Positions 1-64,000 of a stretch of 64,000 nt of DNA are shown here, piece after piece (within the stretch, counting starts at the first letter, position 1; the number at the start of each line of letters is the position of its first letter). The position numbers were made by a program, and so were the translations under genes. The DNA comes from Paenibacillus lemnae (lineage in GTDB: Bacteria > Bacillota > Bacilli > Paenibacillales > Paenibacillaceae). The notes below the pieces were generated by a model, which saw only the letters and a program-made list of their open reading frames with translations, was not told where the DNA came from and did no database searches. The stretch is from NCBI RefSeq assembly GCF_012933385.1, contig NZ_JABBPN010000021.1, positions 1-64,000 of the forward strand. Direction: 5' to 3'.

Positions 1-38
1 GACCGCCGCTCGTTTTTTCTTTATTGTACACAAAAAAA

Positions 39-77
39 CCTACAAGATGACTTTTTTCAAAGTGTCCATCTTGTAGG
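39..77 (-). terminator. Rho-independent terminator of the methyltransferase gene
   Basis: A 12-bp inverted repeat (CCTACAAGATG paired with CATCTTGTAGG) is followed on the minus strand by a run of seven T. It lies about 55 bases past the stop codon of the methyltransferase gene. Confidence 0.85.
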
Positions 78-130
78 GTACAGTTTAAGTAAAGGCTGCC
101 TTTTTTATATTCACCTTTGCGATTGTAACG

Positions 131-853
131 TTAATTCTGTGGCTTCCGAGCCGCAAATACGACCGTGTTCGCAGAAAATTCAGTAGGTTCTTCGTATTTT
201 TCTTCCTTGATCGCTACCTCATCCTCATCCTCACGAATGATACGCCAATCCGAATAGGATTCCTCCAGCAGCGAAATGGCTTCTTGCTCGGATAAATTCA
301 GCTCAATCTGTGCAGATTGTTCCTCTCCTGTTGTCAGCTTGGTTTCACTAACTTCGGTGTTCATGGTGATACAGTGAATGCCGCCGGGAGTCGTAGCATA
401 TTGCAGCCTGCTGATCACATCTCGCAGAGCCTCCTTGGACGATACATGCTCCAAGCAGCCGCAAGCCACAATGTAATCATATGTGTTGTGTTCATAGTCA
501 CCATGCTCCACATCGGCCTGCATTGCTTCAACGATCTCAGCTACACCGTACTTGTCTGCATTCTCTTTCAGCTTGCACACCGCTTCATCCAGCAGATCCG
601 TCCCAACCAGACGTCCCTGTCCTGCCTTCTGAAGTTTCATCGCAATGGGAATCGCGTTCCGTCCAGGACCGCTGCCCAAGTCAAGCACGACGGGATTGGG
701 ATTTTGATCCAGTACGCTCTCCAGCAGTTCCATGACAATTGGCAGCGGCTTGGACATCCAGGTGCCTGGCTTTAAAATCTCTTCTTCTTCATACAGCTTG
801 GCATGATAATGCTCTTCTGATTCTCTGGCTTTCTCGAATTCAGCCGATGACAT
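131..853 (-). CDS. Class I SAM-dependent methyltransferase
   Basis: Predicted cytoplasmic methyltransferase of 240 residues. The Rossmann-fold motif I, VLDLGSGPGRN, lies at about residues 56-66. An acidic strand-2 end (GTDLLDEA) and a motif-IV-like YDYIVACGCLEH near residues 125-136 follow, the expected order for class I enzymes. The start is fixed by AAGGAGGG eight bases before the ATG. The N-terminal 30 residues are rich in Glu and charged, and the C-terminal part is family-specific. The gene is monocistronic with its own terminator. The substrate cannot be read from the sequence; small-molecule methylation is the usual role of this group. Confidence 0.85.
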   Translation of the reverse strand: MSSAEFEKARESEEHYHAKLYEEEEILKPGTWMSKPLPIVMELLESVLDQNPNPVVLDLGSGPGRNAIPIAMKLQKAGQGRLVGTDLLDEAVCKLKENADKYGVAEIVEAMQADVEHGDYEHNTYDYIVACGCLEHVSSKEALRDVISRLQYATTPGGIHCITMNTEVSETKLTTGEEQSAQIELNLSEQEAISLLEESYSDWRIIREDEDEVAIKEEKYEEPTEFSANTVVFAARKPQN

Positions 854-964
854 TGCCTATCCCTCCTTATATCTAAACCCATCCTATTAGAAGTATCACT
901 CCTACATACCCCTGACGGCAATGTCTGTAACAGTTACCCGAATGCCATGATGCGCTGCAATCGA

Positions 965-1951
965 TTAAAATATACTATCTGAGACGTAATAGATCTTCTG
1001 CGTGTTTTTCTTGTTCACGGGGTCTGGCACAATGGTAAAGTAAACGTTGCCGTTTTTCGTCTGTACGCCTTCAATTTCCCGATTGCCTACATTTGTGATT
1101 TTGACTAGGCTTTTGTATGCGCCAGTGTTGGACATCATGGCTATCTGAGGGGTTTGGCCATCAGCACCGCCTGAGGTGAAAATTCTAGTGCTGCTCAGCA
1201 TATCTGTACCCTGAAAAGAACCATTGGGTCTCACGATTGCGCTGCCGGACTGTGTAAAACTTCGAACAGCCGCGTTAACCGCTGCCGTACTGTCCATACG
1301 GACCTGATCATTGTTGTCGAGCAGCTGATTCAGAGTTGCTGTATCATAAATGGTCCAGGTTACCGTGCCCTGAGCGGTCTGCACCCGAAAGACCGTATGT
1401 GTGCTGTTTCCTCCTCCGTCAACACGGTAGGTATCGCCCAATCTTGTGCCTGTATCATTCGCGTAATTCATATAGGTGAAGCGCGGGAGATCTGTATAAT
1501 CCAAAGTTACACCGGGTGAATACTGGAGCCTTGCTACCTGGAGGGACCAATAATAGTTAGTGGAGGGATCTGCTTTGGAACTGAAATAAAAATAGTTAAC
1601 GCCATTGTAGGTGTACATATCGAGGGTTTGACAGTGACCTGTGTTCGTAACCGTCATTTCATCCACATAGTTGGCATCATTGCCGTCAATGAGCAGTCGG
1701 GAAAGATAACAGTTCCCCCCGGAACGCTGAGTCACATAAATGTATTTAGAAGCAATATAAGCTTTCTGGACAACCACATTGTGGTTCAATCCCTTGAGGT
1801 TATAAGCCAATTGAGCTGAAGCGTTGACTGTTTTTTCGGGCGTTGCGGCATATGCAGGCATACCTGACATACTAATCACAACAATGGCGAGCAGAAACGA
1901 TGTGAACATTTTGAAATTCCTGAACATGTTCAGCAGACTCACGGGTTTCAT
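965..1951 (-). CDS. Secreted helveticin J family protein (class III bacteriocin-like)
   Basis: Predicted secreted protein of 328 residues. The chosen ATG has GGGAGG seven bases upstream; an in-frame ATG 15 bases earlier has none. A signal peptide ends at about AYA-ATPEK (residue 36). The mature part matches the helveticin J pattern in order: a VVVQKAYIASKYIY segment, a GHCQTLDMY segment, LQVARLQY, a TDLPRFTYMN segment and a C-terminal EIEGVQTKNGNVYFTIV segment. This suggests the repeat-rich beta fold of that family. Helveticin J of Lactobacillus is a heat-labile protein bacteriocin, but most Bacilli homologues are uncharacterised, so killing activity is inferred. No immunity gene is recognisable beside it. 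Confidence 0.7.
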   Translation of the reverse strand: MKPVSLLNMFRNFKMFTSFLLAIVVISMSGMPAYAATPEKTVNASAQLAYNLKGLNHNVVVQKAYIASKYIYVTQRSGGNCYLSRLLIDGNDANYVDEMTVTNTGHCQTLDMYTYNGVNYFYFSSKADPSTNYYWSLQVARLQYSPGVTLDYTDLPRFTYMNYANDTGTRLGDTYRVDGGGNSTHTVFRVQTAQGTVTWTIYDTATLNQLLDNNDQVRMDSTAAVNAAVRSFTQSGSAIVRPNGSFQGTDMLSSTRIFTSGGADGQTPQIAMMSNTGAYKSLVKITNVGNREIEGVQTKNGNVYFTIVPDPVNKKNTQKIYYVSDSIF

Positions 1952-2026
1952 TAAAAAACCTCCCATTTTAGATAGTGATATGAAATACTACATACACCCG
2001 GTTTATTTTAAAACATTTCATAAAAA

Positions 2027-2048
2027 AAGCCGCCATAAAAGGCGACTT
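2027..2048 (-). terminator. Rho-independent terminator after a tiny ORF
   Basis: On the minus strand AAGTCGCC and GGCGGCTT form an 8-bp stem with one mismatch and a 6-base loop, followed by TTTTTTT. It starts just past the stop of the 23-codon ORF at 2052-2123 and does not belong to any larger gene. Confidence 0.8.
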
Positions 2049-2051
2049 GAA

Positions 2052-2123
2052 TTAACGGTTCGTGACCGCGCAGTTATAGTAATTCCCATGATTTATGATG
2101 ACGGACGCGATCAAAACCAGCAT
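2052..2123 (-). CDS. Possible 23-residue small protein
   Basis: A short ORF (begins MLVLIASVII, ends CAVTNR) has a very strong ribosome site, GAGAGGAGG, 11 bases upstream of the ATG. Its stop codon abuts a good terminator. The first ten residues are hydrophobic and the tail is polar and basic. The unit is too small for homology arguments. It could be a small membrane peptide, or the RNA itself may be the product. A weak -35 (TTGTTA) lies near 2185-2190, but no good -10 is seen. Confidence 0.35.
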   Translation of the reverse strand: MLVLIASVIINHGNYYNCAVTNR

Positions 2124-2199
2124 ATCCGATCCATCCTCCTCTCTCAATCTTAAACCAAGTGTATGAATACTCCATACCCAATTTTAACAATTAGAAACA

Positions 2200-3603
2200 T
2201 TATTTGAGAAGACGTTGAATCAGTTTTAACTTCTTATGATAAGGAGGGTATAGAATCTGCAGATTGATCCGAGTGCTCTTGCGCAGGATGCTTTTTTCGT
2301 GAGAGAAGGTATCGAAGCTGAATTTACCATGATATGCTCCGATGCCTGAATTCCCCACACCTCCAAAAGGCATGTTGGGATTGGCTACATGTGTAATCGT
2401 ATCATTGATGCACCCGCCTCCAAAAGACACTTCGGACATTACCTTATCTTGAACTGCACGGTCCGAGGTGAAAAGGTACAGTGCCAGCGGTTTAGGCCGC
2501 TTCTGAATCTCATCGATTGCCTCTTCGAGATGATCATAGCTGATAATTGGCAGAATCGGGCCGAATATTTCATCTTCCATACTCGCAGCATCCCACGATT
2601 GAGCAAGAATCAGAGTCGGCTCGATGAATCGCTCATCCTCCACTGAACCTCCGCCATAGATGACCTGATCCTGGTCTCTTTCGATGAGATTCGTAAGCCG
2701 CTTGAAATGCGTATTGTTTACAATACGCCCATAGTCTGAATTATGACGAATATGGTCGCCGAAAAATGTATGGATGACCTTGATCATCTTCGATATCAGT
2801 GTATCCTTTACTTCTTCATGGACTAGCAGATAATCCGGCGCAATACAGGTCTGTCCGGTGTTCAGCAGCTTTCCCCAGATAATACGCTCCGCAGCGACTT
2901 GAAGATCTGCCTCACGGTCCACGATAACAGGACTCTTTCCTCCCAGCTCCAGTGTAACTGGAGTCAGGTTTTTGACGGCAGCCTCCATGACCACCTTCCC
3001 TACCGGAACACTCCCCGTGAAAAAGATATAGTCAAACTCTTCATGGATCAGAGCAGTCGTCGTTTCTTTCCCACCCTCTACTACCTGCACATATCCGGGA
3101 TGAAACAGGCCTGAAATCATTTCCCGAATGACAGCGGAGACTGCTGGTGTATTCTCAGATGCTTTAAGTACGGCCGTATTGCCAGCCGCCAATGCTCCGA
3201 CCAACGGCTCGATCAACAATTGAAACGGATAGTTAAACGGGCCAATAATTAAAACCGAACCATACGGTTCCGAGATTACGAAGCTCTTCGAAACCATAAG
3301 ATGTAAAGGAGTTTTGACACGCCGCGGTCGTGCCCACTTTTTAAGGTGACGGATGGTATCGCGGATACTCTTCTGCATGAAGCCGATTTCTGTGGTATAC
3401 GATTCGAATCTGCCCTTCCCCAAATCCTGATACAGCGCTTCAGTCAGTTTGCTGTCATACTGCTTGATCGCTTCTCCCAGCCGTTTTAAATGATAAATCC
3501 GTTCTTCTATTGGACGAGTTGCACCTGTAAGATAATATTGTCTCTGCTGTTGAAGTAACTGATGAATTTCACTTTGGTTCCACTCGAGATGATCTTTCAA
3601 CAT
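2200..3603 (-). CDS. Aldehyde dehydrogenase (class 3 / YwdH-like)
   Basis: NAD(P)-dependent oxidation of an aldehyde to the acid, 467 residues. The catalytic Cys lies in NTGQTCIAPD near residue 252, and the general-base Glu in LELGGKSP near residue 220. FTGSVPVGK near residue 195 is the cofactor-binding Gly motif. The length and the hydrophobic C-terminal tail (ILYPPYHKKLKLIQRLLK) fit the class 3 fatty-aldehyde group to which B. subtilis YwdH belongs. The tail may give membrane association. An ArsR gene is 70 bases upstream in the same direction and a palindromic operator sits 35-50 bases before the start, so the gene is probably under local control. Confidence 0.9.
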   Translation of the reverse strand: MLKDHLEWNQSEIHQLLQQQRQYYLTGATRPIEERIYHLKRLGEAIKQYDSKLTEALYQDLGKGRFESYTTEIGFMQKSIRDTIRHLKKWARPRRVKTPLHLMVSKSFVISEPYGSVLIIGPFNYPFQLLIEPLVGALAAGNTAVLKASENTPAVSAVIREMISGLFHPGYVQVVEGGKETTTALIHEEFDYIFFTGSVPVGKVVMEAAVKNLTPVTLELGGKSPVIVDREADLQVAAERIIWGKLLNTGQTCIAPDYLLVHEEVKDTLISKMIKVIHTFFGDHIRHNSDYGRIVNNTHFKRLTNLIERDQDQVIYGGGSVEDERFIEPTLILAQSWDAASMEDEIFGPILPIISYDHLEEAIDEIQKRPKPLALYLFTSDRAVQDKVMSEVSFGGGCINDTITHVANPNMPFGGVGNSGIGAYHGKFSFDTFSHEKSILRKSTRINLQILYPPYHKKLKLIQRLLK

Positions 3604-3637
3604 ATTTCTCTCCTTTGATAGCCAATTACGATTAAGT

Positions 3638-3653
3638 GTTTAAACATTTAAAC
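3638..3653. promoter_or_regulatory. ArsR-type operator palindrome
   Basis: GTTTAAACATTTAAAC is an exact inverted repeat of 7-bp arms around a 2-bp centre. It lies between the ArsR gene and the aldehyde dehydrogenase start. The 2-bp centre and AT-rich arms resemble ArsR/SmtB sites; binding is inferred. Confidence 0.6.
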
Positions 3654-3673
3654 GAATAGGACAAAAATAACAT

Positions 3674-3982
3674 TTATTTTAAAAGGCAGTCTTCTTCCAG
3701 CGCAGCGACTAGCTGTTTCAGCATGTCGATCGAGGATTCCAAAGAAATGGAATAATAACGCTGTGTCCCCTTTTGTTCGACGGTGATCAAACCTTTCTCC
3801 AGCAAAAGCTTGAGATGGTGTGAAATCGCTGGCCGTGAAAGCTTGGATTGTTCTGTAATTTCATTGACTGTCAATGTCCCCCGCTCATTCAGCAGCAGCA
3901 GGATGCCTTGGCGATGGCTGTCGCTTAGAACTTGAAACAACGGGATACAGGATTGAAAAATAGATATAGCGCGTTGACCCAT
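3674..3982 (-). CDS. ArsR-family winged-helix transcriptional regulator
   Basis: A 102-residue DNA-binding protein. The helix-turn-helix is NEITEQSKLSRPAISHHLKLLLEKGLI in sense, with the SRPAISHHLKLL recognition helix, followed by a wing ending QRYYSI. The conserved metal-binding ELCVCDL motif of arsenic or zinc sensors is not present, so the signal is probably not a metal bound at that site. The ATG at 3982 is chosen because AGAGGG lies five bases upstream; an in-frame TTG at 4003 lacks a ribosome site. It precedes the aldehyde dehydrogenase gene and likely represses it through the palindrome at 3638-3653. Confidence 0.85.
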   Translation of the reverse strand: MGQRAISIFQSCIPLFQVLSDSHRQGILLLLNERGTLTVNEITEQSKLSRPAISHHLKLLLEKGLITVEQKGTQRYYSISLESSIDMLKQLVAALEEDCLLK

Positions 3983-4050
3983 CGTTACCCTCTTTTCAAA
4001 CAATGTGTGCCTTTAATAGTACCTGATCTGGAGGTGTATTTCAATCATAA

Positions 4051-4098
4051 ATAAGAACCCCTGTCATTGGCGAATGGCCATGAGTCAGGAGTTCTTAT
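4051..4098 (-). terminator. Terminator of the AI-2E-family gene
   Basis: ATAAGAACTCCTG and CAGGGGTTCTTAT form a long stem with one mismatch and a 22-base loop. A short T-rich stretch follows on the minus strand. Confidence 0.7.
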
Positions 4099-4114
4099 CG
4101 AAAGAAAGTGTTCA

Positions 4115-5278
4115 TTATCCAAGATGATTATTGATTGGCGGCGGCGGTGGATCATACCAGCCAGACGTATCTTTGAACCATTGGAAAATATGCGTTACGC
4201 ACACTTTAAGGACCGCATAACCAGGAACCGCCAGCAGAATGCCTACCACGCCGAACAAATTACCAGAAGTCAGAATGACAAAAATAATTGTAATCGGGTG
4301 AATTTTCAACGTCTTACCCATAATTTGAGGTGAAATGAACTTGCCTTCAATCAGCTGCACGATTGTCCAGACCGCTACCATTTTGAGGAGCATGATGGGC
4401 GAAGTAACCAGAGCTACAATCAGTGCAGGCGTAATGGCAATCGCAGGTCCCAGATATGGCACCACACTGGTGAATGAGGCAATAATGGCGAGAATCAGAG
4501 CATAGTCCAGGCCAATAATCATGTACCCGATGTAGAGCAGAATCCCTATACAAAAACTGACAATAATCTGTCCGCGTATGAATGAACTAATCTGATGGTT
4601 GATGTCCTGAAGGACATTCAGAATGCCCGCACGGCTTTGTGTAGGCAGAAATGACAAGATTCTGACGGGAAGTTTTTTACCATCTTTGAGCATATAAAAC
4701 AGAATGAATGGCACCGTGATGATCGACACGACAGTTTCGGTAAAAGCACCCAGAAATCCGCCTACTCGTGACCAGGTTTGATTCAGAATATCCGTCGTTT
4801 TCGTCGTTACGGTCCCCCACCATTCTTCGGAGTTCAGGTTCGCCGCATCTTGAATCTGATTATACAGCTGGCTTCCTGTAAGGTCTTCAAACTGCTGTCT
4901 GATGTTCTCGCTGTATGTAGGAAAGTTGGTGATAAGCCCCATAATCTGGTTACGAAGCACGGGGATAACAGCAAGTACGACGACCGTGAGTATACCGGAA
5001 ATGACCAGGTAGAGAATGAGGATCGACCATCCTCGCTGTATTTTCCACTTTTCCATCACATTAACGAGAGGATTCAGCAAATAGTACAAAATACCGGATA
5101 ATATAATTGGTAAAATGACCGTTTTGATCAGCACTGCTATAGGGTGCAGCACAAATGTAATCTTGCTCATTACGAAAATATTAAGTCCAACCAGCAAGAG
5201 AACCAATAGCAAGATCACAACTTTGTTATTTAGAAAAAAACGTTTGAAACGATCCGGCCAAATGCGGGGTTGTTCCAT
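4115..5278 (-). CDS. AI-2E family transporter (multi-pass membrane protein)
   Basis: A 387-residue integral membrane protein of the AI-2E/UPF0118 family (TqsA, YhhT, YtvI). Two hydrophobic segments near residues 18-75 are followed by a third near 85-110. A long extracytoplasmic stretch then leads to paired C-terminal helices, including GYMIIGLDYALILAIIA and SVVPYLGPAIAI, the last being the family's PYxGP signature. The start has GGGAGG six bases upstream. Members have been linked to autoinducer export, Na+/H+ exchange and fatty-acid efflux, so the substrate is open. It has its own promoter and terminator. Confidence 0.88.
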   Translation of the reverse strand: MEQPRIWPDRFKRFFLNNKVVILLLVLLLVGLNIFVMSKITFVLHPIAVLIKTVILPIILSGILYYLLNPLVNVMEKWKIQRGWSILILYLVISGILTVVVLAVIPVLRNQIMGLITNFPTYSENIRQQFEDLTGSQLYNQIQDAANLNSEEWWGTVTTKTTDILNQTWSRVGGFLGAFTETVVSIITVPFILFYMLKDGKKLPVRILSFLPTQSRAGILNVLQDINHQISSFIRGQIIVSFCIGILLYIGYMIIGLDYALILAIIASFTSVVPYLGPAIAITPALIVALVTSPIMLLKMVAVWTIVQLIEGKFISPQIMGKTLKIHPITIIFVILTSGNLFGVVGILLAVPGYAVLKVCVTHIFQWFKDTSGWYDPPPPPINNHLG

Positions 5279-5320
5279 ATATGTCCTCCCTCGGATATAC
5301 CTAACTAACTTATCCTTATT

Positions 5321-5350
5321 ACTATAATGTTAATTACAGGCTCATGTCCA
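5321..5350 (-). promoter_or_regulatory. Probable sigma-A promoter of the AI-2E-family gene
   Basis: On the minus strand TGGACA (5345-5350) and TATAGT (5321-5326) are 18 bases apart, about 45 bases upstream of the start codon. Confidence 0.5.
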
Positions 5351-5373
5351 GTTGGACAATAAGGAAGTATTCA

Positions 5374-6618
5374 TTAGATCAGCTGTTTTCTCTTCTTTAA
5401 AAATCTTAACAATACGATCCCGCTGCCCGTACAGATAGCAGCACACAGCCCAATGAATCCGTAACCGGCTTGAAGTCCGCGCAGCAGACCCAGGGAAGAA
5501 TCAGCACCATAGTATCTTTTGACAAGTTCAATAATGCCGCCGATCATGTAGTTTCCAACCACACTTCCCAACCCCATCAGGGTTACGGTAAACGTAATGG
5601 CGGTATCACTTTCGTTAGGGTATCTTTGGGCGATAAAAGCCATCACCGTCGGATAAATCATCGCAATTCCAATCCCGGATAATGCAAACAGAAACGCAGC
5701 CTTTTCACCGCCCAAGAGCGCTAAAAATGTACAGACCGCTGAAAAACCCGAGAACAAGATCAGGGAACGAACAAAGCCGATACGATCGGTCAGCGGACCA
5801 AGCAGAATACGTGCCAGTGTAAAACATAAGAAAAATGTAGACAGCATGCCTGAAGCCGTGACCGTATCCCACTGATAAGCCTTCTCCAGAAAATTGACCA
5901 GCCACCCTCCGACCGCCAGTTCGGATACAACACCGGATGACAGGATGATAACCATAAACCACAGAACAGGGTCACGCACCAGATCTTTTAACGGTACCCT
6001 TACACTTTCGTTAAGATCATCTCCTGGAAACTTGCTGAACAGCGCCGAGATCATAGGCAGAAGAGACAATGACAGCACGATGACATACATCCCGCGCCAA
6101 TCCAGGGTATAATCGCCAATCGTAACGTTCATCAGACCCGTTGCGACCAGCGGCGCTACCGTCGAGCTCAATCCATAAAACCCGTGACTCAAGTTCATCA
6201 TGGTCCCGGTATTCTTCACAAAGATACGTGCTCCAAGAATCGCCAGTGCGATTTCGAGCATTCCGTTACCAATGTACATTAAAAAGTACGACGATGAAAA
6301 CAGCGCATAGCTTTGAGAAAGAAAAATAAAAACGCCGGATAACATCATTAAAGCAAAAGATGCAATCGTGATGATCTTGATACCCCAGATTCGTGTAAGG
6401 TACGCCGTAAAGGAACATGCAATGAAGTAACCCAGCGCATTCAGTGACAACAGGGTCCCAAGCTGGGATTCACTTAACATAAAGTCAAACTGAATTCTCG
6501 GTATCGCAGGTCCTTTAATATTTTCTGAGAACCCGAAAATAACAAACCCTAAAAACACGGTGAATATCTGCATTATGTATGTCTTGTTGATTGTTCTGGT
6601 AGCTTTCTGTTTCTGCAC
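5374..6618 (-). CDS. MFS transporter
   Basis: A 414-residue permease with about twelve hydrophobic segments. The loop 2-3 motif is degenerate (AYLTRIWGIK), and GPLTDRIGF near residue 275 is the matching motif of the second half. This places the protein in the major facilitator superfamily. The N-terminal GFSENIKGPAIPRIQ region is reminiscent of FucP/sugar-type members, but no substrate can be assigned. Translation starts at GTG with AAGGAG eight bases upstream. It is convergent with nothing and separated by about 190 bases from the lasso cassette, which runs the other way. Confidence 0.85.
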   Translation of the reverse strand: MQKQKATRTINKTYIMQIFTVFLGFVIFGFSENIKGPAIPRIQFDFMLSESQLGTLLSLNALGYFIACSFTAYLTRIWGIKIITIASFALMMLSGVFIFLSQSYALFSSSYFLMYIGNGMLEIALAILGARIFVKNTGTMMNLSHGFYGLSSTVAPLVATGLMNVTIGDYTLDWRGMYVIVLSLSLLPMISALFSKFPGDDLNESVRVPLKDLVRDPVLWFMVIILSSGVVSELAVGGWLVNFLEKAYQWDTVTASGMLSTFFLCFTLARILLGPLTDRIGFVRSLILFSGFSAVCTFLALLGGEKAAFLFALSGIGIAMIYPTVMAFIAQRYPNESDTAITFTVTLMGLGSVVGNYMIGGIIELVKRYYGADSSLGLLRGLQAGYGFIGLCAAICTGSGIVLLRFLKKRKQLI

Positions 6619-6802
6619 GTTGAATTCTCCTTAAGATTTAAAACGTTTGATAGATTGGAGTGTACGCCCATCCGGAAAGCTGGTCAAGATAAATAATGAA
6701 GACTGCAGATTTCAATATTCAGGACTAAGGTATGATGCTTACAGGTCTCACGTCACTTGTTATCTGAACAACATTTGATCCAATACGTTGCATGTTACTG
6801 AG

Positions 6803-6825
6803 TATAATGATACAATTTGTATCAT
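6803..6825 (+). promoter_or_regulatory. Promoter -10 and 19-bp operator of the lasso cassette
   Basis: TATAAT (6803-6808) overlaps an exact inverted repeat, ATGATACAATTTGTATCAT (6807-6825; 9-bp arms, 1-bp centre). No good -35 lies at the right distance. A repressor dimer bound here would cover the expected transcription start. The regulator is unknown and not encoded nearby in an obvious way. Confidence 0.6.
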
Positions 6826-6849
6826 AAGACAGTGAATAGGAGCATGTTA

Positions 6850-8814
6850 ATGAGTGCGATTGCCGGGATTTGGACACGCCATCCCTCTCCACTTCTAAAT
6901 CAACATCTAGATACAATGATGCAGGTTCTGTCCCATTTTCCTGCTGACGATGCGGGGATATGGAGCAGCCCCGTAGTTGCACTAGGCTGTCATACAAGAT
7001 GGATCACACCGGAATCTATTCTTGAATGTCTCCCGTATCATCACCCGACGTTTCGAAACAGCATTACCGCGGACGCAATACTGGACAACCGGGAAGAGCT
7101 GTTTTCCCTCCTCCACATTGATTACTTCAAGAGGCGTCATATGACCGACAGTGAACTCATTCTGCGCGCATATGCAAAATGGGGGATCAATTGCCCCCGC
7201 TATCTGCTAGGTGACTTTAGTTTTGTAATTTGGGATGAGTACAACAAGCGTCTTTTTGGAGCACGAGACCTGCTTGGAAACCGCACACTGTACTTTGAAC
7301 ATCACTGTGATCAATTTGCTTTTTGTACAACGATGAGCCCTCTGCTCGCTATATCTGACCAGAAACCCTCGATCAACGAGTCCTGGCTGGCAGAGTTCTT
7401 GGCGATCCCTGTCATTCTCGATACGATCGATGTGAAGAGTACAGTTTATCAAGGAATTCACCAGCTTCCCCCTGCTCACTTCTTTACTGTGGAAGATGGT
7501 CGATTGAAGATCGACCAATACGACGGGTTGAAAGAGCCTGCCGAGAAGCTGCGCTTACGTTCCAACGGAGAGTATGAAGAGGCTTTTAGAGATGTATTTC
7601 AGACTGCTGTAGCCAGCAAACTCCGGACATTCCGTCAGGTGGGTGTTAAATTGAGTGGAGGTCTGGACTCCGGATCGATTGCAGCTTTCGCTTCAAAGTT
7701 CCTTCATCAGGAAGGTAAGAGATTACATACATTCAGCTATATACCACCTTCAGATTTTGCAGACTGGACAAACCGGTATATGGTTGCTGACGAAACACCC
7801 TATATTCAATCGATCGCCCGGCATGCAGGTAATACCCGAAATCATTTCCTTCGATTTCCTGAGCGGAATTCAATAACTGTCGTGGATGAATTGCTAGATT
7901 CTATTGAAGCGCCGTACAAATTTCTGGAGAATTCTTTCTGGCTCACGGGGATTGCGGAACAGGCACAAATGGAATCGATAGGGGTCATGTTAACGGGTGG
8001 CAGAGGAAATTACACGGTGTCATGGGGACCTGCCTGCGACTACTACGCCCAGCTGATGCGGAAGGTGCAGTGGATTAAGCTTTATCGTGAAATGAAACAA
8101 TACAGCCGGATTGAAGGCATCTCACGCTTTAAGCTGTTCCCCTTTGTCGGCTCTCACGCGTTCCCGCTTGCGGCACGATGGATGAACAAAAGTAGAGAAA
8201 AGGATTCCATGAGGCCGATGCTCATTCATCCTGAATTCGCCAAGCGGACAGAAGTCATGGAAAAGCTGCAGCCATATTATGGTCACGTTGATATGAACGG
8301 CATGCAAACCGATGATTTCTCCGAACGCCGTTTTCAATTTGAGCATCTGGCTACGTCGAACCATTATGGTACTTCTACCACCAAGCTGTCACTTCGTTAC
8401 GGCATTGCCGATCGAGATCCTACAAACGATCCTCGCGTCATTCGCTTCTGCCTGTCCCTGCCCTATGATCAGTTTGTGCAGCACGGCAGGGACCGTTCCA
8501 TCATTCGCCGTGCTGTATCAGGACTGCTTCCTGATGACGTCCGGATGAATCAGCGTGTACGGGGCGTTCAGGGAGCGGACTGGCTCTACCGGCTGCGGTC
8601 TTCCTGGGACACGTTAACAGATGAACTGCATCACATGTGCCTAGACCCGGTAGCCTCAGCATACTTGCATATCAATCAGGTGAAACAATCCTTGAATGTT
8701 GTCGGAGCTTCTCCCAAATCCGAGCTGGCGTTTGATCCTCATGCGAGACTGCTTATGCAGAGTTTGATTGTTTATCGGTTTTTGAAGCGCACGCATTCTC
8801 TGGAAAGGAGGTGA
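6850..8814 (+). CDS. Lasso peptide macrolactam synthetase (asparagine synthase-like, C protein)
   Basis: A 654-residue asparagine-synthetase homologue. It would adenylate an Asp or Glu side chain and close the isopeptide ring of a lasso peptide. The N-terminal glutaminase-like domain begins MSAIAGIW, lacking the Cys2 nucleophile of true asparagine synthetases, as in lasso cyclases. The synthetase domain carries the ATP pyrophosphatase loop SGGLDSGSIAA near residue 268. The ATG at 6850 is chosen for TAGGAG seven bases upstream. The stop is five bases before the precursor gene, whose ribosome site lies inside this gene's 3' end, so the two are tightly coupled. The precursor match makes a lasso role far more likely than asparagine synthesis. 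Confidence 0.88.
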   Translation: MSAIAGIWTRHPSPLLNQHLDTMMQVLSHFPADDAGIWSSPVVALGCHTRWITPESILECLPYHHPTFRNSITADAILDNREELFSLLHIDYFKRRHMTDSELILRAYAKWGINCPRYLLGDFSFVIWDEYNKRLFGARDLLGNRTLYFEHHCDQFAFCTTMSPLLAISDQKPSINESWLAEFLAIPVILDTIDVKSTVYQGIHQLPPAHFFTVEDGRLKIDQYDGLKEPAEKLRLRSNGEYEEAFRDVFQTAVASKLRTFRQVGVKLSGGLDSGSIAAFASKFLHQEGKRLHTFSYIPPSDFADWTNRYMVADETPYIQSIARHAGNTRNHFLRFPERNSITVVDELLDSIEAPYKFLENSFWLTGIAEQAQMESIGVMLTGGRGNYTVSWGPACDYYAQLMRKVQWIKLYREMKQYSRIEGISRFKLFPFVGSHAFPLAARWMNKSREKDSMRPMLIHPEFAKRTEVMEKLQPYYGHVDMNGMQTDDFSERRFQFEHLATSNHYGTSTTKLSLRYGIADRDPTNDPRVIRFCLSLPYDQFVQHGRDRSIIRRAVSGLLPDDVRMNQRVRGVQGADWLYRLRSSWDTLTDELHHMCLDPVASAYLHINQVKQSLNVVGASPKSELAFDPHARLLMQSLIVYRFLKRTHSLERR

Positions 8815-8819
8815 TACAT

Positions 8820-8966
8820 ATGTCAGCAGAACAAAAGAAAGAATGGCAGCAGCTGTCGTTTGAAGTACTCGACGTTCAAGAGACCATGGGCGGTCCGAAT
8901 GGCCGGGTGCCGGATTCCAACGGCAAGGGTGCCAATAACCGTCATGTTCCTCTTGATCCTTCTTAA
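8820..8966 (+). CDS. Paeninodin-family lasso peptide precursor
   Basis: A 48-residue precursor with an ideal ribosome site (AAGGAGGTGA). The leader contains EVLDVQETM, almost the same as the paeninodin leader EVLDVHQTM, with the hallmark Thr at position -2. The predicted core is 25 residues and starts GGPNGRVPD at residue 24. Gly1 and Asp9 would form the nine-member macrolactam ring, as Ala1 and Asp9 do in paeninodin. The tail ends in Ser, the residue that is phosphorylated in paeninodin, but no kinase gene is present here. The aromatic-x-x-Pro leader motif read by B1 proteins is WQQL here, so the Pro is lost. Maturation is inferred. Confidence 0.85.
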   Translation: MSAEQKKEWQQLSFEVLDVQETMGGPNGRVPDSNGKGANNRHVPLDPS

Positions 8967-8975
8967 TACCCCTGC

Positions 8976-9010
8976 GCCCTTATACATTCGGCAGTATAAG
9001 GGCTTCTTTA
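8976..9010 (+). terminator. Attenuator/terminator between lasso precursor and exporter
   Basis: GCCCTTATAC and GTATAAGGGC form a perfect 10-bp stem with an 8-base loop, followed by TTCTTT. It lies 9 bases past the precursor stop and 37 bases before the exporter start. Partial read-through would give more precursor than exporter. Confidence 0.85.
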
Positions 9011-9046
9011 CACGTTAACACAGCACAAGTTAGTGAGGCGACGAGG

Positions 9047-10942
9047 ATGACCCATGTCATGGAGTATATTAAGAAGCTGTATACTTTTTCAGGAAGGAAA
9101 CTGATTCTGGGGATTGCGGGAATGATGCTGGTCAGCCTGCTGGAAGGAACGAGCATTTTGCTGTTAGCCCCGATGCTGAGCTTGACGGGACTGATCGGTC
9201 CAACATCGGACTCCCTGCCGTTCCTTGTAATTCTTACCGCTCCGATTATGTCCTGGAGCGATGAACAGAAGCTGACGCTCATGCTGGGTATATTTGTTTT
9301 CTTATTTGCCTTGCAAGGTGCAGTGCAGCGTCATCTGGTCAACATGAATGAGCAGATCGAACAAGGATTTATCCGGCATTTGAGACTGGACGTGTATGAA
9401 TCGATGATATACGCGAATTGGTCTTTCTTTTTGCGTAAACGGCGCTCAGACCTGGTTCATCTAATGACCAGCGAATTACCGCGCGTCAGCTATGGCATTT
9501 CTCTGCTGCTCGGACTATGCACTACTGTGGTGTTTACAGCCGTTCAAATCGGCTTTGCGCTGTATCTTTCCTTCGAACTGACAGCAGCGGTATTAGTCTG
9601 CGGAATAGCGCTGGCCTTGTATTCAAGACAATTCATTCGCAGATCAAGAAAGATCGGTGCACAGGCGACGGAGCTTTCCCAACAGTGTTATGCCGGCATA
9701 ACAGATCATTTGAACGGCATGAAAGACATAAAGGCCAATATGCTGGAAATACAGCATTTGAACTGGTTTCAGCAGCTATGTCATCGACTGGAGCATAATG
9801 TTGTCAGCTTTACCAAATTGCAAACGACCTCGCAATATTATTACAAGCTGGCTTCTGCTGTTCTGCTGGCCGTCTTTGCGTTCTTCTCATTTGTTGTTTT
9901 TCATGTTCAGCCGGAGCGGCTGATGATCATTGTGTTAATATTCTCACGGCTGTGGCCCAAATTTACAGGTCTGCAGACCAGTTGGGAGCACTTGGCTCAA
10001 TCGGCACCGGCCTTTGGACATTTGTCAGCAATGCAGAAAGAGATTCAGAATGCGCGCGAGCTTGAACTCCCTGACATGAACAGCGGTAACTTTGAACATA
10101 CCATACGTTTCGACGAAGCGATTGAATGTCGTCACGTCTGTTATCGATATCATCAAGAGCATCATGTGCATAAAGAGAATCAAGGGCATCAAGCTCATCA
10201 TGGGCATGAGCATCATGTGCACCTAGGGAATCATAAGCATCTAGGGCACCCTTCGCCTTATGCACTGAAGGACATCCATCTGCGTATCCCGGTTCATACC
10301 TTGACAGCCATTGTCGGCAAGTCGGGTGCCGGAAAGAGTACTTTGGTTGATCTGCTGATCGGCCTGATTAAACCAGATCAAGGGGAGCTACTTATTGACG
10401 GCAAACCCCTTACAAATGAAGTAGTGTATCAGCTTCGCCAAAAGGTCAGTTACGTCTCCCAGGATCCGTTTCTTTTTCACGGCACTCTGCTTGATAATTT
10501 GCTCGCAGCCGCTCCGAACGCCACCGACAAGCAAATATGGGATGCCTTGCATTTTTCCGCTGCTGAAGCATTTGTCCGCAAGCTGCCCGAAGGTTTAGAT
10601 ACGATCGTCGGTGACCGGGGCATCCGATTGTCAGGGGGTGAACGTCAGCGTATTGTACTGGCCCGCGCCATTCTTCGCCAGCCTGCCATCCTCATTCTCG
10701 ATGAAGCAACAAGTGCGCTGGACAGTGAGAATGAAGCCCTGATCCAGAATGCACTGATGCAATTAAGGGGCAAAATGACCATTATTGTGATCGCGCATCG
10801 TTTGTCGACAATCCGACATGCAGACCAGGTGTTTGTCCTTGACGGTGGCATGATCATTCAGCGAGGCGGGTATCAACAGCTTGCCAGTGAACGCGAAGGC
10901 CTCTTCGGCAAGCTGCTGCATGTACAGACCGGCACCAATTAA
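9047..10942 (+). CDS. ABC exporter, fused permease and ATPase (lasso D protein), with His-rich insertion
   Basis: A 631-residue half-transporter that probably exports the mature peptide and gives self-immunity. About six membrane helices span residues 10-305. The ATPase domain has Walker A GKSGAGKST near 424, signature LSGGERQR near 527, Walker B ILILDEATSALD near 548 and the H-loop IAHRLST near 582. Between the A-loop Tyr (CYRY) and the next strand lies an insertion at about residues 369-401 with 14 His in 33 residues, absent from usual exporters. The ATG follows GAGGCGACGAGG. It is the last gene of the cassette; no protease (B2) or recognition protein (B1) follows. Confidence 0.88.
   Translation: MTHVMEYIKKLYTFSGRKLILGIAGMMLVSLLEGTSILLLAPMLSLTGLIGPTSDSLPFLVILTAPIMSWSDEQKLTLMLGIFVFLFALQGAVQRHLVNMNEQIEQGFIRHLRLDVYESMIYANWSFFLRKRRSDLVHLMTSELPRVSYGISLLLGLCTTVVFTAVQIGFALYLSFELTAAVLVCGIALALYSRQFIRRSRKIGAQATELSQQCYAGITDHLNGMKDIKANMLEIQHLNWFQQLCHRLEHNVVSFTKLQTTSQYYYKLASAVLLAVFAFFSFVVFHVQPERLMIIVLIFSRLWPKFTGLQTSWEHLAQSAPAFGHLSAMQKEIQNARELELPDMNSGNFEHTIRFDEAIECRHVCYRYHQEHHVHKENQGHQAHHGHEHHVHLGNHKHLGHPSPYALKDIHLRIPVHTLTAIVGKSGAGKSTLVDLLIGLIKPDQGELLIDGKPLTNEVVYQLRQKVSYVSQDPFLFHGTLLDNLLAAAPNATDKQIWDALHFSAAEAFVRKLPEGLDTIVGDRGIRLSGGERQRIVLARAILRQPAILILDEATSALDSENEALIQNALMQLRGKMTIIVIAHRLSTIRHADQVFVLDGGMIIQRGGYQQLASEREGLFGKLLHVQTGTN
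10150..10250 (+). repeat. Imperfect short tandem repeats encoding a His-rich loop
   Basis: Degenerate repeats of CATCA/GGGCAT type produce the His-rich insertion in the lasso exporter. The low-complexity DNA also opens spurious frames on the other strand. Confidence 0.6.
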
Positions 10943-10995
10943 GCCCAGTGGACACCGCCCGCGCGCCGCAATACAGCGTCTTGCAACAACAAAAT

Positions 10996-11038
10996 AGGGC
11001 CGCCCCACAAGATCTATAAAGATCTCAGGAGCAGCCCT
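10996..11038 (-). terminator. Terminator after hxlR, probably bidirectional
   Basis: AGGGC and GCCCT form the outer stem around an AGATCT-TTAT-AGATCT inner hairpin. It sits between the convergent exporter and hxlR genes and resembles the hairpins at 34343-34390 and 40050-40086. Confidence 0.7.
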
Positions 11039-11066
11039 TTATCTTGCGCGTTGCATTACAATACAG

Positions 11067-11447
11067 CTATTTTATCAAACTAGCTGCAGGTTCGTCCTTC
11101 CAGACAACCTGCTCACCGTAATTTTTACCCCAGTCGTACATCAGGTTCAAGATTGGCATTAAGCTCTCACCATAAGGTGTCAGCGAATATTCAACCCTCG
11201 GCGGAACTTCAGGGTAAACAACCCGTTGTACCAGTTGATCTTCTTCCAATTCACGCAGCTGGTTGGTCAGCATTTTTTGGGTGATATGAGGGATGAGTTT
11301 ATCCAGCTCACCGAAACGCTTTACGCCCTCCAAACCGAGATGCCATAATATAATGAGCTTCCACTTTCCGCCGATCACAGCCAGTGTCAATTCCTTATGA
11401 CAGTTAATTTCCTTCAATTTAATACGGTCCTTGACTTCGTGAGCCAT
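11067..11447 (-). CDS. hxlR: HxlR-family transcriptional regulator
   Basis: A 126-residue winged-helix protein of the HxlR/MarR-like family. A conserved Cys lies in [17 protein letters not shown] near residue 16, the position used for aldehyde sensing in HxlR-type proteins. The HTH reads [30 protein letters not shown], the family signature. In B. subtilis HxlR activates hxlAB in response to formaldehyde. Here the gene lies 88 bases downstream of hxlB in the same direction rather than divergent from hxlA. A promoter in that gap suggests separate expression. Assignment to hxlR rests on the neighbours. Confidence 0.85.
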
Positions 11448-11471
11448 TAAACGCCCCTCCCTTCTTTAGAT

Positions 11472-11501
11472 AGTATACAACGATTGAAGTCTGATCATCA
11501 A
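11472..11501 (-). promoter_or_regulatory. Probable promoter of hxlR
   Basis: On the minus strand TTGATG (11496-11501) and TATACT (11472-11477) are 18 bases apart, 25 bases before the hxlR start codon. Confidence 0.5.
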
Positions 11502-11535
11502 AAAAAGAAGGGGTTGTTCGCACAGAAGTTCAAGT

Positions 11536-12102
11536 CTATTCCAGGTTCGCATGATTGCCGAACATGTTTCCTGAGGACAAGTCCTGCTGTGACATGAGCT
11601 TCAAAATCACCGCATCCAGTACAATAAGAAGGGTCTGTTCAAACAAGGAAGCCATCGGTTGAACCGTCTCCATGGTTATCCCGCTCTGGTCTTTCGTAGC
11701 ACCAGGCAGCTGAACCACTGCATCAGCCAGTTGGCCAATGTTTGATGAAGGCTGAACGGTAAGCAGAGCAATACGAGCTCCGAATTGTTTGGCTTTCTGT
11801 GTCATAGACAGCAGGCCTTGCGTCTCTCCTGAACCAGAACCGATGATCAGCAGATCCTTTGGTCCGATCGCAGGCGTTACGGTCTCACCCACCACGTGAA
11901 CCTGATACCCCATCTGCATGAGACGCATCGCGAAAGCGCGTGTCATGAGGCCTGATCTTCCTAATCCGGCCAGGAATATGGTTTTGGCGGAAGTGATGTG
12001 ATTAATTAGCGTCTCGACCTCATCTTTATTAACGAATTGAATGGATTTTTTAACTTCTTCAGCAATCTGAATGGCTTCATGTAGAATAGATCCATTTTTC
12101 AT
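11536..12102 (-). CDS. hxlB: 6-phospho-3-hexuloisomerase
   Basis: A 188-residue SIS-domain isomerase. It converts D-arabino-3-hexulose 6-phosphate to fructose 6-phosphate, the second step of the ribulose monophosphate pathway. The sugar-phosphate site shows FLAGLGRSG near residues 43-51 and GSGSGET near residues 94-100. The C-terminal MASLFEQTLLIVLDAVILKL helix is typical. It starts four bases after the hxlA stop, indicating translational coupling. Confidence 0.95.
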   Translation of the reverse strand: MKNGSILHEAIQIAEEVKKSIQFVNKDEVETLINHITSAKTIFLAGLGRSGLMTRAFAMRLMQMGYQVHVVGETVTPAIGPKDLLIIGSGSGETQGLLSMTQKAKQFGARIALLTVQPSSNIGQLADAVVQLPGATKDQSGITMETVQPMASLFEQTLLIVLDAVILKLMSQQDLSSGNMFGNHANLE

Positions 12103-12106
12103 AAAT

Positions 12107-12736
12107 TTAGGCCTTGATCATTTCTTGCATACGGGATGCGGCTGCTTTCTTATCAGACTGACCTGTAATACCGCCGCCTACAATGACCAGATCCGGATTC
12201 GCCTGAATAACTTCCGGAAGTGTCTCCAGCTTAATTCCGCCTGCAACTGCAGTCTTGGCATGCTGGACGACACGTTTGATGGCAGCCAGCTCTTCAAACG
12301 AGTTTTTACCCTCTGCTTGATGATCGTATCCTGAATGAACACAAATGTAATCAACGCCCATGGCATCAATCTCACGTGCTCTTTCTTCAATGTTCTTCAC
12401 ATTAATCATATCCACCATAACCTGTTTGCCCTGTTTGGCTGCTTCTGCTACGGCTCCCTTGATGGTAGAATCGTCGGAAACACCCAGAATGGTAATGATG
12501 TCCGCTCCCGCTTCGGAAGCCTTCATGACTTCATACCCTCCAGCATCCATCACTTTCAAATCAGCCAGAACGCGCAGCTGAGGAAAAGCTTCCTTGATCG
12601 CTTTTACGGCATGCAGCCCTTCATTGATTACCACGGGAGTACCAATTTCTACGATATCAATATACTCTGCTACCTCAGCCACCACTTGTTTAGCTTCAGG
12701 GATGTTTACCAAATCCAATGCCAATTGAAGTTCCAT
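12107..12736 (-). CDS. hxlA: 3-hexulose-6-phosphate synthase
   Basis: A 209-residue TIM-barrel enzyme of the orotidine-phosphate-decarboxylase group. It condenses formaldehyde with ribulose 5-phosphate. The sequence MELQLALDLVNIPEA at the start and LADLKVMDAGGYE near residues 58-70 closely follow B. subtilis HxlA, as does IVGGGIT near the end. The ATG at 12736 is chosen because GAGGAG precedes it; a GTG 24 bases earlier would place the ribosome site inside the gene. With hxlB it detoxifies formaldehyde in the cytoplasm. Confidence 0.95.
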   Translation of the reverse strand: MELQLALDLVNIPEAKQVVAEVAEYIDIVEIGTPVVINEGLHAVKAIKEAFPQLRVLADLKVMDAGGYEVMKASEAGADIITILGVSDDSTIKGAVAEAAKQGKQVMVDMINVKNIEERAREIDAMGVDYICVHSGYDHQAEGKNSFEELAAIKRVVQHAKTAVAGGIKLETLPEVIQANPDLVIVGGGITGQSDKKAAASRMQEMIKA

Positions 12737-12784
12737 TATATACAATCTCTCCTCTATCACTTAAAGTATGTTCCTTATGAACCT

Positions 12785-12824
12785 ATTGTAGGGTCCTTGC
12801 TGAACTTTTTGGAAGTACGTACTT
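12785..12824 (-). promoter_or_regulatory. hxlA promoter region with palindromic operator candidate
   Basis: A -10-like TACAAT (12785-12790) has no -35 consensus at the right spacing. Instead an exact 12-bp palindrome, AAGTACGTACTT (12813-12824), abuts the -35 position. That geometry fits an activator such as HxlR; binding is inferred. Confidence 0.45.
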
Positions 12825-12910
12825 TAAAGTCAGATACTTACCTGGAGGTATGTAATGTGATGGATCAAGGGAATCTGGCTGTCAAAAATTATTCAGGCAA
12901 AATAAAATAA

Positions 12911-12934
12911 CCTCACTTTTCATAAGAAAGTGAG
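12911..12934 (-). terminator. Terminator of the DinB gene
   Basis: CCTCACTTT and AAAGTGAGG form a 9-bp stem with a 6-base loop, followed on the minus strand by TTATTTTATTTT. Confidence 0.85.
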
Positions 12935-12957
12935 GCCAATGTTCACTATTGAGCAGG

Positions 12958-13488
12958 TTACCGGTTCGCTTCACGAATTCGAGTCAACTGCTGAATATGA
13001 CGAGTTTCGTGAATGGCGATGAAATGAGCCCATTGGTTCGCGTTCAATTCAAAACCCGAAGGATGCGGAAACTTAAGATCATTCGTATTGCGGTTTTCCA
13101 GCTGATCAATGACTTCTTTAGTTTGAAATCGAACCTGATTTAGCTGATCCATTGCTTCCTCGTAGGATAATCGGCCACTTGGAACAGATGGCTCAGGGGC
13201 ATTAATCTTCTTGGTACCGATACCGCTTGTTTGCAATACGTCCTGCACATCGGTCACTTTTTGATCCAGGGGCTCCGATGCCATAACCGGTTCCTGGGCA
13301 AGCAATCGTTGAAGCTGATACTGAATCATGCCCTCCAGTTTTCCCAGGTGCTCAACTACTTCGGTCACGCTCCAGCCGCCGGCATGTTCTCTCAGGTCCT
13401 TCTCATCGGCTCCGAAGGAAGCCAGTACATTCAGCAGTTTCTGCCGAACCTGATCCATAAAAGGATGGATATCTTGAAATTTCACCAT
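12958..13488 (-). CDS. DinB family protein (putative metal-dependent hydrolase)
   Basis: A 176-residue four-helix-bundle protein of the DinB/YfiT type. The first metal-binding His is in VTEVVEHLGKLEGM near residue 50, and the C-terminal pair is in FIAIHETRHIQQLTRI near residue 165. The chosen ATG has GGAGG ten bases upstream; a longer frame to 13569 lacks a ribosome site. Many relatives are thiol transferases using bacillithiol, but the substrate here is unknown. The gene is 77 bases past the FAD oxidase gene. Confidence 0.85.
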   Translation of the reverse strand: MVKFQDIHPFMDQVRQKLLNVLASFGADEKDLREHAGGWSVTEVVEHLGKLEGMIQYQLQRLLAQEPVMASEPLDQKVTDVQDVLQTSGIGTKKINAPEPSVPSGRLSYEEAMDQLNQVRFQTKEVIDQLENRNTNDLKFPHPSGFELNANQWAHFIAIHETRHIQQLTRIREANR

Positions 13489-13565
13489 GTTTATATCGCC
13501 TCCAAGTGCTATCATTATATGTCTGATGTAACATAGTGCTTTTCGATTATACCATCTCTTAGATA

Positions 13566-14699
13566 TCAAACTCCAACTTCACCCAGAGCGATGAGAGGGT
13601 CATAATCCTGAAGGTCAATGTCCAATTCCATTCCCAGGGCCAGTTTAGCAAGCTGATCTCCAATAAATGGACCCGTGGTCAAGCCTGATGCTCCCAGGCC
13701 ATTCGCCGTAATCAGCCCTTCCCAGCCTGGAATATTGCCGATTACCGGAAGAAAACCTGGAGTAAATGGACGAAAACCCACTCTCATTTCCTGAAAGGTA
13801 CTGTCTGCCAAGCCAGGAGCGATATTCAGGCCTTTATTCAAAATTTCCTGCATTCCTCCTGGCGTCACCTTGGTATCAAAGCCTTGAGGTTCATTTTCGT
13901 GTGTCGATCCGATCACGATTTTCTGCTGGTCAAAAGACAACAGGTACTGGTCCGTCGGCGGAATGACTACAGGCCAGGAGCCTGTGTCGAATGCGTCATC
14001 CACCTGTACATGCATGATCTGCGCTTTCTGAAAATGAACGTTAAAATGAATGCCTAGAGGCTTCAATAACGGACGAGCCCAAGCGCCCGCGCATACAATG
14101 ACAGTATCTGCTGATAAGCTCTCTCCGTCTATCATCACTCCAGTTACACGATTATCCTGAAACTGAAGCTCAGCATCCCCGTGAATGACCTCTGCCCCAC
14201 TTCGCTGGGCAGAGCGGACCAGCGCATCCCGCAGAGCACGGCCATCGATGCGGGCGGCCCCGCTTATATGCAAAGCTTGAACCCCCTCGGCCAAAAGGGG
14301 CCAAAGCAGTTGTGTTTCTGCCTCATGCAGTGGAGTAATATCCCCGATTTCGGGCGCGTCCTTTTTACGCAGCTCAGCCCGTTCCTTCATCTTCAGCATT
14401 TTGTCCGGATCATGGTGGAGACTGAGCGCACCCACTTGAGCATAACCGGTCTCACTTTCGCCATCCTGCTGAAGCTCCTTAATTAGCCCGGGATAAAAAC
14501 GTGCGCCTTCCTTGGCAAGCCGATACCAGGCTTTGTTCCTTCTTTGAGATAACCAGGGGCAGATAATGCCGGCCGCGGCATCTGTCGCTTGTCCTGGGTC
14601 TTTGCGGTCCACGACGATCACTTCTGCGCCTCTCTTGGCTAACTGATATGCGGTAGATGCTCCAAGAATGCCTGATCCAACGACAATGACTTTTTTCAT
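13566..14699 (-). CDS. FAD-dependent oxidoreductase (D-amino-acid/glycine oxidase family)
   Basis: A 377-residue DAO-family flavoenzyme. The N-terminal dinucleotide-binding motif VVGSGILGASTAYQLAKRG starts at residue 6, ending in an acidic residue (VIVVD). The C-terminal FAD contact is GLITANGLGASGLTTGP near 345. It would oxidise an amine such as glycine or a D-amino acid, giving H2O2. The ATG at 14699 has GAGAGG nine bases upstream and starts 20 bases after the alkC stop, so it is probably co-transcribed. ThiO-like function is possible, but no thiamine genes are nearby. Confidence 0.85.
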   Translation of the reverse strand: MKKVIVVGSGILGASTAYQLAKRGAEVIVVDRKDPGQATDAAAGIICPWLSQRRNKAWYRLAKEGARFYPGLIKELQQDGESETGYAQVGALSLHHDPDKMLKMKERAELRKKDAPEIGDITPLHEAETQLLWPLLAEGVQALHISGAARIDGRALRDALVRSAQRSGAEVIHGDAELQFQDNRVTGVMIDGESLSADTVIVCAGAWARPLLKPLGIHFNVHFQKAQIMHVQVDDAFDTGSWPVVIPPTDQYLLSFDQQKIVIGSTHENEPQGFDTKVTPGGMQEILNKGLNIAPGLADSTFQEMRVGFRPFTPGFLPVIGNIPGWEGLITANGLGASGLTTGPFIGDQLAKLALGMELDIDLQDYDPLIALGEVGV

Positions 14700-14719
14700 G
14701 TATACAATCCTCTCACCTT

Positions 14720-15826
14720 TCAACTATCCAGTAAATCTAGCTCAGTTGCAGCGACTTCTTGACCATTGACCAGCAGTACAATCCGGTGCAGGCCGGGATA
14801 GTGCCGCCTTGTCGTCAAGTTTGACCACCGATGTACCCTTGTACCATGCACCTTAGCGCCACCTGAAACCGTTTTGTCAGACAGCAAGAAAGCTTTGCGG
14901 GATACTTTGCCTCCCGATTTCACAAAATCAATGCCATATTCGATCCGAATCCGGGCAGCGTCACCTTCACGAAGATGAATTTCATAGTTTAATCGGCTTT
15001 CTCCCCCAATGGAAACTGAAGATGGATTCACCTCAAGTTGAGCATGTGTGATGAGCGCAGAATCAGCCGATGACTCGGAATACCCGAATAATGATAGCAC
15101 CTCGGGATTTGCTTTACGAATCAATGTTCTGCAGCCGTGTCTGACAATCCAATCGGTATGCGGGTGACTGCCGAGCCATCTGCGGGCGATATCCAGCACA
15201 AGTTCCGGATGATCTTTGGCGATATCATTCAGATTGTTAGCCACACTCTTGCGCACATAAAGAGAAGGATCTGCTTTTAGCTGTTCCAGGATTTTGATAA
15301 TTGGCTCGGGGTCTTTCTTAAACATCACAAGAGCTTGCCCCCAGGGAAGCCGGGGCCTGCATCCTTCACTGGATAAGCGTCGTACATGTTCGTTCTCGCT
15401 GTGGGACCAGACTGCCATCTGTTTCATCATGCTTTCTGAATCATCCATGATGAAAGGTCTGACGGCAAATTCTGCACTGGAATGGGTTGTGAATATCTCC
15501 AATGCCCGTATAGACAGGTCCCATTCCTTCTTCTCTCGTCCGTAAACCTCCACAAAATCCGGAAAGATCAAGTACGGAAATCCCTGACAGGACGGATGAA
15601 TCTTAAGCAGGATCGAGATCGCTTCATTGTAAGACGATGGAAGACTTGCTCCCAGCGAGAGCGTAATGGTTCGCATACGCTCTTTCAGGCCTTTCTGTTC
15701 CCACTGAGGATCGAGAATATTGTCTATAAAAGACTCTACAGAAAATGCTGGAAATACACTTTGGATTTTCTGTGCAAGCTGGAGGAGAAATTCCTCATTA
15801 TACATATCTTTAAGGGGCTCTGCCAA
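14720..15826 (-). CDS. DNA alkylation repair protein AlkC-like (HEAT-repeat glycosylase with Ig-like domain)
   Basis: A 368-residue protein with helical HEAT-like repeats over about residues 1-250 (SENEHVRRLSSEGCRPRLPW, DPSLYVRKSVANNLNDIAK). A beta-rich Ig-like domain follows at about 265-368. AlkC proteins share this layout and excise N3-methyladenine and N3-methylcytosine without flipping the base; AlkD lacks the Ig domain. The N-terminus MAEPLKDMYN also fits AlkC. Translation starts at TTG, fixed by AGGAGGTGA six bases upstream. It heads a probable operon with the FAD oxidase gene. Confidence 0.85.
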   Translation of the reverse strand: MAEPLKDMYNEEFLLQLAQKIQSVFPAFSVESFIDNILDPQWEQKGLKERMRTITLSLGASLPSSYNEAISILLKIHPSCQGFPYLIFPDFVEVYGREKKEWDLSIRALEIFTTHSSAEFAVRPFIMDDSESMMKQMAVWSHSENEHVRRLSSEGCRPRLPWGQALVMFKKDPEPIIKILEQLKADPSLYVRKSVANNLNDIAKDHPELVLDIARRWLGSHPHTDWIVRHGCRTLIRKANPEVLSLFGYSESSADSALITHAQLEVNPSSVSIGGESRLNYEIHLREGDAARIRIEYGIDFVKSGGKVSRKAFLLSDKTVSGGAKVHGTRVHRWSNLTTRRHYPGLHRIVLLVNGQEVAATELDLLDS

Positions 15827-15973
15827 GAATAGTCACCTCCTATGCATGTTTAGATCCTTCTATCATAATCAAAATCATCCCATACATAAAGTCAGGTCAG
15901 ATCACCATGCGGCGGGTATCAGATTTGTTCTTTCACCCATACCGCCATCTCGCGCTAATGCGATGATAAAAAA

Positions 15974-16010
15974 AACCTCCTGCAACCGTGCAGCACGGAT
16001 ACAGGAGGTT
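15974..16010 (-). terminator. Terminator of the LplABC-type operon
   Basis: AACCTCCTG and CAGGAGGTT flank an inner CCGTGC/GCACGG stem, then eight T on the minus strand. It lies 24 bases past the solute-binding protein stop. Confidence 0.9.
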
Positions 16011-16033
16011 AGCTTTACATAATGTAAACATAT

Positions 16034-17806
16034 TTACTTATCGTATAAGGTGAAAACTGTATTTTTCGTTTGTTCAGTCTGCCAGTTGATGACATCGTCA
16101 TAACCCAAGCCTTGAGCTTTCTTAACCAACTCTTGCTTCAGCTTATCAAATTCTGCCTCATCTTTGGCAAACATCATCTTCCAGGAGTATTCTTTGATCG
16201 TCTTACCTACTTGGCTTCGTTTCAGTTTGATATCAGAAGGCTCATCCGCTGGCGGCTGTCCGTTAAAGAACGCTTTTGTTACTGCCACCTGATCGTTTTT
16301 AACGAACCATTCTTTATCTGTGAGCACGCCCATAGCTTCACGCCAGCTCTTCGTCACTGGATCTGGGTCACGAGTCAACTCAGAAGTCCAGCTTCTGAAA
16401 TCATACGGTTCACCGTTATCCGGATTGATCTGGGATGTTGAGAGCGTTGTGTTATTCAGTTTCCCAAAATTACCGGCTCCGTCGTTCCAGATACCGCCGC
16501 CGTATTCATCCGGAACCGCTGTATCGCCATTGTACATTGCATTCTGTCCAAGCTCGGTTAACATCGGCTTTCCATCAGCATCCAGATCCCAAGCCAAACC
16601 TTTCGGACCGTTAAAGCCTTCCATCACGCCTTCGGGCGAGTACATCCAATCAAGAAAAGCCATAACGCGCTCGGGATGTTTTGTTTTGGAGCCGATGGAC
16701 CAGATCCAGCCGCCGCCATAAGGGTTGAAGCCGGAAGAATAGATTTGCTGCTCCTGGAACGGTACCAGTGCAAAACCTTTGCCATCTGCTGTATTTTCCG
16801 GTGTGTTATACGTCGTGGTCAGCCAAGGAAACTGTGCGAACAGCACTTGGCCATCCTTGAATTTAGTCGACACATCACCGAATGTCTGGGTCAGAGAATC
16901 CGGATCCAGCAGACCCATCTGATTGGCATCAAAGTAGAACTTCAAGCCTTTCATGTAATAGCTGTTATCATCCAGCATCGGCTGAATATCAGGTTCGTCA
17001 GCTTTGACCAGAATCAGGCTGCCGGGGTTGAAACCATCACCTTCTGAATAACCGTGAAGCTGCGCATGTACTTTAGGCAGTGTAGCGAAATCACCATCCC
17101 AATCCGACCACAGAGAGAAGGCATACACTTTTTTACCGGATTCAGTTGTCGGCTGCTTTTCCTGCATCTGCTTCAACACCGGGAGATAGTCGTCCATTGT
17201 TTTGATTTCAGGACGTCCTAATTCCTCATACAGATCCCAGCGCAGATATGGACCGAAAGTCATCGTAGCGCCTTCACTTGGTCCGTCACCAGTTCCGACA
17301 TTATGACCGATGCCATAAATTGCTGTTCCGCTGCCGTATTGCGTTTTGTTTGCTTCAAGAGCATCGGGAGCGTATTTCTGCATGTTTTTACCATAGTTGT
17401 CGAGCATGCCATTCTTGGTCCAGTCCAACAGCAAGCCAGCTTTGACTGCATCGGTATAATCCTTGCCGCCCATACCCACGATCAGATCACCCAGATCGCC
17501 GGAGGCCATCTGTGTAGCGAGCTTGCCCTCAAGTCCACCCTGAATAATATTTAATTTAATATTAAATTTGTCCTTTACTACCTTGGCAAACCAGCCTGGC
17601 TGTTCACCTGTAAAGTTAGCCAGCGTAGAAAATACATTTAACGTGACTTCTTCCTCTTGTGACCAATCTGTGATGACCTCTTTACTGCTTTCAGGTGTTT
17701 GTTTATCCCCATCGCTGTTATCTTTGTTTCCGCTGCATGCCGTTGTGAACACCAGCATCAGACATACAAACGCGATGAGTGCTGACCATTTTTTTTGTTT
17801 AACCAT
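16034..17806 (-). CDS. Sugar ABC transporter solute-binding lipoprotein (LplA-like)
   Basis: A 590-residue lipoprotein. The signal peptide runs to the lipobox FTTAC-S near residue 24, followed by a Ser/Asp/Lys-rich linker. The mature part is a large family-1 extracellular binding protein (VTLNVFSTLANFTGEQPGW at the start and PYGGGWIWSIGSKTKHPERVMAFLDWMYSPEG near residue 360). Such large proteins in Paenibacillus pair with LplB/LplC permeases and bind oligosaccharides. It is the last gene of a three-gene importer operon; no ATPase is present, so a shared MsmX-type ATPase is expected elsewhere. Confidence 0.9.
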   Translation of the reverse strand: MVKQKKWSALIAFVCLMLVFTTACSGNKDNSDGDKQTPESSKEVITDWSQEEEVTLNVFSTLANFTGEQPGWFAKVVKDKFNIKLNIIQGGLEGKLATQMASGDLGDLIVGMGGKDYTDAVKAGLLLDWTKNGMLDNYGKNMQKYAPDALEANKTQYGSGTAIYGIGHNVGTGDGPSEGATMTFGPYLRWDLYEELGRPEIKTMDDYLPVLKQMQEKQPTTESGKKVYAFSLWSDWDGDFATLPKVHAQLHGYSEGDGFNPGSLILVKADEPDIQPMLDDNSYYMKGLKFYFDANQMGLLDPDSLTQTFGDVSTKFKDGQVLFAQFPWLTTTYNTPENTADGKGFALVPFQEQQIYSSGFNPYGGGWIWSIGSKTKHPERVMAFLDWMYSPEGVMEGFNGPKGLAWDLDADGKPMLTELGQNAMYNGDTAVPDEYGGGIWNDGAGNFGKLNNTTLSTSQINPDNGEPYDFRSWTSELTRDPDPVTKSWREAMGVLTDKEWFVKNDQVAVTKAFFNGQPPADEPSDIKLKRSQVGKTIKEYSWKMMFAKDEAEFDKLKQELVKKAQGLGYDDVINWQTEQTKNTVFTLYDK

Positions 17807-17915
17807 GCTTCTGGTAACCTCCCTTTAATAAATGAAAAGAATCAGCTTAATCCGCCCCTCCGTGCAGGCGTCTGCCCCACCTCCCTTCAAATATCAGAAA
17901 AAGAACAATTACACC

Positions 17916-18806
17916 TTATCCTTTAACGGCACCAATCATAATGCCTTTCACGAAGAACCGCTGAAAGAACGGATAGACCATCAAAATCGGGATCACCACG
18001 ATCATCGTGACGGTTGTCCGGATGGAGGTTGCTGTCGGCATCATGGAAGCATCCACCCTCATCGCCCCGCCGGATTGTTTCATAATTTCCGCCACCGATG
18101 TCGCCTCATTCAAATACCGCCACAAAATAAATTGAAGTGAGAACAGCTTCTGGTCTGTCATCAAGAACAACGTGTCATAGAACTGATTCCACTGTCCAAC
18201 TGCAGAGAAAATAGCGATGGTAGCCAGAATGGGTGTAATCAGCGGCATAACGATCTTCAGGAAAATCGTGAAGTAACCTGCGCCGTCCATCTGCGCCGAT
18301 TCCTGCAGAGCAATCGGTGTTGACTCCACATAGGTTTTGACCAAAATGATAAAGAACGGCGATACGATCGCTGGCAGGATATATGCCATGAAATTGTTGA
18401 TCATACCGAGGTCTCGCATAATTAAATACCAAGGGATCAAACCTGCGTTGAAATACATCGTGACGACGAGAAACCGGTACCAGAATCTTCGGCCCCACAT
18501 CTCCTGCTTAGTGAACAGGAATCCGAGCAGCCCCGAAGCCGCTACGGTCACCAGCGTACCGATCACTGTCCGTCCGACAGACACGACGGCAGCTTGAACC
18601 AAACCGGGAATCTTGAACACATGGACATAGTTTGAAAATTGGATATCTTTCGGGTAAAACATCACAAGGCCCTTACTGCTCAGGTCATTATTGCTGATTG
18701 TATTAATGAACAAATAATAGAAAGGAAAAAAGCATGCCACCGTAATTAAGGTCAGTACAATATAGTTGATCACATCGAACAAGCTGAATTTCTCTCGGAT
18801 TGCCAT
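17916..18806 (-). CDS. Sugar ABC transporter permease (LplC/YtcP-like)
   Basis: A 296-residue inner-membrane permease with six predicted helices. The ABC-permease EAA loop is ALQESAQMDGAGYFTIFLKIVMPLITP near residues 180-206. It ends FFVKGIMIGAVKG, the usual end of this subfamily. It lies 31 bases after the partner permease and 109 bases before the binding protein. With LplB it forms the channel for the oligosaccharide captured by the lipoprotein. Confidence 0.92.
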   Translation of the reverse strand: MAIREKFSLFDVINYIVLTLITVACFFPFYYLFINTISNNDLSSKGLVMFYPKDIQFSNYVHVFKIPGLVQAAVVSVGRTVIGTLVTVAASGLLGFLFTKQEMWGRRFWYRFLVVTMYFNAGLIPWYLIMRDLGMINNFMAYILPAIVSPFFIILVKTYVESTPIALQESAQMDGAGYFTIFLKIVMPLITPILATIAIFSAVGQWNQFYDTLFLMTDQKLFSLQFILWRYLNEATSVAEIMKQSGGAMRVDASMMPTATSIRTTVTMIVVIPILMVYPFFQRFFVKGIMIGAVKG

Positions 18807-18837
18807 ATCTATGTTTTCCCTCCATTTCTCTATCCTT

Positions 18838-19794
18838 CTAGATGATTGTTTCGCCGCGGACCGCCTTCGACAAGCCGTTGGCCAAGAACAGAAGGAACAG
18901 GCTCACGATAGACTTCATGATACTGACCGCTGTTGCAAAACCGAAGTTAGAGCCGGTAAATCCGACATTGTACACGTACAAGTCCAGTACCTCGATATTC
19001 GCCATGTTCATCGCATTTGCGAATACAAAATACTGCTCCATGCCGTTGTTAATAAAGTTTGCGATGGACAAGATCAGCAGGACAAAAAACGTAGGAATAA
19101 TACCAGGCACCGTCACGTGCCAAATCTGGTGAAAACGGCTCGCACCATCCACTTTGGCCGCTTCATACAGTTCGGGATCAATACCTGTGATAGCCGCAAT
19201 GTACATGATTGCGCCCCAGCCAAGTCCTTTCCATACTCCCCATAATGTCATGGCCAGCCATGTATTGTTGCTGGAGGCAAGGATATTGGTTGGCGTATCG
19301 ATGAGCCCTAAGCTCATTAACAAATTGTTGAGAAATCCGTTATCTACCGAAAACAACATAAAAGCAAAGGAGTATACTAACACCCAGCTGATGAAGTTCG
19401 GCAGTGTTGTAAGGGTTTGCACCATTCTCTTAAATTTTGAGTTTCGCACTTCTGTCAGCAGAATGGCAAAGATCACCGGCAGCACGGATGTCAGAATTCC
19501 TAAAGAGCTGATAGCAAATGTGTTACGAAGCACCCTGATCATTTCATCCCGCTGCACCTCATTGGAGAACATGGCGGTAAACCAGTGAAAACCGATAAAT
19601 TCACTTTTCGACAATGGAATCCCGGGCCTGAAATCATAAAACGCATATACCCAGCCGAATAAAGGCAAATACGAAAATATAAATCCAAGCACCAGAAATG
19701 GAAAAGCCATCAAAAAGAGCTTATATTTGTTCTTGATTTGAAAACGCTCTTTTTTTCTGGGTGCATTAGAAGCTTCTGTTAGACTGGCACTCAT
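18838..19794 (-). CDS. Sugar ABC transporter permease (LplB/YteP-like)
   Basis: A 318-residue permease and first gene of the importer operon. The chosen ATG (MSASLTEASN) has GGGGG six bases upstream; a longer frame to 19839 does not. A basic cytoplasmic N-terminus leads to six helices. The EAA loop reads LYEAAKVDGASRFHQIWHVTVPGIIPTF near residue 215. Its upstream region, shared with the divergent AraC gene, holds 21-bp-spaced direct repeats. Confidence 0.92.
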   Translation of the reverse strand: MSASLTEASNAPRKKERFQIKNKYKLFLMAFPFLVLGFIFSYLPLFGWVYAFYDFRPGIPLSKSEFIGFHWFTAMFSNEVQRDEMIRVLRNTFAISSLGILTSVLPVIFAILLTEVRNSKFKRMVQTLTTLPNFISWVLVYSFAFMLFSVDNGFLNNLLMSLGLIDTPTNILASSNNTWLAMTLWGVWKGLGWGAIMYIAAITGIDPELYEAAKVDGASRFHQIWHVTVPGIIPTFFVLLILSIANFINNGMEQYFVFANAMNMANIEVLDLYVYNVGFTGSNFGFATAVSIMKSIVSLFLLFLANGLSKAVRGETII

Positions 19795-19877
19795 TGAAAT
19801 CCCCCTTTTTTCTGTAACTGGCAATTTATAGGCAATCACATCTATACTATTTTAGTTTCAGTTGCATTTCGAAAACC

Positions 19878-19912
19878 TTGATTATATAGTCGTAAAATAG
19901 CATTATATAGAC
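19878..19912 (+). promoter_or_regulatory. Divergent promoter region with AraC-type direct repeats
   Basis: ATTATATAG occurs at 19881-19889 and again at 19902-19910, a spacing of 21 bp or two helical turns. A promoter for the AraC gene (TTGATT, 17 bases, CATTAT) overlaps them. This spacing is typical for the two HTH contacts or two monomers of AraC proteins; binding is inferred. Confidence 0.5.
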
Positions 19913-19947
19913 ATGCATGGATCCGCTTATAAGGAGGGGAACACGTT

Positions 19948-20814
19948 TTGCGCCGTGTTTATTTGGATTGGTTTACAAAAGATGAACAGTTTCCGTTCTA
20001 TATTGAGTACGGTGGTCATGAGGAAGACATGTATGTTCATAAACATCACAATTTCACCGAGCTCGTTATCGTACTCCATGGAAATGCAGCACATGTGATC
20101 AATGAACAATCCTATTTTGTGAAAAAGGGCGATGTCTTTGTCATCAACGGTGACACCCTTCACGCATATAAAGAACCCCGGCATTTTAAAATCTGCAATA
20201 TTATGTTCCGCCCGGAAATCCTAAAATCAGCAGGTTCAGATCTGAAAAAGGTGAATGGGTTTCAGGCACTGTTCGTTGTCGAGCCGCATTTCCGCAATTT
20301 TCATCACTATCAGAGCAAACTCAGTTTGCCGATCCCGAACCTGGAGCATGTCTCTTCACAGGTCGACATGATGATCGAGGAATACAATCATAAGCCGCAG
20401 GGTTATCAAACGATGTTAGTCTCGAAGTTTATGGAACTTGTGGTTTACTTATCAAGACAATACGGCAGCATGGAGGCTGGCAAAGAAAGCCATGTGGCGC
20501 ATCTTGCTAGTGCGATCTCTTTCATGGAGGATCATTACCTTGAGGCAGTCTCTTTGGAAGATATTGCGCGTCAATCGGAGATTTCTGTACGGCATTTGAA
20601 CCGGATCTTTCAAACTTATTATGAGACAACCCCCATCTCTTACCTGCACCATTTGCGCATGGAACACGCCTGCAAGCTGTTAATGATGACCAAGCTTCCA
20701 ATAACAGAGGTTTCTTATAACAGCGGTTTTAATGATAGCAATTATTTCGCCCGGCAGTTTCGAAAGATGTATGGCATGAGTCCAAAATCGTTTCGGAACA
20801 ATGGAGGACCCTGA
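19948..20814 (+). CDS. AraC-family transcriptional regulator
   Basis: A 288-residue regulator. The N-terminal cupin-like sensor (residues 1-150) contains HKHHNFTELVIVLHG and FVINGDTLHAYKEPRHFKICNIMF. The C-terminal double HTH (about 190-285) has SLEDIARQSEISVRHLNRIFQ and ITEVSYNSGFNDSNYFARQFRKMYGMSPKSFR. The start is TTG, fixed by AAGGAGG. It diverges from the LplBC-LplA-type importer and probably activates it when it binds a sugar. Confidence 0.92.
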   Translation: MRRVYLDWFTKDEQFPFYIEYGGHEEDMYVHKHHNFTELVIVLHGNAAHVINEQSYFVKKGDVFVINGDTLHAYKEPRHFKICNIMFRPEILKSAGSDLKKVNGFQALFVVEPHFRNFHHYQSKLSLPIPNLEHVSSQVDMMIEEYNHKPQGYQTMLVSKFMELVVYLSRQYGSMEAGKESHVAHLASAISFMEDHYLEAVSLEDIARQSEISVRHLNRIFQTYYETTPISYLHHLRMEHACKLLMMTKLPITEVSYNSGFNDSNYFARQFRKMYGMSPKSFRNNGGP

Positions 20815-20833
20815 CCTTCTGAACGATAAAAAA

Positions 20834-20872
20834 CCTTCATTCGGGCGTCTGATATCGACATCTGAACGAAGG
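20834..20872. terminator. Bidirectional terminator between convergent genes
   Basis: CCTTC and GAAGG close a long imperfect hairpin centred on GATATC. Six T follow on the minus strand. It serves the thioredoxin-like gene and possibly the AraC gene. Confidence 0.75.
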
Positions 20873-20898
20873 CGGCTTATCATCGAGCATCTTTCTTG

Positions 20899-21948
20899 CT
20901 AAAGTTCTTCATACGCTTTTTTAAGAATCGAATAACTGACAGCTCCCTGATAGCGGTGCGTAATGACTCCTTCAGGGTTCACGACAAACGTGGTTGGGTA
21001 TGCTGTAATTTTGTAATCCTTACTAACCTTACCTTGAGGATCAAACAGGACGGGAGCTTCAAATTCCATGTTCTCAATAAATTGCTTTACATCTGCGGTG
21101 GAAGATTCCGTATGTGTCAGGTTAATTGCGAGAACGACTACATTATCATCCTTGTATTGTTGATGGAATTTCTCAATATGAGGCATTTCGACCCGGCAGG
21201 GCGGACACCATGTGGCCCAGAAATTAAGAATAACGGTCTGTCCACGATAATCTGACAAGGTCACAGGGCTGCCATCGATTGAAGATAATGTGAACTCCCT
21301 CGCTGCATTTCCGATATCTATGCCTGGTACTGTATCATAGACAGTCTGCGCTTCATCCCACTTTTCCTGCTGATAATCCGCTATGGCCCAAGCTGCCATT
21401 CCAAGAAGCATCACAGCGACAGCTCCGTTTCGTATGCTCACGTCAAAAGTCCCGGGTGTTTTTTTCAAGAATAGCTGAAATCCCAGCATACTGAAGACGA
21501 TTACACTAACTGTGATCGTGACAACGAATGACCCCTGACCAAAAAAATACATAAGCAGAGTAAATCCGCCGTAAGCCGCAGCCAGCCAGGTTATTACAGC
21601 ATCAACATAGACAATGAATGGGATTCGCTGTTTACGGGAAGTTAGCCACAGACGGATCAAGACATAAATTGCCGCAAGTAGCAAGCCCGTGCTGCCCCCA
21701 TCATAATAGAGTAGTGACATTGGCTGTTCCATAACAATCCGCGTTTCCGTAACAATCAGACTCAACTTCCAGATGAAAAAAGCCGTTACCGCATGACCCA
21801 CCAGTTCATTGAGTATCGTGCTTCGATGTTCATAATGAGCCAGGGAAAGACGAAGCTTCAGCACGAAATAACCGACAATATGAGAAAGCATCAGCAGAAC
21901 CAACGTCAGATTTAACGTCAGCGGTCCGAGAGAGAAGGTTTGCTGCAC
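20899..21948 (-). CDS. Membrane protein with C-terminal TlpA/ResA-like thiol-disulfide oxidoreductase domain
   Basis: A 349-residue protein with about six hydrophobic helices over residues 5-210. An extracytoplasmic thioredoxin fold at about 225-349 has the active site WCPPC and a cis-Pro loop AYPTT. The helical part resembles a prolipoprotein/quinone-type membrane anchor more than the single helix of ResA. The start is GTG at 21948, with AAGGAGG eight bases upstream; the frame extends further to 22029 without a ribosome site. It probably reduces or forms disulfides outside the membrane. The partner protein is unknown. Confidence 0.85.
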   Translation of the reverse strand: MQQTFSLGPLTLNLTLVLLMLSHIVGYFVLKLRLSLAHYEHRSTILNELVGHAVTAFFIWKLSLIVTETRIVMEQPMSLLYYDGGSTGLLLAAIYVLIRLWLTSRKQRIPFIVYVDAVITWLAAAYGGFTLLMYFFGQGSFVVTITVSVIVFSMLGFQLFLKKTPGTFDVSIRNGAVAVMLLGMAAWAIADYQQEKWDEAQTVYDTVPGIDIGNAAREFTLSSIDGSPVTLSDYRGQTVILNFWATWCPPCRVEMPHIEKFHQQYKDDNVVVLAINLTHTESSTADVKQFIENMEFEAPVLFDPQGKVSKDYKITAYPTTFVVNPEGVITHRYQGAVSYSILKKAYEEL

Positions 21949-22017
21949 AAGATAATCCTCCTTTGTTAATGAAACGACCCAGTACTTCCTTCTCAAAGGT
22001 ACTGTACGCCATATAAA

Positions 22018-22053
22018 AAAACAAGCCAACTCCTGTAAGGTGCCGGCTTGTTT
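22018..22053 (-). terminator. Terminator of the zincophore operon
   Basis: AACAAGCC and GGCTTGTT form an 8-bp stem with a 17-base loop, followed by a T run on the minus strand. It marks the end of the nine-gene operon. Confidence 0.8.
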
Positions 22054-22061
22054 TGCTAAGT

Positions 22062-23261
22062 TTACGATGGGACTTGCTTATGCCAGCGCCCCGGCTCCTT
22101 CCGATAAGCCAGTGCGATCAGGCTCGCAGCCATAAAAGCACATAACAGATACATACTGGAATACGACATAAGATCAGCCATCGGTCCCATGATGACTCCT
22201 CCCAACGAGACACCGAGATCCGCCATGGCAATGAACAAACCAATGAGGATATTGCGGTTCACCTCCGGGAGCACAAAGGTCAAATAGGTGGTGAGCGATG
22301 GGTAAATCAGTGCTTGTGCAATCCCCATCAAGAGAGCTCCGCAATAAAAAATGGCTGCTCCATAATGAACCGCCAAGCTGACGCACAGAGCTGCTGAAGT
22401 TAACAGCAGCATGTTCAGCATCATAAAGGATGCGTGCCATTTGCCGTCAGAAGGAATTCTCTTTCGCAGAACAAATCGGGACAGAACCACCGTGACCGCC
22501 TGCAGCATGAGGTAAATACCTGCACTGCCCTGCTCAAGCTCTGCAGCATACAACGGGATAAAAGTCGTGACCGCGCCAAATACGATCGAAGCGATCAGCA
22601 TCAGGACACTGCATCGGAATAAATAAGGATTATGTATCAGCTGCCCAAAGGATCGGAATATCATGCTTCCTCCGGCTGCCTTGGGAGGTTCGGACCGTTT
22701 TTCCCCGTTGTTCATTTTGACCGTGAAGCCAAAGCATCCGGTGCCGATCGCAATCACGACCATCACAACGGTGAAGCCCGTCATATCTCCAGATTGCCAA
22801 AGTCCTAATGCCAGCAGAGGACCGAGAATCCCGGGAATATAAGAAAACAATGAGTATAACGATATTCCTTGCGAGCGATCCTTCTCCGGCAGCGCATCAA
22901 TAATACCGATCTGCAGAGCCATGGAGAAAAAAGCTGTCGATACCCCCTGCAGCATACGGGCTGCAAAATAACCCGTTAATTCGGTGAACGTATACAAGAT
23001 CAAAGCAAGACCGTTAATCAGTAGTATGATGCGCAGGACCTTGATCGGACCGTGTTTCTGAATCATCTGTCCTGCCCACGGACGAAAGAACATGGTGGTA
23101 AACAAATAAGCACCCATAATCAATCCGATCGTCGTGTTAGTGGCTCCCAGGGACTCACCGCGGAGCGGGATGATAACATTTAAAATCGAGTTCGCACTAA
23201 AATAAAACAGCGTAAGGATATACAATCGCATAAAAGGCCAGGATAATGCTCCACTAAACAA
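22062..23261 (-). CDS. cntE: MFS exporter of a staphylopine-like zincophore (CntE-like)
   Basis: A 399-residue, twelve-helix MFS permease. The motif A loop (RPWAGQMIQKHGP) lies near residue 60. It is the final gene of the operon, after the importer genes, the same place as the exporter CntE in Staphylococcus. Its expected role is to export the newly made zincophore. The permease fold is certain. The substrate is inferred from the operon. Confidence 0.82.
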   Translation of the reverse strand: MFSGALSWPFMRLYILTLFYFSANSILNVIIPLRGESLGATNTTIGLIMGAYLFTTMFFRPWAGQMIQKHGPIKVLRIILLINGLALILYTFTELTGYFAARMLQGVSTAFFSMALQIGIIDALPEKDRSQGISLYSLFSYIPGILGPLLALGLWQSGDMTGFTVVMVVIAIGTGCFGFTVKMNNGEKRSEPPKAAGGSMIFRSFGQLIHNPYLFRCSVLMLIASIVFGAVTTFIPLYAAELEQGSAGIYLMLQAVTVVLSRFVLRKRIPSDGKWHASFMMLNMLLLTSAALCVSLAVHYGAAIFYCGALLMGIAQALIYPSLTTYLTFVLPEVNRNILIGLFIAMADLGVSLGGVIMGPMADLMSYSSMYLLCAFMAASLIALAYRKEPGRWHKQVPS

Positions 23262-23282
23262 TGTTTGTCTCCTTTTCTTTCT

Positions 23283-24029
23283 CTAATTCAAAATGGTCAT
23301 CTGCAGCAGTTTTTTTGCATAGTGTGATTGGACATCTTTTAATTGATCGGTGCTGACCATCTCTTCAATGCTCCCGTTTCTGAATATCATAATCCGGTCA
23401 CAAATGTACGCGGCTGCCTGAATGTCATGGGTGATGAAGATGTAAGCCGTATTGATTTTGGATCTTAGATCTTTCAGTAAATCAAGGATTTGAAGCTGGA
23501 CAGAGCCGTCCAGTGAGCTGATGGCTTCATCCAGCACAATACACTTGGGCGAAGTCGAGATCGCTCTTGCGATACAGACCCGCTGCGTCTCTCCGCCGGA
23601 GAGCTCGTGCGGATACTTTTTGCGATAATCCGAATGCAGCCCCACCTGCAGCAGTAAATCATCAATCAGGTCTGAATGTGATTTCAAGCCAGACTTCAGA
23701 TTGTTTAAAGGCTCTTGAATTGCCTGCTCCACGGTAAAGAATGGATTAATGGATGACGTATAATCTTGAAAGACTGCGCTGATATTTCCGGCACGAATCT
23801 TTGCATCGCCTAGCCGCTTCCCTTCAAAGAGGATCTCTCCTGTATCCGGCCTCTCAATCCCCAATATCAATCGCCCGAGCGTCGATTTTCCACTTCCGCT
23901 TTCTCCGATAATCCCCAGGCATTCTCCCTGCCCGCACTGAAAGCTTACATCCTCGAGAACTCTCTGCTTATCTTTCTGGAACCATCCGCTTTTGTTATAA
24001 GATTTCGAAACACCGTTAACGCTTAGCAA
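23283..24029 (-). CDS. cntF: Zincophore ABC transporter ATPase (CntF-like)
   Basis: A 248-residue ATPase of the oligopeptide/nickel (OppF) class. Walker A is GESGSGKST, the signature LSGGETQR and Walker B CIVLDEAISSLD. Translation starts at TTG (24029), with GGGAGG eight bases upstream, overlapping the cntD end by 14 bases. Together with CntD it powers uptake of the metal-zincophore complex. The two ATPases and two permeases match the CntBCDF set. Confidence 0.87.
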   Translation of the reverse strand: MLSVNGVSKSYNKSGWFQKDKQRVLEDVSFQCGQGECLGIIGESGSGKSTLGRLILGIERPDTGEILFEGKRLGDAKIRAGNISAVFQDYTSSINPFFTVEQAIQEPLNNLKSGLKSHSDLIDDLLLQVGLHSDYRKKYPHELSGGETQRVCIARAISTSPKCIVLDEAISSLDGSVQLQILDLLKDLRSKINTAYIFITHDIQAAAYICDRIMIFRNGSIEEMVSTDQLKDVQSHYAKKLLQMTILN

Positions 24030-24840
24030 CTCCTTGTCCTCCCATGACCGATTTAAAATGATCATTCAATGTCTGTTTGGTTGAGACGAGATATCTTGTG
24101 TATTCATGCTTAGCAGCGGTGAATATCGACTCCGTACTTCCCTGCTCGACAATGACGCCATTCTTCATCACAAGCACTTCATCTGCCAGCTTCCTCACCA
24201 TCCCTAAATCATGGGATACAAAAATCATGGAACAGCCCAAACGTTCACGCAGCTGAAGGAATTGTTCCAGTACTTCATATTGGGAGATGGTGTCCAGCGC
24301 TGTTGTTGGTTCGTCAGCAATAATGAGGTCTGGTTCAAGCACCAAGGCAAGCGCGATCATGATCCGCTGCAGCATACCGCCTGACAGCTGATGGGGATAC
24401 TTATTCATGATCTCCATCGGTTCCTTCAGCATCACACTTTTCATTGCGATACTCATATGACCTGCAGCCTCGTGCTTGTTCCAGCCAAAATGCTGCTTCA
24501 GCGTTTCATACAAATGAACACCGACAACGGTAGAAGGGTCGAAGGCGCTCATGCCATGCTGCATGATCAAATACATGGTTTTTCCGCGCTTCTGCCTCAT
24601 TTCCTTGTCTGAGAGAAAACTCAAATTCTCCCCATGCAGCAGAATCTCCCCTGACTGAGATACCCAAGGCTTGTTTAACCTCATGATCGCTCTGCAGGTG
24701 ACGGATTTCCCGCTTCCGCTTTCACCCACCACGGCCAGACAGCTCTCCGCATTCACCTTAAAGGAGCTGTCATGCAGGATCACTTCACCACTGCTTTTAT
24801 CCCATACCTTCAAATGATTAACTTCCAGAAAATTGGGCAA
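24016..24840 (-). CDS. cntD: Zincophore ABC transporter ATPase (CntD-like)
   Basis: A 274-residue OppD-class ATPase. Walker A is GESGSGKSV (Val replaces the usual last Thr), the signature is LSGGMLQR and Walker B LIIADEPTTALD. The start is TTG, with AGGAGGTGG upstream inside the cntC end. It is one of the two ATPases of the zincophore importer. Confidence 0.87.
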   Translation of the reverse strand: MPNFLEVNHLKVWDKSSGEVILHDSSFKVNAESCLAVVGESGSGKSVTCRAIMRLNKPWVSQSGEILLHGENLSFLSDKEMRQKRGKTMYLIMQHGMSAFDPSTVVGVHLYETLKQHFGWNKHEAAGHMSIAMKSVMLKEPMEIMNKYPHQLSGGMLQRIMIALALVLEPDLIIADEPTTALDTISQYEVLEQFLQLRERLGCSMIFVSHDLGMVRKLADEVLVMKNGVIVEQGSTESIFTAAKHEYTRYLVSTKQTLNDHFKSVMGGQGVAKR

Positions 24841-24843
24841 AGA

Positions 24844-25737
24844 CTACGCCACCTCCTTCTCCTGAAGCCTTGGAGTGGTTGTTCCAGCAAAGTCACCGGC
24901 CTTGTGTTTCGAGGTCCTTAATTTCGGGTTAAGCGCAACCTGTAAATAATCAGAAAAAAAATGGATGGCCGAAACAACAATCATAATACTCAGTGCCGGG
25001 GCCACCATAAATTCCGGTCTGGAGAACATGACCCCTCGTGCCTCATTCAGCATCATACCCCATTCGGCGTGCGGCGCCTGGATTCCAAGTCCTAGAAAAG
25101 AAAATCCGGAGATCTGCAAAATCATAGAGCCGAATGAGCTGCTGGCTGTGACCGCAATATCCGATAACGTGACTGGAACAATATGCCTGTATATAATCTT
25201 GAAAGGCTTAACACCGATCGCTTTGGAGAATTTCACATAATCCGACTCACTATACTGCAAGACGGCTGTTCGTATAACACGTGCAAACCAGGCCCATTTC
25301 ATCAGAATGAAGGCTGTTAATATATTTTCCAGACCTACGCCTAGAATGCCGACAATGGCCAGTGTCATTACCGTTCCTGGAAATGACAGCATCACATCGC
25401 AAATTCGCATCAGCAGTGCATCGATCTTTCCTCTAAAGTATCCGGCGATGAAGCCCAGCATTGCTCCGATCCCGACGGAAACGGCCAAAGCTGCGAACAC
25501 CCACAAAATACTGGGACGAATGCCGTAGATTAAACGGGATAATATACATCTGCCCAGATGATCATTGCCTAACCAATATGTCCAGGAGCTGCCTGCATAC
25601 CGGAGGACCATATGGACCTCGTAAGGATCGTGAGGTGCAATGAATGGAGCGAACAATCCTGTGACCATAACAAGTGATATGATGGAGAACGACAACAGGG
25701 CCAGCTTATCCTGCAGCATATTTTTCCACATCTTCAT
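24844..25737 (-). CDS. cntC: Zincophore ABC transporter permease (CntC-like)
   Basis: A 297-residue DppC/OppC-class permease. The N-terminal segment reads LALLSFSIISLVMVTGLFAPFIAPHDP, and the DppC signature LGNDHLGRCILSRLIYG lies near residue 56. The EAA loop is YVKFSKAIGVKPFKIIYRHIVP. The ATG directly follows the cntB stop codon. It forms the channel with CntB. Confidence 0.87.
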   Translation of the reverse strand: MKMWKNMLQDKLALLSFSIISLVMVTGLFAPFIAPHDPYEVHMVLRYAGSSWTYWLGNDHLGRCILSRLIYGIRPSILWVFAALAVSVGIGAMLGFIAGYFRGKIDALLMRICDVMLSFPGTVMTLAIVGILGVGLENILTAFILMKWAWFARVIRTAVLQYSESDYVKFSKAIGVKPFKIIYRHIVPVTLSDIAVTASSSFGSMILQISGFSFLGLGIQAPHAEWGMMLNEARGVMFSRPEFMVAPALSIMIVVSAIHFFSDYLQVALNPKLRTSKHKAGDFAGTTTPRLQEKEVA

Positions 25738-26676
25738 CTACAAGCCTTCTCTCAATTTCGGGTTTATTGCTGCATTGATCATGTCCGATACAGTGTTGAA
25801 CAGGACAAAGGCTGTGGCAAGCACAAGTACATACGCTTGAATCATTGGAAAATCCCGGCTTAGAATCGACTTCACACTAAGACTCCCAAGGCCCGGCCAA
25901 GCAAACATGTTCTCGACTACTACAGTGCTTCCCAGAATAATTGGAACCGCCATGCAGAATACAGAAACGGCGACCTGAAGTGAGTTCCTTAATATGGTCT
26001 TCGTAATTTTATGCTCAGGTAAACCGCATGCTCTGCCGTACATCACATAATTCTCATTCAGATTATTGAGCATGGAGCTTCGAATAATCCGGAAGTAGAG
26101 ACCTGCATAACTGACTGCAATGACAATCACTGGCAAGATGTAGCTGGATAACGAGTTCATTCCGCTTGTCGGCAGGAGATCCAGCTTCACAGAGAACAGC
26201 CAGATCAGAATCGCCGCCAGCGCGTAAGAAGGCATTGCGGTCACAAAGAATGAAATTCCCCTTACGGTTTTATCTGTCATTTTACCTTCTCTTAATGCGC
26301 ACACAACACCCAATACGATAGACAGCACAATGATCAACAGCGCTGAAACCATCGTCAACTTTACGGTATTAAGAAAGGCAGGGGCCAGGAGTGACCATAC
26401 CGGCTGCCCTGTGACGTAAGAATCTCCGAAATCCAGCTGCAAGCAGGAAGCAAACCACGCCAGATAACGGATCAGGAAGGGCTGATCCAATCCCAGCTCC
26501 TGCTTGGTCTGGACCATAAGTTCCTCCGTAATGACTGGCACACCCTGAGCCTGCAGGACCACCTCAGCCGGATCCAAAGGAGACAAATGAATCAGCACAA
26601 AGGTCAGAAATGAGATGATCAGGAGCAGCGGAATGGATATTAAAAAACGTTTGATCATGTATTTATACATAGACAT
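25738..26676 (-). CDS. cntB: Zincophore ABC transporter permease (CntB-like)
   Basis: A 312-residue DppB/OppB-class permease. The N-terminal helix (RFLISIPLLLIISFLTFVLIHLSP) is followed by a long external loop, then five helices. The EAA loop is YVMYGRACGLPEHKITKTILRNSL near residue 212. It lies 19 bases after the cntA stop. Confidence 0.87.
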   Translation of the reverse strand: MSMYKYMIKRFLISIPLLLIISFLTFVLIHLSPLDPAEVVLQAQGVPVITEELMVQTKQELGLDQPFLIRYLAWFASCLQLDFGDSYVTGQPVWSLLAPAFLNTVKLTMVSALLIIVLSIVLGVVCALREGKMTDKTVRGISFFVTAMPSYALAAILIWLFSVKLDLLPTSGMNSLSSYILPVIVIAVSYAGLYFRIIRSSMLNNLNENYVMYGRACGLPEHKITKTILRNSLQVAVSVFCMAVPIILGSTVVVENMFAWPGLGSLSVKSILSRDFPMIQAYVLVLATAFVLFNTVSDMINAAINPKLREGL

Positions 26677-26695
26677 CTCCTCTGGTTAAGCAGCA

Positions 26696-28294
26696 TTACT
26701 TAAAGCTCATACGCTCAAATGGCAGCTCGAACTGAGTTTGTTTAAAGGTAATGTCCTGCAGATCTGCTGGAGCTACAATCGTGACACTGCCGTTAGTCAA
26801 AGGGATAAAGACTGCTTCATCGTGTACCATCGTCAGAATATCCTTGTAAAGTGCTTCTCGTGATGGCTCATCCTTGGATACCATGACCTCTTCAATCTTT
26901 TGATACAGCTGGTCTGCGTTTGACATGCCCTTGGTGGTGTGCAGATATGAAGCATCGGATGTAAAGGCTGATATCGTGCTTTGTGGATCGTATGCGAGTC
27001 CCCAGGTCTGATTAAACAGCAGATCGTAATCCCCCGTTGATCTCCGGTTAGCAATCGATGAGGATTCCTCCCCGACCAGTTCCATCTGCACGCCGATCGT
27101 TTTTAAGGAGCTCTGAATAAACTCAGCCTGCGTCTTCTGCGAATTGGAATGAATATCGAAATAAACCTTCATAGCCAGCGGATTTCCATTTTTGCTCCGT
27201 ACAGCTTGACCTTCTTCTACAATCCAGCCTGCTTCTTCAAGAAGTGTCTTTGCTTTCTCTGGATCATAAGCGCGCTTTTGCAAGTCAATATCAGCGTAGT
27301 TCACGTTGGATGAGAAAAGGGTTTCCGCAGGTGATTCAGAACCGTTCATAATCTGCTTGCTGATCGTCTCGCGGTCTACGGCATGCCAGATGGCTTCACG
27401 CACAGCCTTTTCACTCACGGGATGACCGGATTTGCTGCTGTTGACGACAATCATCTTAGTGTTCATCGGCTCACTCCGAACGATCTGATAATTACCGGAA
27501 TCTGCTAATGTGTTCATCGCTTCCACATCCAGACTGTCAGTACCTCGGTCATCTGTGAAGACAAAATTCACTTCCCCTTTTTGCAGCGCCAAATACGTTG
27601 TTTCTCCGGCTGGAAGAACCTTGGATGTGATTTTTTTGATCGATGGTGCTCCCCCCCAATAGTTTTCATTGGCTTCGAAAGTAGCGTATTGATCAACCTG
27701 ATGTTCCTTTAGGATGTATGGACCGGTGCCATTGAAGCTGCTGACCCCATCCTTGGTTTCGCCATTGATAAAACTTTTGGGCGAGATAAACACATAAGGT
27801 CTGGTCATGGACAACTCAACTAGTGCAGGATAATAAGCTTCCGACAATCTCAGCTCCACGGTATGTTCATCGATGACATTGCAGCTCTCGATCTTGGTAG
27901 ACAGCTTGATCCAGGAATGCTTACTGGCATTGCTCTGCACAGCCTCAATATTTTGCTTCACGGCTTCAGCATTAAAGGGCGCTCCGTCGTGAAACGTTAC
28001 ATCCTTTCTCAGATGAAAGGTATATACTTTGCCGTCTTGCGAAATGTCCCAGGATTCGGCGAGCAGAGGCTTGATTCCTCCCTTGGTGTTTTCCACGAGT
28101 GATTCATAGACCTTCCCTTGTGCCGGCATTGAGCCTGGATACAAATGCGGGTTCATATCGTTAATATCTTTGGAAGAGGCATAGATGATTTCTTTCGGCG
28201 TGTTCTCGGACCCGCCTGCTGTAGATTTTTCGCTGCAGCCTGCAATCAGAACCAGGGCTGCGGTAATTAATGATGTGAACATTCTTTTTTTCAC
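26696..28294 (-). CDS. cntA: Zincophore-binding lipoprotein (CntA-like)
   Basis: A 532-residue family-5 (peptide/nickel type) binding lipoprotein. The signal peptide MKKRMFTSLITAALVLIAGC ends at the lipobox Cys, residue 20. The family-5 motif region VYTFHLRKDVTFHDGAPFNAEAVKQN lies near residue 88. The start is GTG at 28294, with AGGAGG ten bases upstream; a longer frame overlapping cntM lacks a ribosome site. It captures the metal-loaded zincophore outside the membrane. Confidence 0.88.
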   Translation of the reverse strand: MKKRMFTSLITAALVLIAGCSEKSTAGGSENTPKEIIYASSKDINDMNPHLYPGSMPAQGKVYESLVENTKGGIKPLLAESWDISQDGKVYTFHLRKDVTFHDGAPFNAEAVKQNIEAVQSNASKHSWIKLSTKIESCNVIDEHTVELRLSEAYYPALVELSMTRPYVFISPKSFINGETKDGVSSFNGTGPYILKEHQVDQYATFEANENYWGGAPSIKKITSKVLPAGETTYLALQKGEVNFVFTDDRGTDSLDVEAMNTLADSGNYQIVRSEPMNTKMIVVNSSKSGHPVSEKAVREAIWHAVDRETISKQIMNGSESPAETLFSSNVNYADIDLQKRAYDPEKAKTLLEEAGWIVEEGQAVRSKNGNPLAMKVYFDIHSNSQKTQAEFIQSSLKTIGVQMELVGEESSSIANRRSTGDYDLLFNQTWGLAYDPQSTISAFTSDASYLHTTKGMSNADQLYQKIEEVMVSKDEPSREALYKDILTMVHDEAVFIPLTNGSVTIVAPADLQDITFKQTQFELPFERMSFK

Positions 28295-28322
28295 GTTAAA
28301 ACTTCCTCCTAATGGGTGCAAT

Positions 28323-29681
28323 TTATGATGTGCTTGCTTCCAGCAGTGTTTCAATTTCACGGCAAATCATCGTGACATCCTCTTCAAAGCTCTGAACGAG
28401 AAAGGCATTGGACAGCCGAACATCAGACTTGGCGGCAGCAGCTGTTTGAAGCTTATGCTCGTAGGCCGATATAAACTGGTCGATCATGGGACAGTCCACC
28501 TGCAGAAAGCGCGCGATCCCTTGTATGATTTTGATCCGGTAATAATCCTCTTTCGGCATTCTCGGGACTTCCAGCTCCCCATCTCTGTTGACAAACAACG
28601 TTCGGATTGGAACTGCTGAAAAATCAAAATACCTACCTTCAGCATCCGGCTCTGAGAATGGGTCTATCAATAAGGACGTATAACGGACATACAGCAAATA
28701 CTGCTGATGGATGGAATCCAGTTCCGTGAAATGGTCAATGTCCTGCCTGGACAAGCTCTCTGGCCGTACCGGATAATTATCGTCGGTCATAAACTGAAGG
28801 AGATTTACACCTTTGAGACTCATCTTCTCTACAACGGACGTGATTTCTTTCCACAGGGCCAGCATAGTACTGATCAGTGTCTGAGTTATAGGTCCTTCGG
28901 GAAACATTTTGTATACATACTTCCGGACGCTGTTATCTCCAAAAATGGCGTTTAATGAAAACTCATTCATGAACAGCGGCGGATGAACATATAACGAAAT
29001 GTTTCTTGTTTCTGCTTCTATCGGTGAGTCCATGACGCCAAGTGTTAAGCCTAACGATTGAAGCAGTTCACTCCAGCGGCTTATCGCTTGGGATGACTTA
29101 TGCGTCGAACCGATGTACAATTTTTTCTTCACGCCTGTGGTGATCACCTGATGTCCCGGTTTGTCGTCTTTCCACCTTGTATCCCCTAAGTACGTGGAGA
29201 AGCTGATGACTTCGGCTTTACTTTCAAGAGTACTTAAATAATGTTTGACCAGGCTGTTTGAGCCAAGCGTAGGTGAGACTAATAGGAGAGTTTGTGCTTG
29301 CTTGAGAACATCTCGGTGTATCTTTTTTAACACTTCAATGTAAGCATCAGTCGTTACGGCGAGGATTAAAGTATCCCATGCCCCTGACACTTGCTCATAC
29401 CCCTGAAAAATATGATCGATTACGCATTCACCTTTAAGCGGTAAATGTGCATCATTTTGCACCTCGGCTGAAATAAGATAGCCCTTTTTCTCAAGCGACT
29501 TGAACAGGGTCTCTGAGCGGACAGACACCCTCCCGGCGATTCCTACACAAGCCTTCCATTTCTGCTTCATCAAGACAGCCAATTGGAGTGAAGCGGGTCC
29601 GGTGCCTAAGATCAGCACGCTTTGAGTGTTATCTGCTCCCGGTGTGCAATCTGCCGGTAAATGTTCTCTATGTATGTTCAT
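28323..29681 (-). CDS. cntM: Staphylopine-type opine dehydrogenase (CntM-like)
   Basis: A 452-residue NADPH-dependent opine dehydrogenase performing the last step: reductive condensation of the nicotianamine-like intermediate with an alpha-keto acid. The nucleotide motif GTGPAS is at residues 26-31. The conserved blocks STYLGDTR (162-169), TTGVKKKLYIGSTH, YVHPPLFMN, NYPVRPE and YFDFSAVP closely follow S. aureus CntM. Asp167 in GDTR corresponds to the Sa Asp150 associated with pyruvate use. The ATG overlaps the cntL stop by four bases (ATGA), showing coupling. Confidence 0.92.
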   Translation of the reverse strand: MNIHREHLPADCTPGADNTQSVLILGTGPASLQLAVLMKQKWKACVGIAGRVSVRSETLFKSLEKKGYLISAEVQNDAHLPLKGECVIDHIFQGYEQVSGAWDTLILAVTTDAYIEVLKKIHRDVLKQAQTLLLVSPTLGSNSLVKHYLSTLESKAEVISFSTYLGDTRWKDDKPGHQVITTGVKKKLYIGSTHKSSQAISRWSELLQSLGLTLGVMDSPIEAETRNISLYVHPPLFMNEFSLNAIFGDNSVRKYVYKMFPEGPITQTLISTMLALWKEITSVVEKMSLKGVNLLQFMTDDNYPVRPESLSRQDIDHFTELDSIHQQYLLYVRYTSLLIDPFSEPDAEGRYFDFSAVPIRTLFVNRDGELEVPRMPKEDYYRIKIIQGIARFLQVDCPMIDQFISAYEHKLQTAAAAKSDVRLSNAFLVQSFEEDVTMICREIETLLEASTS

Positions 29682-30481
29682 TGTTCGCTCTTCCGGTACA
29701 ACGCAATGTCGAAGACCTGTTGAGGCTGTGAAACATTATGGACCATGGTCCATTGTGAAGAATCCACATCTTGTAGGGGATAATTAAACAGTGATTTCAG
29801 GCCGTCTCCGTATCGCATCGCGATGACGACATCTTCCCGAGATAAGGCATGAAGCTGGCTCAGCAGCTGAAATTTCTCTTTGATCGTCGAGGCAAATACG
29901 ATATGAGTCGCTTCCCTCGTGAATGGCAGCTGATCCACTGTCACCTGTTCGATGCGTATGTCTAGAGAATCTCCTAGCAGCGTAATAACCTGTCTTGCCA
30001 GTTCATTTGCTTCCGGGTCAATATCGATACCTACCACTTCTGCACCTGTACGTTCAGCGATAAGCAGTGGTGTCATCGGGAAGGCACCTGATCCGATCAT
30101 AAGCACCTTGGAATCCGATGAGATCTCAAAACTGCCAAATTCGGTTTCAATGCAGGATTCAATATTACTGAAATAGTCTGCAATCTCATTTCTGTTTTTC
30201 AGAAGTTCAGCAGCACGGTGCTTTTCCATTGCCCAAACGCAGTAAGCAGACTGCTCTCTTAGCTGAGAAACGATGCTGCTGAAACGAAGATCAGAATTTT
30301 GCTGTACAGACTCCCAGAGAATTTCGTAATCACGGTTCAATACAAATGAAGTAAACGCACCAATGACGTTTTCCATCTCCTCATAATTTTCTTTTCCTTG
30401 CTGAAACGACAAATTAAGTTCACGGAATTGCTGGAGAAAAGAATTCAGCTGCTGCAGCAAGACTTCTTCTGTTGTTATCAA
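29678..30481 (-). CDS. cntL: Nicotianamine synthase-like enzyme (CntL-like)
   Basis: A 267-residue SAM-dependent aminobutyrate transferase. It joins the aminobutyrate part of SAM to histidine. The SAM-binding motif is VLMIGSGAFPMTPLLIAE near residues 125-142, followed by VVGIDIDPEANELA. The N-terminal 100 residues are helical. The start is TTG, with GGGGG ten bases upstream. CntL sits between the racemase and the dehydrogenase, as in Staphylococcus. Confidence 0.9.
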   Translation of the reverse strand: MITTEEVLLQQLNSFLQQFRELNLSFQQGKENYEEMENVIGAFTSFVLNRDYEILWESVQQNSDLRFSSIVSQLREQSAYCVWAMEKHRAAELLKNRNEIADYFSNIESCIETEFGSFEISSDSKVLMIGSGAFPMTPLLIAERTGAEVVGIDIDPEANELARQVITLLGDSLDIRIEQVTVDQLPFTREATHIVFASTIKEKFQLLSQLHALSREDVVIAMRYGDGLKSLFNYPLQDVDSSQWTMVHNVSQPQQVFDIALYRKSEQ

Positions 30482-30506
30482 ACTTTTCTAACCCCCTGTC
30501 CTGTTC

Positions 30507-31328
30507 TTATACATAGGCGATGCCCGCAGCCGAAATGTCGACATGACCTTGGATTGATAAACCGAAAATTCTGCCATTATCGTATTGAGCCCATACCTCC
30601 ATGCTTCCGCCCGGTTGTCGGATATGGATATGTAAACTGATTTCCGCTTCTGCTGCCAGAAAAGCTCCCAAGGCCGCTGCGCCGGAACCGCATCCCCGCT
30701 CCCAAACCAGGGAATCTGCTTCCGGGATGTAGATCAAGGGGGTCATCTCACGGGATTGACTTTGGTACAGCATGATGCCAACAGCGCTCTCTCCTTGCAG
30801 CAGATCTGGTGAAGTAATTAACTTCTGTGCCATGGCTTTGGTTCTTTCATCCACACAGGGAGGCTGCAAAATAACATGCACAATCCCCGAAAATCGAATC
30901 ACTGCCGCTGGAACATGACATCCATCAATCAGAAACGATGTCTTTACAATTGAGGATGGGAGCGGCATATCCACTTTGCAGGTGAACCCACTCGGATCAG
31001 CTTTCACCTGGCAGAGCAGCAGCGAATGAGAGCCGGATACCTCAAGTGGAATTAACAACTGCTCACCGGGCAGCAGGTTTTGCTTCCATGCCATTACAAC
31101 GGCCAGCGACATGGCAGCATTCCCGCAGAACTCTCCAGCCATCATATGCAGCCTGGCCCACGCACCATCACTTCGAGGAGCTTCAATGAATCCGACCTGC
31201 TCTGCAAAAACATGATCATATGCCATTAGGCGGGATGCGACTTCTTGATAGCAGTCTCGATGGTGATGACTCTCAACAAGAATTGTCATGTTTTGAGTCG
31301 GGTTGGTTTTGATAAACTTCACTTCCAT
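30507..31328 (-). CDS. cntK: Histidine racemase (CntK-like, DapF fold)
   Basis: A 273-residue diaminopimelate-epimerase-fold protein and first gene of the operon. The two catalytic Cys are Cys68 in GEFCGNAAMS and Cys213 in ERGCGSGAAA. In S. aureus CntK turns L-His into D-His for the zincophore. Presence of an intact racemase suggests a D-His product here, unlike pseudopaline systems that lack CntK. It is preceded by a promoter with a Zur box. Confidence 0.9.
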   Translation of the reverse strand: MEVKFIKTNPTQNMTILVESHHHRDCYQEVASRLMAYDHVFAEQVGFIEAPRSDGAWARLHMMAGEFCGNAAMSLAVVMAWKQNLLPGEQLLIPLEVSGSHSLLLCQVKADPSGFTCKVDMPLPSSIVKTSFLIDGCHVPAAVIRFSGIVHVILQPPCVDERTKAMAQKLITSPDLLQGESAVGIMLYQSQSREMTPLIYIPEADSLVWERGCGSGAAALGAFLAAEAEISLHIHIRQPGGSMEVWAQYDNGRIFGLSIQGHVDISAAGIAYV

Positions 31329-31412
31329 TCCGCACGTCTCACCCCATAATCAATAAGATTGCGTGTTTAGTACTCCAAATCATGATGGACGAAGGTGACT
31401 CTTTGCACTTAT

Positions 31413-31427
31413 TAGTAATAATTACGA
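31413..31427. promoter_or_regulatory. Zur box of the zincophore operon
   Basis: TAGTAATAATTACGA differs at one base from the Bacilli Zur consensus TCGTAATNATTACGA. It lies 16-30 bases downstream of the -10, over the likely transcription start of cntK, so zinc-loaded Zur would block transcription. Confidence 0.78.
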
Positions 31428-31442
31428 TTAAGATTAGAAATA

Positions 31443-31471
31443 ACTATAATCCCAGCTATTTACATTGTCAA
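31443..31471 (-). promoter_or_regulatory. Sigma-A promoter of the zincophore operon
   Basis: On the minus strand TTGACA (31466-31471) and TATAGT (31443-31448) are 17 bases apart, a near-ideal promoter. The Zur box lies just downstream. Confidence 0.8.
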
Positions 31472-31518
31472 CAATAAATTTGCTGTGCCTCGTGCTCGAC
31501 TTATCAATACAAAACAAA

Positions 31519-31542
31519 AAAGCCGCGAAAATCGCGGCTTTT
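31519..31542 (-). terminator. Terminator of the GH43 gene
   Basis: AAGCCGCGA and TCGCGGCTT form a perfect 9-bp stem with a short loop, followed on the minus strand by TTTT. Confidence 0.9.
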
Positions 31543-31554
31543 AGGCTAACTTAA

Positions 31555-33120
31555 TTAAATGAATTTGTACTCGAACCATTCGAAATGAGCGGGACTCTGG
31601 GCTTTTTTCCCGTTCCCCGTGGCATACATTGCAAAATAAACACCTGTAAATCCGCCAGCCACCTCTGTTCCCAGAAACGCACACTCGCCTTCTCCAATCA
31701 GAGTCGTAACGGATGGATTGCTTTCTTTCGCATATCCGAATTTGTATGTTTTCTCATCTGCCTGAATACTTAAAATCACACGATCCTGATTCCATTCCTG
31801 CTCATGCTCAACCTTCCACAAGCTTCCGATCCGGCGTCTCTGAATCAGTTTCCGCTGACCGCCGTCATTTAATATGGCGATTTCATAATGGAACTTCTCA
31901 TTTGCCCTTATCGTTAATCCAGCCTCTTCCCCTTCATTCTCGGGATTGAATTCCAGTAAAGCGGACACGCTGCAGTCAAAGTGACGCTGTCTCTGGCCGA
32001 CAAAAGCTGGTGAATCCACATCATTTAACGTGACGGCTGAACCTCTCAATGTCAAAGATCCCGGCTTCTCAGTCAAGGACCAGTCTTGGGAATACGGATT
32101 GCGTAGGAAATTCCATGAGAGTGAAAGTTCCGGTGTATCAAAATCATCGCGGATGGTTTCGTTCGATGAGACAGCCTTAGGTGCATAGCCACCCGGCAAG
32201 CGGTTCGTACTCATCTCTTCTGATACCGTTCCTTGATCGCCTATAACTGGCCAGCCCTGCTCATTCCAAGTAACCGGAGCAAGATAGGTTTCCCGGCCCA
32301 AATGGTGACTTCTCGGATAACCGATCGGCCGAATGCCGAGAAACACAGCCCACCAGTCACCATGCTCTGTCTGTACGAAGTCGGCGTGACCTGTAGCCTG
32401 AATGAAATAAGATTGACTTCGATGCGTCAGAATCGGGTTGCCGGGGCAGGATTCATAAGGTCCTTCAGGCTGCTTGCTTCGGGCGATCGTAACCATGTGA
32501 CCATACTCTGTACCGCCCTCGGCGATCATTAAATAATAATAATCACCGATCTTGTACATATGCGGAGCTTCGGGATACTGGCCCCCAGTTCCTGTCCAGA
32601 TACGCTTGTAATCCGTCAAACGCTCCCCTGTATGTATATCAATCCGGCTTTGATATGCACCATCCCCGCCATAACTTGTCGTAAAGTAGACGGAACCGTC
32701 TTCGTCAAAGAACAGGTCCGGATCAATCCCCGGCTGATCCACCCAGATTGGATCCGACCACTCTCCCGCCGGATCTTCAGCTGTGACATAAAAATTACCG
32801 CGGTCTGAAACATTGGTTGTCACCATATAAAAGAGGTTGTTATGATATCGCAGTGTTGGTGCATAAATTCCGCCAGAGCTGCCTGTCTTATTCAGTTTTA
32901 ACTGTGAAGGCCGGGTAAGGCAGTATCCGATCTGATTCCAGTCCACCAGGTTCTTGCTTTTGAAGATAGGCACTCCAGGAAAGTACTCAAACGTACTTGT
33001 GATCAGATAATACGTGTCCCCTACCCTGCAGATGCTTGGATCGGGATGAAAACCGCTCAAGATCGGGTTTTTGTATGTTACCGTTTTTAACTGTTCTTTA
33101 GTGTGCTGATGCGTGTTCAT
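31555..33120 (-). CDS. GH43 beta-xylosidase / alpha-L-arabinofuranosidase
   Basis: A 521-residue cytoplasmic glycosidase; no signal peptide. The five-blade propeller holds the catalytic base Asp27 in FHPDPS, the pKa-modulating Asp133 in GIDPDLFFD and the acid Glu184 in YPEAPHM. The C-terminal concanavalin-like beta-sandwich begins near residue 325 (DDFDTPELSLSWNFLRNP). This two-domain layout is that of intracellular GH43 beta-xylosidases acting on xylo-oligosaccharides. A LacI/CcpA-type operator overlaps its promoter. Confidence 0.92.
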   Translation of the reverse strand: MNTHQHTKEQLKTVTYKNPILSGFHPDPSICRVGDTYYLITSTFEYFPGVPIFKSKNLVDWNQIGYCLTRPSQLKLNKTGSSGGIYAPTLRYHNNLFYMVTTNVSDRGNFYVTAEDPAGEWSDPIWVDQPGIDPDLFFDEDGSVYFTTSYGGDGAYQSRIDIHTGERLTDYKRIWTGTGGQYPEAPHMYKIGDYYYLMIAEGGTEYGHMVTIARSKQPEGPYESCPGNPILTHRSQSYFIQATGHADFVQTEHGDWWAVFLGIRPIGYPRSHHLGRETYLAPVTWNEQGWPVIGDQGTVSEEMSTNRLPGGYAPKAVSSNETIRDDFDTPELSLSWNFLRNPYSQDWSLTEKPGSLTLRGSAVTLNDVDSPAFVGQRQRHFDCSVSALLEFNPENEGEEAGLTIRANEKFHYEIAILNDGGQRKLIQRRRIGSLWKVEHEQEWNQDRVILSIQADEKTYKFGYAKESNPSVTTLIGEGECAFLGTEVAGGFTGVYFAMYATGNGKKAQSPAHFEWFEYKFI

Positions 33121-33160
33121 ATTTGTATCTCTCCTCTCTGTTCGTGATTATAACACCGAT

Positions 33161-33174
33161 AGTAAACGGTTTCT
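33161..33174. promoter_or_regulatory. LacI/CcpA-type operator of the GH43 gene
   Basis: On the minus strand AGAAACCGTTTACT matches the cre pattern TGNAANCGNNNNCA except at its two outer bases, with the central CG kept. It lies just upstream of a TATAAT -10. CcpA or a xylose-type LacI repressor could bind. Confidence 0.45.
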
Positions 33175-33210
33175 ACATGAAAGAATTCATCAATTGATAC
33201 CATGAAAGGC

Positions 33211-33219
33211 ATAAGATAA
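33211..33219 (+). promoter_or_regulatory. Possible sporulation (sigma-E/K) -10 element
   Basis: CATAAGATA matches the CATANNNTA -10 of mother-cell sigma factors. A partial sigma-E-like -35 (TTCATC) lies about 17 bases upstream. It precedes the kinase gene by about 40 bases. Confidence 0.35.
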
Positions 33220-33261
33220 ACTAAATAAGAAAGGTGAAGTTACGAGAGAGGAGATCAGATT

Positions 33262-34056
33262 CTGTTAGCAAAACTGAATTCCTTTATGCGGGCTTGGCGG
33301 GATTACCCTGCTGAACCCCGAACACAGCTTGCAAGCCGATATACAGTACTGAAACTTATTGGAGAAGGAAGTTATGGATTAATCTATTTATGTGAGGATG
33401 CTATTTCCGGCGATTTTGTAGCCGTAAAGCAGGCCAGGTGCAGTAAAGGACGATTTGCCAGGCAGCTGCTTGATCGCGAAACGCACATCCTGAAATCATT
33501 GAAGCACACACAATTTCCTGCTTACCTGAATCACTTCACAGAGAAACTACACAGCTATTTGGTTATGTCTTATTTGAGCGGAGACACACTTGAGGATTTG
33601 ATATTCGAACAAGGAAAAACCTATAACGAGAGGCAATGCCTTTCTGTGACCATACAGCTGCTTGAACTGGTCGTTCCATTGCATCAACAGGGGTGGGTAC
33701 ATCTCGACCTGCGTATTCCGAATGTCTTATTTCAGAAAAACAAACTGTATCTTATCGATTTTGGTCTGGCCAGACGCATCGGTGAAGCTCCCTGTCCATC
33801 CAGCTCTGCCGAAGACCACAAACCTCCCGAAGAACAATCGGACCTTGAAGATATCGGTCATTTTATGCTGTTTATGCTGTATTCATCCTTTACTCCGGAC
33901 GTAAACACAGCAGCTGACGGAACAGCTAGCTGGCAGGAAGAATTGAATCTTTCCTTAAAAATAAAACATATCATTGAACGATTGCTCGCAGTCACAACAC
34001 CCTACGCTAGTTCTGCTCATGCTTTGGAAGAAATACGAGCCTCGCATAACGTTTGA
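33262..34056 (+). CDS. Hanks-type Ser/Thr protein kinase (YbdM-like)
   Basis: A soluble kinase of about 264 residues with no membrane segment. The Gly loop is GEGSYG (34-39), the ATP Lys is in VAVKQ (56), the catalytic loop is HLDLRIPNVLF near 147 and the Mg loop DFGLARR near 166. The RIPN catalytic loop and short length resemble B. subtilis YbdM. No ATG near the start has a ribosome site: the ATG at 33286 has none, whereas CTG at 33262 follows GAGAGGAG at good spacing, so a CTG start is proposed. A Ser/Arg/Lys-rich peptide gene follows and is a plausible substrate. Confidence 0.85.
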   Translation: MLAKLNSFMRAWRDYPAEPRTQLASRYTVLKLIGEGSYGLIYLCEDAISGDFVAVKQARCSKGRFARQLLDRETHILKSLKHTQFPAYLNHFTEKLHSYLVMSYLSGDTLEDLIFEQGKTYNERQCLSVTIQLLELVVPLHQQGWVHLDLRIPNVLFQKNKLYLIDFGLARRIGEAPCPSSSAEDHKPPEEQSDLEDIGHFMLFMLYSSFTPDVNTAADGTASWQEELNLSLKIKHIIERLLAVTTPYASSAHALEEIRASHNV

Positions 34057-34117
34057 AGTTGAAGGCAGGATTCAGGTTGTGTTAGGATAATTTTGATGAA
34101 AGGAGGATGCGCACGAT

Positions 34118-34327
34118 ATGTTTAAGAAATTTATCAATAAATTTCTTCACTCCTCTTCCTCAAGTCATGGACGGCGGAGATACAGCAGTTCTGCCAAATT
34201 AGGGCGTAAAAGACATAGCAGCAGTCACGGGTATTCAAGACGTAAAAGCTCCTCATCAGATTACAAACGCAAGCACGGCCGTATGGGTCACGGATACTAC
34301 AAGAATCGGAAATACAGCTCAAGCTAA
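34118..34327 (+). CDS. Small Ser/Lys/Arg-rich protein, possible phosphorylated coat-type protein
   Basis: A 69-residue protein with 19 Ser and 20 Lys/Arg, arranged in SSS-HG-RRR type blocks. A short amphipathic N-terminus (MFKKFINKFLH) leads. AAGGAGG lies 11 bases before the ATG, and a good terminator follows. The composition recalls CotG, the basic Ser-rich spore-coat protein phosphorylated by the kinase CotH. Its place 61 bases behind a Ser/Thr kinase gene supports a kinase-substrate pair. There is no sequence homology claim; the role is inferred. Confidence 0.75.
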   Translation: MFKKFINKFLHSSSSSHGRRRYSSSAKLGRKRHSSSHGYSRRKSSSSDYKRKHGRMGHGYYKNRKYSSS

Positions 34328-34342
34328 ATAACTATCACAAAC

Positions 34343-34390
34343 AAAAGAAGTGCTCTGCAAGATCTGAACAAGATCTCAGGCACTTCTTTT
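34343..34390. terminator. Bidirectional terminator between the small basic protein and the SNF2 gene
   Basis: AAAAGAAGTGC and GCACTTCTTTT form an 11-bp stem around an AAGATCT-containing loop, with T runs on both strands. Confidence 0.85.
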
Positions 34391-34410
34391 ATGCTCCATT
34401 GTTTCACGAG

Positions 34411-37400
34411 CTATTCCTCAGATAACAGCTTTAAAATATCTTCCTCTGTAAAAGAGAAACGAGCTTCCTCCCCTGGCTGAATGACTTCTTCCAGGAGCGT
34501 CTTTTTCTTCTGCTGCAGTTCATACATCTTGTCTTCCATCGTTCCGCGTGAAATGAGCCGGATCACCTGCACAACCTTTTTCTGACCCATTCGATGCGCC
34601 CGGTCTTCTGCTTGTCTTTCTACTGCAGGGTTCCACCATAAATCATACAACACGACCGTATCTGCCCCAGTCAGATTCAGACCGGTTCCTCCTGCTTTCA
34701 TCGAAATCAGGAACAGGTCACGCTGCCCCTCATTGAATTTTGAACAAAGCTCTACCCGATCTGCTGCTGGTGTAGCGCCGTCCAAATAGAAAAACGGAAT
34801 ACCGCGTGTACCAAGCTCTCTCCCAATCAAATTCAGCATTTCAGTGAATTGTGAGAATACCAGCATCCGTCTTCCCGCATTCCTGCAATCATCAATCATT
34901 TCCAGCAGCTGCTGCATCTTGGCAGACGATCCCTTATACCCTTCCACAAATAGAGCCGGGTGGCAGCAAATTTGGCGTAGTCTGGTTAAGCCGGCCAATA
35001 TTTGAATTCTGTGACTCTCAAAATCGTCCTGATCCAGATGCTTTAACGTTTCCTGGCGCAGTTTGGCAAGGTATGCCGTATACAGCTTTTTCTGCTCAGG
35101 AAGCAGCTCGGATATCTGAACGGATTCCACTTTATCAGGGAGTTCCCGCAAAACGTTCTTTTTTAATCTGCGCAGCAGGAAAGGCCGTGCCCTTCTGGAT
35201 ACAGCTTCGCGGGACATATCGGAGTAACTCTTTCGATCCGGGAACAATCCGGGAAACACCGCTTCAAAGATCGACCAGAGATCTTCCAGAGAGTTCTCGA
35301 CAGGTGTACCCGTTAAAGCGAACCGAAAGTTTGCCCGAAGCGCCTTTACCGTGCGAGCCGTTTGCGTATAGTTATTTTTAAAAGCCTGGGCTTCATCCAG
35401 GATCAAGGTGTGAAACTCCGTTTCGGCATACTGATTAGAGTCTTTGCGAAGCAGTGGATAGGATACGATCACCACATCAGCAGCGCCGATGTTTTGAAGC
35501 ACGGCATTTCTTTCTTTTTTTGAACCATCCGCAATAACGACCCGGATATCAGGCGCGAAATTATGCAGTTCATTCTGCCAGTTATACATGAGCGAAGCAG
35601 GAGAAACAATGAGTGCCGGCCGCGCCTGTGAACGGATCTCTGGCAGCACAGATAAGAGATAAGCGATGCTTTGGATGGTCTTGCCGAGTCCCATTTCATC
35701 AGCCAAAATACCTCCAAATCCATAGTGCGCCAAGGTCTTCAGCCAATGGTAACCATACTGCTGATATTCTCTCAGCATCGATGACATACTTGGCGGCAGC
35801 TCAAAATCCAGCAGGTCCGGATGCCTTAGATGCTCCAGCAGCCTGCGGATCGATTTGCCAAGCTTTATGGTCTGTTCACCGTTTCGATCACGGGCATCCA
35901 GAAGGTGAATTCCTCTGGCTGCTGGCAGCCGGAATTGCTGGCCGTTTACGTCTTCGCTCGCCATACCGGTCTCATTCATAAATGCAATGATTTTCTGGAA
36001 CTCCTCCGTCTCGAGGGGAAGCAGTCCGCCTTTTTTTAGCCGATGATACTTTCGTTTCTCTTCCAAAGAACGCAGTACCGCTTGAATCTCAGATTCCTGG
36101 ATACCTTCCATTTGAAAGCGAAATTCCAACCAATTACTGCGTTCGTCGATATTGACCGAAATATGGGGCGGCTCATGATTCGTCACTAAACGCTCTTTAA
36201 CTGCTGATGTTGCATAAATCTGAGCAAGCTGTTCCAGCTGAGGAACGATGAAGTATAGAAAATCAAACTCATGATCTTCATCCTGCATATAAAAGCCGCT
36301 TTCCGTTTTAGTAAAAGCCTCCATTTCCAACAGCTGCAAAATACGAGACTCTTTCTCCCCTTCACGGATCAGGATACGGCGCTCTACCTGACGAGCTCTT
36401 TCTTCTTCAAGAGGGTTCAAGACAATATCCCCGTACTGAAACTCAACACTTACAAGCAGCTTGTCCCGCACACGGTCCAGGTAAATGCGAGCCTTCAAGG
36501 GAGTTTGCAGAATTCGATCAGAAACCGCCTTTTTCATGCGAACATCGCCGAGCTTCATCAGTCCAGGAACGACGCGTTCCATAAAAGGCTCCATTTGATT
36601 AGGAGGAATATGGATGGAATCCGAGTTCTGCTCCAGAAGCAGCCGCTGTAAACTGGACAATCGGGTACAATCCTCGGCTTTCAGCTTCATGAATTTCCCT
36701 TTCCAGAGTGCCATACGATAGACTTCCAGCAGAGTGATATCACGAAGGCCTTTAACAAGTAATCTAAACCCTTCTTGTTCGTTCTGATCAAATTCAAACT
36801 GCAGCGGGAGTGGTTCATGAACATAAGTTATTCTGTTATGCGTCTTGTTACTGTCATTCACCTGAACCCGCTTGGCCTCACTTAATGACTTAACCATTTC
36901 TTCCCAAGCAGATGGAGGAATCGGAAGTGTTCGAACATCGTGGATCTCACCTGTGTACAATGTCCCTATGGCTTCTCGCTGCAGCTTTTCATCTTTGCGT
37001 ACATCCAGCAGCCGCTGGAGAATCTCTTGATCTGCCTCAGCGAAGCAGTGCTGGCTTGGATCGTAAGAGAAATATCGTGAAATGACACAATGCTCCCCCC
37101 GCTCGTAATGCGATAGAAATTCCCGAATATCTGGTACTTTATATCCTTTGCCAGGTCCGATCTTCAATTCGATACCAAGCAGATTGTCTCGGGGTCCGCC
37201 CTGATAAATGAATACCAGAAATTCCGCATATAATTCGGTGCGAAATTCCAGTAGTGCCCGGCTTCCGCTGCGTATTTTACTTGTCGGACCAAACAGCTGC
37301 AGTACCTCCTGTACCAGACTGCCGTTACTTCCGGCAGTATTTACGGAAACCTCCGAATCAACCCACTCTGTCTCATTTTCATACTGATGTTTCTGCATAA

Positions 37401-37692
37401 TCAGATACAAGCTAGCCGCAACATGTTTGCAGTATTTGTCAAATGAAAACTGAGTTGAACATGCACATTTCGCTGCAATTTGACCATCCCTGCGGATCTC
37501 CACAGCCAAATGACAGCTGCCATGATCTCTAACAACTGCTTCGTAAAGCTGTGACTGTTCACTATTTTCGACCAGCACCGCCGTTACTTTTCCGGTCTGG
37601 CAGAATGCCTCACCCTTTTTGCTGGAGCTTATACCACATATGGACTGAATCATTTTTTTATTTATCGATTGAGCAAACCCTGGTTCTCTCAT
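34411..37692 (-). CDS. SNF2-family DNA-dependent ATPase/helicase with SWIM zinc finger
   Basis: A protein of about 1093 residues. The N-terminal SWIM zinc finger is CACSTQFSFDKYCKHVAA near residue 75. A long SNF2-associated region follows. The ATPase core has motif I DEMGLGKT near 660, the DEAQ-type motif II (LILDEAQAFKN) and the helicase C-terminal half with LISMKAGGTGLNLT and DRAHRMGQKKVVQVIRL. It moves along or remodels DNA-protein complexes. The start at 37692 (MREPGFAQ) has GAGGGAG just upstream; the frame continues to 37857 over the neighbour without a ribosome site. It is like the large SWI/SNF proteins common in Bacilli, whose partner is unknown. Confidence 0.9.
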   Translation of the reverse strand: MREPGFAQSINKKMIQSICGISSSKKGEAFCQTGKVTAVLVENSEQSQLYEAVVRDHGSCHLAVEIRRDGQIAAKCACSTQFSFDKYCKHVAASLYLIMQKHQYENETEWVDSEVSVNTAGSNGSLVQEVLQLFGPTSKIRSGSRALLEFRTELYAEFLVFIYQGGPRDNLLGIELKIGPGKGYKVPDIREFLSHYERGEHCVISRYFSYDPSQHCFAEADQEILQRLLDVRKDEKLQREAIGTLYTGEIHDVRTLPIPPSAWEEMVKSLSEAKRVQVNDSNKTHNRITYVHEPLPLQFEFDQNEQEGFRLLVKGLRDITLLEVYRMALWKGKFMKLKAEDCTRLSSLQRLLLEQNSDSIHIPPNQMEPFMERVVPGLMKLGDVRMKKAVSDRILQTPLKARIYLDRVRDKLLVSVEFQYGDIVLNPLEEERARQVERRILIREGEKESRILQLLEMEAFTKTESGFYMQDEDHEFDFLYFIVPQLEQLAQIYATSAVKERLVTNHEPPHISVNIDERSNWLEFRFQMEGIQESEIQAVLRSLEEKRKYHRLKKGGLLPLETEEFQKIIAFMNETGMASEDVNGQQFRLPAARGIHLLDARDRNGEQTIKLGKSIRRLLEHLRHPDLLDFELPPSMSSMLREYQQYGYHWLKTLAHYGFGGILADEMGLGKTIQSIAYLLSVLPEIRSQARPALIVSPASLMYNWQNELHNFAPDIRVVIADGSKKERNAVLQNIGAADVVIVSYPLLRKDSNQYAETEFHTLILDEAQAFKNNYTQTARTVKALRANFRFALTGTPVENSLEDLWSIFEAVFPGLFPDRKSYSDMSREAVSRRARPFLLRRLKKNVLRELPDKVESVQISELLPEQKKLYTAYLAKLRQETLKHLDQDDFESHRIQILAGLTRLRQICCHPALFVEGYKGSSAKMQQLLEMIDDCRNAGRRMLVFSQFTEMLNLIGRELGTRGIPFFYLDGATPAADRVELCSKFNEGQRDLFLISMKAGGTGLNLTGADTVVLYDLWWNPAVERQAEDRAHRMGQKKVVQVIRLISRGTMEDKMYELQQKKKTLLEEVIQPGEEARFSFTEEDILKLLSEE

Positions 37693-37767
37693 AATCTCCC
37701 TCAATTCAATGCATGTGTTTCGTGTGTCATCTCTTCCTTTCATTGTATCAAATACTCCAATGAAAAA

Positions 37768-37791
37768 AAGCCAGTCTCGTAAGACTGACTT
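37768..37791 (-). terminator. Terminator of the Dabb-domain gene
   Basis: AAGTCAGTCT and AGACTGGCTT form a 10-bp stem with one mismatch, then a T run on the minus strand. Confidence 0.85.
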
Positions 37792-37805
37792 GTTCCCGAT
37801 ATTTT

Positions 37806-38105
37806 TTAAAGAAGTACAAGATCTATTTCCTGGAACTGGCTCACTTTTGTTTTCCATTGTTCTTCGACATATGAGATATGTACGGGGTGCTCATTGTAAG
37901 CATCGTATGCTTTTTGATCCGCAAACACCATAGAAAATCCATAGTCATATTCATTCTTGGGACTGACCTGACGAAACACCTCAAATTGCTCTACTCCGGG
38001 AATAGCAGACAATTCCTCTCTGCTCATCCGTAAGAATGTTTCGGATTCATCATTATCTTTTCCAGCAAGCAGTGAGAATGTCACCATGTGCTTAATTTTA
38101 CTCAA
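37806..38105 (-). CDS. Dabb (stress-responsive A/B barrel) family protein
   Basis: A 99-residue dimeric alpha-beta barrel protein. The start IKHMVTFSLLAG carries the family's central His. The last strand region, HPVHISYVEEQWKTKVSQFQEIDLVLL, is also characteristic. Translation starts at TTG 38105, fixed by AGGAGG nine bases upstream. A TATAAT lies about 40 bases upstream. Function in bacteria is unclear. Confidence 0.85.
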   Translation of the reverse strand: MSKIKHMVTFSLLAGKDNDESETFLRMSREELSAIPGVEQFEVFRQVSPKNEYDYGFSMVFADQKAYDAYNEHPVHISYVEEQWKTKVSQFQEIDLVLL

Positions 38106-38191
38106 CCTATTTCTCCTCCTTTGTCTGTTTTCCATATTATAACACCTTTTTTGTTCGAACGCAGACGCTTCTCTACGACCAGAATGGACAA

Positions 38192-38396
38192 CTAATCTTC
38201 TTCTGAATGGATATTCAGAGTCCTTCTTGTCATCGATGACGGATCGATTCCTAATGCCTGGATGGCTAAATGGTTATGAAGCGGTTCATGATCACGAACA
38301 TCCCATCGCAGATGTATTGGATGCATCTTCTGGCGCAGAGCAGGACACCAGCATAATTAATGATGAAATCATCACCATCCATATGTATTTTTTCAA
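38192..38396 (-). pseudogene. Frameshifted small lipoprotein gene
   Basis: A TTG with GGAGAG seven bases upstream opens a frame encoding a lipoprotein signal (MKKYIWMVMISSLIMLVSC, lipobox LVSC) but meets TGA after 34 codons (38292). A second frame continues with protein-like sequence WDVRDHEPLHNHLAIQALG to a TAG at 38192. Removing one G from the GGG run in GCGATGGGATG would join both frames into a 67-residue lipoprotein. It may be a pseudogene, a sequencing error or, less likely, programmed frameshifting. The rest of the 424-base gap between genes holds only the Dabb promoter and a terminator. Confidence 0.45.
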
Positions 38397-38448
38397 GTTT
38401 ATCTCTCCATTCGCTTAATCTGTGACTCACAGCCCATATAAAAAAAAC

Positions 38449-38480
38449 AGCCCGCCACAATAAAGAACTTGTCGCGGGCT
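38449..38480 (-). terminator. Terminator of the DUF368 gene
   Basis: AGCCCGC and GCGGGCT form a 7-bp stem, with further pairing inside, followed by eight T on the minus strand. Confidence 0.85.
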
Positions 38481-38529
38481 GCTGCAGCAGCTTATCTCGG
38501 TAGAAGATATTTAAATGTAATGTGATGTT

Positions 38530-39354
38530 CTACTGCCGTGGCAGTCGTTTAGGTGATCCAAAAAACATAGCAATCGCAAGACCAGCTAAAAAGGTGACCA
38601 CACTGATCAACAATGACTCAACACCGCTATCGACTCCCGGAAATATTACAAACACTGAACCTCCAATGAGACCGATCATAACGGCATACATCATATTCGG
38701 ATACGCAGATAACAAGAATCGGATGCCCTTGCTGCTGAAATAAAACCCGCCAATGACACCGGCACCAATGACCATAATGATCGGAAAATTCATGGAGGTC
38801 AGCGCGTTAATCGCCGTAGGGTATACACCCACCATCAGCAGCATAAAGGAACCGCTGACTCCGGGAAGCAGCATGGCCATGCTGGCCAGCCAACCGGCAA
38901 AGAACATACCAATACCCGTCATCCAATTCAGCGTGATCAGGTGTCCACTTTCTTTATCTGCTTGGATAAATGCGAGCAGTGACATCAATACGATGCACAG
39001 AATCAATGAAAAAATATGTATGCCTGAAAAGTTACGTCTGACATCCGCCTGCCTCACCAGCATCGGAAGAACACCAAGGATCAGTCCTGTGAAGAAAAAT
39101 TGTGTTGGCGCATAATGATGTTCCAGCAAATATTCAATTAGCCGGCTGAGAGACCCGATTGCGATAACCATACCCAGCCCAAGAGGCACAATAAAGGCCC
39201 AGTGACGTTTCCAATCCTTGCTGAATAATCCGCTAATCGCTTCCAACAGCCGTTGATAGATGCCAAGCACAACAGCGAGCGTCCCGCCGCTGACACCCGG
39301 GATTAAGTCCGTCGTACCCATGGCAAACCCGCGAAAAATATTTTTCCACTCCAT
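38530..39354 (-). CDS. DUF368 membrane protein (PopT-type undecaprenyl phosphate transporter)
   Basis: A 274-residue membrane protein with about eight helices. The family signature GTTDLIPGVSGGTLAVVLGIYQRLLEAI in the N-terminal 45 residues is clear, as is a second inverted half, MAMLLPGVSGSFMLLMVGVYPTAI. DUF368 proteins (PopT) were shown to recycle the carrier lipid undecaprenyl phosphate across the membrane; this one is assigned by family. The ATG at 39354 has AAGGAG ten bases upstream. Confidence 0.88.
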   Translation of the reverse strand: MEWKNIFRGFAMGTTDLIPGVSGGTLAVVLGIYQRLLEAISGLFSKDWKRHWAFIVPLGLGMVIAIGSLSRLIEYLLEHHYAPTQFFFTGLILGVLPMLVRQADVRRNFSGIHIFSLILCIVLMSLLAFIQADKESGHLITLNWMTGIGMFFAGWLASMAMLLPGVSGSFMLLMVGVYPTAINALTSMNFPIIMVIGAGVIGGFYFSSKGIRFLLSAYPNMMYAVMIGLIGGSVFVIFPGVDSGVESLLISVVTFLAGLAIAMFFGSPKRLPRQ

Positions 39355-39481
39355 ACTCTCTCTACTCCTTATCTGCGAAAAGATTACAAAAAAAGCCCAA
39401 TCTAGCAACTAAGTCTACCATAACAGTGTAGTAAATACGAATTTATGCAGGTTACAAATCAGCAGTTATTGGATAATAAAA

Positions 39482-39509
39482 GCGCACCCGTTTGATGTTT
39501 CAGGTGCGC
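39482..39509 (-). terminator. Terminator of the RDD gene
   Basis: GCGCACC and GGTGCGC form a perfect 7-bp stem with a 14-base loop, followed by TTTTATT on the minus strand. Confidence 0.85.
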
Positions 39510-39522
39510 AATTCAGGCAGCA

Positions 39523-39918
39523 TCAATCGTATATAACCTCCGTACCTGCGATGAAATCATGAAGAGCGCGTTTATCTTCACGAAAGATAACCATAAACGC
39601 ACTGATGATTGCCCCAATACCTAATGTTAGTCCGTAGATCACACCGCTTACAACATTTCGAAGGAGCATAGTTCCAATGCCAGGAGCTTCCTCGGTATCG
39701 TATTTCTGAATACGGATCCCGCTTATCTTTTTCCCTACCGTTCGACCATTCCAAATGACAGGCAGCAGCAAAGTGTATAATGCAAGCAAAAACTTACTGA
39801 TGGGTTCGTCTTCAAAGTTGCCTGTCATCAAGCCGGCAAGTATTGTAATTGGAAGAGCGATCAATACAGCATCCAATAAACTTGCCCATAAACGGATCAT
39901 AAAACCTGCTTCTGACAA
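39523..39918 (-). CDS. RDD family membrane protein
   Basis: A 131-residue protein with three hydrophobic segments. The RDD motif region FMIRLWASLLDAVLIALPI keeps Arg and Asp, and GRTVGKKISGIRI in the middle is typical. Translation starts at TTG 39918, with AGAGGGGG six bases upstream. The substrate is unknown; some RDD proteins are Na+/H+ antiporters. Confidence 0.85.
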   Translation of the reverse strand: MSEAGFMIRLWASLLDAVLIALPITILAGLMTGNFEDEPISKFLLALYTLLLPVIWNGRTVGKKISGIRIQKYDTEEAPGIGTMLLRNVVSGVIYGLTLGIGAIISAFMVIFREDKRALHDFIAGTEVIYD

Positions 39919-40049
39919 AATAATTCCCCCTCTTTGGTCTCTCTTTATCAAACTTTGAGCGAGTATCTTTTGGCCTTATCTTATTAACACCATTAACAAG
40001 TTAAAAGTTACAGATAAATTTGCACTAAAGCCTCTCACAACAGCAAAAT

Positions 40050-40086
40050 GGCCGCCCCGCAAGATCAGAGATCTTGCAGGACGGCC
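40050..40086 (-). terminator. Terminator of the polysaccharide-use operon
   Basis: GGCCG and CGGCC close a hairpin with an inner GCAAGATC/GATCTTGC stem. It lies 13 bases past the last gene and shares its left half with the hairpin at 10996-11038. Confidence 0.8.
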
Positions 40087-40098
40087 TTCCGCTGAAAG

Positions 40099-43000
40099 TT
40101 AATCTACTGTGTTAAATATATTGAAGATGATCACTGCCGCTTCCGCTCTCGTCATATTGTGCTTTGGCAGGAATTTGTTCGCACCCGAGCCTTGAATGAC
40201 ACCTGCATCTTTCAGTGCCGTTACGGCTTTTAATGCATAGCTCGAAATCTGGGCTTTGTCGGAAAATCCATTCTCAGAACCTCTTACTGGTTCCAGTCCT
40301 GCCAGCATGGCTGCATTGTAAATCATGACTGCTGCATCCTGTCTGCTGATTTCATCGTTTACACCAAAGCTGCCGTCCGGGTTACCATGAACAATACCCA
40401 GTTTTTGTGCACTGGCTATTGGCGTGTACGCCCATGACTGTTGGTCAATATCACTGAAAGCAGCCGATGCCGATTCGTCTAACAGATCCAAAGCAGACAG
40501 CAGTATTTTTAAAAACTCCGCTCTTGTTACCGGGCCGCTCGGATTGAACAAGTCATTCCCCAATCCGCTGATCGCTCCCCTTGCGGCTAAGGCTTCCACA
40601 CTGTTTCTCGCCCAAGAGGTTTGGCTTAAATCCTGGAACGAAACCTTTGCAAACATAGCGCTGAATTGTCCTGGATGTTTTGGCTTGAAGGAGAGTAATC
40701 CTGTTGAGATGTTGTATTTCCCGTTAGGTACGACCTCCAAAGTATTTCGGCTGCTAATCTGATAGACAACAACCTGATTTGGTGTCTCTCCTGCCAAAAG
40801 CTGGTATTTAAAATGAACCTGTACTTTATTCTTGAAATCGCTGATCGGGGTCTCGTCTATTTTCAGTGTCACTTCATAGACGTCTGCATTCCCCAATTTT
40901 TCTGAAGCGGGCTTCGGCAGTGAACTAGAATCAGTTTGAGCAACGGTAAGCTGCACCTTATCCGAGGCAGTTCCTGCATGGTTTATAAGCAGATCTACAC
41001 CTACCGTAATCATCGCCAGCCCGGTATCCATTACGAATGTTTGAATGCCTGCGTTTTTAGCTTGTTTCAACGAGGATACCGGCAAAGAAACATCCACGGA
41101 TTTTGTACTGGCTGAAGGCTGAATCGTAATCGTAACCAGCTTATCCTTCGCAGAGCTTATTGCACGCTGCAATGTGTCCTCGTTTATACGAATGACAGTT
41201 TTACCTGTGTTGTCTGCATCAGCCTTCACTTCGATTTTGCCCGAATTTACAGCCGCCCCGTTGTTAGACCCGGAGTTTCCGCCGTTATTCCCGCCAGCGT
41301 TACCGCCGGAGTTCCCACCAATGTTTCCACCGTTATTTCCACCCGTGTTTCCACCGGAGGTTCCACCGTTGTTCCCGCCATTATTCCCGCCGTTATTTCC
41401 GCCTGGCTCTTCACCGCTGTCTCCGCCGCCTGAATCTTCAGAGGTCACGGTTACAGCTGCAATGTCGCTGTTGGCAGATGCTGCGCTAGAACCATTATTC
41501 ATATGGTGTTCTGTATTTGTGACAACGCAGTAATAGTAAGTGGTTCCTGCTGTCCCAGTTGGGACCTCAATCTCTGGGCCAGTTGCATTTTCAATCGCCG
41601 CGGCGCCATCTGTGCGGTTACTGCTGCTGCTGTACCACTGATAGCTCAGTGTTCCGCTGGCGGAAGCCGCCACAGAAAGCTTCACTGGATCGTTCACTTT
41701 AACCGATCTGCTCTGCGGCTGCTGGCTCAGCACGGGCACTGTTGCGTCATGATACACCCCTACCTCAGCAAGCTGCAGACGATATTGGTTGAAGTCTTTA
41801 GCGTTAATCTTCAGCTTGGCAGCCTCTACTTTAACGTATCGTGCACCGGTTTCCGAAAAATGAAAAGTCTGTGGTACAGCGCCCGGATCAGGATAGCCAT
41901 TCTCCGACGCCACTGTCGTCCAGTTTTGCAGATCTGCAGACAGCTGGATGGAAAAATCAACAGGGAAACTGGCTCCTTCGTTGCCGCTGTCTGTTCTCGG
42001 GAACAAGGTTACAGTCGATATCGGCTGATCCTCACCCAAATCCACGATCGCATACTCCGTATGGTTTTCATCTTTCAGGAACATGCTGCTGGAATGGCCC
42101 ATTGAAATACCTTTAATTGATTGATAGATTCCATCTGTCAGCTTCTGCATCCCCCAGCGATCACCATCGTGATCCACGCTGCTGGAAGCATACACTAGTT
42201 TTCCTAACGCAAGGTTACTGCTCTTGCTGAGGACTTCCAATTTGATAACGGTGTCATTGACATCCCAGGAATCGGAGTCATTCAGTTTGAGCGTCACGCC
42301 TTCCGCAGTCTGGCTCAGCGCAACTTCGTGACCGTTCGATAGCAGCGTTGCGCTGCTAAAGACTTTACCGTCTCGAGGAGACGGAAGCGTTAAGGTTTTA
42401 CCGGTCGGCGGCTTAAGAACATGAATATATTCATAAGCATCATCTGTTGACCGGGTTGCTACTCCCCATTCGATACCTGCTATGGTTGACCTTGCGGGAG
42501 TCGGATATGAAGTGCTTGGGAATGTATTTTTGATCGATTCCTCAATCGGCTCAATAAAACTGCCTACTACAGACATGGTAGATACGACATCTTTTTCAAA
42601 ACCGCCTCCAGCATATGGTCCAGCAGCCCATTGAACACCAAGGCCATCTGTGTTGGTTCCCGCTTGCAGTACTGTGTATCTAAACATGCTTTCCGGTGAC
42701 CAGGTTATGACATCTTTCGTAATCGGTTGTTCCGCCCACCAGTTTCCTGCAAAGGTAGGACCCACACCTCGATTAAATGATGTCCACTGGGTACCGTCTG
42801 TTCCTTTCTCAAACGGGGCCCAGAAGAAGAATTCCTGGTCGCCAATGTCTGTCGTATAAATGTTGCCATAGTAGTTATTTTGGAACATCAGCACATCTGG
42901 ATTAACGTCCTTTACTGTCTTCCGCAGCCTTACGTAATCCACGTAATCCAGGTTGTTACCACCTTCATCTAAATAGATACCGTCAATCTTGCTGCCATAC

Positions 43001-44673
43001 CTGGCCATCATATCACCATACACATCGTTGAGAAAATTATTCCACATGGTTCGATCGAATTTCCCGTCCTTATTCCAGCCTGTCAGGGCCTGATCGGTCG
43101 GATTGAAGTCATGGCCGTCACGCGGATGGGTGTACAGCATCACACTGATCCCTTTCGCTTTGACAGCAGTAATCATGTCCTTCAGCATATCCCGTTCGGT
43201 GGTATGTCCAGTAGGAAGCCATTTCTTCATGGCTTCACTTGGCCATAGAGCTACCATGTTTTTATGCCATGCCGTGAAGATAACAAACTCAACATTCATA
43301 GCATCCAGATCTTCTGCAAACTGATAAGCATCAAAGTTATCTGCAAGCTCATCCGGATCATCAACGATTTCTCCGGAAGGATCTACAGTCAGTCCTGGAA
43401 CGTAATGGACGAAGAAGCCATATTTCATAGCACGTGACTTATCAATGGACTGGCCATCTTCGTCACCCTCAGGCAGCACCTCGATGTCTACGATCTCACT
43501 CGATGCTGTCGCTTCCTTGTCCAGCGGCATATTGGGATCGGTGTTGGTTACTTCGGCATAATAATACATGGTTCCTACCGTGTCCGTCGGCACCTGAATC
43601 GTACTGCTTGTAGCTCCCTGGATCGGGGATGCCCCCTCTGCACTCGGCACCGTGCTGCTGTACCATTGATAACTGAGTGTTCCGGTCGCCGTCGCATTTA
43701 CGGTGATTGCAGCATATCCATCCTCGTAAACCTTGCGGCTTGGCGGCTGTGTCACAACTGAGACTTCAGGAGGCATAGCATTCGATGCCACCGTCACGGC
43801 GACAATATCAGTCGTGATGGTTGCTGTAGTGTTCTCCGTCATGTGAGGATCTGTATTGGTCACCTCGGCAAAATAATAAGTAGTGCCTTCGGTGTCTGTC
43901 GGTACCTGTAAAGAAGATCCGATCGCATTATCAATGGCTGTGGCACCGCTGGTGCTGCCGGTATCGTTACGATACCATTGATAACTGAGTTCCCCGCTTG
44001 CCTCTGCGGCTGCTGAGAGATTCACCGTCTCGCCGGGAATTACAATTTTGCCTTTGGGCTGTTCGGTAATTTTAGGTGCTGGCGCATGTGTAACGTTGTA
44101 AACACCGATCTCGGCAAATTGTAATCTCCATTCTTTCCATGGATTCGTCAAGTTTTGAGTCAAGCTTGTCGCGTCAATCATCACGTATCGGGCATCCGCT
44201 GGCGCAAAATAAAATGTCTGAGGAGCCGATCCGGGATTCGAACCGTAAGTACTGTTTACGACAGTTGTCCAATTCTGATCATCACTCGATAATTGGATGG
44301 TAAATTCGGCAGGAAACCCTTCCCCTTTGGCGCCGCTGTCATCTCTAGGAAATAAGGTCACGGAATTCATGGTCTCAGACGTGCCAAGATCGACTTTTAC
44401 CCATTCCGCATGATTATTGTTTAAATTGCTGTGACTTGAATATCCCATGGAAGAGGGACCGGAGCTGGTATTTCCATCTACAACTTTTGCCACGCCCCAA
44501 TCTCCATTTTCAAGCGAACTGGAGGCGGTTATGGTTTTACGTAAGGCAAGATTCTCCTCCCCGGCGGCAAAAGCCTGATCGCTGTTCATCATTCCGAGCC
44601 CAAGCAGCGGGGTGATCATTAATACAGCTGCTGTTACCATAGAAACCGTCCGAAATAAACTCCTTTTGAGCAT
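40099..44673 (-). CDS. SLH-anchored surface glycosidase with GH29-like, F5/8C and Ig-like domains
   Basis: A 1524-residue surface enzyme. In order: signal peptide to about AFA-AGEEN (37); F5/8 type C carbohydrate-binding domain (40-195); two Ig-like domains (200-400, each with LSYQWY); a GH29 alpha-L-fucosidase-like barrel (about 410-800) with a likely nucleophile Asp in DGIYLDEGG; a second F5/8C domain (805-960); a third Ig-like domain; a Gly/Asn linker; a beta-rich region; and three SLH domains at the C-terminus (WARNSVEALAARGAISG, WAYTPIASAQKLGIVHG, YALKAVTALKDAGVIQG). SLH domains bind pyruvylated wall polymer. It would cut fucosylated or related polysaccharide at the cell surface. Confidence 0.88.
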   Translation of the reverse strand: MLKRSLFRTVSMVTAAVLMITPLLGLGMMNSDQAFAAGEENLALRKTITASSSLENGDWGVAKVVDGNTSSGPSSMGYSSHSNLNNNHAEWVKVDLGTSETMNSVTLFPRDDSGAKGEGFPAEFTIQLSSDDQNWTTVVNSTYGSNPGSAPQTFYFAPADARYVMIDATSLTQNLTNPWKEWRLQFAEIGVYNVTHAPAPKITEQPKGKIVIPGETVNLSAAAEASGELSYQWYRNDTGSTSGATAIDNAIGSSLQVPTDTEGTTYYFAEVTNTDPHMTENTTATITTDIVAVTVASNAMPPEVSVVTQPPSRKVYEDGYAAITVNATATGTLSYQWYSSTVPSAEGASPIQGATSSTIQVPTDTVGTMYYYAEVTNTDPNMPLDKEATASSEIVDIEVLPEGDEDGQSIDKSRAMKYGFFVHYVPGLTVDPSGEIVDDPDELADNFDAYQFAEDLDAMNVEFVIFTAWHKNMVALWPSEAMKKWLPTGHTTERDMLKDMITAVKAKGISVMLYTHPRDGHDFNPTDQALTGWNKDGKFDRTMWNNFLNDVYGDMMARYGSKIDGIYLDEGGNNLDYVDYVRLRKTVKDVNPDVLMFQNNYYGNIYTTDIGDQEFFFWAPFEKGTDGTQWTSFNRGVGPTFAGNWWAEQPITKDVITWSPESMFRYTVLQAGTNTDGLGVQWAAGPYAGGGFEKDVVSTMSVVGSFIEPIEESIKNTFPSTSYPTPARSTIAGIEWGVATRSTDDAYEYIHVLKPPTGKTLTLPSPRDGKVFSSATLLSNGHEVALSQTAEGVTLKLNDSDSWDVNDTVIKLEVLSKSSNLALGKLVYASSSVDHDGDRWGMQKLTDGIYQSIKGISMGHSSSMFLKDENHTEYAIVDLGEDQPISTVTLFPRTDSGNEGASFPVDFSIQLSADLQNWTTVASENGYPDPGAVPQTFHFSETGARYVKVEAAKLKINAKDFNQYRLQLAEVGVYHDATVPVLSQQPQSRSVKVNDPVKLSVAASASGTLSYQWYSSSSNRTDGAAAIENATGPEIEVPTGTAGTTYYYCVVTNTEHHMNNGSSAASANSDIAAVTVTSEDSGGGDSGEEPGGNNGGNNGGNNGGTSGGNTGGNNGGNIGGNSGGNAGGNNGGNSGSNNGAAVNSGKIEVKADADNTGKTVIRINEDTLQRAISSAKDKLVTITIQPSASTKSVDVSLPVSSLKQAKNAGIQTFVMDTGLAMITVGVDLLINHAGTASDKVQLTVAQTDSSSLPKPASEKLGNADVYEVTLKIDETPISDFKNKVQVHFKYQLLAGETPNQVVVYQISSRNTLEVVPNGKYNISTGLLSFKPKHPGQFSAMFAKVSFQDLSQTSWARNSVEALAARGAISGLGNDLFNPSGPVTRAEFLKILLSALDLLDESASAAFSDIDQQSWAYTPIASAQKLGIVHGNPDGSFGVNDEISRQDAAVMIYNAAMLAGLEPVRGSENGFSDKAQISSYALKAVTALKDAGVIQGSGANKFLPKHNMTRAEAAVIIFNIFNTVD
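41268..41432 (-). repeat. Short tandem repeats encoding a Gly/Asn linker
   Basis: Repeats of 9-12 bases (CCGTTATTCCCGCC type) encode GGNNGGN blocks between the third Ig-like domain and the C-terminal part of the surface enzyme. Such repeats are prone to length change. Confidence 0.85.
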
Positions 44674-44718
44674 TTGTTACCCTCCCAAGATAAGAATAGA
44701 GTACTGTCCGCTTCTTTC

Positions 44719-47700
44719 TTATTGCTGATGACTGAGGATATCAAGGCGAACCGGTCCCATCATTCCTGATGTCAGATCTCCGCGGTAACGGGTTGGTATT
44801 GTAACATAATGATTGGCTAAGGTATTGAAAACCTTCACTTCGATGGTGTTCTTTCCTGGCTGCAGCCAAGGAGCAATATTTGCAGACCAAGGTGCATGCA
44901 GCAGCGTACAGACATGCTGATCATTCACGGAGATCTCTGCTGTTGCCGAGACCCTGCCTAAATCCAGTTTGGCAGTAACATTCTCAGAGCTTTCCTCCAG
45001 ATCCCATTCGATCTCACGCCGATAAACAGCTCCTCCGGAATAACAGGTCAGACCGTCGATCTGAGACCAGTCTCCCGGAATGATAATTCCCTCACCGCAT
45101 TCCAGGCGGATCGGTTCTGGAATAGCGCTGCCTTCATAAAATGACGGATGATCGTATTGAATGCGAACTGCCACAAGGCTGACAAATGCTTTCTTTTCCG
45201 CTCCTGCAACACGGTACACAACCGAACCGTCTGGTTTGTGACTCTCTGTGTGAACATCCCATTGCTCACCGTCTACCCATACCTGGACATTTCCGTGAGC
45301 ATGGATTTGCATGGTATGGAGTCCTGGTGGAGCCGTAAACCGGTACCATCCGGCTGTTGGCCTGCACTCACCCGGAAACACATCATAAGCAAGTACACCA
45401 GGTTTGTTATGCCAGGACATAGCAAGCGGCATCGGCTGTACCCAGTCGGCTGGGGCATCCATGCGTTCAAAGATGACGTGTCCTCTGCCAGGACGTTCAT
45501 AACACAGGAGTACCGTGTTACTACCTTCCTGAACGCTGACCTCTCCCGGCTCAACATCTATCAATTGACCGTTCAGCCATAAGCGCTCTGGAGCAATGCC
45601 TCCTATACGCAGACGAACCGACCGATCCCCGCCGGCATGAAATGTCGTCCAGAGGTAAACGACCTCACCCTCTGTCTCAGACACGTAATGTGTATCAGTC
45701 AGCGTGAACTGCTTCTGACCAATGGCGATGAAATCATCTGTAATCTCTCCCTTTAATCCGTGGTACCCTTGATGGCCCGGATCGCCTTCAATACCAAGTC
45801 TTGTGGAATAGGAATACGAGCCCCATTCATAGAGATTACCAGCCACGGTCTCTTGCCTTGTGTCAGGTGCATGTGAGAGCTGAGCTAAAGTCTCTTCCCA
45901 TTGCTTCGGACAGCCATCCTTCGGCAGCGGTCCCAGCTTCCAAAAATGAGGGCCATATCCATAGGTCACTTGTCTCCATGAAGAATCATCCAGTGACGGA
46001 TCATGACACATTATAGAGGTTTGATCCTCACCTTCCGACTCAACCCACTCGGCTGCATAACTGAATCTGCGGGCTTCTGCCCCAATAAACCCAGGCTCCG
46101 GCGGTTGGCGGAAATCGCCGAATCGGTTATCCATTGTCGGCTGCAGCTGGAACGACCACACTCCATCCAGCAGCAGAGTCTTCCTGATTCCGGAACCATA
46201 TTCTCTTGGTTGGATCGCCTCTGCGCTCTCTTGGACAGAACGGGAATCTGAAGGCGAGAATACGATCAATCGAATATCCTTACTTGATAAAGGGAGTTTG
46301 ACGTAAGTGCCCTGACTTGTGACACGTTCAGCCTGAATCGCCTTAACCGAACCATCCCACGGATTCCACAGCTCCATGTCGCCATGACACCGAAAGAAGC
46401 ATTCAGCTTCATGGGTTTCGCCATAGACTGCGTAAATATCCCGTTGACCGATGCGGCGGTGCATAACGTATGGGTAGTCATGATCTTGAATTGCAGCCAT
46501 GCAGTCGAAGTCTCGTGGGAAAGCGGAAGCGATAACTTCTTCTGCTTCCGAGAATGAACGGGCGGTCATGGCGATGCCTCCTGCCGGATTCTTGCAGATT
46601 CGCATACCGGCTTTTACATCAGCTTCAGATGCTGACCAGCCAAACATCTCCCGGACCATCCCGTCAAGCACTGGATCTGAAGCGCCCGCTCTTTCACTTG
46701 CTTCCGGCAGCCTGTCGAGCGCGATGACAACGCCCCCCGCTTCCTGGAACGCCTTCGCCTGCTGCAGTGTGGAATATCTAACAGACCGCATCGATGGCAA
46801 AATCAACACACGGTATCCTTCTCCGGAAACCCGAAGCTCCCGGTCTTGAATGGTTGCCCGCTCCAAAGACTGAAAGTCCATAAAGTCAAAATCGATGCCG
46901 CGCGAATATAAATGCTCACCGAATCTAAAGGCCGTCTCCACGGAGACATTTCCGTCCAGACCGCCTTCCATCGCCGCAACTGGGTATAGAATTGCCACAT
47001 CGCACACATGAACGCCTTGGCTGAATAAATAGCTGAGCCGCTCTGTACATGCCAGCAAATGCTTCATATGCTCCCAATAAGGCATCCGAAAATGATTGCA
47101 TGGCGGTGCCCATTCCCACCAGCCGCCATAGGTGGTGTAGTATAGACCGTGCAGAGTCAGCAGATTATGCCCGCTGACGAAATTCCGGAATATCGCATCG
47201 GTAACATCCTCTGTTGAGGTTCCCCATCCTGTGCCATAGAAGCCCTCGAGCCAGGTACGGGGGCGCTCATACAAGTGCGCGATAGAGCTGGCTACCTTGT
47301 TCTTGATCAGATCACTTTCAAAGGAAGGCTGATCACAGCCCGGCCCTTGATTCCAACGCTGAGTACGGAAATAATCACCGAATTCCGTTGCATCTTTTCC
47401 CCGGCCGCCATGGTCACATCCATATGTCATGCCTCTTTGCTCATGCCACTCAAATACAGGAATAAAGTAACCTTCCTCGGACAGCTCCACCATCACATCG
47501 TTATAATCGAGACGGATCTTAGGCGTACGCGGTCCAATATCCGTAAACAATGCCGCCAGCTCAGGCACCACATCATATCCTTTGCGGCGGAGAAATTCCT
47601 TTCTGAAATCACCATTCCACAACTGACCGCGAATGCCGAAATCCAGTTCGTCAGAGAAGAAGAAGCCGAGCTTTGCATTGTCGATCCCCGACAGCCGGTC

Positions 47701-48408
47701 TTCGAAGCGTTGAAAGAAATGTTCGATGACCATGGCTCCGCTTTCACGATGCATGGGATCAATCGATTTAGGCTTCGGTTCAGCATAGACCACCACCAAG
47801 CGCCATGATCCTGCAGGCTTTTGCCAATGCAATATAGCGCTTTCAATAAAAGGAGTGAGGTCGATCATACCCTCACGCTCCAGCTTTTCATCGTTCAATG
47901 GAAAGGCACATATGGAAAGGGTATTCTCCGGAAGCTTCAATTCTGTTACCTTCTCTTCAGCGTCCTGCTCGAAATGAGCCAGGTTCCATCCGGCAGCATC
48001 CGGTCTTTTAGCCAAAATTTCGTCCGTATACCAGCCCTGTCCCGGTGAGCAGAGTGTGTAGTCGCTAAGACTGACAGCGATGCCGTACGATCCGGCTTTC
48101 TCCGCAAACCAGGTGAACAATTCCCACCACGGTTCAGAAAACAGCGGTGGATCACTCTCATAAGTGAGGCCCCACAATTCTCCGCCTTCATCACTGTGAG
48201 CATAATTGATCTGTAGTCCCGTAATATGATGATCCTTTAACTGTTCCAGCTGCCAGGACAACCTTTCCTTGGTCAGCTTCTCTCCCACCCACCAATAGAA
48301 GGCCACTTCACCGTAACCCTCCGGGGGCGAAACAAATCCTGGGTAGACATCAAAATCTTTGTTCCGGCTGCTTAACTCCCTGCTAGTGCCGGTATGTGCT
48401 GTTTGCAA
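44719..48408 (-). CDS. GH106-like glycoside hydrolase (alpha-L-rhamnosidase type)
   Basis: A 1229-residue enzyme without a signal peptide, thus cytoplasmic. The N-terminal region (FYWWVGEKLTKERLSWQLEQLKDHHITGLQINY) is the GH106-type start. The TIM-barrel core includes FFFSDELDF with a candidate acidic residue. Galactose-binding jelly-roll domains lie in the last third, and a GH2-like sandwich with APWSANIAPWLQPGKNTIEVKV is at the end. The start is TTG 48408, with AAAGGAG eight bases upstream. It sits between the importer genes and the SLH-anchored enzyme, and would finish degradation of imported rhamnose- or fucose-containing oligosaccharides. Confidence 0.82.
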   Translation of the reverse strand: MQTAHTGTSRELSSRNKDFDVYPGFVSPPEGYGEVAFYWWVGEKLTKERLSWQLEQLKDHHITGLQINYAHSDEGGELWGLTYESDPPLFSEPWWELFTWFAEKAGSYGIAVSLSDYTLCSPGQGWYTDEILAKRPDAAGWNLAHFEQDAEEKVTELKLPENTLSICAFPLNDEKLEREGMIDLTPFIESAILHWQKPAGSWRLVVVYAEPKPKSIDPMHRESGAMVIEHFFQRFEDRLSGIDNAKLGFFFSDELDFGIRGQLWNGDFRKEFLRRKGYDVVPELAALFTDIGPRTPKIRLDYNDVMVELSEEGYFIPVFEWHEQRGMTYGCDHGGRGKDATEFGDYFRTQRWNQGPGCDQPSFESDLIKNKVASSIAHLYERPRTWLEGFYGTGWGTSTEDVTDAIFRNFVSGHNLLTLHGLYYTTYGGWWEWAPPCNHFRMPYWEHMKHLLACTERLSYLFSQGVHVCDVAILYPVAAMEGGLDGNVSVETAFRFGEHLYSRGIDFDFMDFQSLERATIQDRELRVSGEGYRVLILPSMRSVRYSTLQQAKAFQEAGGVVIALDRLPEASERAGASDPVLDGMVREMFGWSASEADVKAGMRICKNPAGGIAMTARSFSEAEEVIASAFPRDFDCMAAIQDHDYPYVMHRRIGQRDIYAVYGETHEAECFFRCHGDMELWNPWDGSVKAIQAERVTSQGTYVKLPLSSKDIRLIVFSPSDSRSVQESAEAIQPREYGSGIRKTLLLDGVWSFQLQPTMDNRFGDFRQPPEPGFIGAEARRFSYAAEWVESEGEDQTSIMCHDPSLDDSSWRQVTYGYGPHFWKLGPLPKDGCPKQWEETLAQLSHAPDTRQETVAGNLYEWGSYSYSTRLGIEGDPGHQGYHGLKGEITDDFIAIGQKQFTLTDTHYVSETEGEVVYLWTTFHAGGDRSVRLRIGGIAPERLWLNGQLIDVEPGEVSVQEGSNTVLLCYERPGRGHVIFERMDAPADWVQPMPLAMSWHNKPGVLAYDVFPGECRPTAGWYRFTAPPGLHTMQIHAHGNVQVWVDGEQWDVHTESHKPDGSVVYRVAGAEKKAFVSLVAVRIQYDHPSFYEGSAIPEPIRLECGEGIIIPGDWSQIDGLTCYSGGAVYRREIEWDLEESSENVTAKLDLGRVSATAEISVNDQHVCTLLHAPWSANIAPWLQPGKNTIEVKVFNTLANHYVTIPTRYRGDLTSGMMGPVRLDILSHQQ

Positions 48409-48477
48409 AATGGTCACTCCTTTCATATTTCTTACTTCTGAAGCTTCGTCATCTGTGTTCTATTACCGAAGCAAGAA

Positions 48478-49320
48478 TCACCCTTTCACCGCCCCTCCCG
48501 TTATACCTTGTACGAAATACTTCTGAACAAATAAGAAGAATACAATCAGCGGGATCAAAATCAGACAAATCGCTGCGGACATCGGTCCCCAGTCCGTCCC
48601 GAACTGAGATTGGAAAGATATAATGCCGAACGGCAGTGTTCTCAGATCCGACATGGATAACGCGATCGAAGCCCAGAGCAGCTCACCCCAAAGTCCAACA
48701 AATCCGAATATAGCACATGTAGCCACGGCCGGCATCATGAGAGGGATAATAATTTTGCCGAATGCTTTCATTTCCGTACATCCATCCACCCTGGCCGCCT
48801 CCAGCAGTTCCGAAGGCAAAGACTTGAAGAATCCATAGAAAATATAAATCGTGATAGGAAGACCCCAGCCTGTATAAGGAATAATCAGACCCGCTGCCGT
48901 CCCAACCAAGTCCAATTTGCTCATCATAATATACAGCGGCATAATGACCGTTTCCGACGGCAGAAATGTGGTCGACAGCAGCAGAAATAGAATAGTCTTT
49001 GAGAAAGGCACTTCCAATCTGGCCAATGCGTAGCCCGCCAATGCGCCGAATAATAAGATGAGAAACAAGCTGATACTGACAACATAAAGGCTGGTAGCAA
49101 AATACTCGCCAATCCTAGCATCCACCCATGCTTCTTTAAAGTTCCCCCATGCCGTTTTTTCCGGGAGCCACCATATGTTCGTGTAAAACTCTTCGGTTTC
49201 TTTTAACGAGGTTAATACGACGAATAGAATCGGATAAATAGTAATCAGGATAAACGCTAACACAATGATACGATGAAAAGAAGCCGTTTTTCGTTCGGTG
49301 CTTATTGAATTAGTACTCAT
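48478..49320 (-). CDS. Sugar ABC transporter permease (MalG-like)
   Basis: A 280-residue permease with six helices. The EAA loop LLEAARVDGCTEMKAFGKIIIPLMMPA is near residue 175, and the end FVQGITGGAVKG is typical. The start ATG has GAGGTG six bases upstream and overlaps the stop of its partner by 11 bases. It forms the channel for the family-1 binding lipoprotein of the same operon. Confidence 0.92.
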   Translation of the reverse strand: MSTNSISTERKTASFHRIIVLAFILITIYPILFVVLTSLKETEEFYTNIWWLPEKTAWGNFKEAWVDARIGEYFATSLYVVSISLFLILLFGALAGYALARLEVPFSKTILFLLLSTTFLPSETVIMPLYIMMSKLDLVGTAAGLIIPYTGWGLPITIYIFYGFFKSLPSELLEAARVDGCTEMKAFGKIIIPLMMPAVATCAIFGFVGLWGELLWASIALSMSDLRTLPFGIISFQSQFGTDWGPMSAAICLILIPLIVFFLFVQKYFVQGITGGAVKG

Positions 49321-50209
49321 AGTATTCACCTCTTAACAACCTTGACGTGAGCAGGATGATGATGGCCACGATTACCGTCAATATGAATCCCATCGCTGCA
49401 GATACACCGAATTCATTATAAGTAAATGCCGTGTCGATCATATGCAGCGGAATCGTTTTGGAAGCACTCCCTGGTCCACCCTGCGTCATGACAAATACCA
49501 GGTCATACGTCTTGAACTGCATAACAAGTGTAAACACTGCAGATAACTGCACGATCGGTTTAATCAGCGGCAGCACCAGTTGAAAAAACTGTTTCATAAA
49601 GCCTGCTCCATCCAGCCGGGCCGATTCGAACAGGGATGCTGGTATGTTCTGTATAGCTGCAAAACATAACATCATCGTCAATCCGGCAATTCGCCAGATC
49701 CCTACAATGACGATGGACCAGAGCACGGTATCTTTATTCTCGAGCCATGCTTTGGCGAACGAGTCCATTCCAATCGCTCTCAGAAACGCATTGACAAGAC
49801 CCATCTCGGGGTTATACATAAACGTGAAAAGCAAACCAATAATAGCAATCGGCAGCATGGAAGGCATAAACAGAATCAGTCTGTAGACCGCCCCTTCTTT
49901 TCTCCCCAAACGGTAGATCAGTGCCGCGAGCGCAATACCGATAACTACAGCAAAAAATGTAGATATTACAGCTATGAATATCGAATTGTATAAACTGTTT
50001 CTCGTCACACGGTCTTCAAACGCCTGCACATAATTGGCCATTCCAACCCATCGATACTGCTGGAAGCCGTCCCATTCCTGAAACGAAAGAAGAAAATTCC
50101 ACACAGTTGGAATGAATATGGAAAAAAGAATGAATGTCAGCGCCGGAAGAAGAAATAAAAGACCCGTAAATGTTGTTTTTCGCTGCAATGATGATCGAGT
50201 ATCGTTCAT
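49310..50209 (-). CDS. Sugar ABC transporter permease (MalF-like)
   Basis: A 299-residue permease with six helices; the EAA loop is SLFESARLDGAGFMKQFFQLVLPLIKP. The chosen ATG has GGAGG nine bases upstream. No ATPase gene is in the operon, so a shared ATPase is expected elsewhere. Confidence 0.92.
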   Translation of the reverse strand: MNDTRSSLQRKTTFTGLLFLLPALTFILFSIFIPTVWNFLLSFQEWDGFQQYRWVGMANYVQAFEDRVTRNSLYNSIFIAVISTFFAVVIGIALAALIYRLGRKEGAVYRLILFMPSMLPIAIIGLLFTFMYNPEMGLVNAFLRAIGMDSFAKAWLENKDTVLWSIVIVGIWRIAGLTMMLCFAAIQNIPASLFESARLDGAGFMKQFFQLVLPLIKPIVQLSAVFTLVMQFKTYDLVFVMTQGGPGSASKTIPLHMIDTAFTYNEFGVSAAMGFILTVIVAIIILLTSRLLRGEYYEY

Positions 50210-50240
50210 CCCGAGTTCCCTCCAAATCGGCAACAGAAAG

Positions 50241-50269
50241 GATAGGGTGAGCTGACGCTCACACCTATC
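50241..50269 (-). terminator. Intercistronic hairpin after the binding-protein gene
   Basis: GATAGGTGTGAGC and GCTCACCCTATC form a strong stem with a 4-base loop but without a long T run. Such hairpins protect or partly terminate the upstream message, giving more binding protein than permease. Confidence 0.65.
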
Positions 50270-50286
50270 TGCTACTTTGTATTTAG

Positions 50287-51615
50287 TTACTTCTTGGCAT
50301 CCGAGATAAACTTCTCGAACTGCTTTTCAACCTCTTGATCTGTCGCGCCGCTGAGCACATAAGCAGGAATCGCTTCCTTTTCAATGTAATCATTTAATCT
50401 AGGGCTGAGCTGCGTGATTTCTTTCGGATAGATGTATACCGCGTTCTGCATCACGTTCGTAATGACAGGATCGGATACTTCAACATTCAGGTTTGCCGTA
50501 GCGTACCCTTCTGCTGCATGGATTTTTTGAATATCTTCGCTCAGGTACGTTTTCAGCACTTCAACGGAAGCATCAGGATTTTTCACATTTGCCGGGATAA
50601 ACAGACCATCTGCGCCGCCCAGAAAAGCATTCTCTGTTCCCATGGAAGGCCACAGTACAACAGCAACTTCAAAGTTTCCGGCACCTTCAACGATCGATGT
50701 TGCATTGGTTGCTACTTCGCCCAGCATCGCTGCTTTTCCCTGGTAGAATGCAGCCTGTGCTTCATCCCGGGAAGTTGAAATCGCCCCTTCTCCCGGATAC
50801 CACATTTTCTCATCATAAATTTGCTTGATATTTTGCAGCGGTTTGACATAGATCGGGTCATTGGCAGGAATGTTACCTGCAGCCAAATCCTCCAGCTTAT
50901 CCTCTGTCTTCGCCAAGCTCAGCAGACCGTTACGATATAACCAGGCTTGAAGATCCTTGCCGATGGCGAAAGGATGCACACCTGTTTTCTCCTGAATCTG
51001 CTTTCCGGCTGCCATAAATTCTTCCCAAGTCCATTGATCTGGTACTTCAATGCCAGCATCGGCAAAGATATTTTTGTTGATGTACATAACGGAGAAATTA
51101 GAAGACAATGGAACGTTGTAGTATTTACCATCGTATTTCCCGATTTCCATCAGTGCTGGATTCAGTGTTTTCAGCCATTCACCGTCATTGGCTTCCAGAT
51201 AAGGAGTCAAGTCCAGCGCTTGGTTGTTCTCGACAAAAGTCGTCATCTGCTGCGGCCAGAATTGATACACATCTGCCGGTTTTCCGGAGGCGATACCTGT
51301 CTTAACGACCTTTTCCAGATTCGCCCAGTCCACTTGAATACCGTTGATATTGTACTTATCTTTTAATTTGTCTTGTAACGCAGCCACCATCGGCTCTCCT
51401 GAAGTGAACTCAACGATCTTGCCGTAAAAATTAATATCTGACTTCTGTGCCGGCGGTTCGTTCTGCTCCTCTTTTGGAGTCTCTGTAGTATTGCCGCCGT
51501 TATTCCCTCCATTAGCGGTTTGGCTGCCATTGCCGCTGTCCCCTCCGCAAGCGGATAACAGCAAGATTGTGCAGAGCAGCAGCATGATGGATAATCCGAC
51601 TCTTTTCATACTCAT
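50287..51615 (-). CDS. Sugar ABC transporter solute-binding lipoprotein
   Basis: A 442-residue family-1 binding lipoprotein. The signal ends at the lipobox LLSAC-GG near residue 23, followed by a Gly/Asn-rich linker. The binding domain starts INFYGKIVEFTSGEPM, with AFLGGADGLFIPANVKNPDASVEVLKTYLS near residue 340. The true start at 51615 has AAGGGG eight bases upstream; a long upstream extension runs into the regulator gene and is not used. It has its own cre-controlled promoter. Confidence 0.92.
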   Translation of the reverse strand: MSMKRVGLSIMLLLCTILLLSACGGDSGNGSQTANGGNNGGNTTETPKEEQNEPPAQKSDINFYGKIVEFTSGEPMVAALQDKLKDKYNINGIQVDWANLEKVVKTGIASGKPADVYQFWPQQMTTFVENNQALDLTPYLEANDGEWLKTLNPALMEIGKYDGKYYNVPLSSNFSVMYINKNIFADAGIEVPDQWTWEEFMAAGKQIQEKTGVHPFAIGKDLQAWLYRNGLLSLAKTEDKLEDLAAGNIPANDPIYVKPLQNIKQIYDEKMWYPGEGAISTSRDEAQAAFYQGKAAMLGEVATNATSIVEGAGNFEVAVVLWPSMGTENAFLGGADGLFIPANVKNPDASVEVLKTYLSEDIQKIHAAEGYATANLNVEVSDPVITNVMQNAVYIYPKEITQLSPRLNDYIEKEAIPAYVLSGATDQEVEKQFEKFISDAKK

Positions 51616-51635
51616 GATAACGACCCCTTTCAAAT

Positions 51636-51680
51636 TGATTACGCTTTCATTATAAGTTCCTTCTGCCTGTTGGCAGGAGG
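51636..51680 (-). promoter_or_regulatory. Promoter with cre site and upstream inverted repeat
   Basis: On the minus strand the order is an inverted repeat (CTGCC-AACA-GGCAG, 51659-51680), a TATAAT -10 (51649-51654) and then TGAAAGCGTAATCA (51636-51649), which fits the cre consensus TGNAANCGNNNNCA exactly. CcpA would repress here. The repeat covers the -35 region and may bind the YesN-like regulator. Confidence 0.65.
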
Positions 51681-51709
51681 CATGAAATCTACAATTTGTT
51701 CCTAATAAA

Positions 51710-53227
51710 CTACAGTTCAATACAGGAATACTGCTTCCGATAATCCGTGGGCGACTGTCCTGAGTACTTTTTAAACACAGAAAGAAAGTATTTATAGTTC
51801 TGGAATCCGACCCTTTCGGGGATTTCATAAGCCATCAGATCCGTGGAGGATAACAGTTTTTTGGCCTCCTCTACACGCAAACGGTTCAAATATTCATTAA
51901 ATGGCACACCGGTCTCTTTCTTAAACAGATGGCTGAAATAGTTCGGCGTAATGGCAAGAACATCGGCCAGCCGTTCAATCGTAAGCGATTCCTTATAATT
52001 TTTCTTGATGTACTGCACGGCTTTTATGATGATGGGACTGTGCTTTACATTTTGTACTGTTTTCAGATCTTCCAGCTTACTTTGATACAACTTCAGAACC
52101 CAGTCCATATATTCGTTCATCGTTTGAAAATGCTTGAAGGACTGCATCTCCAGTGCATCTATATAATGGAGCCCCTGCAGTGAGCGAATCAATATATTGA
52201 CCAGATCGAGCGTCATATTTCTGACTTTATCAAGCGTTAAACCTGCCTCTTCTGAGAGCCTGGAAAATTCCTCATAAATGATTTCCTGCACAGGAGTAAA
52301 ATGAAGCATGGATATGCTGTCACGCAGCTCCTTTTCCTTCCGTATCAGGACATGACGGTGCTCATCGATATTTTTCTTCTGATAGGTGTATATCCCGTTT
52401 CCTTTTATGATTCTAGACGCTAGAGCAGTGGCCGATTCCTCCACTAACTGCTTGAATTGTGATAGCTTTCCAGTCGAACTCAATCCCGCAGATAAAGAGA
52501 TTCCACATTGCTGTCTCACTTTGTTTCTAACCTCATGCAGGAACTGATACGTCTCTTGCAGCGCATTTCCATGAAATTTAGGCTGAAGAATCAACTTGGT
52601 GTCTCCGTTAGTCTCCATTTGCACCGCAAAGATCATTGGTGAGCCTGTTTCTTTCATGACTTCTTCCAGACGTAAAACCGTGTGCTTCTCTTCAGCAGCA
52701 AACGTTGACAGCACGAAGATGCCCTTCGGGTCAAAGCCGAACAATTCAAACAGCTCTTTTCCAAGGAAGTTCAGGTTCTGGTAATCTTCCTGTTCCAGCA
52801 TCTTCCAAAGTTTTAGTTTACGGTAGTGTATAACCTCCTGCTGCTGTTCCTGCTCTGCCTTAATCTCATTTTTTATGGATTTTACCAGTTGAATTAAATG
52901 TCTGAGCTTTACAGGCTTCAGCTCATAATAATGAATGCCAATGGTCAAAGCTGATCTGGCATATTCAAATTCGGAATACCCGCTGAGCAGAATAATCTGT
53001 GTAATTTTTGAGGCTTTGCGAATTCGCTCTGATAATTCCAGCCCGTCCATCCCCGGCATACGAATATCTGTAATGACCAGCTCCGGCTTGATTTGATGGA
53101 AAAGCTCCAGCGCTTCAATGCCGTTTTCTGCTACAACGACTTCTTCAAAACCGAGCGTATTCCAGTCTATGCCGTCTCGAATGCCTTCCCGGATATGCAC
53201 TTCATCATCCACGATTAGCAGTTTCAT
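51710..53227 (-). CDS. Response regulator with AraC-type output (YesN-like)
   Basis: A 505-residue regulator. The receiver domain (1-120) has the phosphorylated Asp in LVITDIRMPGMDG near residue 54 and the conserved Lys in ELKPVK. A central helical region follows. The AraC double HTH (about 405-500) has TIERLADVLAITPNYFSHLFKKETG and FQNYKYFLSVFKKYSG. The start has GGAGGGGAG upstream and overlaps the histidine kinase end by 23 bases. It likely activates the following sugar importer and hydrolase genes. Confidence 0.93.
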   Translation of the reverse strand: MKLLIVDDEVHIREGIRDGIDWNTLGFEEVVVAENGIEALELFHQIKPELVITDIRMPGMDGLELSERIRKASKITQIILLSGYSEFEYARSALTIGIHYYELKPVKLRHLIQLVKSIKNEIKAEQEQQQEVIHYRKLKLWKMLEQEDYQNLNFLGKELFELFGFDPKGIFVLSTFAAEEKHTVLRLEEVMKETGSPMIFAVQMETNGDTKLILQPKFHGNALQETYQFLHEVRNKVRQQCGISLSAGLSSTGKLSQFKQLVEESATALASRIIKGNGIYTYQKKNIDEHRHVLIRKEKELRDSISMLHFTPVQEIIYEEFSRLSEEAGLTLDKVRNMTLDLVNILIRSLQGLHYIDALEMQSFKHFQTMNEYMDWVLKLYQSKLEDLKTVQNVKHSPIIIKAVQYIKKNYKESLTIERLADVLAITPNYFSHLFKKETGVPFNEYLNRLRVEEAKKLLSSTDLMAYEIPERVGFQNYKYFLSVFKKYSGQSPTDYRKQYSCIEL

Positions 53228-54980
53228 TCGAACGCTCTCCCCTCCATGGAAGATTGATAACAATTTTGGTGCCAACATGTGGTTCGCTCTTGATATTTAA
53301 TCCATATCCTTCACCGTAAGTTAATTGAATTCGTTCATGAATGTTTCTTATACCATAGCCTTCGGTATTCATATTTCCGAGACAGATATGATTCTCTGGC
53401 ATCCCTACTCCGTCATCTTCAACGACTATTTGTATTTCATCTGCTTTCCTTGTGATCAACACATGAATTTTTCCCTGTCCCATTTTCGGCTCCAGGCCAT
53501 GCTGCGTCGCATTCTCTACAAGCGGCTGCAGGATCAGCTTCGGAATTGCCACTTCCAGCAGCTCCGGGTCTACCGTACATTCAAATTCAATCTTGCTTCC
53601 GTGCCGAATATTTTGTATAAACATATAATCCTCCAGATGCTTCACTTCCTGCTGAATCGTCGTAAATGTATCTCCATGATTTAAGACATGCCGGAACAGG
53701 TCGGCCAGCACCTCAATTTGTTCGCTCACCGCGAAGTCTTTGTTCTTCACAGCGGTCCAGCGAATGGAATCCAGCGTATTGTATAAAAAATGGGGATTAA
53801 TTTGAGCCTGCAGCGCTTTTAATTGAGACTCCTGTTCCCGTATCTGGCCTTTGTACACTCGCTCGATCAGTTCTTGTATTTGCTTGATCATATCGACAAA
53901 TATAAAGCTGACTCTTCCGATTTCATCCTGCTTCGTGATCGGTAATTTTACGTTAAAGTCTCCTTTTCTTACTTTGTTCATCTCAATATAAAGCCGCTTT
54001 AACGGACTCACGATGCTTTTGTGCTGAATGAATGAGAAAATCAATCCGAATATCAAGCAAATGATAATCCCTGCAAATATAAATAAATTGATAATTCCGA
54101 CCGGGCCTATCAATTGTTTTTCCGGGATGATCTGGACCACTTTCCAGTCTGTCGTTTGAACTTCGTAATGAAACAGAACCCAGTCCTTTGACTCCCCGGA
54201 AAACTTCAGGTACCCGCTCTTCTGCTTATTCAGTTGTGTATAATACTTTTGATCTGTAATGGATTGACCCAGCTGTGTTTTATCTGATGAAGAAATGATA
54301 TTCCCGGATGCATCCACGATGAAGATCGTTCCCTCATCCCAATGATGGATATCGGAATACAGTTTGGACAGCGTGGATTCATTCACATTAATTTTAAGCA
54401 CTGCCAGTGGTTTGGACGTATCCAGATCATTGATCACACGTACGAAGGAAATGACCTGCTTATTCTGATTCGCTTTAAAGCGGCTCTTGAAAGGATAGAC
54501 AGAAGTCCAGAAGGGAATTCCTTTCAGAGAATAAGCCTGCTCATGAAACTCTTCATTCCCATCCTCCTCCATGTCACCATACTGAAAGAGCATCCTGCCA
54601 TGTCGGTTCAAACTGATGGAATCAATGTAGGGCCTGGAATCCAGCAGGTATTGAAATGGCTCATTGAAAGCTGCATACAATCTGTTTTTATGGATCTCGA
54701 TTTCAAGCGGCGACGTATGATCATAATTCCGCAGGAAATCCTGCATCGATTCGTCCGATAAAATGGACAAAGACATATATTCTATTTCTTTTGTCATGCT
54801 CTCAATGTTAAAACGGGTCTGCTTCAGCACCTCGATCGCATTCTCATAAGTTTTATTGTACAAAGCGCCTGTCGCTTTCGAATTGATTAGAACCGCTGCT
54901 GTAATGAGAGGGATGATAATAAACAACACAAGATACAGCAGCAGCTTTTTACCCAGAGACAAGTCCTGCAGTCTTTGCAC
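53205..54980 (-). CDS. Sensor histidine kinase (YesM-like)
   Basis: A 591-residue membrane kinase. Helix one is at 13-37. An extracytoplasmic Cache-type sensor lies at about 40-290, with the second helix near 295-320 and HAMP (KRLYIEMNKVRKGDF) next. The His_kinase domain has the phospho-His in QINPHFLYNTLDSIRW near 385. The ATPase domain has VENATQHGLEPKMG, DDGVGMP and GYGIRNIHERI. The start is GTG 54980, with GGAGGG six bases upstream. It heads the polysaccharide-use operon and senses an external sugar. Confidence 0.93.
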   Translation of the reverse strand: MQRLQDLSLGKKLLLYLVLFIIIPLITAAVLINSKATGALYNKTYENAIEVLKQTRFNIESMTKEIEYMSLSILSDESMQDFLRNYDHTSPLEIEIHKNRLYAAFNEPFQYLLDSRPYIDSISLNRHGRMLFQYGDMEEDGNEEFHEQAYSLKGIPFWTSVYPFKSRFKANQNKQVISFVRVINDLDTSKPLAVLKINVNESTLSKLYSDIHHWDEGTIFIVDASGNIISSSDKTQLGQSITDQKYYTQLNKQKSGYLKFSGESKDWVLFHYEVQTTDWKVVQIIPEKQLIGPVGIINLFIFAGIIICLIFGLIFSFIQHKSIVSPLKRLYIEMNKVRKGDFNVKLPITKQDEIGRVSFIFVDMIKQIQELIERVYKGQIREQESQLKALQAQINPHFLYNTLDSIRWTAVKNKDFAVSEQIEVLADLFRHVLNHGDTFTTIQQEVKHLEDYMFIQNIRHGSKIEFECTVDPELLEVAIPKLILQPLVENATQHGLEPKMGQGKIHVLITRKADEIQIVVEDDGVGMPENHICLGNMNTEGYGIRNIHERIQLTYGEGYGLNIKSEPHVGTKIVINLPWRGERSNETANRG

Positions 54981-55028
54981 ATAATTCCCTCCATTACCGT
55001 CGTAAAGTAGTCTCATTCATTTAAAAAA

Positions 55029-55067
55029 GACCAGCTTCACACGAATTCAATTCGAGCTCAGCCGGTC
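55029..55067 (-). terminator. Terminator of the isomerase-like gene
   Basis: GACCGGCT and AGCTGGTC form the stem, with six T after it on the minus strand. It separates the isomerase gene from the kinase operon. Confidence 0.8.
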
Positions 55068-55085
55068 CCTAAATTGATCAATAGA

Positions 55086-56597
55086 TCATAAGGTCACATG
55101 GGCGCAGTTCAATAACTCTGCAGTTTTGCGATATATTGACGCATGATGCCCTACTGCCAATGCACAATGATGTGTAGGCGACTCTCCGAACCATTGCTGC
55201 ATATAATCATCCGGATGCTTACGGAATTTCACCGGAGTCTGGGTGTTGCCAATTTGCATGATCGGCCCGTCAATGGAATCCCCTTCGCTTATGATCATTT
55301 TCAATTTCCCGTCAACTGTCTGTGTAACGTTCAATGTAGTTATAGGACCGGTAATAACTTTGGCTTCGACGGATACACCCGTACCCTGCTTCCCATGATA
55401 CATGCCCATACCTCTCAGAATCGGTTTGCCGCTGGCCAGTGCAATATGGAATGGTCCGTCATGACCGAGCAGAATACTTTTGTTCTCGTAATCCGTGACC
55501 ACGATCTCGGAGAAGCTTCCGCCGGTACCCAGCAGATCGCATATTTTCATCGCTACTGCTGTCTTCAGGTCGCCTTCACCTGAACAGGGAATTCCCTTCG
55601 CGGTAAGCAGTGAGTGGCCGACAATGAATCCACCCTGCAGCTTCTCATAGGCGCCTCCAGGGGCCCCATGGTAGTAGTAAGTTAGTGCATCCAGGTCATA
55701 CTCCCGGACAAGACGCTCCTGCGCTGCAGCCACACGGCACGACCAGTCCATCTGTTCCTCCGTTGGCTTTCTCGCAATCGGATCTGATGGCGAATTACCG
55801 CTAATTTGAAAAAAATGCTGAATTTCTTCTTGCTTCATCTTGATCTCCGCAGCGGTAACTTCTTTCATCATTCGGTCCAGATCACACATCTCCAGTACTT
55901 CAATATGGAGTCCTGTTTGAGCCTGTACCATCGTAAAATCACTGTACATATCCAGCATTCCGCTGTATGTATTGCCCAAAAATCCGAATCTGCTGTGCTG
56001 CAAACTGCGCTTTACCGCAGCCGCCCGGATCCACTCTTCAATCTCATTCCATGCAGAAATGGCTTCTCTGCGCTGCGCCGTGTTCTCGTCTGTCAGAGAA
56101 ATCGCCGGCGTATAGTTCAATCCAAGCAGCCCGTTAATCACGCGGAATACGATACCGCTCCGCTGAAATACATTTGAAATCTCCGGCACGGGACAAGCGC
56201 CGCAGTGTGCGAGCCACTCTCCTGTCGTAGATGCTTCATAATTAATTCGGGCTGTCGGCTGCAGGTTCAGAATGACAGCAGGAGCTTTACATAGCTGATG
56301 AACAGGCAGCACGGTGGAGCTGGTCGAATAGGTAGCCGAGTGACAAAATACGAGATCCACCTGTCGTGCAGCAAACCATTCACCTGCTCTCCGCCCTTCT
56401 CCTTCCTCATCAACCATCCCGTAGTAGTGAACCTCTGCCCATTGGCCCATACGTTCGGCCAAAAATTGTCCGTATTCTTCTAATCGCTCTTTCAGGCCTG
56501 GAAACTGACTCCAATAAGCCTTAAGTCCAATGGAATATAGTCCGATTCTTGCCCGCTTTGCTGGCTTAATCATAGAAAGCTGATTAGTCTTTATCAT
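55086..56597 (-). CDS. L-fucose/L-arabinose isomerase family protein
   Basis: A 503-residue enzyme of the fucose/arabinose-isomerase superfamily. It has the N-terminal domain (VDLVFCHSATYSTSSTVLPV) and metal-site regions (GEGDLKTAVAMKICDLLGTGGSFSE near 350, and the His pair in PTHHCALAVGHH near 480). Glu in GEGDLK and the C-terminal His residues are the expected metal ligands. It would interconvert an aldose and ketose, perhaps fucose or arabinose from the locus' substrate. GGAGG lies eight bases before the ATG. Monocistronic, divergent from an AraC gene. Confidence 0.83.
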   Translation of the reverse strand: MIKTNQLSMIKPAKRARIGLYSIGLKAYWSQFPGLKERLEEYGQFLAERMGQWAEVHYYGMVDEEGEGRRAGEWFAARQVDLVFCHSATYSTSSTVLPVHQLCKAPAVILNLQPTARINYEASTTGEWLAHCGACPVPEISNVFQRSGIVFRVINGLLGLNYTPAISLTDENTAQRREAISAWNEIEEWIRAAAVKRSLQHSRFGFLGNTYSGMLDMYSDFTMVQAQTGLHIEVLEMCDLDRMMKEVTAAEIKMKQEEIQHFFQISGNSPSDPIARKPTEEQMDWSCRVAAAQERLVREYDLDALTYYYHGAPGGAYEKLQGGFIVGHSLLTAKGIPCSGEGDLKTAVAMKICDLLGTGGSFSEIVVTDYENKSILLGHDGPFHIALASGKPILRGMGMYHGKQGTGVSVEAKVITGPITTLNVTQTVDGKLKMIISEGDSIDGPIMQIGNTQTPVKFRKHPDDYMQQWFGESPTHHCALAVGHHASIYRKTAELLNCAHVTL

Positions 56598-56632
56598 GCC
56601 TATATCCTCCTGACTATTGCCTTTATAATGTC

Positions 56633-56650
56633 ATTGTAATGGCTTACAAT
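56633..56650. promoter_or_regulatory. Operator palindrome of the isomerase-like gene
   Basis: ATTGTAATGGCTTACAAT has exact 7-bp arms and a 4-bp centre. It overlaps the -35 (TTGTAA) of a promoter whose -10 is TATAAA 16 bases on. Confidence 0.55.
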
Positions 56651-56664
56651 TGAAATAACATCCA

Positions 56665-56695
56665 AGGATATTGACAAAAAATCATAGGATCTTGA
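56665..56695 (+). promoter_or_regulatory. AraC-type direct repeats
   Basis: AGGATATTGA at 56665 and AGGATCTTGA at 56686 are 21 bp apart, two helical turns. A TTGACA -35 (56671-56676) overlaps the first copy. Likely self-regulation or divergent control by the AraC protein that follows. Confidence 0.5.
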
Positions 56696-56731
56696 TGAAG
56701 CAAAAGAAGAATTAGAGGAGGGAAGTAAGAC

Positions 56732-57604
56732 ATGGAATTTATAGAGAAAACCGTCTGTGCGTGGGATGAAGATTCGATTCGGCTGTTTGCCATGCCAAGC
56801 CATTTTGCCAAATCTCATTTTCTGTATGTTCAGGAGGTGGGTCATTTCCGTACACTTCCAGCTTACCGGACCGAACGAGCGTCGCTCCGTTCCTATCTCA
56901 TCTGCTGCACCCTCTCCGGCCGAGGTTACTTGCAGTATGAAGGACAGCGGCATACCCTGGAGACAGGACAAGCCTTCTTCATTGATTGTATGCAGCATCA
57001 TGAGTACGAAACGGACCCCAATGAACTGTGGGAAATATTGTGGATCCACTTTAATGGACCTATGTGTGCAGCCTATTATGAGTGCTTTCAACAGCAGAAT
57101 CCGGTTGTGTTTCCAGCTGGAAATGATTCACCCATCCCTAATTTCATACGAGATATTCTGGACATTCAGCAGCGCAAAGATATCCGGACTGACATTCAGA
57201 GCTCCAAGATCATTATGGATATGATAACGGAAGTCCTGCAATCCACAATCACGAACACCCTTGGTTCATCAACCGTTCCCGAGTGGCTTGATATTGTTAC
57301 AAGCTATCTGGACCGGCATTTCAGAGACAAGATTACCCTGCAGGAACTTGCCTCCATGGCCGCGTTAAACAAGTTTCAATTATCCAAGGATTTCAAGAAA
57401 TACACCGGCATCACGCCGAATGAATATATCATTCGCAACCGGCTTTCCTATGCGAAAGAACTGCTCACTTACTCGGCATATTCAATAGCGGAAATCGCGC
57501 GTTTATCCGGAATCGACAATGCCACACACTTTATTAACCTGTTCAAGGCCAGGGAGAGCATGACGCCGTTATCTTATCGAAAGAAATGGAGGCAGCATAG
57601 TTAA
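56732..57604 (+). CDS. AraC-family transcriptional regulator
   Basis: A 290-residue regulator. The N-terminal cupin part contains GYLQYEGQRHTLETGQAFFID and MQHHEYETDP. The C-terminal double HTH (about 195-288) has ITLQELASMAALNKFQLSKDFKKYTG and IAEIARLSGIDNATHFINLFKARESMTPLSYR. The ATG follows GAGGAGGGAAG. It diverges from the isomerase gene and its end overlaps the pgsA-like gene by four bases. Confidence 0.93.
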   Translation: MEFIEKTVCAWDEDSIRLFAMPSHFAKSHFLYVQEVGHFRTLPAYRTERASLRSYLICCTLSGRGYLQYEGQRHTLETGQAFFIDCMQHHEYETDPNELWEILWIHFNGPMCAAYYECFQQQNPVVFPAGNDSPIPNFIRDILDIQQRKDIRTDIQSSKIIMDMITEVLQSTITNTLGSSTVPEWLDIVTSYLDRHFRDKITLQELASMAALNKFQLSKDFKKYTGITPNEYIIRNRLSYAKELLTYSAYSIAEIARLSGIDNATHFINLFKARESMTPLSYRKKWRQHS

Positions 57605-58194
57605 CATTGCTGTTCCAGCTCCAGTTTCTTGTAGTTCAATTTAATATAATTAAATCCCGAATATATAGTTAACGTTACAGCAATGAGCATTAGCAGCATA
57701 TCTACCCGCAACCCCGTGAAAAGTGAGAAAGGATAATTCTGCAGCATAACAGCGGCAATTGCGATCACTTGAAACACCATTTTGATTTTTCCGTGCCGAT
57801 CTGCTGCCAGCGCTATTTTTTTGGAAGATGCAATTAACCTGATGCCTGTGATAATGATTTCTCTGCCTATTATAATAACAGCCATCCAAGATGGAACGAG
57901 CTGTAGTAACACAAGCATGATCAATGCCGCGGAGATTAGCAATTTGTCAGCCAGAGGATCTAATAGTTTCCCGAGATTGGTGACCATTCTATATTTTCTA
58001 GCTATGTATCCATCCAGTTTATCCGTGGCAGCTGTTATCAGAAAAAGAGCAGCCGCGTAGTACATCCCCCACTGATTCAAGTGCTCAAACAATGCACTCT
58101 GGCTCTCCAGCCATTGCGGGTATGGCTGCAGCAGAAGGATCAAACAGGGGATGAGTGCAATTCTTATAACTGTGATTCTATTGGCAAGGTTCAT
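57601..58194 (-). CDS. pgsA: CDP-diacylglycerol--glycerol-3-phosphate 3-phosphatidyltransferase (PgsA-like)
   Basis: A 197-residue membrane enzyme making phosphatidylglycerol phosphate, the precursor of phosphatidylglycerol. The CDP-alcohol phosphotransferase motif D-G-x2-A-R-x8-G-x3-D-x3-D is complete in LDGYIARKYRMVTNLGKLLD plus PLADK. Four or so hydrophobic helices lie around it. The ATG at 58194 has AAGGAG seven bases upstream. The end overlaps the convergent AraC gene. A house-keeping copy is expected elsewhere, so this could be a second copy. Confidence 0.85.
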   Translation of the reverse strand: MNLANRITVIRIALIPCLILLLQPYPQWLESQSALFEHLNQWGMYYAAALFLITAATDKLDGYIARKYRMVTNLGKLLDPLADKLLISAALIMLVLLQLVPSWMAVIIIGREIIITGIRLIASSKKIALAADRHGKIKMVFQVIAIAAVMLQNYPFSLFTGLRVDMLLMLIAVTLTIYSGFNYIKLNYKKLELEQQC

Positions 58195-58288
58195 ATGCAT
58201 GCTCCTTTTATATAAAGTGAAATGAAGAGTAACCTTGTATCTATCAATCATAATCGCTGAACAGCTTTTTTTTGCAGCTTCTTGTAAC

Positions 58289-58747
58289 CTATACATTCAG
58301 ACTATAATGAAAAAAATGTTCATCTTTGATAAATCCATAATGTTCATATAAGCTTTGGGCTCGTAGATTATCTGCGGCGGTTGCCAAATTCAAGCCTTTG
58401 GATTGGGTTTGTTCAGCATGTTCTTTTGCTTTATCTATCAATAATCTGCCCACCCCTGCTCCCCTGAAATCTTCCTCCACATAGAGATCGTTTAAAATCC
58501 AAGTTCTCTGCATCGAAATCGATGAAAAAGAGGGATATAACTGAGTAAATCCTACACATCGGTTGGATGAGCTTTCCTTTGCTATAAAAATGACTGAATC
58601 ACGGTTGACCATTCGTTCTTGTATAAACGGTAATACATCTGCAGGTGTGGATTCCTGGCCATAGAATAATCTATATTGATTGAACAGTTCTGCCACATGA
58701 TTTAAATCATCCCTGGTAGCTTGAATAGCGTGAATATAATTTTTCAT
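58289..58747 (-). CDS. GNAT family N-acetyltransferase
   Basis: A 152-residue acetyl-CoA-dependent transferase. Strand 4 (WILNDLYVEEDFRGAGVGRLLIDKAKEHA) carries the acetyl-CoA loop, here RGAGVGR, and NLRAQSLYEHYGFIKDEHFFHYSL is the C-terminal half. The ATG at 58747 has GGAG at good spacing, better than the ATG at 58756. Substrate unknown. Confidence 0.88.
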   Translation of the reverse strand: MKNYIHAIQATRDDLNHVAELFNQYRLFYGQESTPADVLPFIQERMVNRDSVIFIAKESSSNRCVGFTQLYPSFSSISMQRTWILNDLYVEEDFRGAGVGRLLIDKAKEHAEQTQSKGLNLATAADNLRAQSLYEHYGFIKDEHFFHYSLNV

Positions 58748-58788
58748 ATCATGCATCTCCTATCCATATCCGATATTGGTGAAATTGC

Positions 58789-58971
58789 TTATTGATTATC
58801 ATTTATTGAGGTTTCTTTGTTCAATTTATCATTGATTTTTCTCAATAATGAAATTGAGTAAAACATATAAGTAACAAACATCCCACCTGCAATAATCAAT
58901 CCATAAATGCCAGAAGCCAATAGCACATAGACTATAATTATGCTTAATACAAAAATCCCTAAAAATTTCAT
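58789..58971 (-). CDS. Small membrane protein of unknown function
   Basis: A 60-residue protein with two hydrophobic segments (residues 4-20 and 22-40) and a basic, Asn/Lys-rich tail. GGAG lies seven bases before the ATG. No family is recognised. Confidence 0.6.
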   Translation of the reverse strand: MKFLGIFVLSIIIVYVLLASGIYGLIIAGGMFVTYMFYSISLLRKINDKLNKETSINDNQ

Positions 58972-58986
58972 TTCATCACTCCGGTC

Positions 58987-59118
58987 TCAATCTTTCAAAC
59001 ATTCTGTCATTGCCTGTTCTCTATATTTCTTTGGTGCCCGGTTCATGTAGGCATCTTGTATGACTCACTCGGCGATAGTTGAAATGAATGTTCCATATCC
59101 AACAATGCTCCCCCCTAT
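58987..59118 (-). pseudogene. Possible coding remnant with in-frame stop
   Basis: One frame reads protein-like sequence IGGSIVGYGTFISTIAE, then TGA, then VIQDAYMNRAPKKYREQ and a final stop. There is no usable start. It lies beside two clear gene fragments, which supports decay. Identity unknown. Confidence 0.3.
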
Positions 59119-59136
59119 GCTCTAGTTTAAGCAAAA

Positions 59137-59370
59137 TTATCTCAGCAGTTCCCTCTCAAAACGACCCTTGGCTGCATCCCACTCCGAATCGATCATACTG
59201 TAGATATTGGCGTCTCTAATGTAACCATCCTGCATGATACCGTATTTTCTAAGAATGCCCTCTTGCTGAGCACCAATGCGTAAAATCGCTTTATGAGATT
59301 GTACATTGCGGCTGTCCGCTCTGAAACCTTCCATGCATTTCTGCAAGTCAAGATAAATAAACCCTTTCAT
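59137..59370 (-). pseudogene. Truncated GNAT acetyltransferase (C-terminal fragment)
   Basis: Seventy-seven codons match only the C-terminal third of a RimJ/RimL-type enzyme (ADSRNVQSHKAILRIGAQQEG and IYSMIDSEW). The N-terminal acetyl-CoA fold is missing. Its ATG overlaps the stop of the upstream intact enzyme by four bases, so it could still be translated, but activity is unlikely. Confidence 0.75.
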
Positions 59371-59936
59371 TCCACCTTGTTAAAATCGTCTTTGATGATC
59401 GCATGCATCTTTACGTCTTCATGAACTCCTCTAGCAAAAATATGTTTTCGTAGAATCCCTTCAAATAGTAATCCGTTTTTTTCCATAACTCGTGATGAGC
59501 CAATATTGTCCGGATGGCACCTTGCTTCAATTCTTACTAATTTCATGTGTTCAAAGCCAAATTTGATAATCTCTCTGATGGCTTCCGACATATAGCCTTG
59601 ATTCCAGTATTGTTGAGATAACGCGTATCCTAGTTCAGCCTTTGAATTTTTAATATCCCATGCAACAAATCCAGCGGTTCCGACAATCTGTCCTGTCAAA
59701 GTATCTTCGATCCCCCACGGAGCAACCTTATGACTATTGTATTGGTTCAACACCATATCCAGATATATTCGGGTGTCCTCTATGGTTTGATGTTTATACC
59801 AGGTTGTATATCTGGCCACCGCATCATTGGAACAGTATGAAAAGAGATCCTGCTCATCCTCAAGCTTCAACTTTCTAAGTCTCAGCCTTTCCGTATTCAG
59901 GGTTGGCAGTTCTTTAAAGATATCTTCAACATTCAT
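59367..59936 (-). CDS. GNAT family N-acetyltransferase (RimJ/RimL type)
   Basis: A 189-residue enzyme. The N-terminus LNTERLRLRKLKLEDEQDLF is the family start. The acetyl-CoA region is LGYALSQQYWNQGYMSEAIREII, and the C-terminal part is NIGSSRVMEKNGLLFEGILRKHI. Such enzymes acetylate protein N-termini or small amines. AGGTGA precedes the ATG. Confidence 0.9.
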   Translation of the reverse strand: MNVEDIFKELPTLNTERLRLRKLKLEDEQDLFSYCSNDAVARYTTWYKHQTIEDTRIYLDMVLNQYNSHKVAPWGIEDTLTGQIVGTAGFVAWDIKNSKAELGYALSQQYWNQGYMSEAIREIIKFGFEHMKLVRIEARCHPDNIGSSRVMEKNGLLFEGILRKHIFARGVHEDVKMHAIIKDDFNKVE

Positions 59937-59951
59937 ATGTTCACCTACTTA

Positions 59952-60819
59952 TCATTTATTGGACGACAGAGTCTTTTGAATATTCATAAAAAAGTGCAGT
60001 TTATCATCGATAAAATCATCACCAAAATCAATGCTTCCGTGGATATGAGCGTCCTTAAAGCATAATCCCATCAGCCATACCTGTCTTACACCAACAAAGA
60101 GAGGGACGGCTTTTAAATCTTTTGCAGACAATTCCCTTACCGAAATATATCCCTTAACAAAGGCATCCCAGAGCTGTTCCAGCAACTCCTTGTCATGACC
60201 TAAACGAACTTCACGTGCTAATCGAAACTCAGCAATATCATAAGCTCTCCAGCCATTCAAGATCTTTGTTTCTATGATTCAGATGAGGCCTGATCCATGA
60301 CATAGATTGATGCAAAAGATATTTTAGATCTAAGGGTTGTCTGGTAAATTCCGAAGTAAAGTCGTCGGCTGCCTTATGGATATCCGCCACTGCTTTACCA
60401 AACAGATAACTGATTTTTTCATCATTAACTGGCTTCTCCAATCCTTCCGCAAATGTAAAGAGAACTCCGTAACGATCACCCTCCGGGGCTTTCAAAATCT
60501 GAATGAACTGCCCGCTATGATCTGCGACTGCCAGAGACACCGGAATTCCTCGCTGATTCAAAAAATTTAACAGATCGATTTCAAAAGCGACTTCACCCAC
60601 ATCCATTCTTCGATCTGCTCTATATATTCTAAACACATATTTAGCACTCGATGTTTTAACCAGGTATGTATCGTTCATTCCTCGCAGTAAATAACTGAAT
60701 TCTTCGATATTATTTAATCCGTAAGTTTCACTAACATATTTTCTTAGTGCTTCTTGAGATAGTGTAGAGTAAGAAACTGGAAAGTGAATTGTATAATCCC
60801 CTATTTTATAATTGTACAA
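59952..60819 (-). pseudogene. Broken APH-type phosphotransferase (internal deletion and frameshift)
   Basis: The first 193 codons (60238-60819) give the N-lobe of an aminoglycoside-phosphotransferase-fold kinase (YLLRGMNDTYLV, KYVFRIYR). The frame stops at TGA, and a second frame resumes at GWRAYDIAEFRLA, sequence that normally follows the Mg-binding DFD. The catalytic HGD and DFD segments are absent, so perhaps 40-60 codons were deleted with a frameshift at about 60240-60260. The product would be inactive. Confidence 0.8.
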
Positions 60820-60855
60820 ACTCCAATATAAATTATTATGCTGAACTGCCGTTCT

Positions 60856-61824
60856 TCACAAAAAATCTTCTACGATGGACACTCCTTGTTCCAGTCTGTC
60901 CCGGCTCTCTTTAAGATACGTACTTGTCCAATCATTTAACTGAGAAAAATCAAAGCTTCGATGCATTCCGATATACACAATGAATTCCCGCAGTCTTAGG
61001 AACAAACTCAAATTACAAAGTGACACTTCACTCATGACAGTGTGTCGTTGATACCCTTTAAGGAAGTATTCCAAAAATCTCCGTGCCTGTTCTTCTCTCT
61101 CTGGGATCGAATCGTTAAGCACGACATAAACAATGTAGAATAATTGAACGGCAATATCTTCTTCATACCAGCTGTATTGACACTCATCAAAATCAAAAAG
61201 TGTTAGTTTTTGATCATCCACATGGAAGTTGCCTACATTAATGTCGCCATGGATGAGTCCGTATGTATGTTCTTTTTTCAGTAAATGAATTTCACTTACG
61301 AGCTGCTCATATTGCTCAATCACCCGCTCCTGATCCGAAGGAATAAATCTCTTTATATTTTTAAGATAAGAGTTTTCAGTCCACTCGTGACGCTTAAATT
61401 TCTGTCTGCTTGGTACATATCTTCTGGATAGCTCATGGATGCGACCGGTTATTTCCCCACACATCTCGGAAAGCGTATCATTATTCATACATTCTGGATA
61501 AAAAATCTTGCTTCCCGGCGCTTTCTCAAATGAAGCAATCACGAAATATGAGCCTTCAAGATTAACAATTTCAACATAGCTGCCTGAACAGGAAAGGATT
61601 GGTTTACTGACAGAAACACCATGCTGATCAAGATACAAAACCCATTCTAGCTCCCCGTTAACTTGATCTGCTGATCTGTGAGAGCTGTAGGTGATTCTTA
61701 AAATATACGGATTTCCCAGCTTGGTATATTCATAGACGAAATTCTGAAATCCACCCACATACTTTAAATCGGATAATTCTGTTCCAAAAGATTTTGCAGC
61801 CTTCTCAAGGATCTGCTCATTCAT
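60856..61824 (-). CDS. APH-family phosphotransferase
   Basis: A kinase of about 322 residues with the aminoglycoside-phosphotransferase fold. The N-lobe is LKYVGGFQNFVYEY and YILRITYSS. The catalytic loop is GLIHGDINVGNFHV near residue 200, and the Mg loop TLFDFDECQYSW follows. The ATG at 61824 matches the usual family start; TTG codons upstream (61857 or 61863) overlap the previous gene and remain possible. The substrate (aminoglycoside, amino alcohol or protein) is unknown. It is related to the broken gene next to it. Confidence 0.85.
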   Translation of the reverse strand: MNEQILEKAAKSFGTELSDLKYVGGFQNFVYEYTKLGNPYILRITYSSHRSADQVNGELEWVLYLDQHGVSVSKPILSCSGSYVEIVNLEGSYFVIASFEKAPGSKIFYPECMNNDTLSEMCGEITGRIHELSRRYVPSRQKFKRHEWTENSYLKNIKRFIPSDQERVIEQYEQLVSEIHLLKKEHTYGLIHGDINVGNFHVDDQKLTLFDFDECQYSWYEEDIAVQLFYIVYVVLNDSIPEREEQARRFLEYFLKGYQRHTVMSEVSLCNLSLFLRLREFIVYIGMHRSFDFSQLNDWTSTYLKESRDRLEQGVSIVEDFL

Positions 61825-61853
61825 GAGCTCTTTGATCTGTTTCTCCAATCGTA

Positions 61854-62375
61854 TCAATTCCAATCAATATGTAGTTTCGGCCACTTCTTACTCCACTCTT
61901 TGCCGGCCACTCTTTTTTGGTAATAAAGCTGATCCTTGAAAAGTGGGCTTCTGCGTACTCTTAGATTGAATAGATCCTCAAGACCATACGGGGCAATAAT
62001 AGAGATAACGTCATCTTTCGAGAGCGTGATTCCTACAGCCGTAACGGTCTCTGGCCATCGGCTTATAGCGTCAGTAATTGAGTTATACGGTTTGTCATTG
62101 TTTTTCAAATGCATTCTAGCCTGATTCTTTACGGACCAGATCGATGAGTTGGTTTGTTGGTTCAGCCAATTTTCAAGCTCCTTCTCCTTATCCTCATCGA
62201 TATGCTCGTGATCATAGAAGATGACATCAATATCATTTAGTGGAGTTAACATGGAATGTCCGTGCAGGTGATCCCATACCCGGTTTCGTACATAGCCTGC
62301 GGCAATGTACCAATGCGTCAGGTTTAATTGTCTGACGAGCTTAAGGTCTCTCATCACATATTCACTGTTCTTCAT
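61854..62375 (-). CDS. Nucleotidyltransferase family protein
   Basis: A protein of at least 173 residues of the nucleotidyltransferase superfamily group with the motif WYIAAGYVRNRVWDHLHG followed by LNDIDVIFYD, the metal-binding Asp pair. No ribosome site precedes the ATG; GGGAG at 62411-62415 would suit a non-ATG start (ATT or CTG) near 62399-62405, adding about nine residues that fit the family. Substrate unknown. Its stop overlaps the possible early starts of the phosphotransferase gene. Confidence 0.8.
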   Translation of the reverse strand: MKNSEYVMRDLKLVRQLNLTHWYIAAGYVRNRVWDHLHGHSMLTPLNDIDVIFYDHEHIDEDKEKELENWLNQQTNSSIWSVKNQARMHLKNNDKPYNSITDAISRWPETVTAVGITLSKDDVISIIAPYGLEDLFNLRVRRSPLFKDQLYYQKRVAGKEWSKKWPKLHIDWN

Positions 62376-62475
62376 GATATCGATTAACTGTGTGTCCAGA
62401 ATAATCTCAACTCCCGGGTTAAAAATTGAAAATTTAAACTATTCTACTGTTTAGTTTGTTAGCCATATAAAATGA

Positions 62476-62498
62476 AAAGCCTCATTAGATGAGGCTTT
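62476..62498 (-). terminator. Terminator at the end of the small-membrane-protein gene
   Basis: AAAGCCTCAT and ATGAGGCTTT form a 10-bp stem with a 3-base loop, with a T-rich stretch on the minus strand. The stop codon of the adjacent gene overlaps its edge. Confidence 0.85.
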
Positions 62499-62766
62499 AT
62501 AAAGCACTACTTAGACTGATCCAGGACAGGTACAAACATAAGAGCGATAATAGAATAAAGACCGTAAAAATCCGCACATTACTCTTGAACCTGAACCCGT
62601 ACACACAAAAAAAGACAGCTGCCGCAATTTTGGATATGCTTTGATAATAATCATTGAAGTGCGAATTACTGAAGATTAAAGATGTTAACAAACATGAAAT
62701 GATTAGAAACTTAAACCATAATGGCTCATTCAAAAACATTCTAAACATGATTTGAACCCGCTTCAT
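62497..62766 (-). CDS. Small membrane protein of unknown function
   Basis: An 89-residue protein with about three hydrophobic segments (WFKFLIISCLLTSLIF, ISKIAAAVFFCVYGF, IFTVFILLSLLCLYLSW). The ATG at 62766 is chosen because GAGGGG lies ten bases upstream; longer frames overlap the next gene. No family recognised. Confidence 0.55.
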   Translation of the reverse strand: MKRVQIMFRMFLNEPLWFKFLIISCLLTSLIFSNSHFNDYYQSISKIAAAVFFCVYGFRFKSNVRIFTVFILLSLLCLYLSWISLSSAL

Positions 62767-62921
62767 ATCCGGCGATCCCCTCTTCCCTTTCATCGTTGAA
62801 TAATCTTTCCTGCCTTCCATGATTATACATCTAACAACCGGTAACCGATAGCCTAAGGTCAGATAAAATTTGGGATGGACAGCTGAATTATTTAAGAAAT
62901 ACACTATTATCTTGAAAATTA

Positions 62922-63359
62922 TTATATCCCTAAATGCAATATGCATTTCGTTTCAATCTCAGCTCTCTCAATCAAGTGGACCAGCTTTCCTAACTTCTTT
63001 AGTAAATCTGATTTCAATATACAATAACTTCGATTCAAGATTATTTTTTGGGGGGCATATTTCAACATATCAGCCCATGATTGAATAATTCCTTTAAATG
63101 TTATCAGATTGCTTCCATCAATAAGCGTAACTCCTATATGGTTTAATCCCATACCGTTCTGTTCTGTGCTAGGATTCCATGTAGAAATCCAATTCAGTGA
63201 ATCATTTATGTACTCAATGAATTCATCATCGATAGAGGTGTATTCAATTACAATTAAACCCTCCCTGTACAAATCACCATTAGAATCCCGGGTATATGTT
63301 AAATAAGAAGAGTTTTCGACGTCAGATCTGTTTTCAATTACAAACTCATGAACCGGCAT
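62922..63359 (-). CDS. Hypothetical protein
   Basis: A 145-residue soluble protein, rich in Ile, Asn and acidic residues, with no recognised motif. GGAGGACAGC precedes the ATG. It begins 15 bases after the upstream gene's stop, so the two are probably one operon. Size and context would fit an immunity-type protein, but nothing proves it. Confidence 0.7.
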   Translation of the reverse strand: MPVHEFVIENRSDVENSSYLTYTRDSNGDLYREGLIVIEYTSIDDEFIEYINDSLNWISTWNPSTEQNGMGLNHIGVTLIDGSNLITFKGIIQSWADMLKYAPQKIILNRSYCILKSDLLKKLGKLVHLIERAEIETKCILHLGI

Positions 63360-63374
63360 GCTGTCCTCCCACTT

Positions 63375-63890
63375 TTAACGAGCCCGCGATGGCATGAGAA
63401 TTGTTTGTTCTAAAATCTTCGCTTTCTTCATAAAAGAGTCCATACTATCATTCATAGCAATTCTCAACCCAAACTCTGCTTCACGAAGCGTCTGACGTAA
63501 TAGTTCATAATCATGTTTGTCCTCTTCGCTTAAATCAACGAACTTGTACAATTCATCATGAGGGTAAAGCCTAAATTTACTATACAAAGCAGTAAGAATT
63601 TGTTTCTCAGATTGAGAAAGAACTCCTAATAGTTCACCCGTACGGATACTTTGTAAAATTCCATTCAACACATCGCCTAGTTTAGTTGTAACCAAATTAG
63701 GATCAGACCATTGGTGTCGGCTTTGATGAGCAATTAAACCTTCTAACTCCACTAGATGTTCTTGAACTTGATTGATAATAACTTGCTCTTTCACAAAATT
63801 TAATTTCATCATTCCCCAGATTGTAATTGCAATCAGTACTACATTCAGTCCTAAAGATACGAGAAGAATCAGTTTCGTTTTTCTTGTCAA
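63375..63890 (-). CDS. Hypothetical membrane-anchored protein
   Basis: A 171-residue protein with one N-terminal membrane helix (LILLVSLGLNVVLIAITIWGM in essence, residues 7-27) and a helical, charged outer or inner domain. Translation starts at TTG, with AAAGGAG seven bases upstream inside the preceding gene, and overlaps its stop (TTGA). Function unknown. Confidence 0.7.
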   Translation of the reverse strand: MTRKTKLILLVSLGLNVVLIAITIWGMMKLNFVKEQVIINQVQEHLVELEGLIAHQSRHQWSDPNLVTTKLGDVLNGILQSIRTGELLGVLSQSEKQILTALYSKFRLYPHDELYKFVDLSEEDKHDYELLRQTLREAEFGLRIAMNDSMDSFMKKAKILEQTILMPSRAR

Positions 63891-64000
63891 TTCAGTTCTC
63901 CTTTACGAAATACATTATTAAAAATATATCCCTGACCTTTCCAGAATTCCGTATCTACTTCTAATAATTCAAATGCACCATCTGTATATTCCTCAATGAC
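63887..64000 (-). CDS. C-terminal end of an unidentified protein (partial)
   Basis: An open frame enters from the right edge and ends at TGA 63887-63889 after 37 codons (begins VIEEYTDGAFELLEVD, ends NVFRKGELN). It is coupled to the next gene by a TTGA overlap. Three tightly spaced unknown genes thus follow each other. Family not recognisable from the fragment. Confidence 0.65.
   Translation of the reverse strand, partial: VIEEYTDGAFELLEVDTEFWKGQGYIFNNVFRKGELN

Follow-up and report, generated by a model that had tools for sequence, protein, structure and literature searches.

The lasso peptide module described here, from Paenibacillus lemnae, has a precursor of the paeninodin family, yet its gene cluster is without a defining part, namely B1 and B2. 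It lies in the window, by which we mean the whole stretch of DNA analysed (64,000 nucleotides of contig NZ_JABBPN010000021.1), and has the gene order C-A-D, i.e. lasso cyclase, precursor and ABC exporter; the window module has no B1, B2, kinase or nucleotidyltransferase gene. Our reading builds on this gene content, on the single B1-B2 pair that the genome has on another contig, C47, on the absence of dedicated B genes across a clade of related modules and on a palindrome that the module shares with the C47 locus. With a probability of about 0.7, judged from comparisons of sequence, the module would be a co-regulated satellite whose leader is processed in trans by the B1-B2 pair of C47.

The C-A-D module and its precursor

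The features of the module are collected in Table 1. It starts 6.8 kb inside an 88-kb contig and has unrelated genes on either side; an MFS transporter gene and a gene for an HxlR-type regulator, one on each side and both on the minus strand, flank it. With the NCBIfam lasso cyclase model the window cyclase scores 370 bits, under the cut-off of 525, and the C47 cyclase is also under this cut-off. The hairpin between precursor and exporter is a putative attenuator: four terminator-like sites were found in the region where 4.2 are expected, hence the pattern alone is not significant, and hairpins of at least 8 bp occur in three of 17 loci without B genes. The exporter has an insertion of about 30 residues immediately before Walker A, with 16 His in the stretch compared against 0-3 in 55 other aligned exporters. 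Its DNA is full of CAT codons, as if it stemmed from repeat expansion. Since the insertion is present in only one of the 56 aligned exporters it is no clade feature, and a reading as metal-binding element was dropped.

Table 1. Features of the module, with positions in the window.
Feature	Position	Strand	Basis
Perfect -10 hexamer TATAAT, adjoining the palindrome	6803..6808	+	read from sequence
Palindrome TGATACAATTTGTATCA, core GATAC-N5-GTATC at 6809-6823; putative operator	6808..6824		motif shared with congeners
Lasso cyclase C, GATase_7 and Asn_synthase, 654 aa, SGGLDS motif intact	6850..8814	+	Pfam
Shine-Dalgarno GGAGG of the precursor	8807..8811	+	read from sequence
Precursor ORF, 48 codons	ATG 8820, stop 8964-8966	+	read from sequence
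Leader, 23 aa, W(-15)QQL(-12)SF(-10), Thr(-2)	8820..8888	+	sequence; numbering after PMC13381572
Core GGPNGRVPDSNGKGANNRHVPLDPS and stop; predicted Gly1-Asp9 ring	8889..8966	+	NF033524; subfamily comparison
Perfect 10-bp hairpin, then TTCTTT; putative attenuator between precursor and exporter	8976..9003	+	terminator-like site scan
ABC exporter D, 631 aa, unusual His-rich insertion at ~10151-10255	9047..10942	+	Pfam

The preliminary description of this DNA had proposed a lasso precursor, and the ORF, which lies between cyclase C and exporter D, is indeed real: it matches NF033524, the NCBIfam paeninodin-family model, with 50.2 bits (cut-off 27, E 1.5e-13), well above chance. Lasso precursors have Thr at position -2 and an acidic ring residue at core position 7-9. 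The window precursor, with leader MSAEQKKEWQQLSFEVLDVQETM, has Thr at -2, Asp at core position 9 and WQQL in the leader, all as claimed, and the predicted Gly1-Asp9 ring is supported by the fact that GG-x5-PD is kept in all 33 precursors of its clade (see below), most of which continue with (K/R)NGKGxNN. Compared to the RRE motif [Y/W]xxPx[L/V/I/F/A], W-15 and F-10 are present and Leu takes the place of P-12. The same description had seen the YxxP motif altered to WQQL. The loss of Pro(-12) stands, but W instead of Y is usual among paeninodins in the available part of PMC13381572, so only Pro(-12) counts as lost. It had also called the core new, which does not hold: the core belongs to the subfamily of 33 GG-x5-PD precursors, found in named Paenibacillus and Cohnella strains, and is therefore not new. 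A literature search with the core letters GGPNG found no lasso-peptide paper as far as titles and the starts of abstracts tell. Searches of phages gave no match to the window precursor; among plasmids a single GG-type precursor, labelled a paeninodin-family peptide, matched in part.

B1 and B2 in the genome, the clade and the family

In the genome (4.59 Mb, 51 contigs, 91.87% complete) a single B1 of PqqD type and a single B2 (Transglut_core3) score above cut-off; they lie at 148.6-149.4 kb of C47 and are also well above the cut-offs of the NCBIfam lasso B1 and B2 models. A second match to the B2 model, on C21, lies below the cut-off with 21.5 bits and in an 853-aa frame. There are two paeninodin-type precursors and, at E <= 1e-60 of the window cyclase, two cyclases; a third, weaker match to the cyclase model is located on C33. 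The B1 gene reported as missing is thus absent from the cluster, and the only PqqD-type B1 of the genome is that of C47.

The paeninodin cluster of C47 is itself in two pieces. The first, on the minus strand, consists of cyclase, precursor (leader WNAP, core AGPGATHPDAAQPDPDETVHYTS) and a kinase-like gene with weak HprK matches below the cut-offs; the second, about 22 kb away on the plus strand, consists of nucleotidyltransferase, B1, B2 and exporter and ends a run of polysaccharide genes. This split arrangement occurs in 18 of 100 genomes of the genus, including that of the window, with 14.7-24.6 kb from A to B2, which means that in these 18 genomes the B1-B2 pair is already well apart from its own cyclase and precursor. 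L013 and L055 were classed as split clusters rather than B-less since their B2 lies 17.9-22.2 kb from the precursor. As for the Ser-ending core without a kinase gene, none is found locally, as had been claimed, but the C47 cluster does have the kinase-like gene. A local kinase is also absent in six of 16 B-less clade members. A weak precursor-like ORF, IWMTPKLEVLDIEQTYA, was seen at 3309-3494 of L044 and 455-640 of L047, in G029 and G089, with identical leader parts.

The window cyclase shows at most 51% identity to others in its own genus and up to 57% to cyclases in other genera of the family. Forty loci were fetched around the best-scoring cyclases and annotated by BLAST and a precursor HMM, the precursor of L123 being located by hand; a contig scan gave no match with a single-protein query and gave matches with an alignment of eight cyclases. 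A tree of 77 cyclases from these 40 and 18 other loci (quick method, LG+G4, SH-aLRT only) places the window cyclase in a clade of 33 members with SH-aLRT 99, the named members of which are from Paenibacillus and Cohnella. It forms a long branch (0.56) paired with that of L129, which is also long, and since the tree program warns of this its position within the clade is unsure.

Seventeen of the 33 clade loci have two cyclases with one B1 and one B2, whereas the other 16, including the window, have one cyclase and neither B1 nor B2 in the fetched locus. A clade cyclase with a B1-B2 pair to itself was found in none of the 33 fetched loci, which mostly show flanks of 7.8-9.2 kb on each side (6.8 kb on one side for the window; for the B-less L132, one side reaches just 1.9 kb from the cyclase to the contig end). 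L117, outside the clade, is also B-less, bringing the B-less loci to 17 altogether. Whole genomes were searched for B1 and B2 in 19 cases, viz. the 16 other genomes with a B-less module (15 from the clade), G303, G130 and the window genome. B1 was found in 16/16 and B2 in 16/16 of those other genomes, on other contigs or at least 0.2 Mb from the module. The separation is not a contig effect throughout, because more than 0.7 Mb separates the module from B1-B2 in the one-contig genomes G319 and G322. In P. cellulosilyticus CECT 5696, 13,920 bases of the B1-B2 cluster (L188) are identical to replicon NZ_CP054613.1 of strain KACC 14175, which is circular and 2.7 Mb in size. Its sole cyclase match at E <= 1e-50 belongs to the B1-B2 cluster, hence the B-less module of this species (L161) is located elsewhere. 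Cohnella thailandensis DSM 25241 (L164, L190) also has its B-less module and its B1-B2 cluster on different contigs.

The picture extends to the family. B2 was found in 262 of 394 family genomes and in 225 of 226 with a paeninodin-type cyclase, the exception being G130, which is 78% complete and has its B2 interrupted by a contig end (L141). Of the 44 family genomes in which two or more cyclases were counted, 28 have more cyclases than B2; the cyclase counts are lower bounds (at most three candidates scored per genome), and since the genomes are related the cases are not independent events. In an overlapping set of named organisms this precursor type occurs in 25 of 75 loci, 14 with one B2 and a second cyclase and 11 with neither; in all 27 loci that contain two or more cyclases there is a single B2. 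L211, L220 and L221 first looked B2-less, but a weaker search found their B2.

Composite loci with two cyclase-precursor pairs and one B1-B2 pair are known both from Paenibacillus and Cohnella (L107-L116, L118-L120, L122, L143-L145) and from Bacillaceae and relatives (e.g. L181, L204). The window resembles them in this ratio, but their B1-B2 is adjacent while that of the window is on another contig. Two cyclase-precursor pairs with one B2 were seen in L181, L185, L192, L194, L201, L204, L205, L207, L208, L212, L215, L216 and L219, all from Bacillaceae and relatives; the second core in these 13 loci mostly reads NGPGNAxxDCFDV and has two Cys. Precursors of the GG subfamily with two core Cys (e.g. 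GGPNWCNPDANNDGHNNSVKCEAILDPS) were seen in L124, L126, L128, L137 and L163 and perhaps give a disulfide-bearing lasso peptide. L184 of Neobacillus novalis, which is not of this clade, has cyclase, precursor, kinase, nucleotidyltransferase and exporter and adjoins a second set with a distant RRE-like gene; the locus as fetched shows no B2.

It might be argued that the module is a decaying orphan, silent by now and deprived of B1, B2 and K, and that its frames are still intact only as recent remnants. Its precursor is the sole one of this kind among 100 congeneric genomes, its cyclase is on a long branch and a local kinase is absent, which would all fit. However, the cyclase matches 92 of the 93 columns that at least 75 of 76 relatives conserve, exporter and precursor are intact and the latter has a good ribosome-binding site. 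Furthermore, B-less modules with intact precursors are present in 16 other genomes from four genera (g2, g14, g15, g16). We regard decay as unlikely, though it deserves some weight.

Alternatively, some other peptidase that escaped recognition could remove the leader, or the core be freed otherwise, such that B1-B2 would be unneeded. In LPP, linear RiPPs whose RRE is related, the leader is cleaved by a signal-peptidase-like enzyme (PMC13381572). Going by the title of Zyubko et al. 2019, pseudomycoidin reportedly forms with neither leader nor leader peptidase, and the odds of processing by the C47 pair are put slightly lower on this account. Against this route, the module has retained a leader that carries W-15, F-10 and Thr(-2), there is no peptidase gene among C, A and D, and 17 of 17 genomes with a B-less module also encode B1 and B2, which makes this route improbable.

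An assembly artefact, with a further B1-B2 pair for the module hidden in the 8% of the genome that the assembly lacks, has in its favour that the assembly is an incomplete draft of many contigs. It is nevertheless a very improbable explanation, given that the module is well inside its contig with unrelated genes on both sides and that the same lack is seen in relatives' one- or two-contig genomes (G319, G322, G109).

Leader position -12 and recognition by B1

If the leader is to be processed by the C47 pair, its Leu(-12) is the residue that calls for attention. Paeninodin leaders are mostly WxxP, and W-15, P-12 and L-10 sit in pockets of B1 (PMC13381572). The preliminary description had read the loss of Pro as an adaptation to the loss of B1, which can hardly be correct: both features go together in the window and L129, but among the clade precursors six of 17 whose locus includes B1/B2 have Leu(-12), compared to just two of the 16 whose locus does not, i.e. 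the opposite direction. A comparison of leaders across genomes, which that description had itself named as a check that could refute the link, finds Pro-less leaders beside B1, with WTAL, WTSL, WSAL and WTTL as further examples from B1-bearing loci. L115 even has a single B1 next to one WQQP and two WTAL leaders.

PbaB1 (PDB 9x90) is a relative of the C47 B1, with E 1.6e-26. Taking the PbaB1 residues given in PMC13381572, the C47 protein keeps I44, I48 and F83 around leader position -12, and its pockets for -15 and -10 match those of PbaB1 except for V71I and E75V. Position 48 is Ile in C47 and Val in 12 of 12 B1s from Leu-leader loci and two of two from mixed loci, in sets that contain the same species twice. 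Covariation of this position with Leu(-12) was rejected, as Val48 is found beside Pro leaders too (L107-L110, L116 and L119). The change P-13A of LppA weakened RRE binding (PMC13381572), and by analogy this gives reason for caution as to whether the C47 B1 would bind a leader with Leu(-12).

Action of B1-B2 in trans is feasible since PadeB1 and PadeB2 cut their own precursor without the cyclase (PMC5067487). The same pair failed to cut a caulonodin precursor (PMC5067487), thus specificity exists and can bar action in trans.

A shared palindrome and the proposed route

The palindrome in front of the module ends 26 bp ahead of the cyclase ATG. The TATAAT that adjoins it lacks a convincing -35 hexamer at the normal distance, and no plus-strand promoter before cyclase C was predicted in a promoter scan. 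The 64-kb window has one copy of the exact motif; C47 has five between 120 and 140 kb and one between 140 and 158 kb. None was found in 400 kb of C33, in 200 kb from the rest of C47 or in 20 kb more of C13. The C47 sites lie ~235-270 bp upstream of the lasso cyclase and also before the Wzz gene that heads the polysaccharide run ending in nucleotidyltransferase-B1-B2-exporter. Directly before nucleotidyltransferase-B1-B2 there is no exact palindrome, the nearest upstream pair being ~16 kb off at the head of the polysaccharide genes; the run up to and including nucleotidyltransferase-B1-B2-exporter is probably one operon. In L013 (C47:120000-139999) sites near 4042/4077, 9102/9135 and 11941/11974 form pairs 33-35 bp apart, about three helical turns, a spacing that suggests cooperative binding.

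The association with capsule and lasso genes is not confined to this genome. In 17 split-cluster congeners 47 exact sites were counted in 325 kb of capsule/lasso regions, while 400 kb of background taken from these genomes had two; an exact site is present in 16 of 17 capsule/lasso regions against two of 20 background regions. The palindrome relaxed to 9/10 with any spacer occurs 20 times in 400 kb of C33 and three times in the window. It is unspecific alone, therefore 4/5 A/T in the spacer was required wherever 9/10 was allowed. In all 16 tabulated congeners a site of at least 9/10 with such an A/T-rich spacer precedes the cyclase by 42-87 bp; G096, the sole region without an exact site, was omitted from these because its fetched stretch stops before the cyclase start. 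Over all genera, 16 of 181 cyclase starts, a set that holds some species twice, have such a site within 400 bp, where the background expectation is 0.0028 per 400 bp. The B-less modules with a site include those of the window, L117, L123, L126, L127 and L149, and in P. cellulosilyticus a site is found at both the module (L161) and the B1-B2 cluster (L188). Twelve of 16 B-less clade members, including all eight of g2, have no palindrome within 400 bp of the cyclase. A literature search for the palindrome found nothing fitting.

We infer, for the satellite module, that the C47 pair acts on the window leader, that a product forms and that a regulator binds the palindrome. B1, as RiPP recognition element, and the peptidase B2 would bind the W-15/F-10 leader and cut after Thr(-2)-Met(-1), freeing the core; the module cyclase would join Gly1 to Asp9 around the tail and the module exporter would secrete the lasso product. 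The lasso product would have a mass of 2493.22 Da (2+ 1247.62, 3+ 832.08). The kinase-like protein of C47 may also phosphorylate the terminal Ser, which would give 2573.19 Da. Module and C47 capsule/lasso locus are probably under joint control of a regulator that would bind GATAC-N5-GTATC, so that module and B1-B2 would be present at the same time. Tentatively, and at nearly even odds, this could be generalised to a hub-and-satellite RiPP design, in which one B1-B2 pair at the end of a capsule run serves scattered modules, the palindrome regulator unites them in one regulon and lasso peptides are part of a cell-envelope programme.

The module can be compared with two known systems. With the paeninodin family (C-A-K-B1-B2-D, Firmicutes; PMC5067487) it shares the NF033524 precursor, the cyclase, the ABC exporter, the predicted ring at Asp of position 9 and the W-type leader, and a second cluster of this family is present in the same genome. 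It differs by the lack of B1, B2, kinase and nucleotidyltransferase, by Leu at -12 and by an Asn/Gly-rich, basic core where the paeninodin tail is acidic. LPP, the linear polyphosphorylated peptides (PMC13381572), are alike in that an RRE reads a leader with an aromatic-xxP-like motif and in that their Bacillota loci are capsule-linked, but they have no cyclase, a Y-type leader (YxxPxVLxHQxIxFETxxS) and a signal-peptidase-like leader peptidase. The window has a cyclase and a W-type leader, and only one PqqD-type RRE was found in the genome. Sharing of B1-B2 in trans was not found described in the available parts of PMC10352776, PMC7533575, PMC12670498, PMC9576775, PMC11705953 and PMC9266682, the subscription literature being mostly outside the scope of the search. 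'Incomplete' lasso clusters of rumen genomes became complete on manual curation (PMC7533575).

Given that relatives are alike, peptide clusters that seem broken may be complete. Cluster-finding rules that need B1-B2 beside C and A would label such modules incomplete, and refactoring such a module alone in a host would probably give no product. If B1-B2 do act in trans, a strain could receive cyclase-precursor modules that bring no peptidase along, and the shared palindrome would offer a handle on the timing of capsule-linked lasso peptide production.
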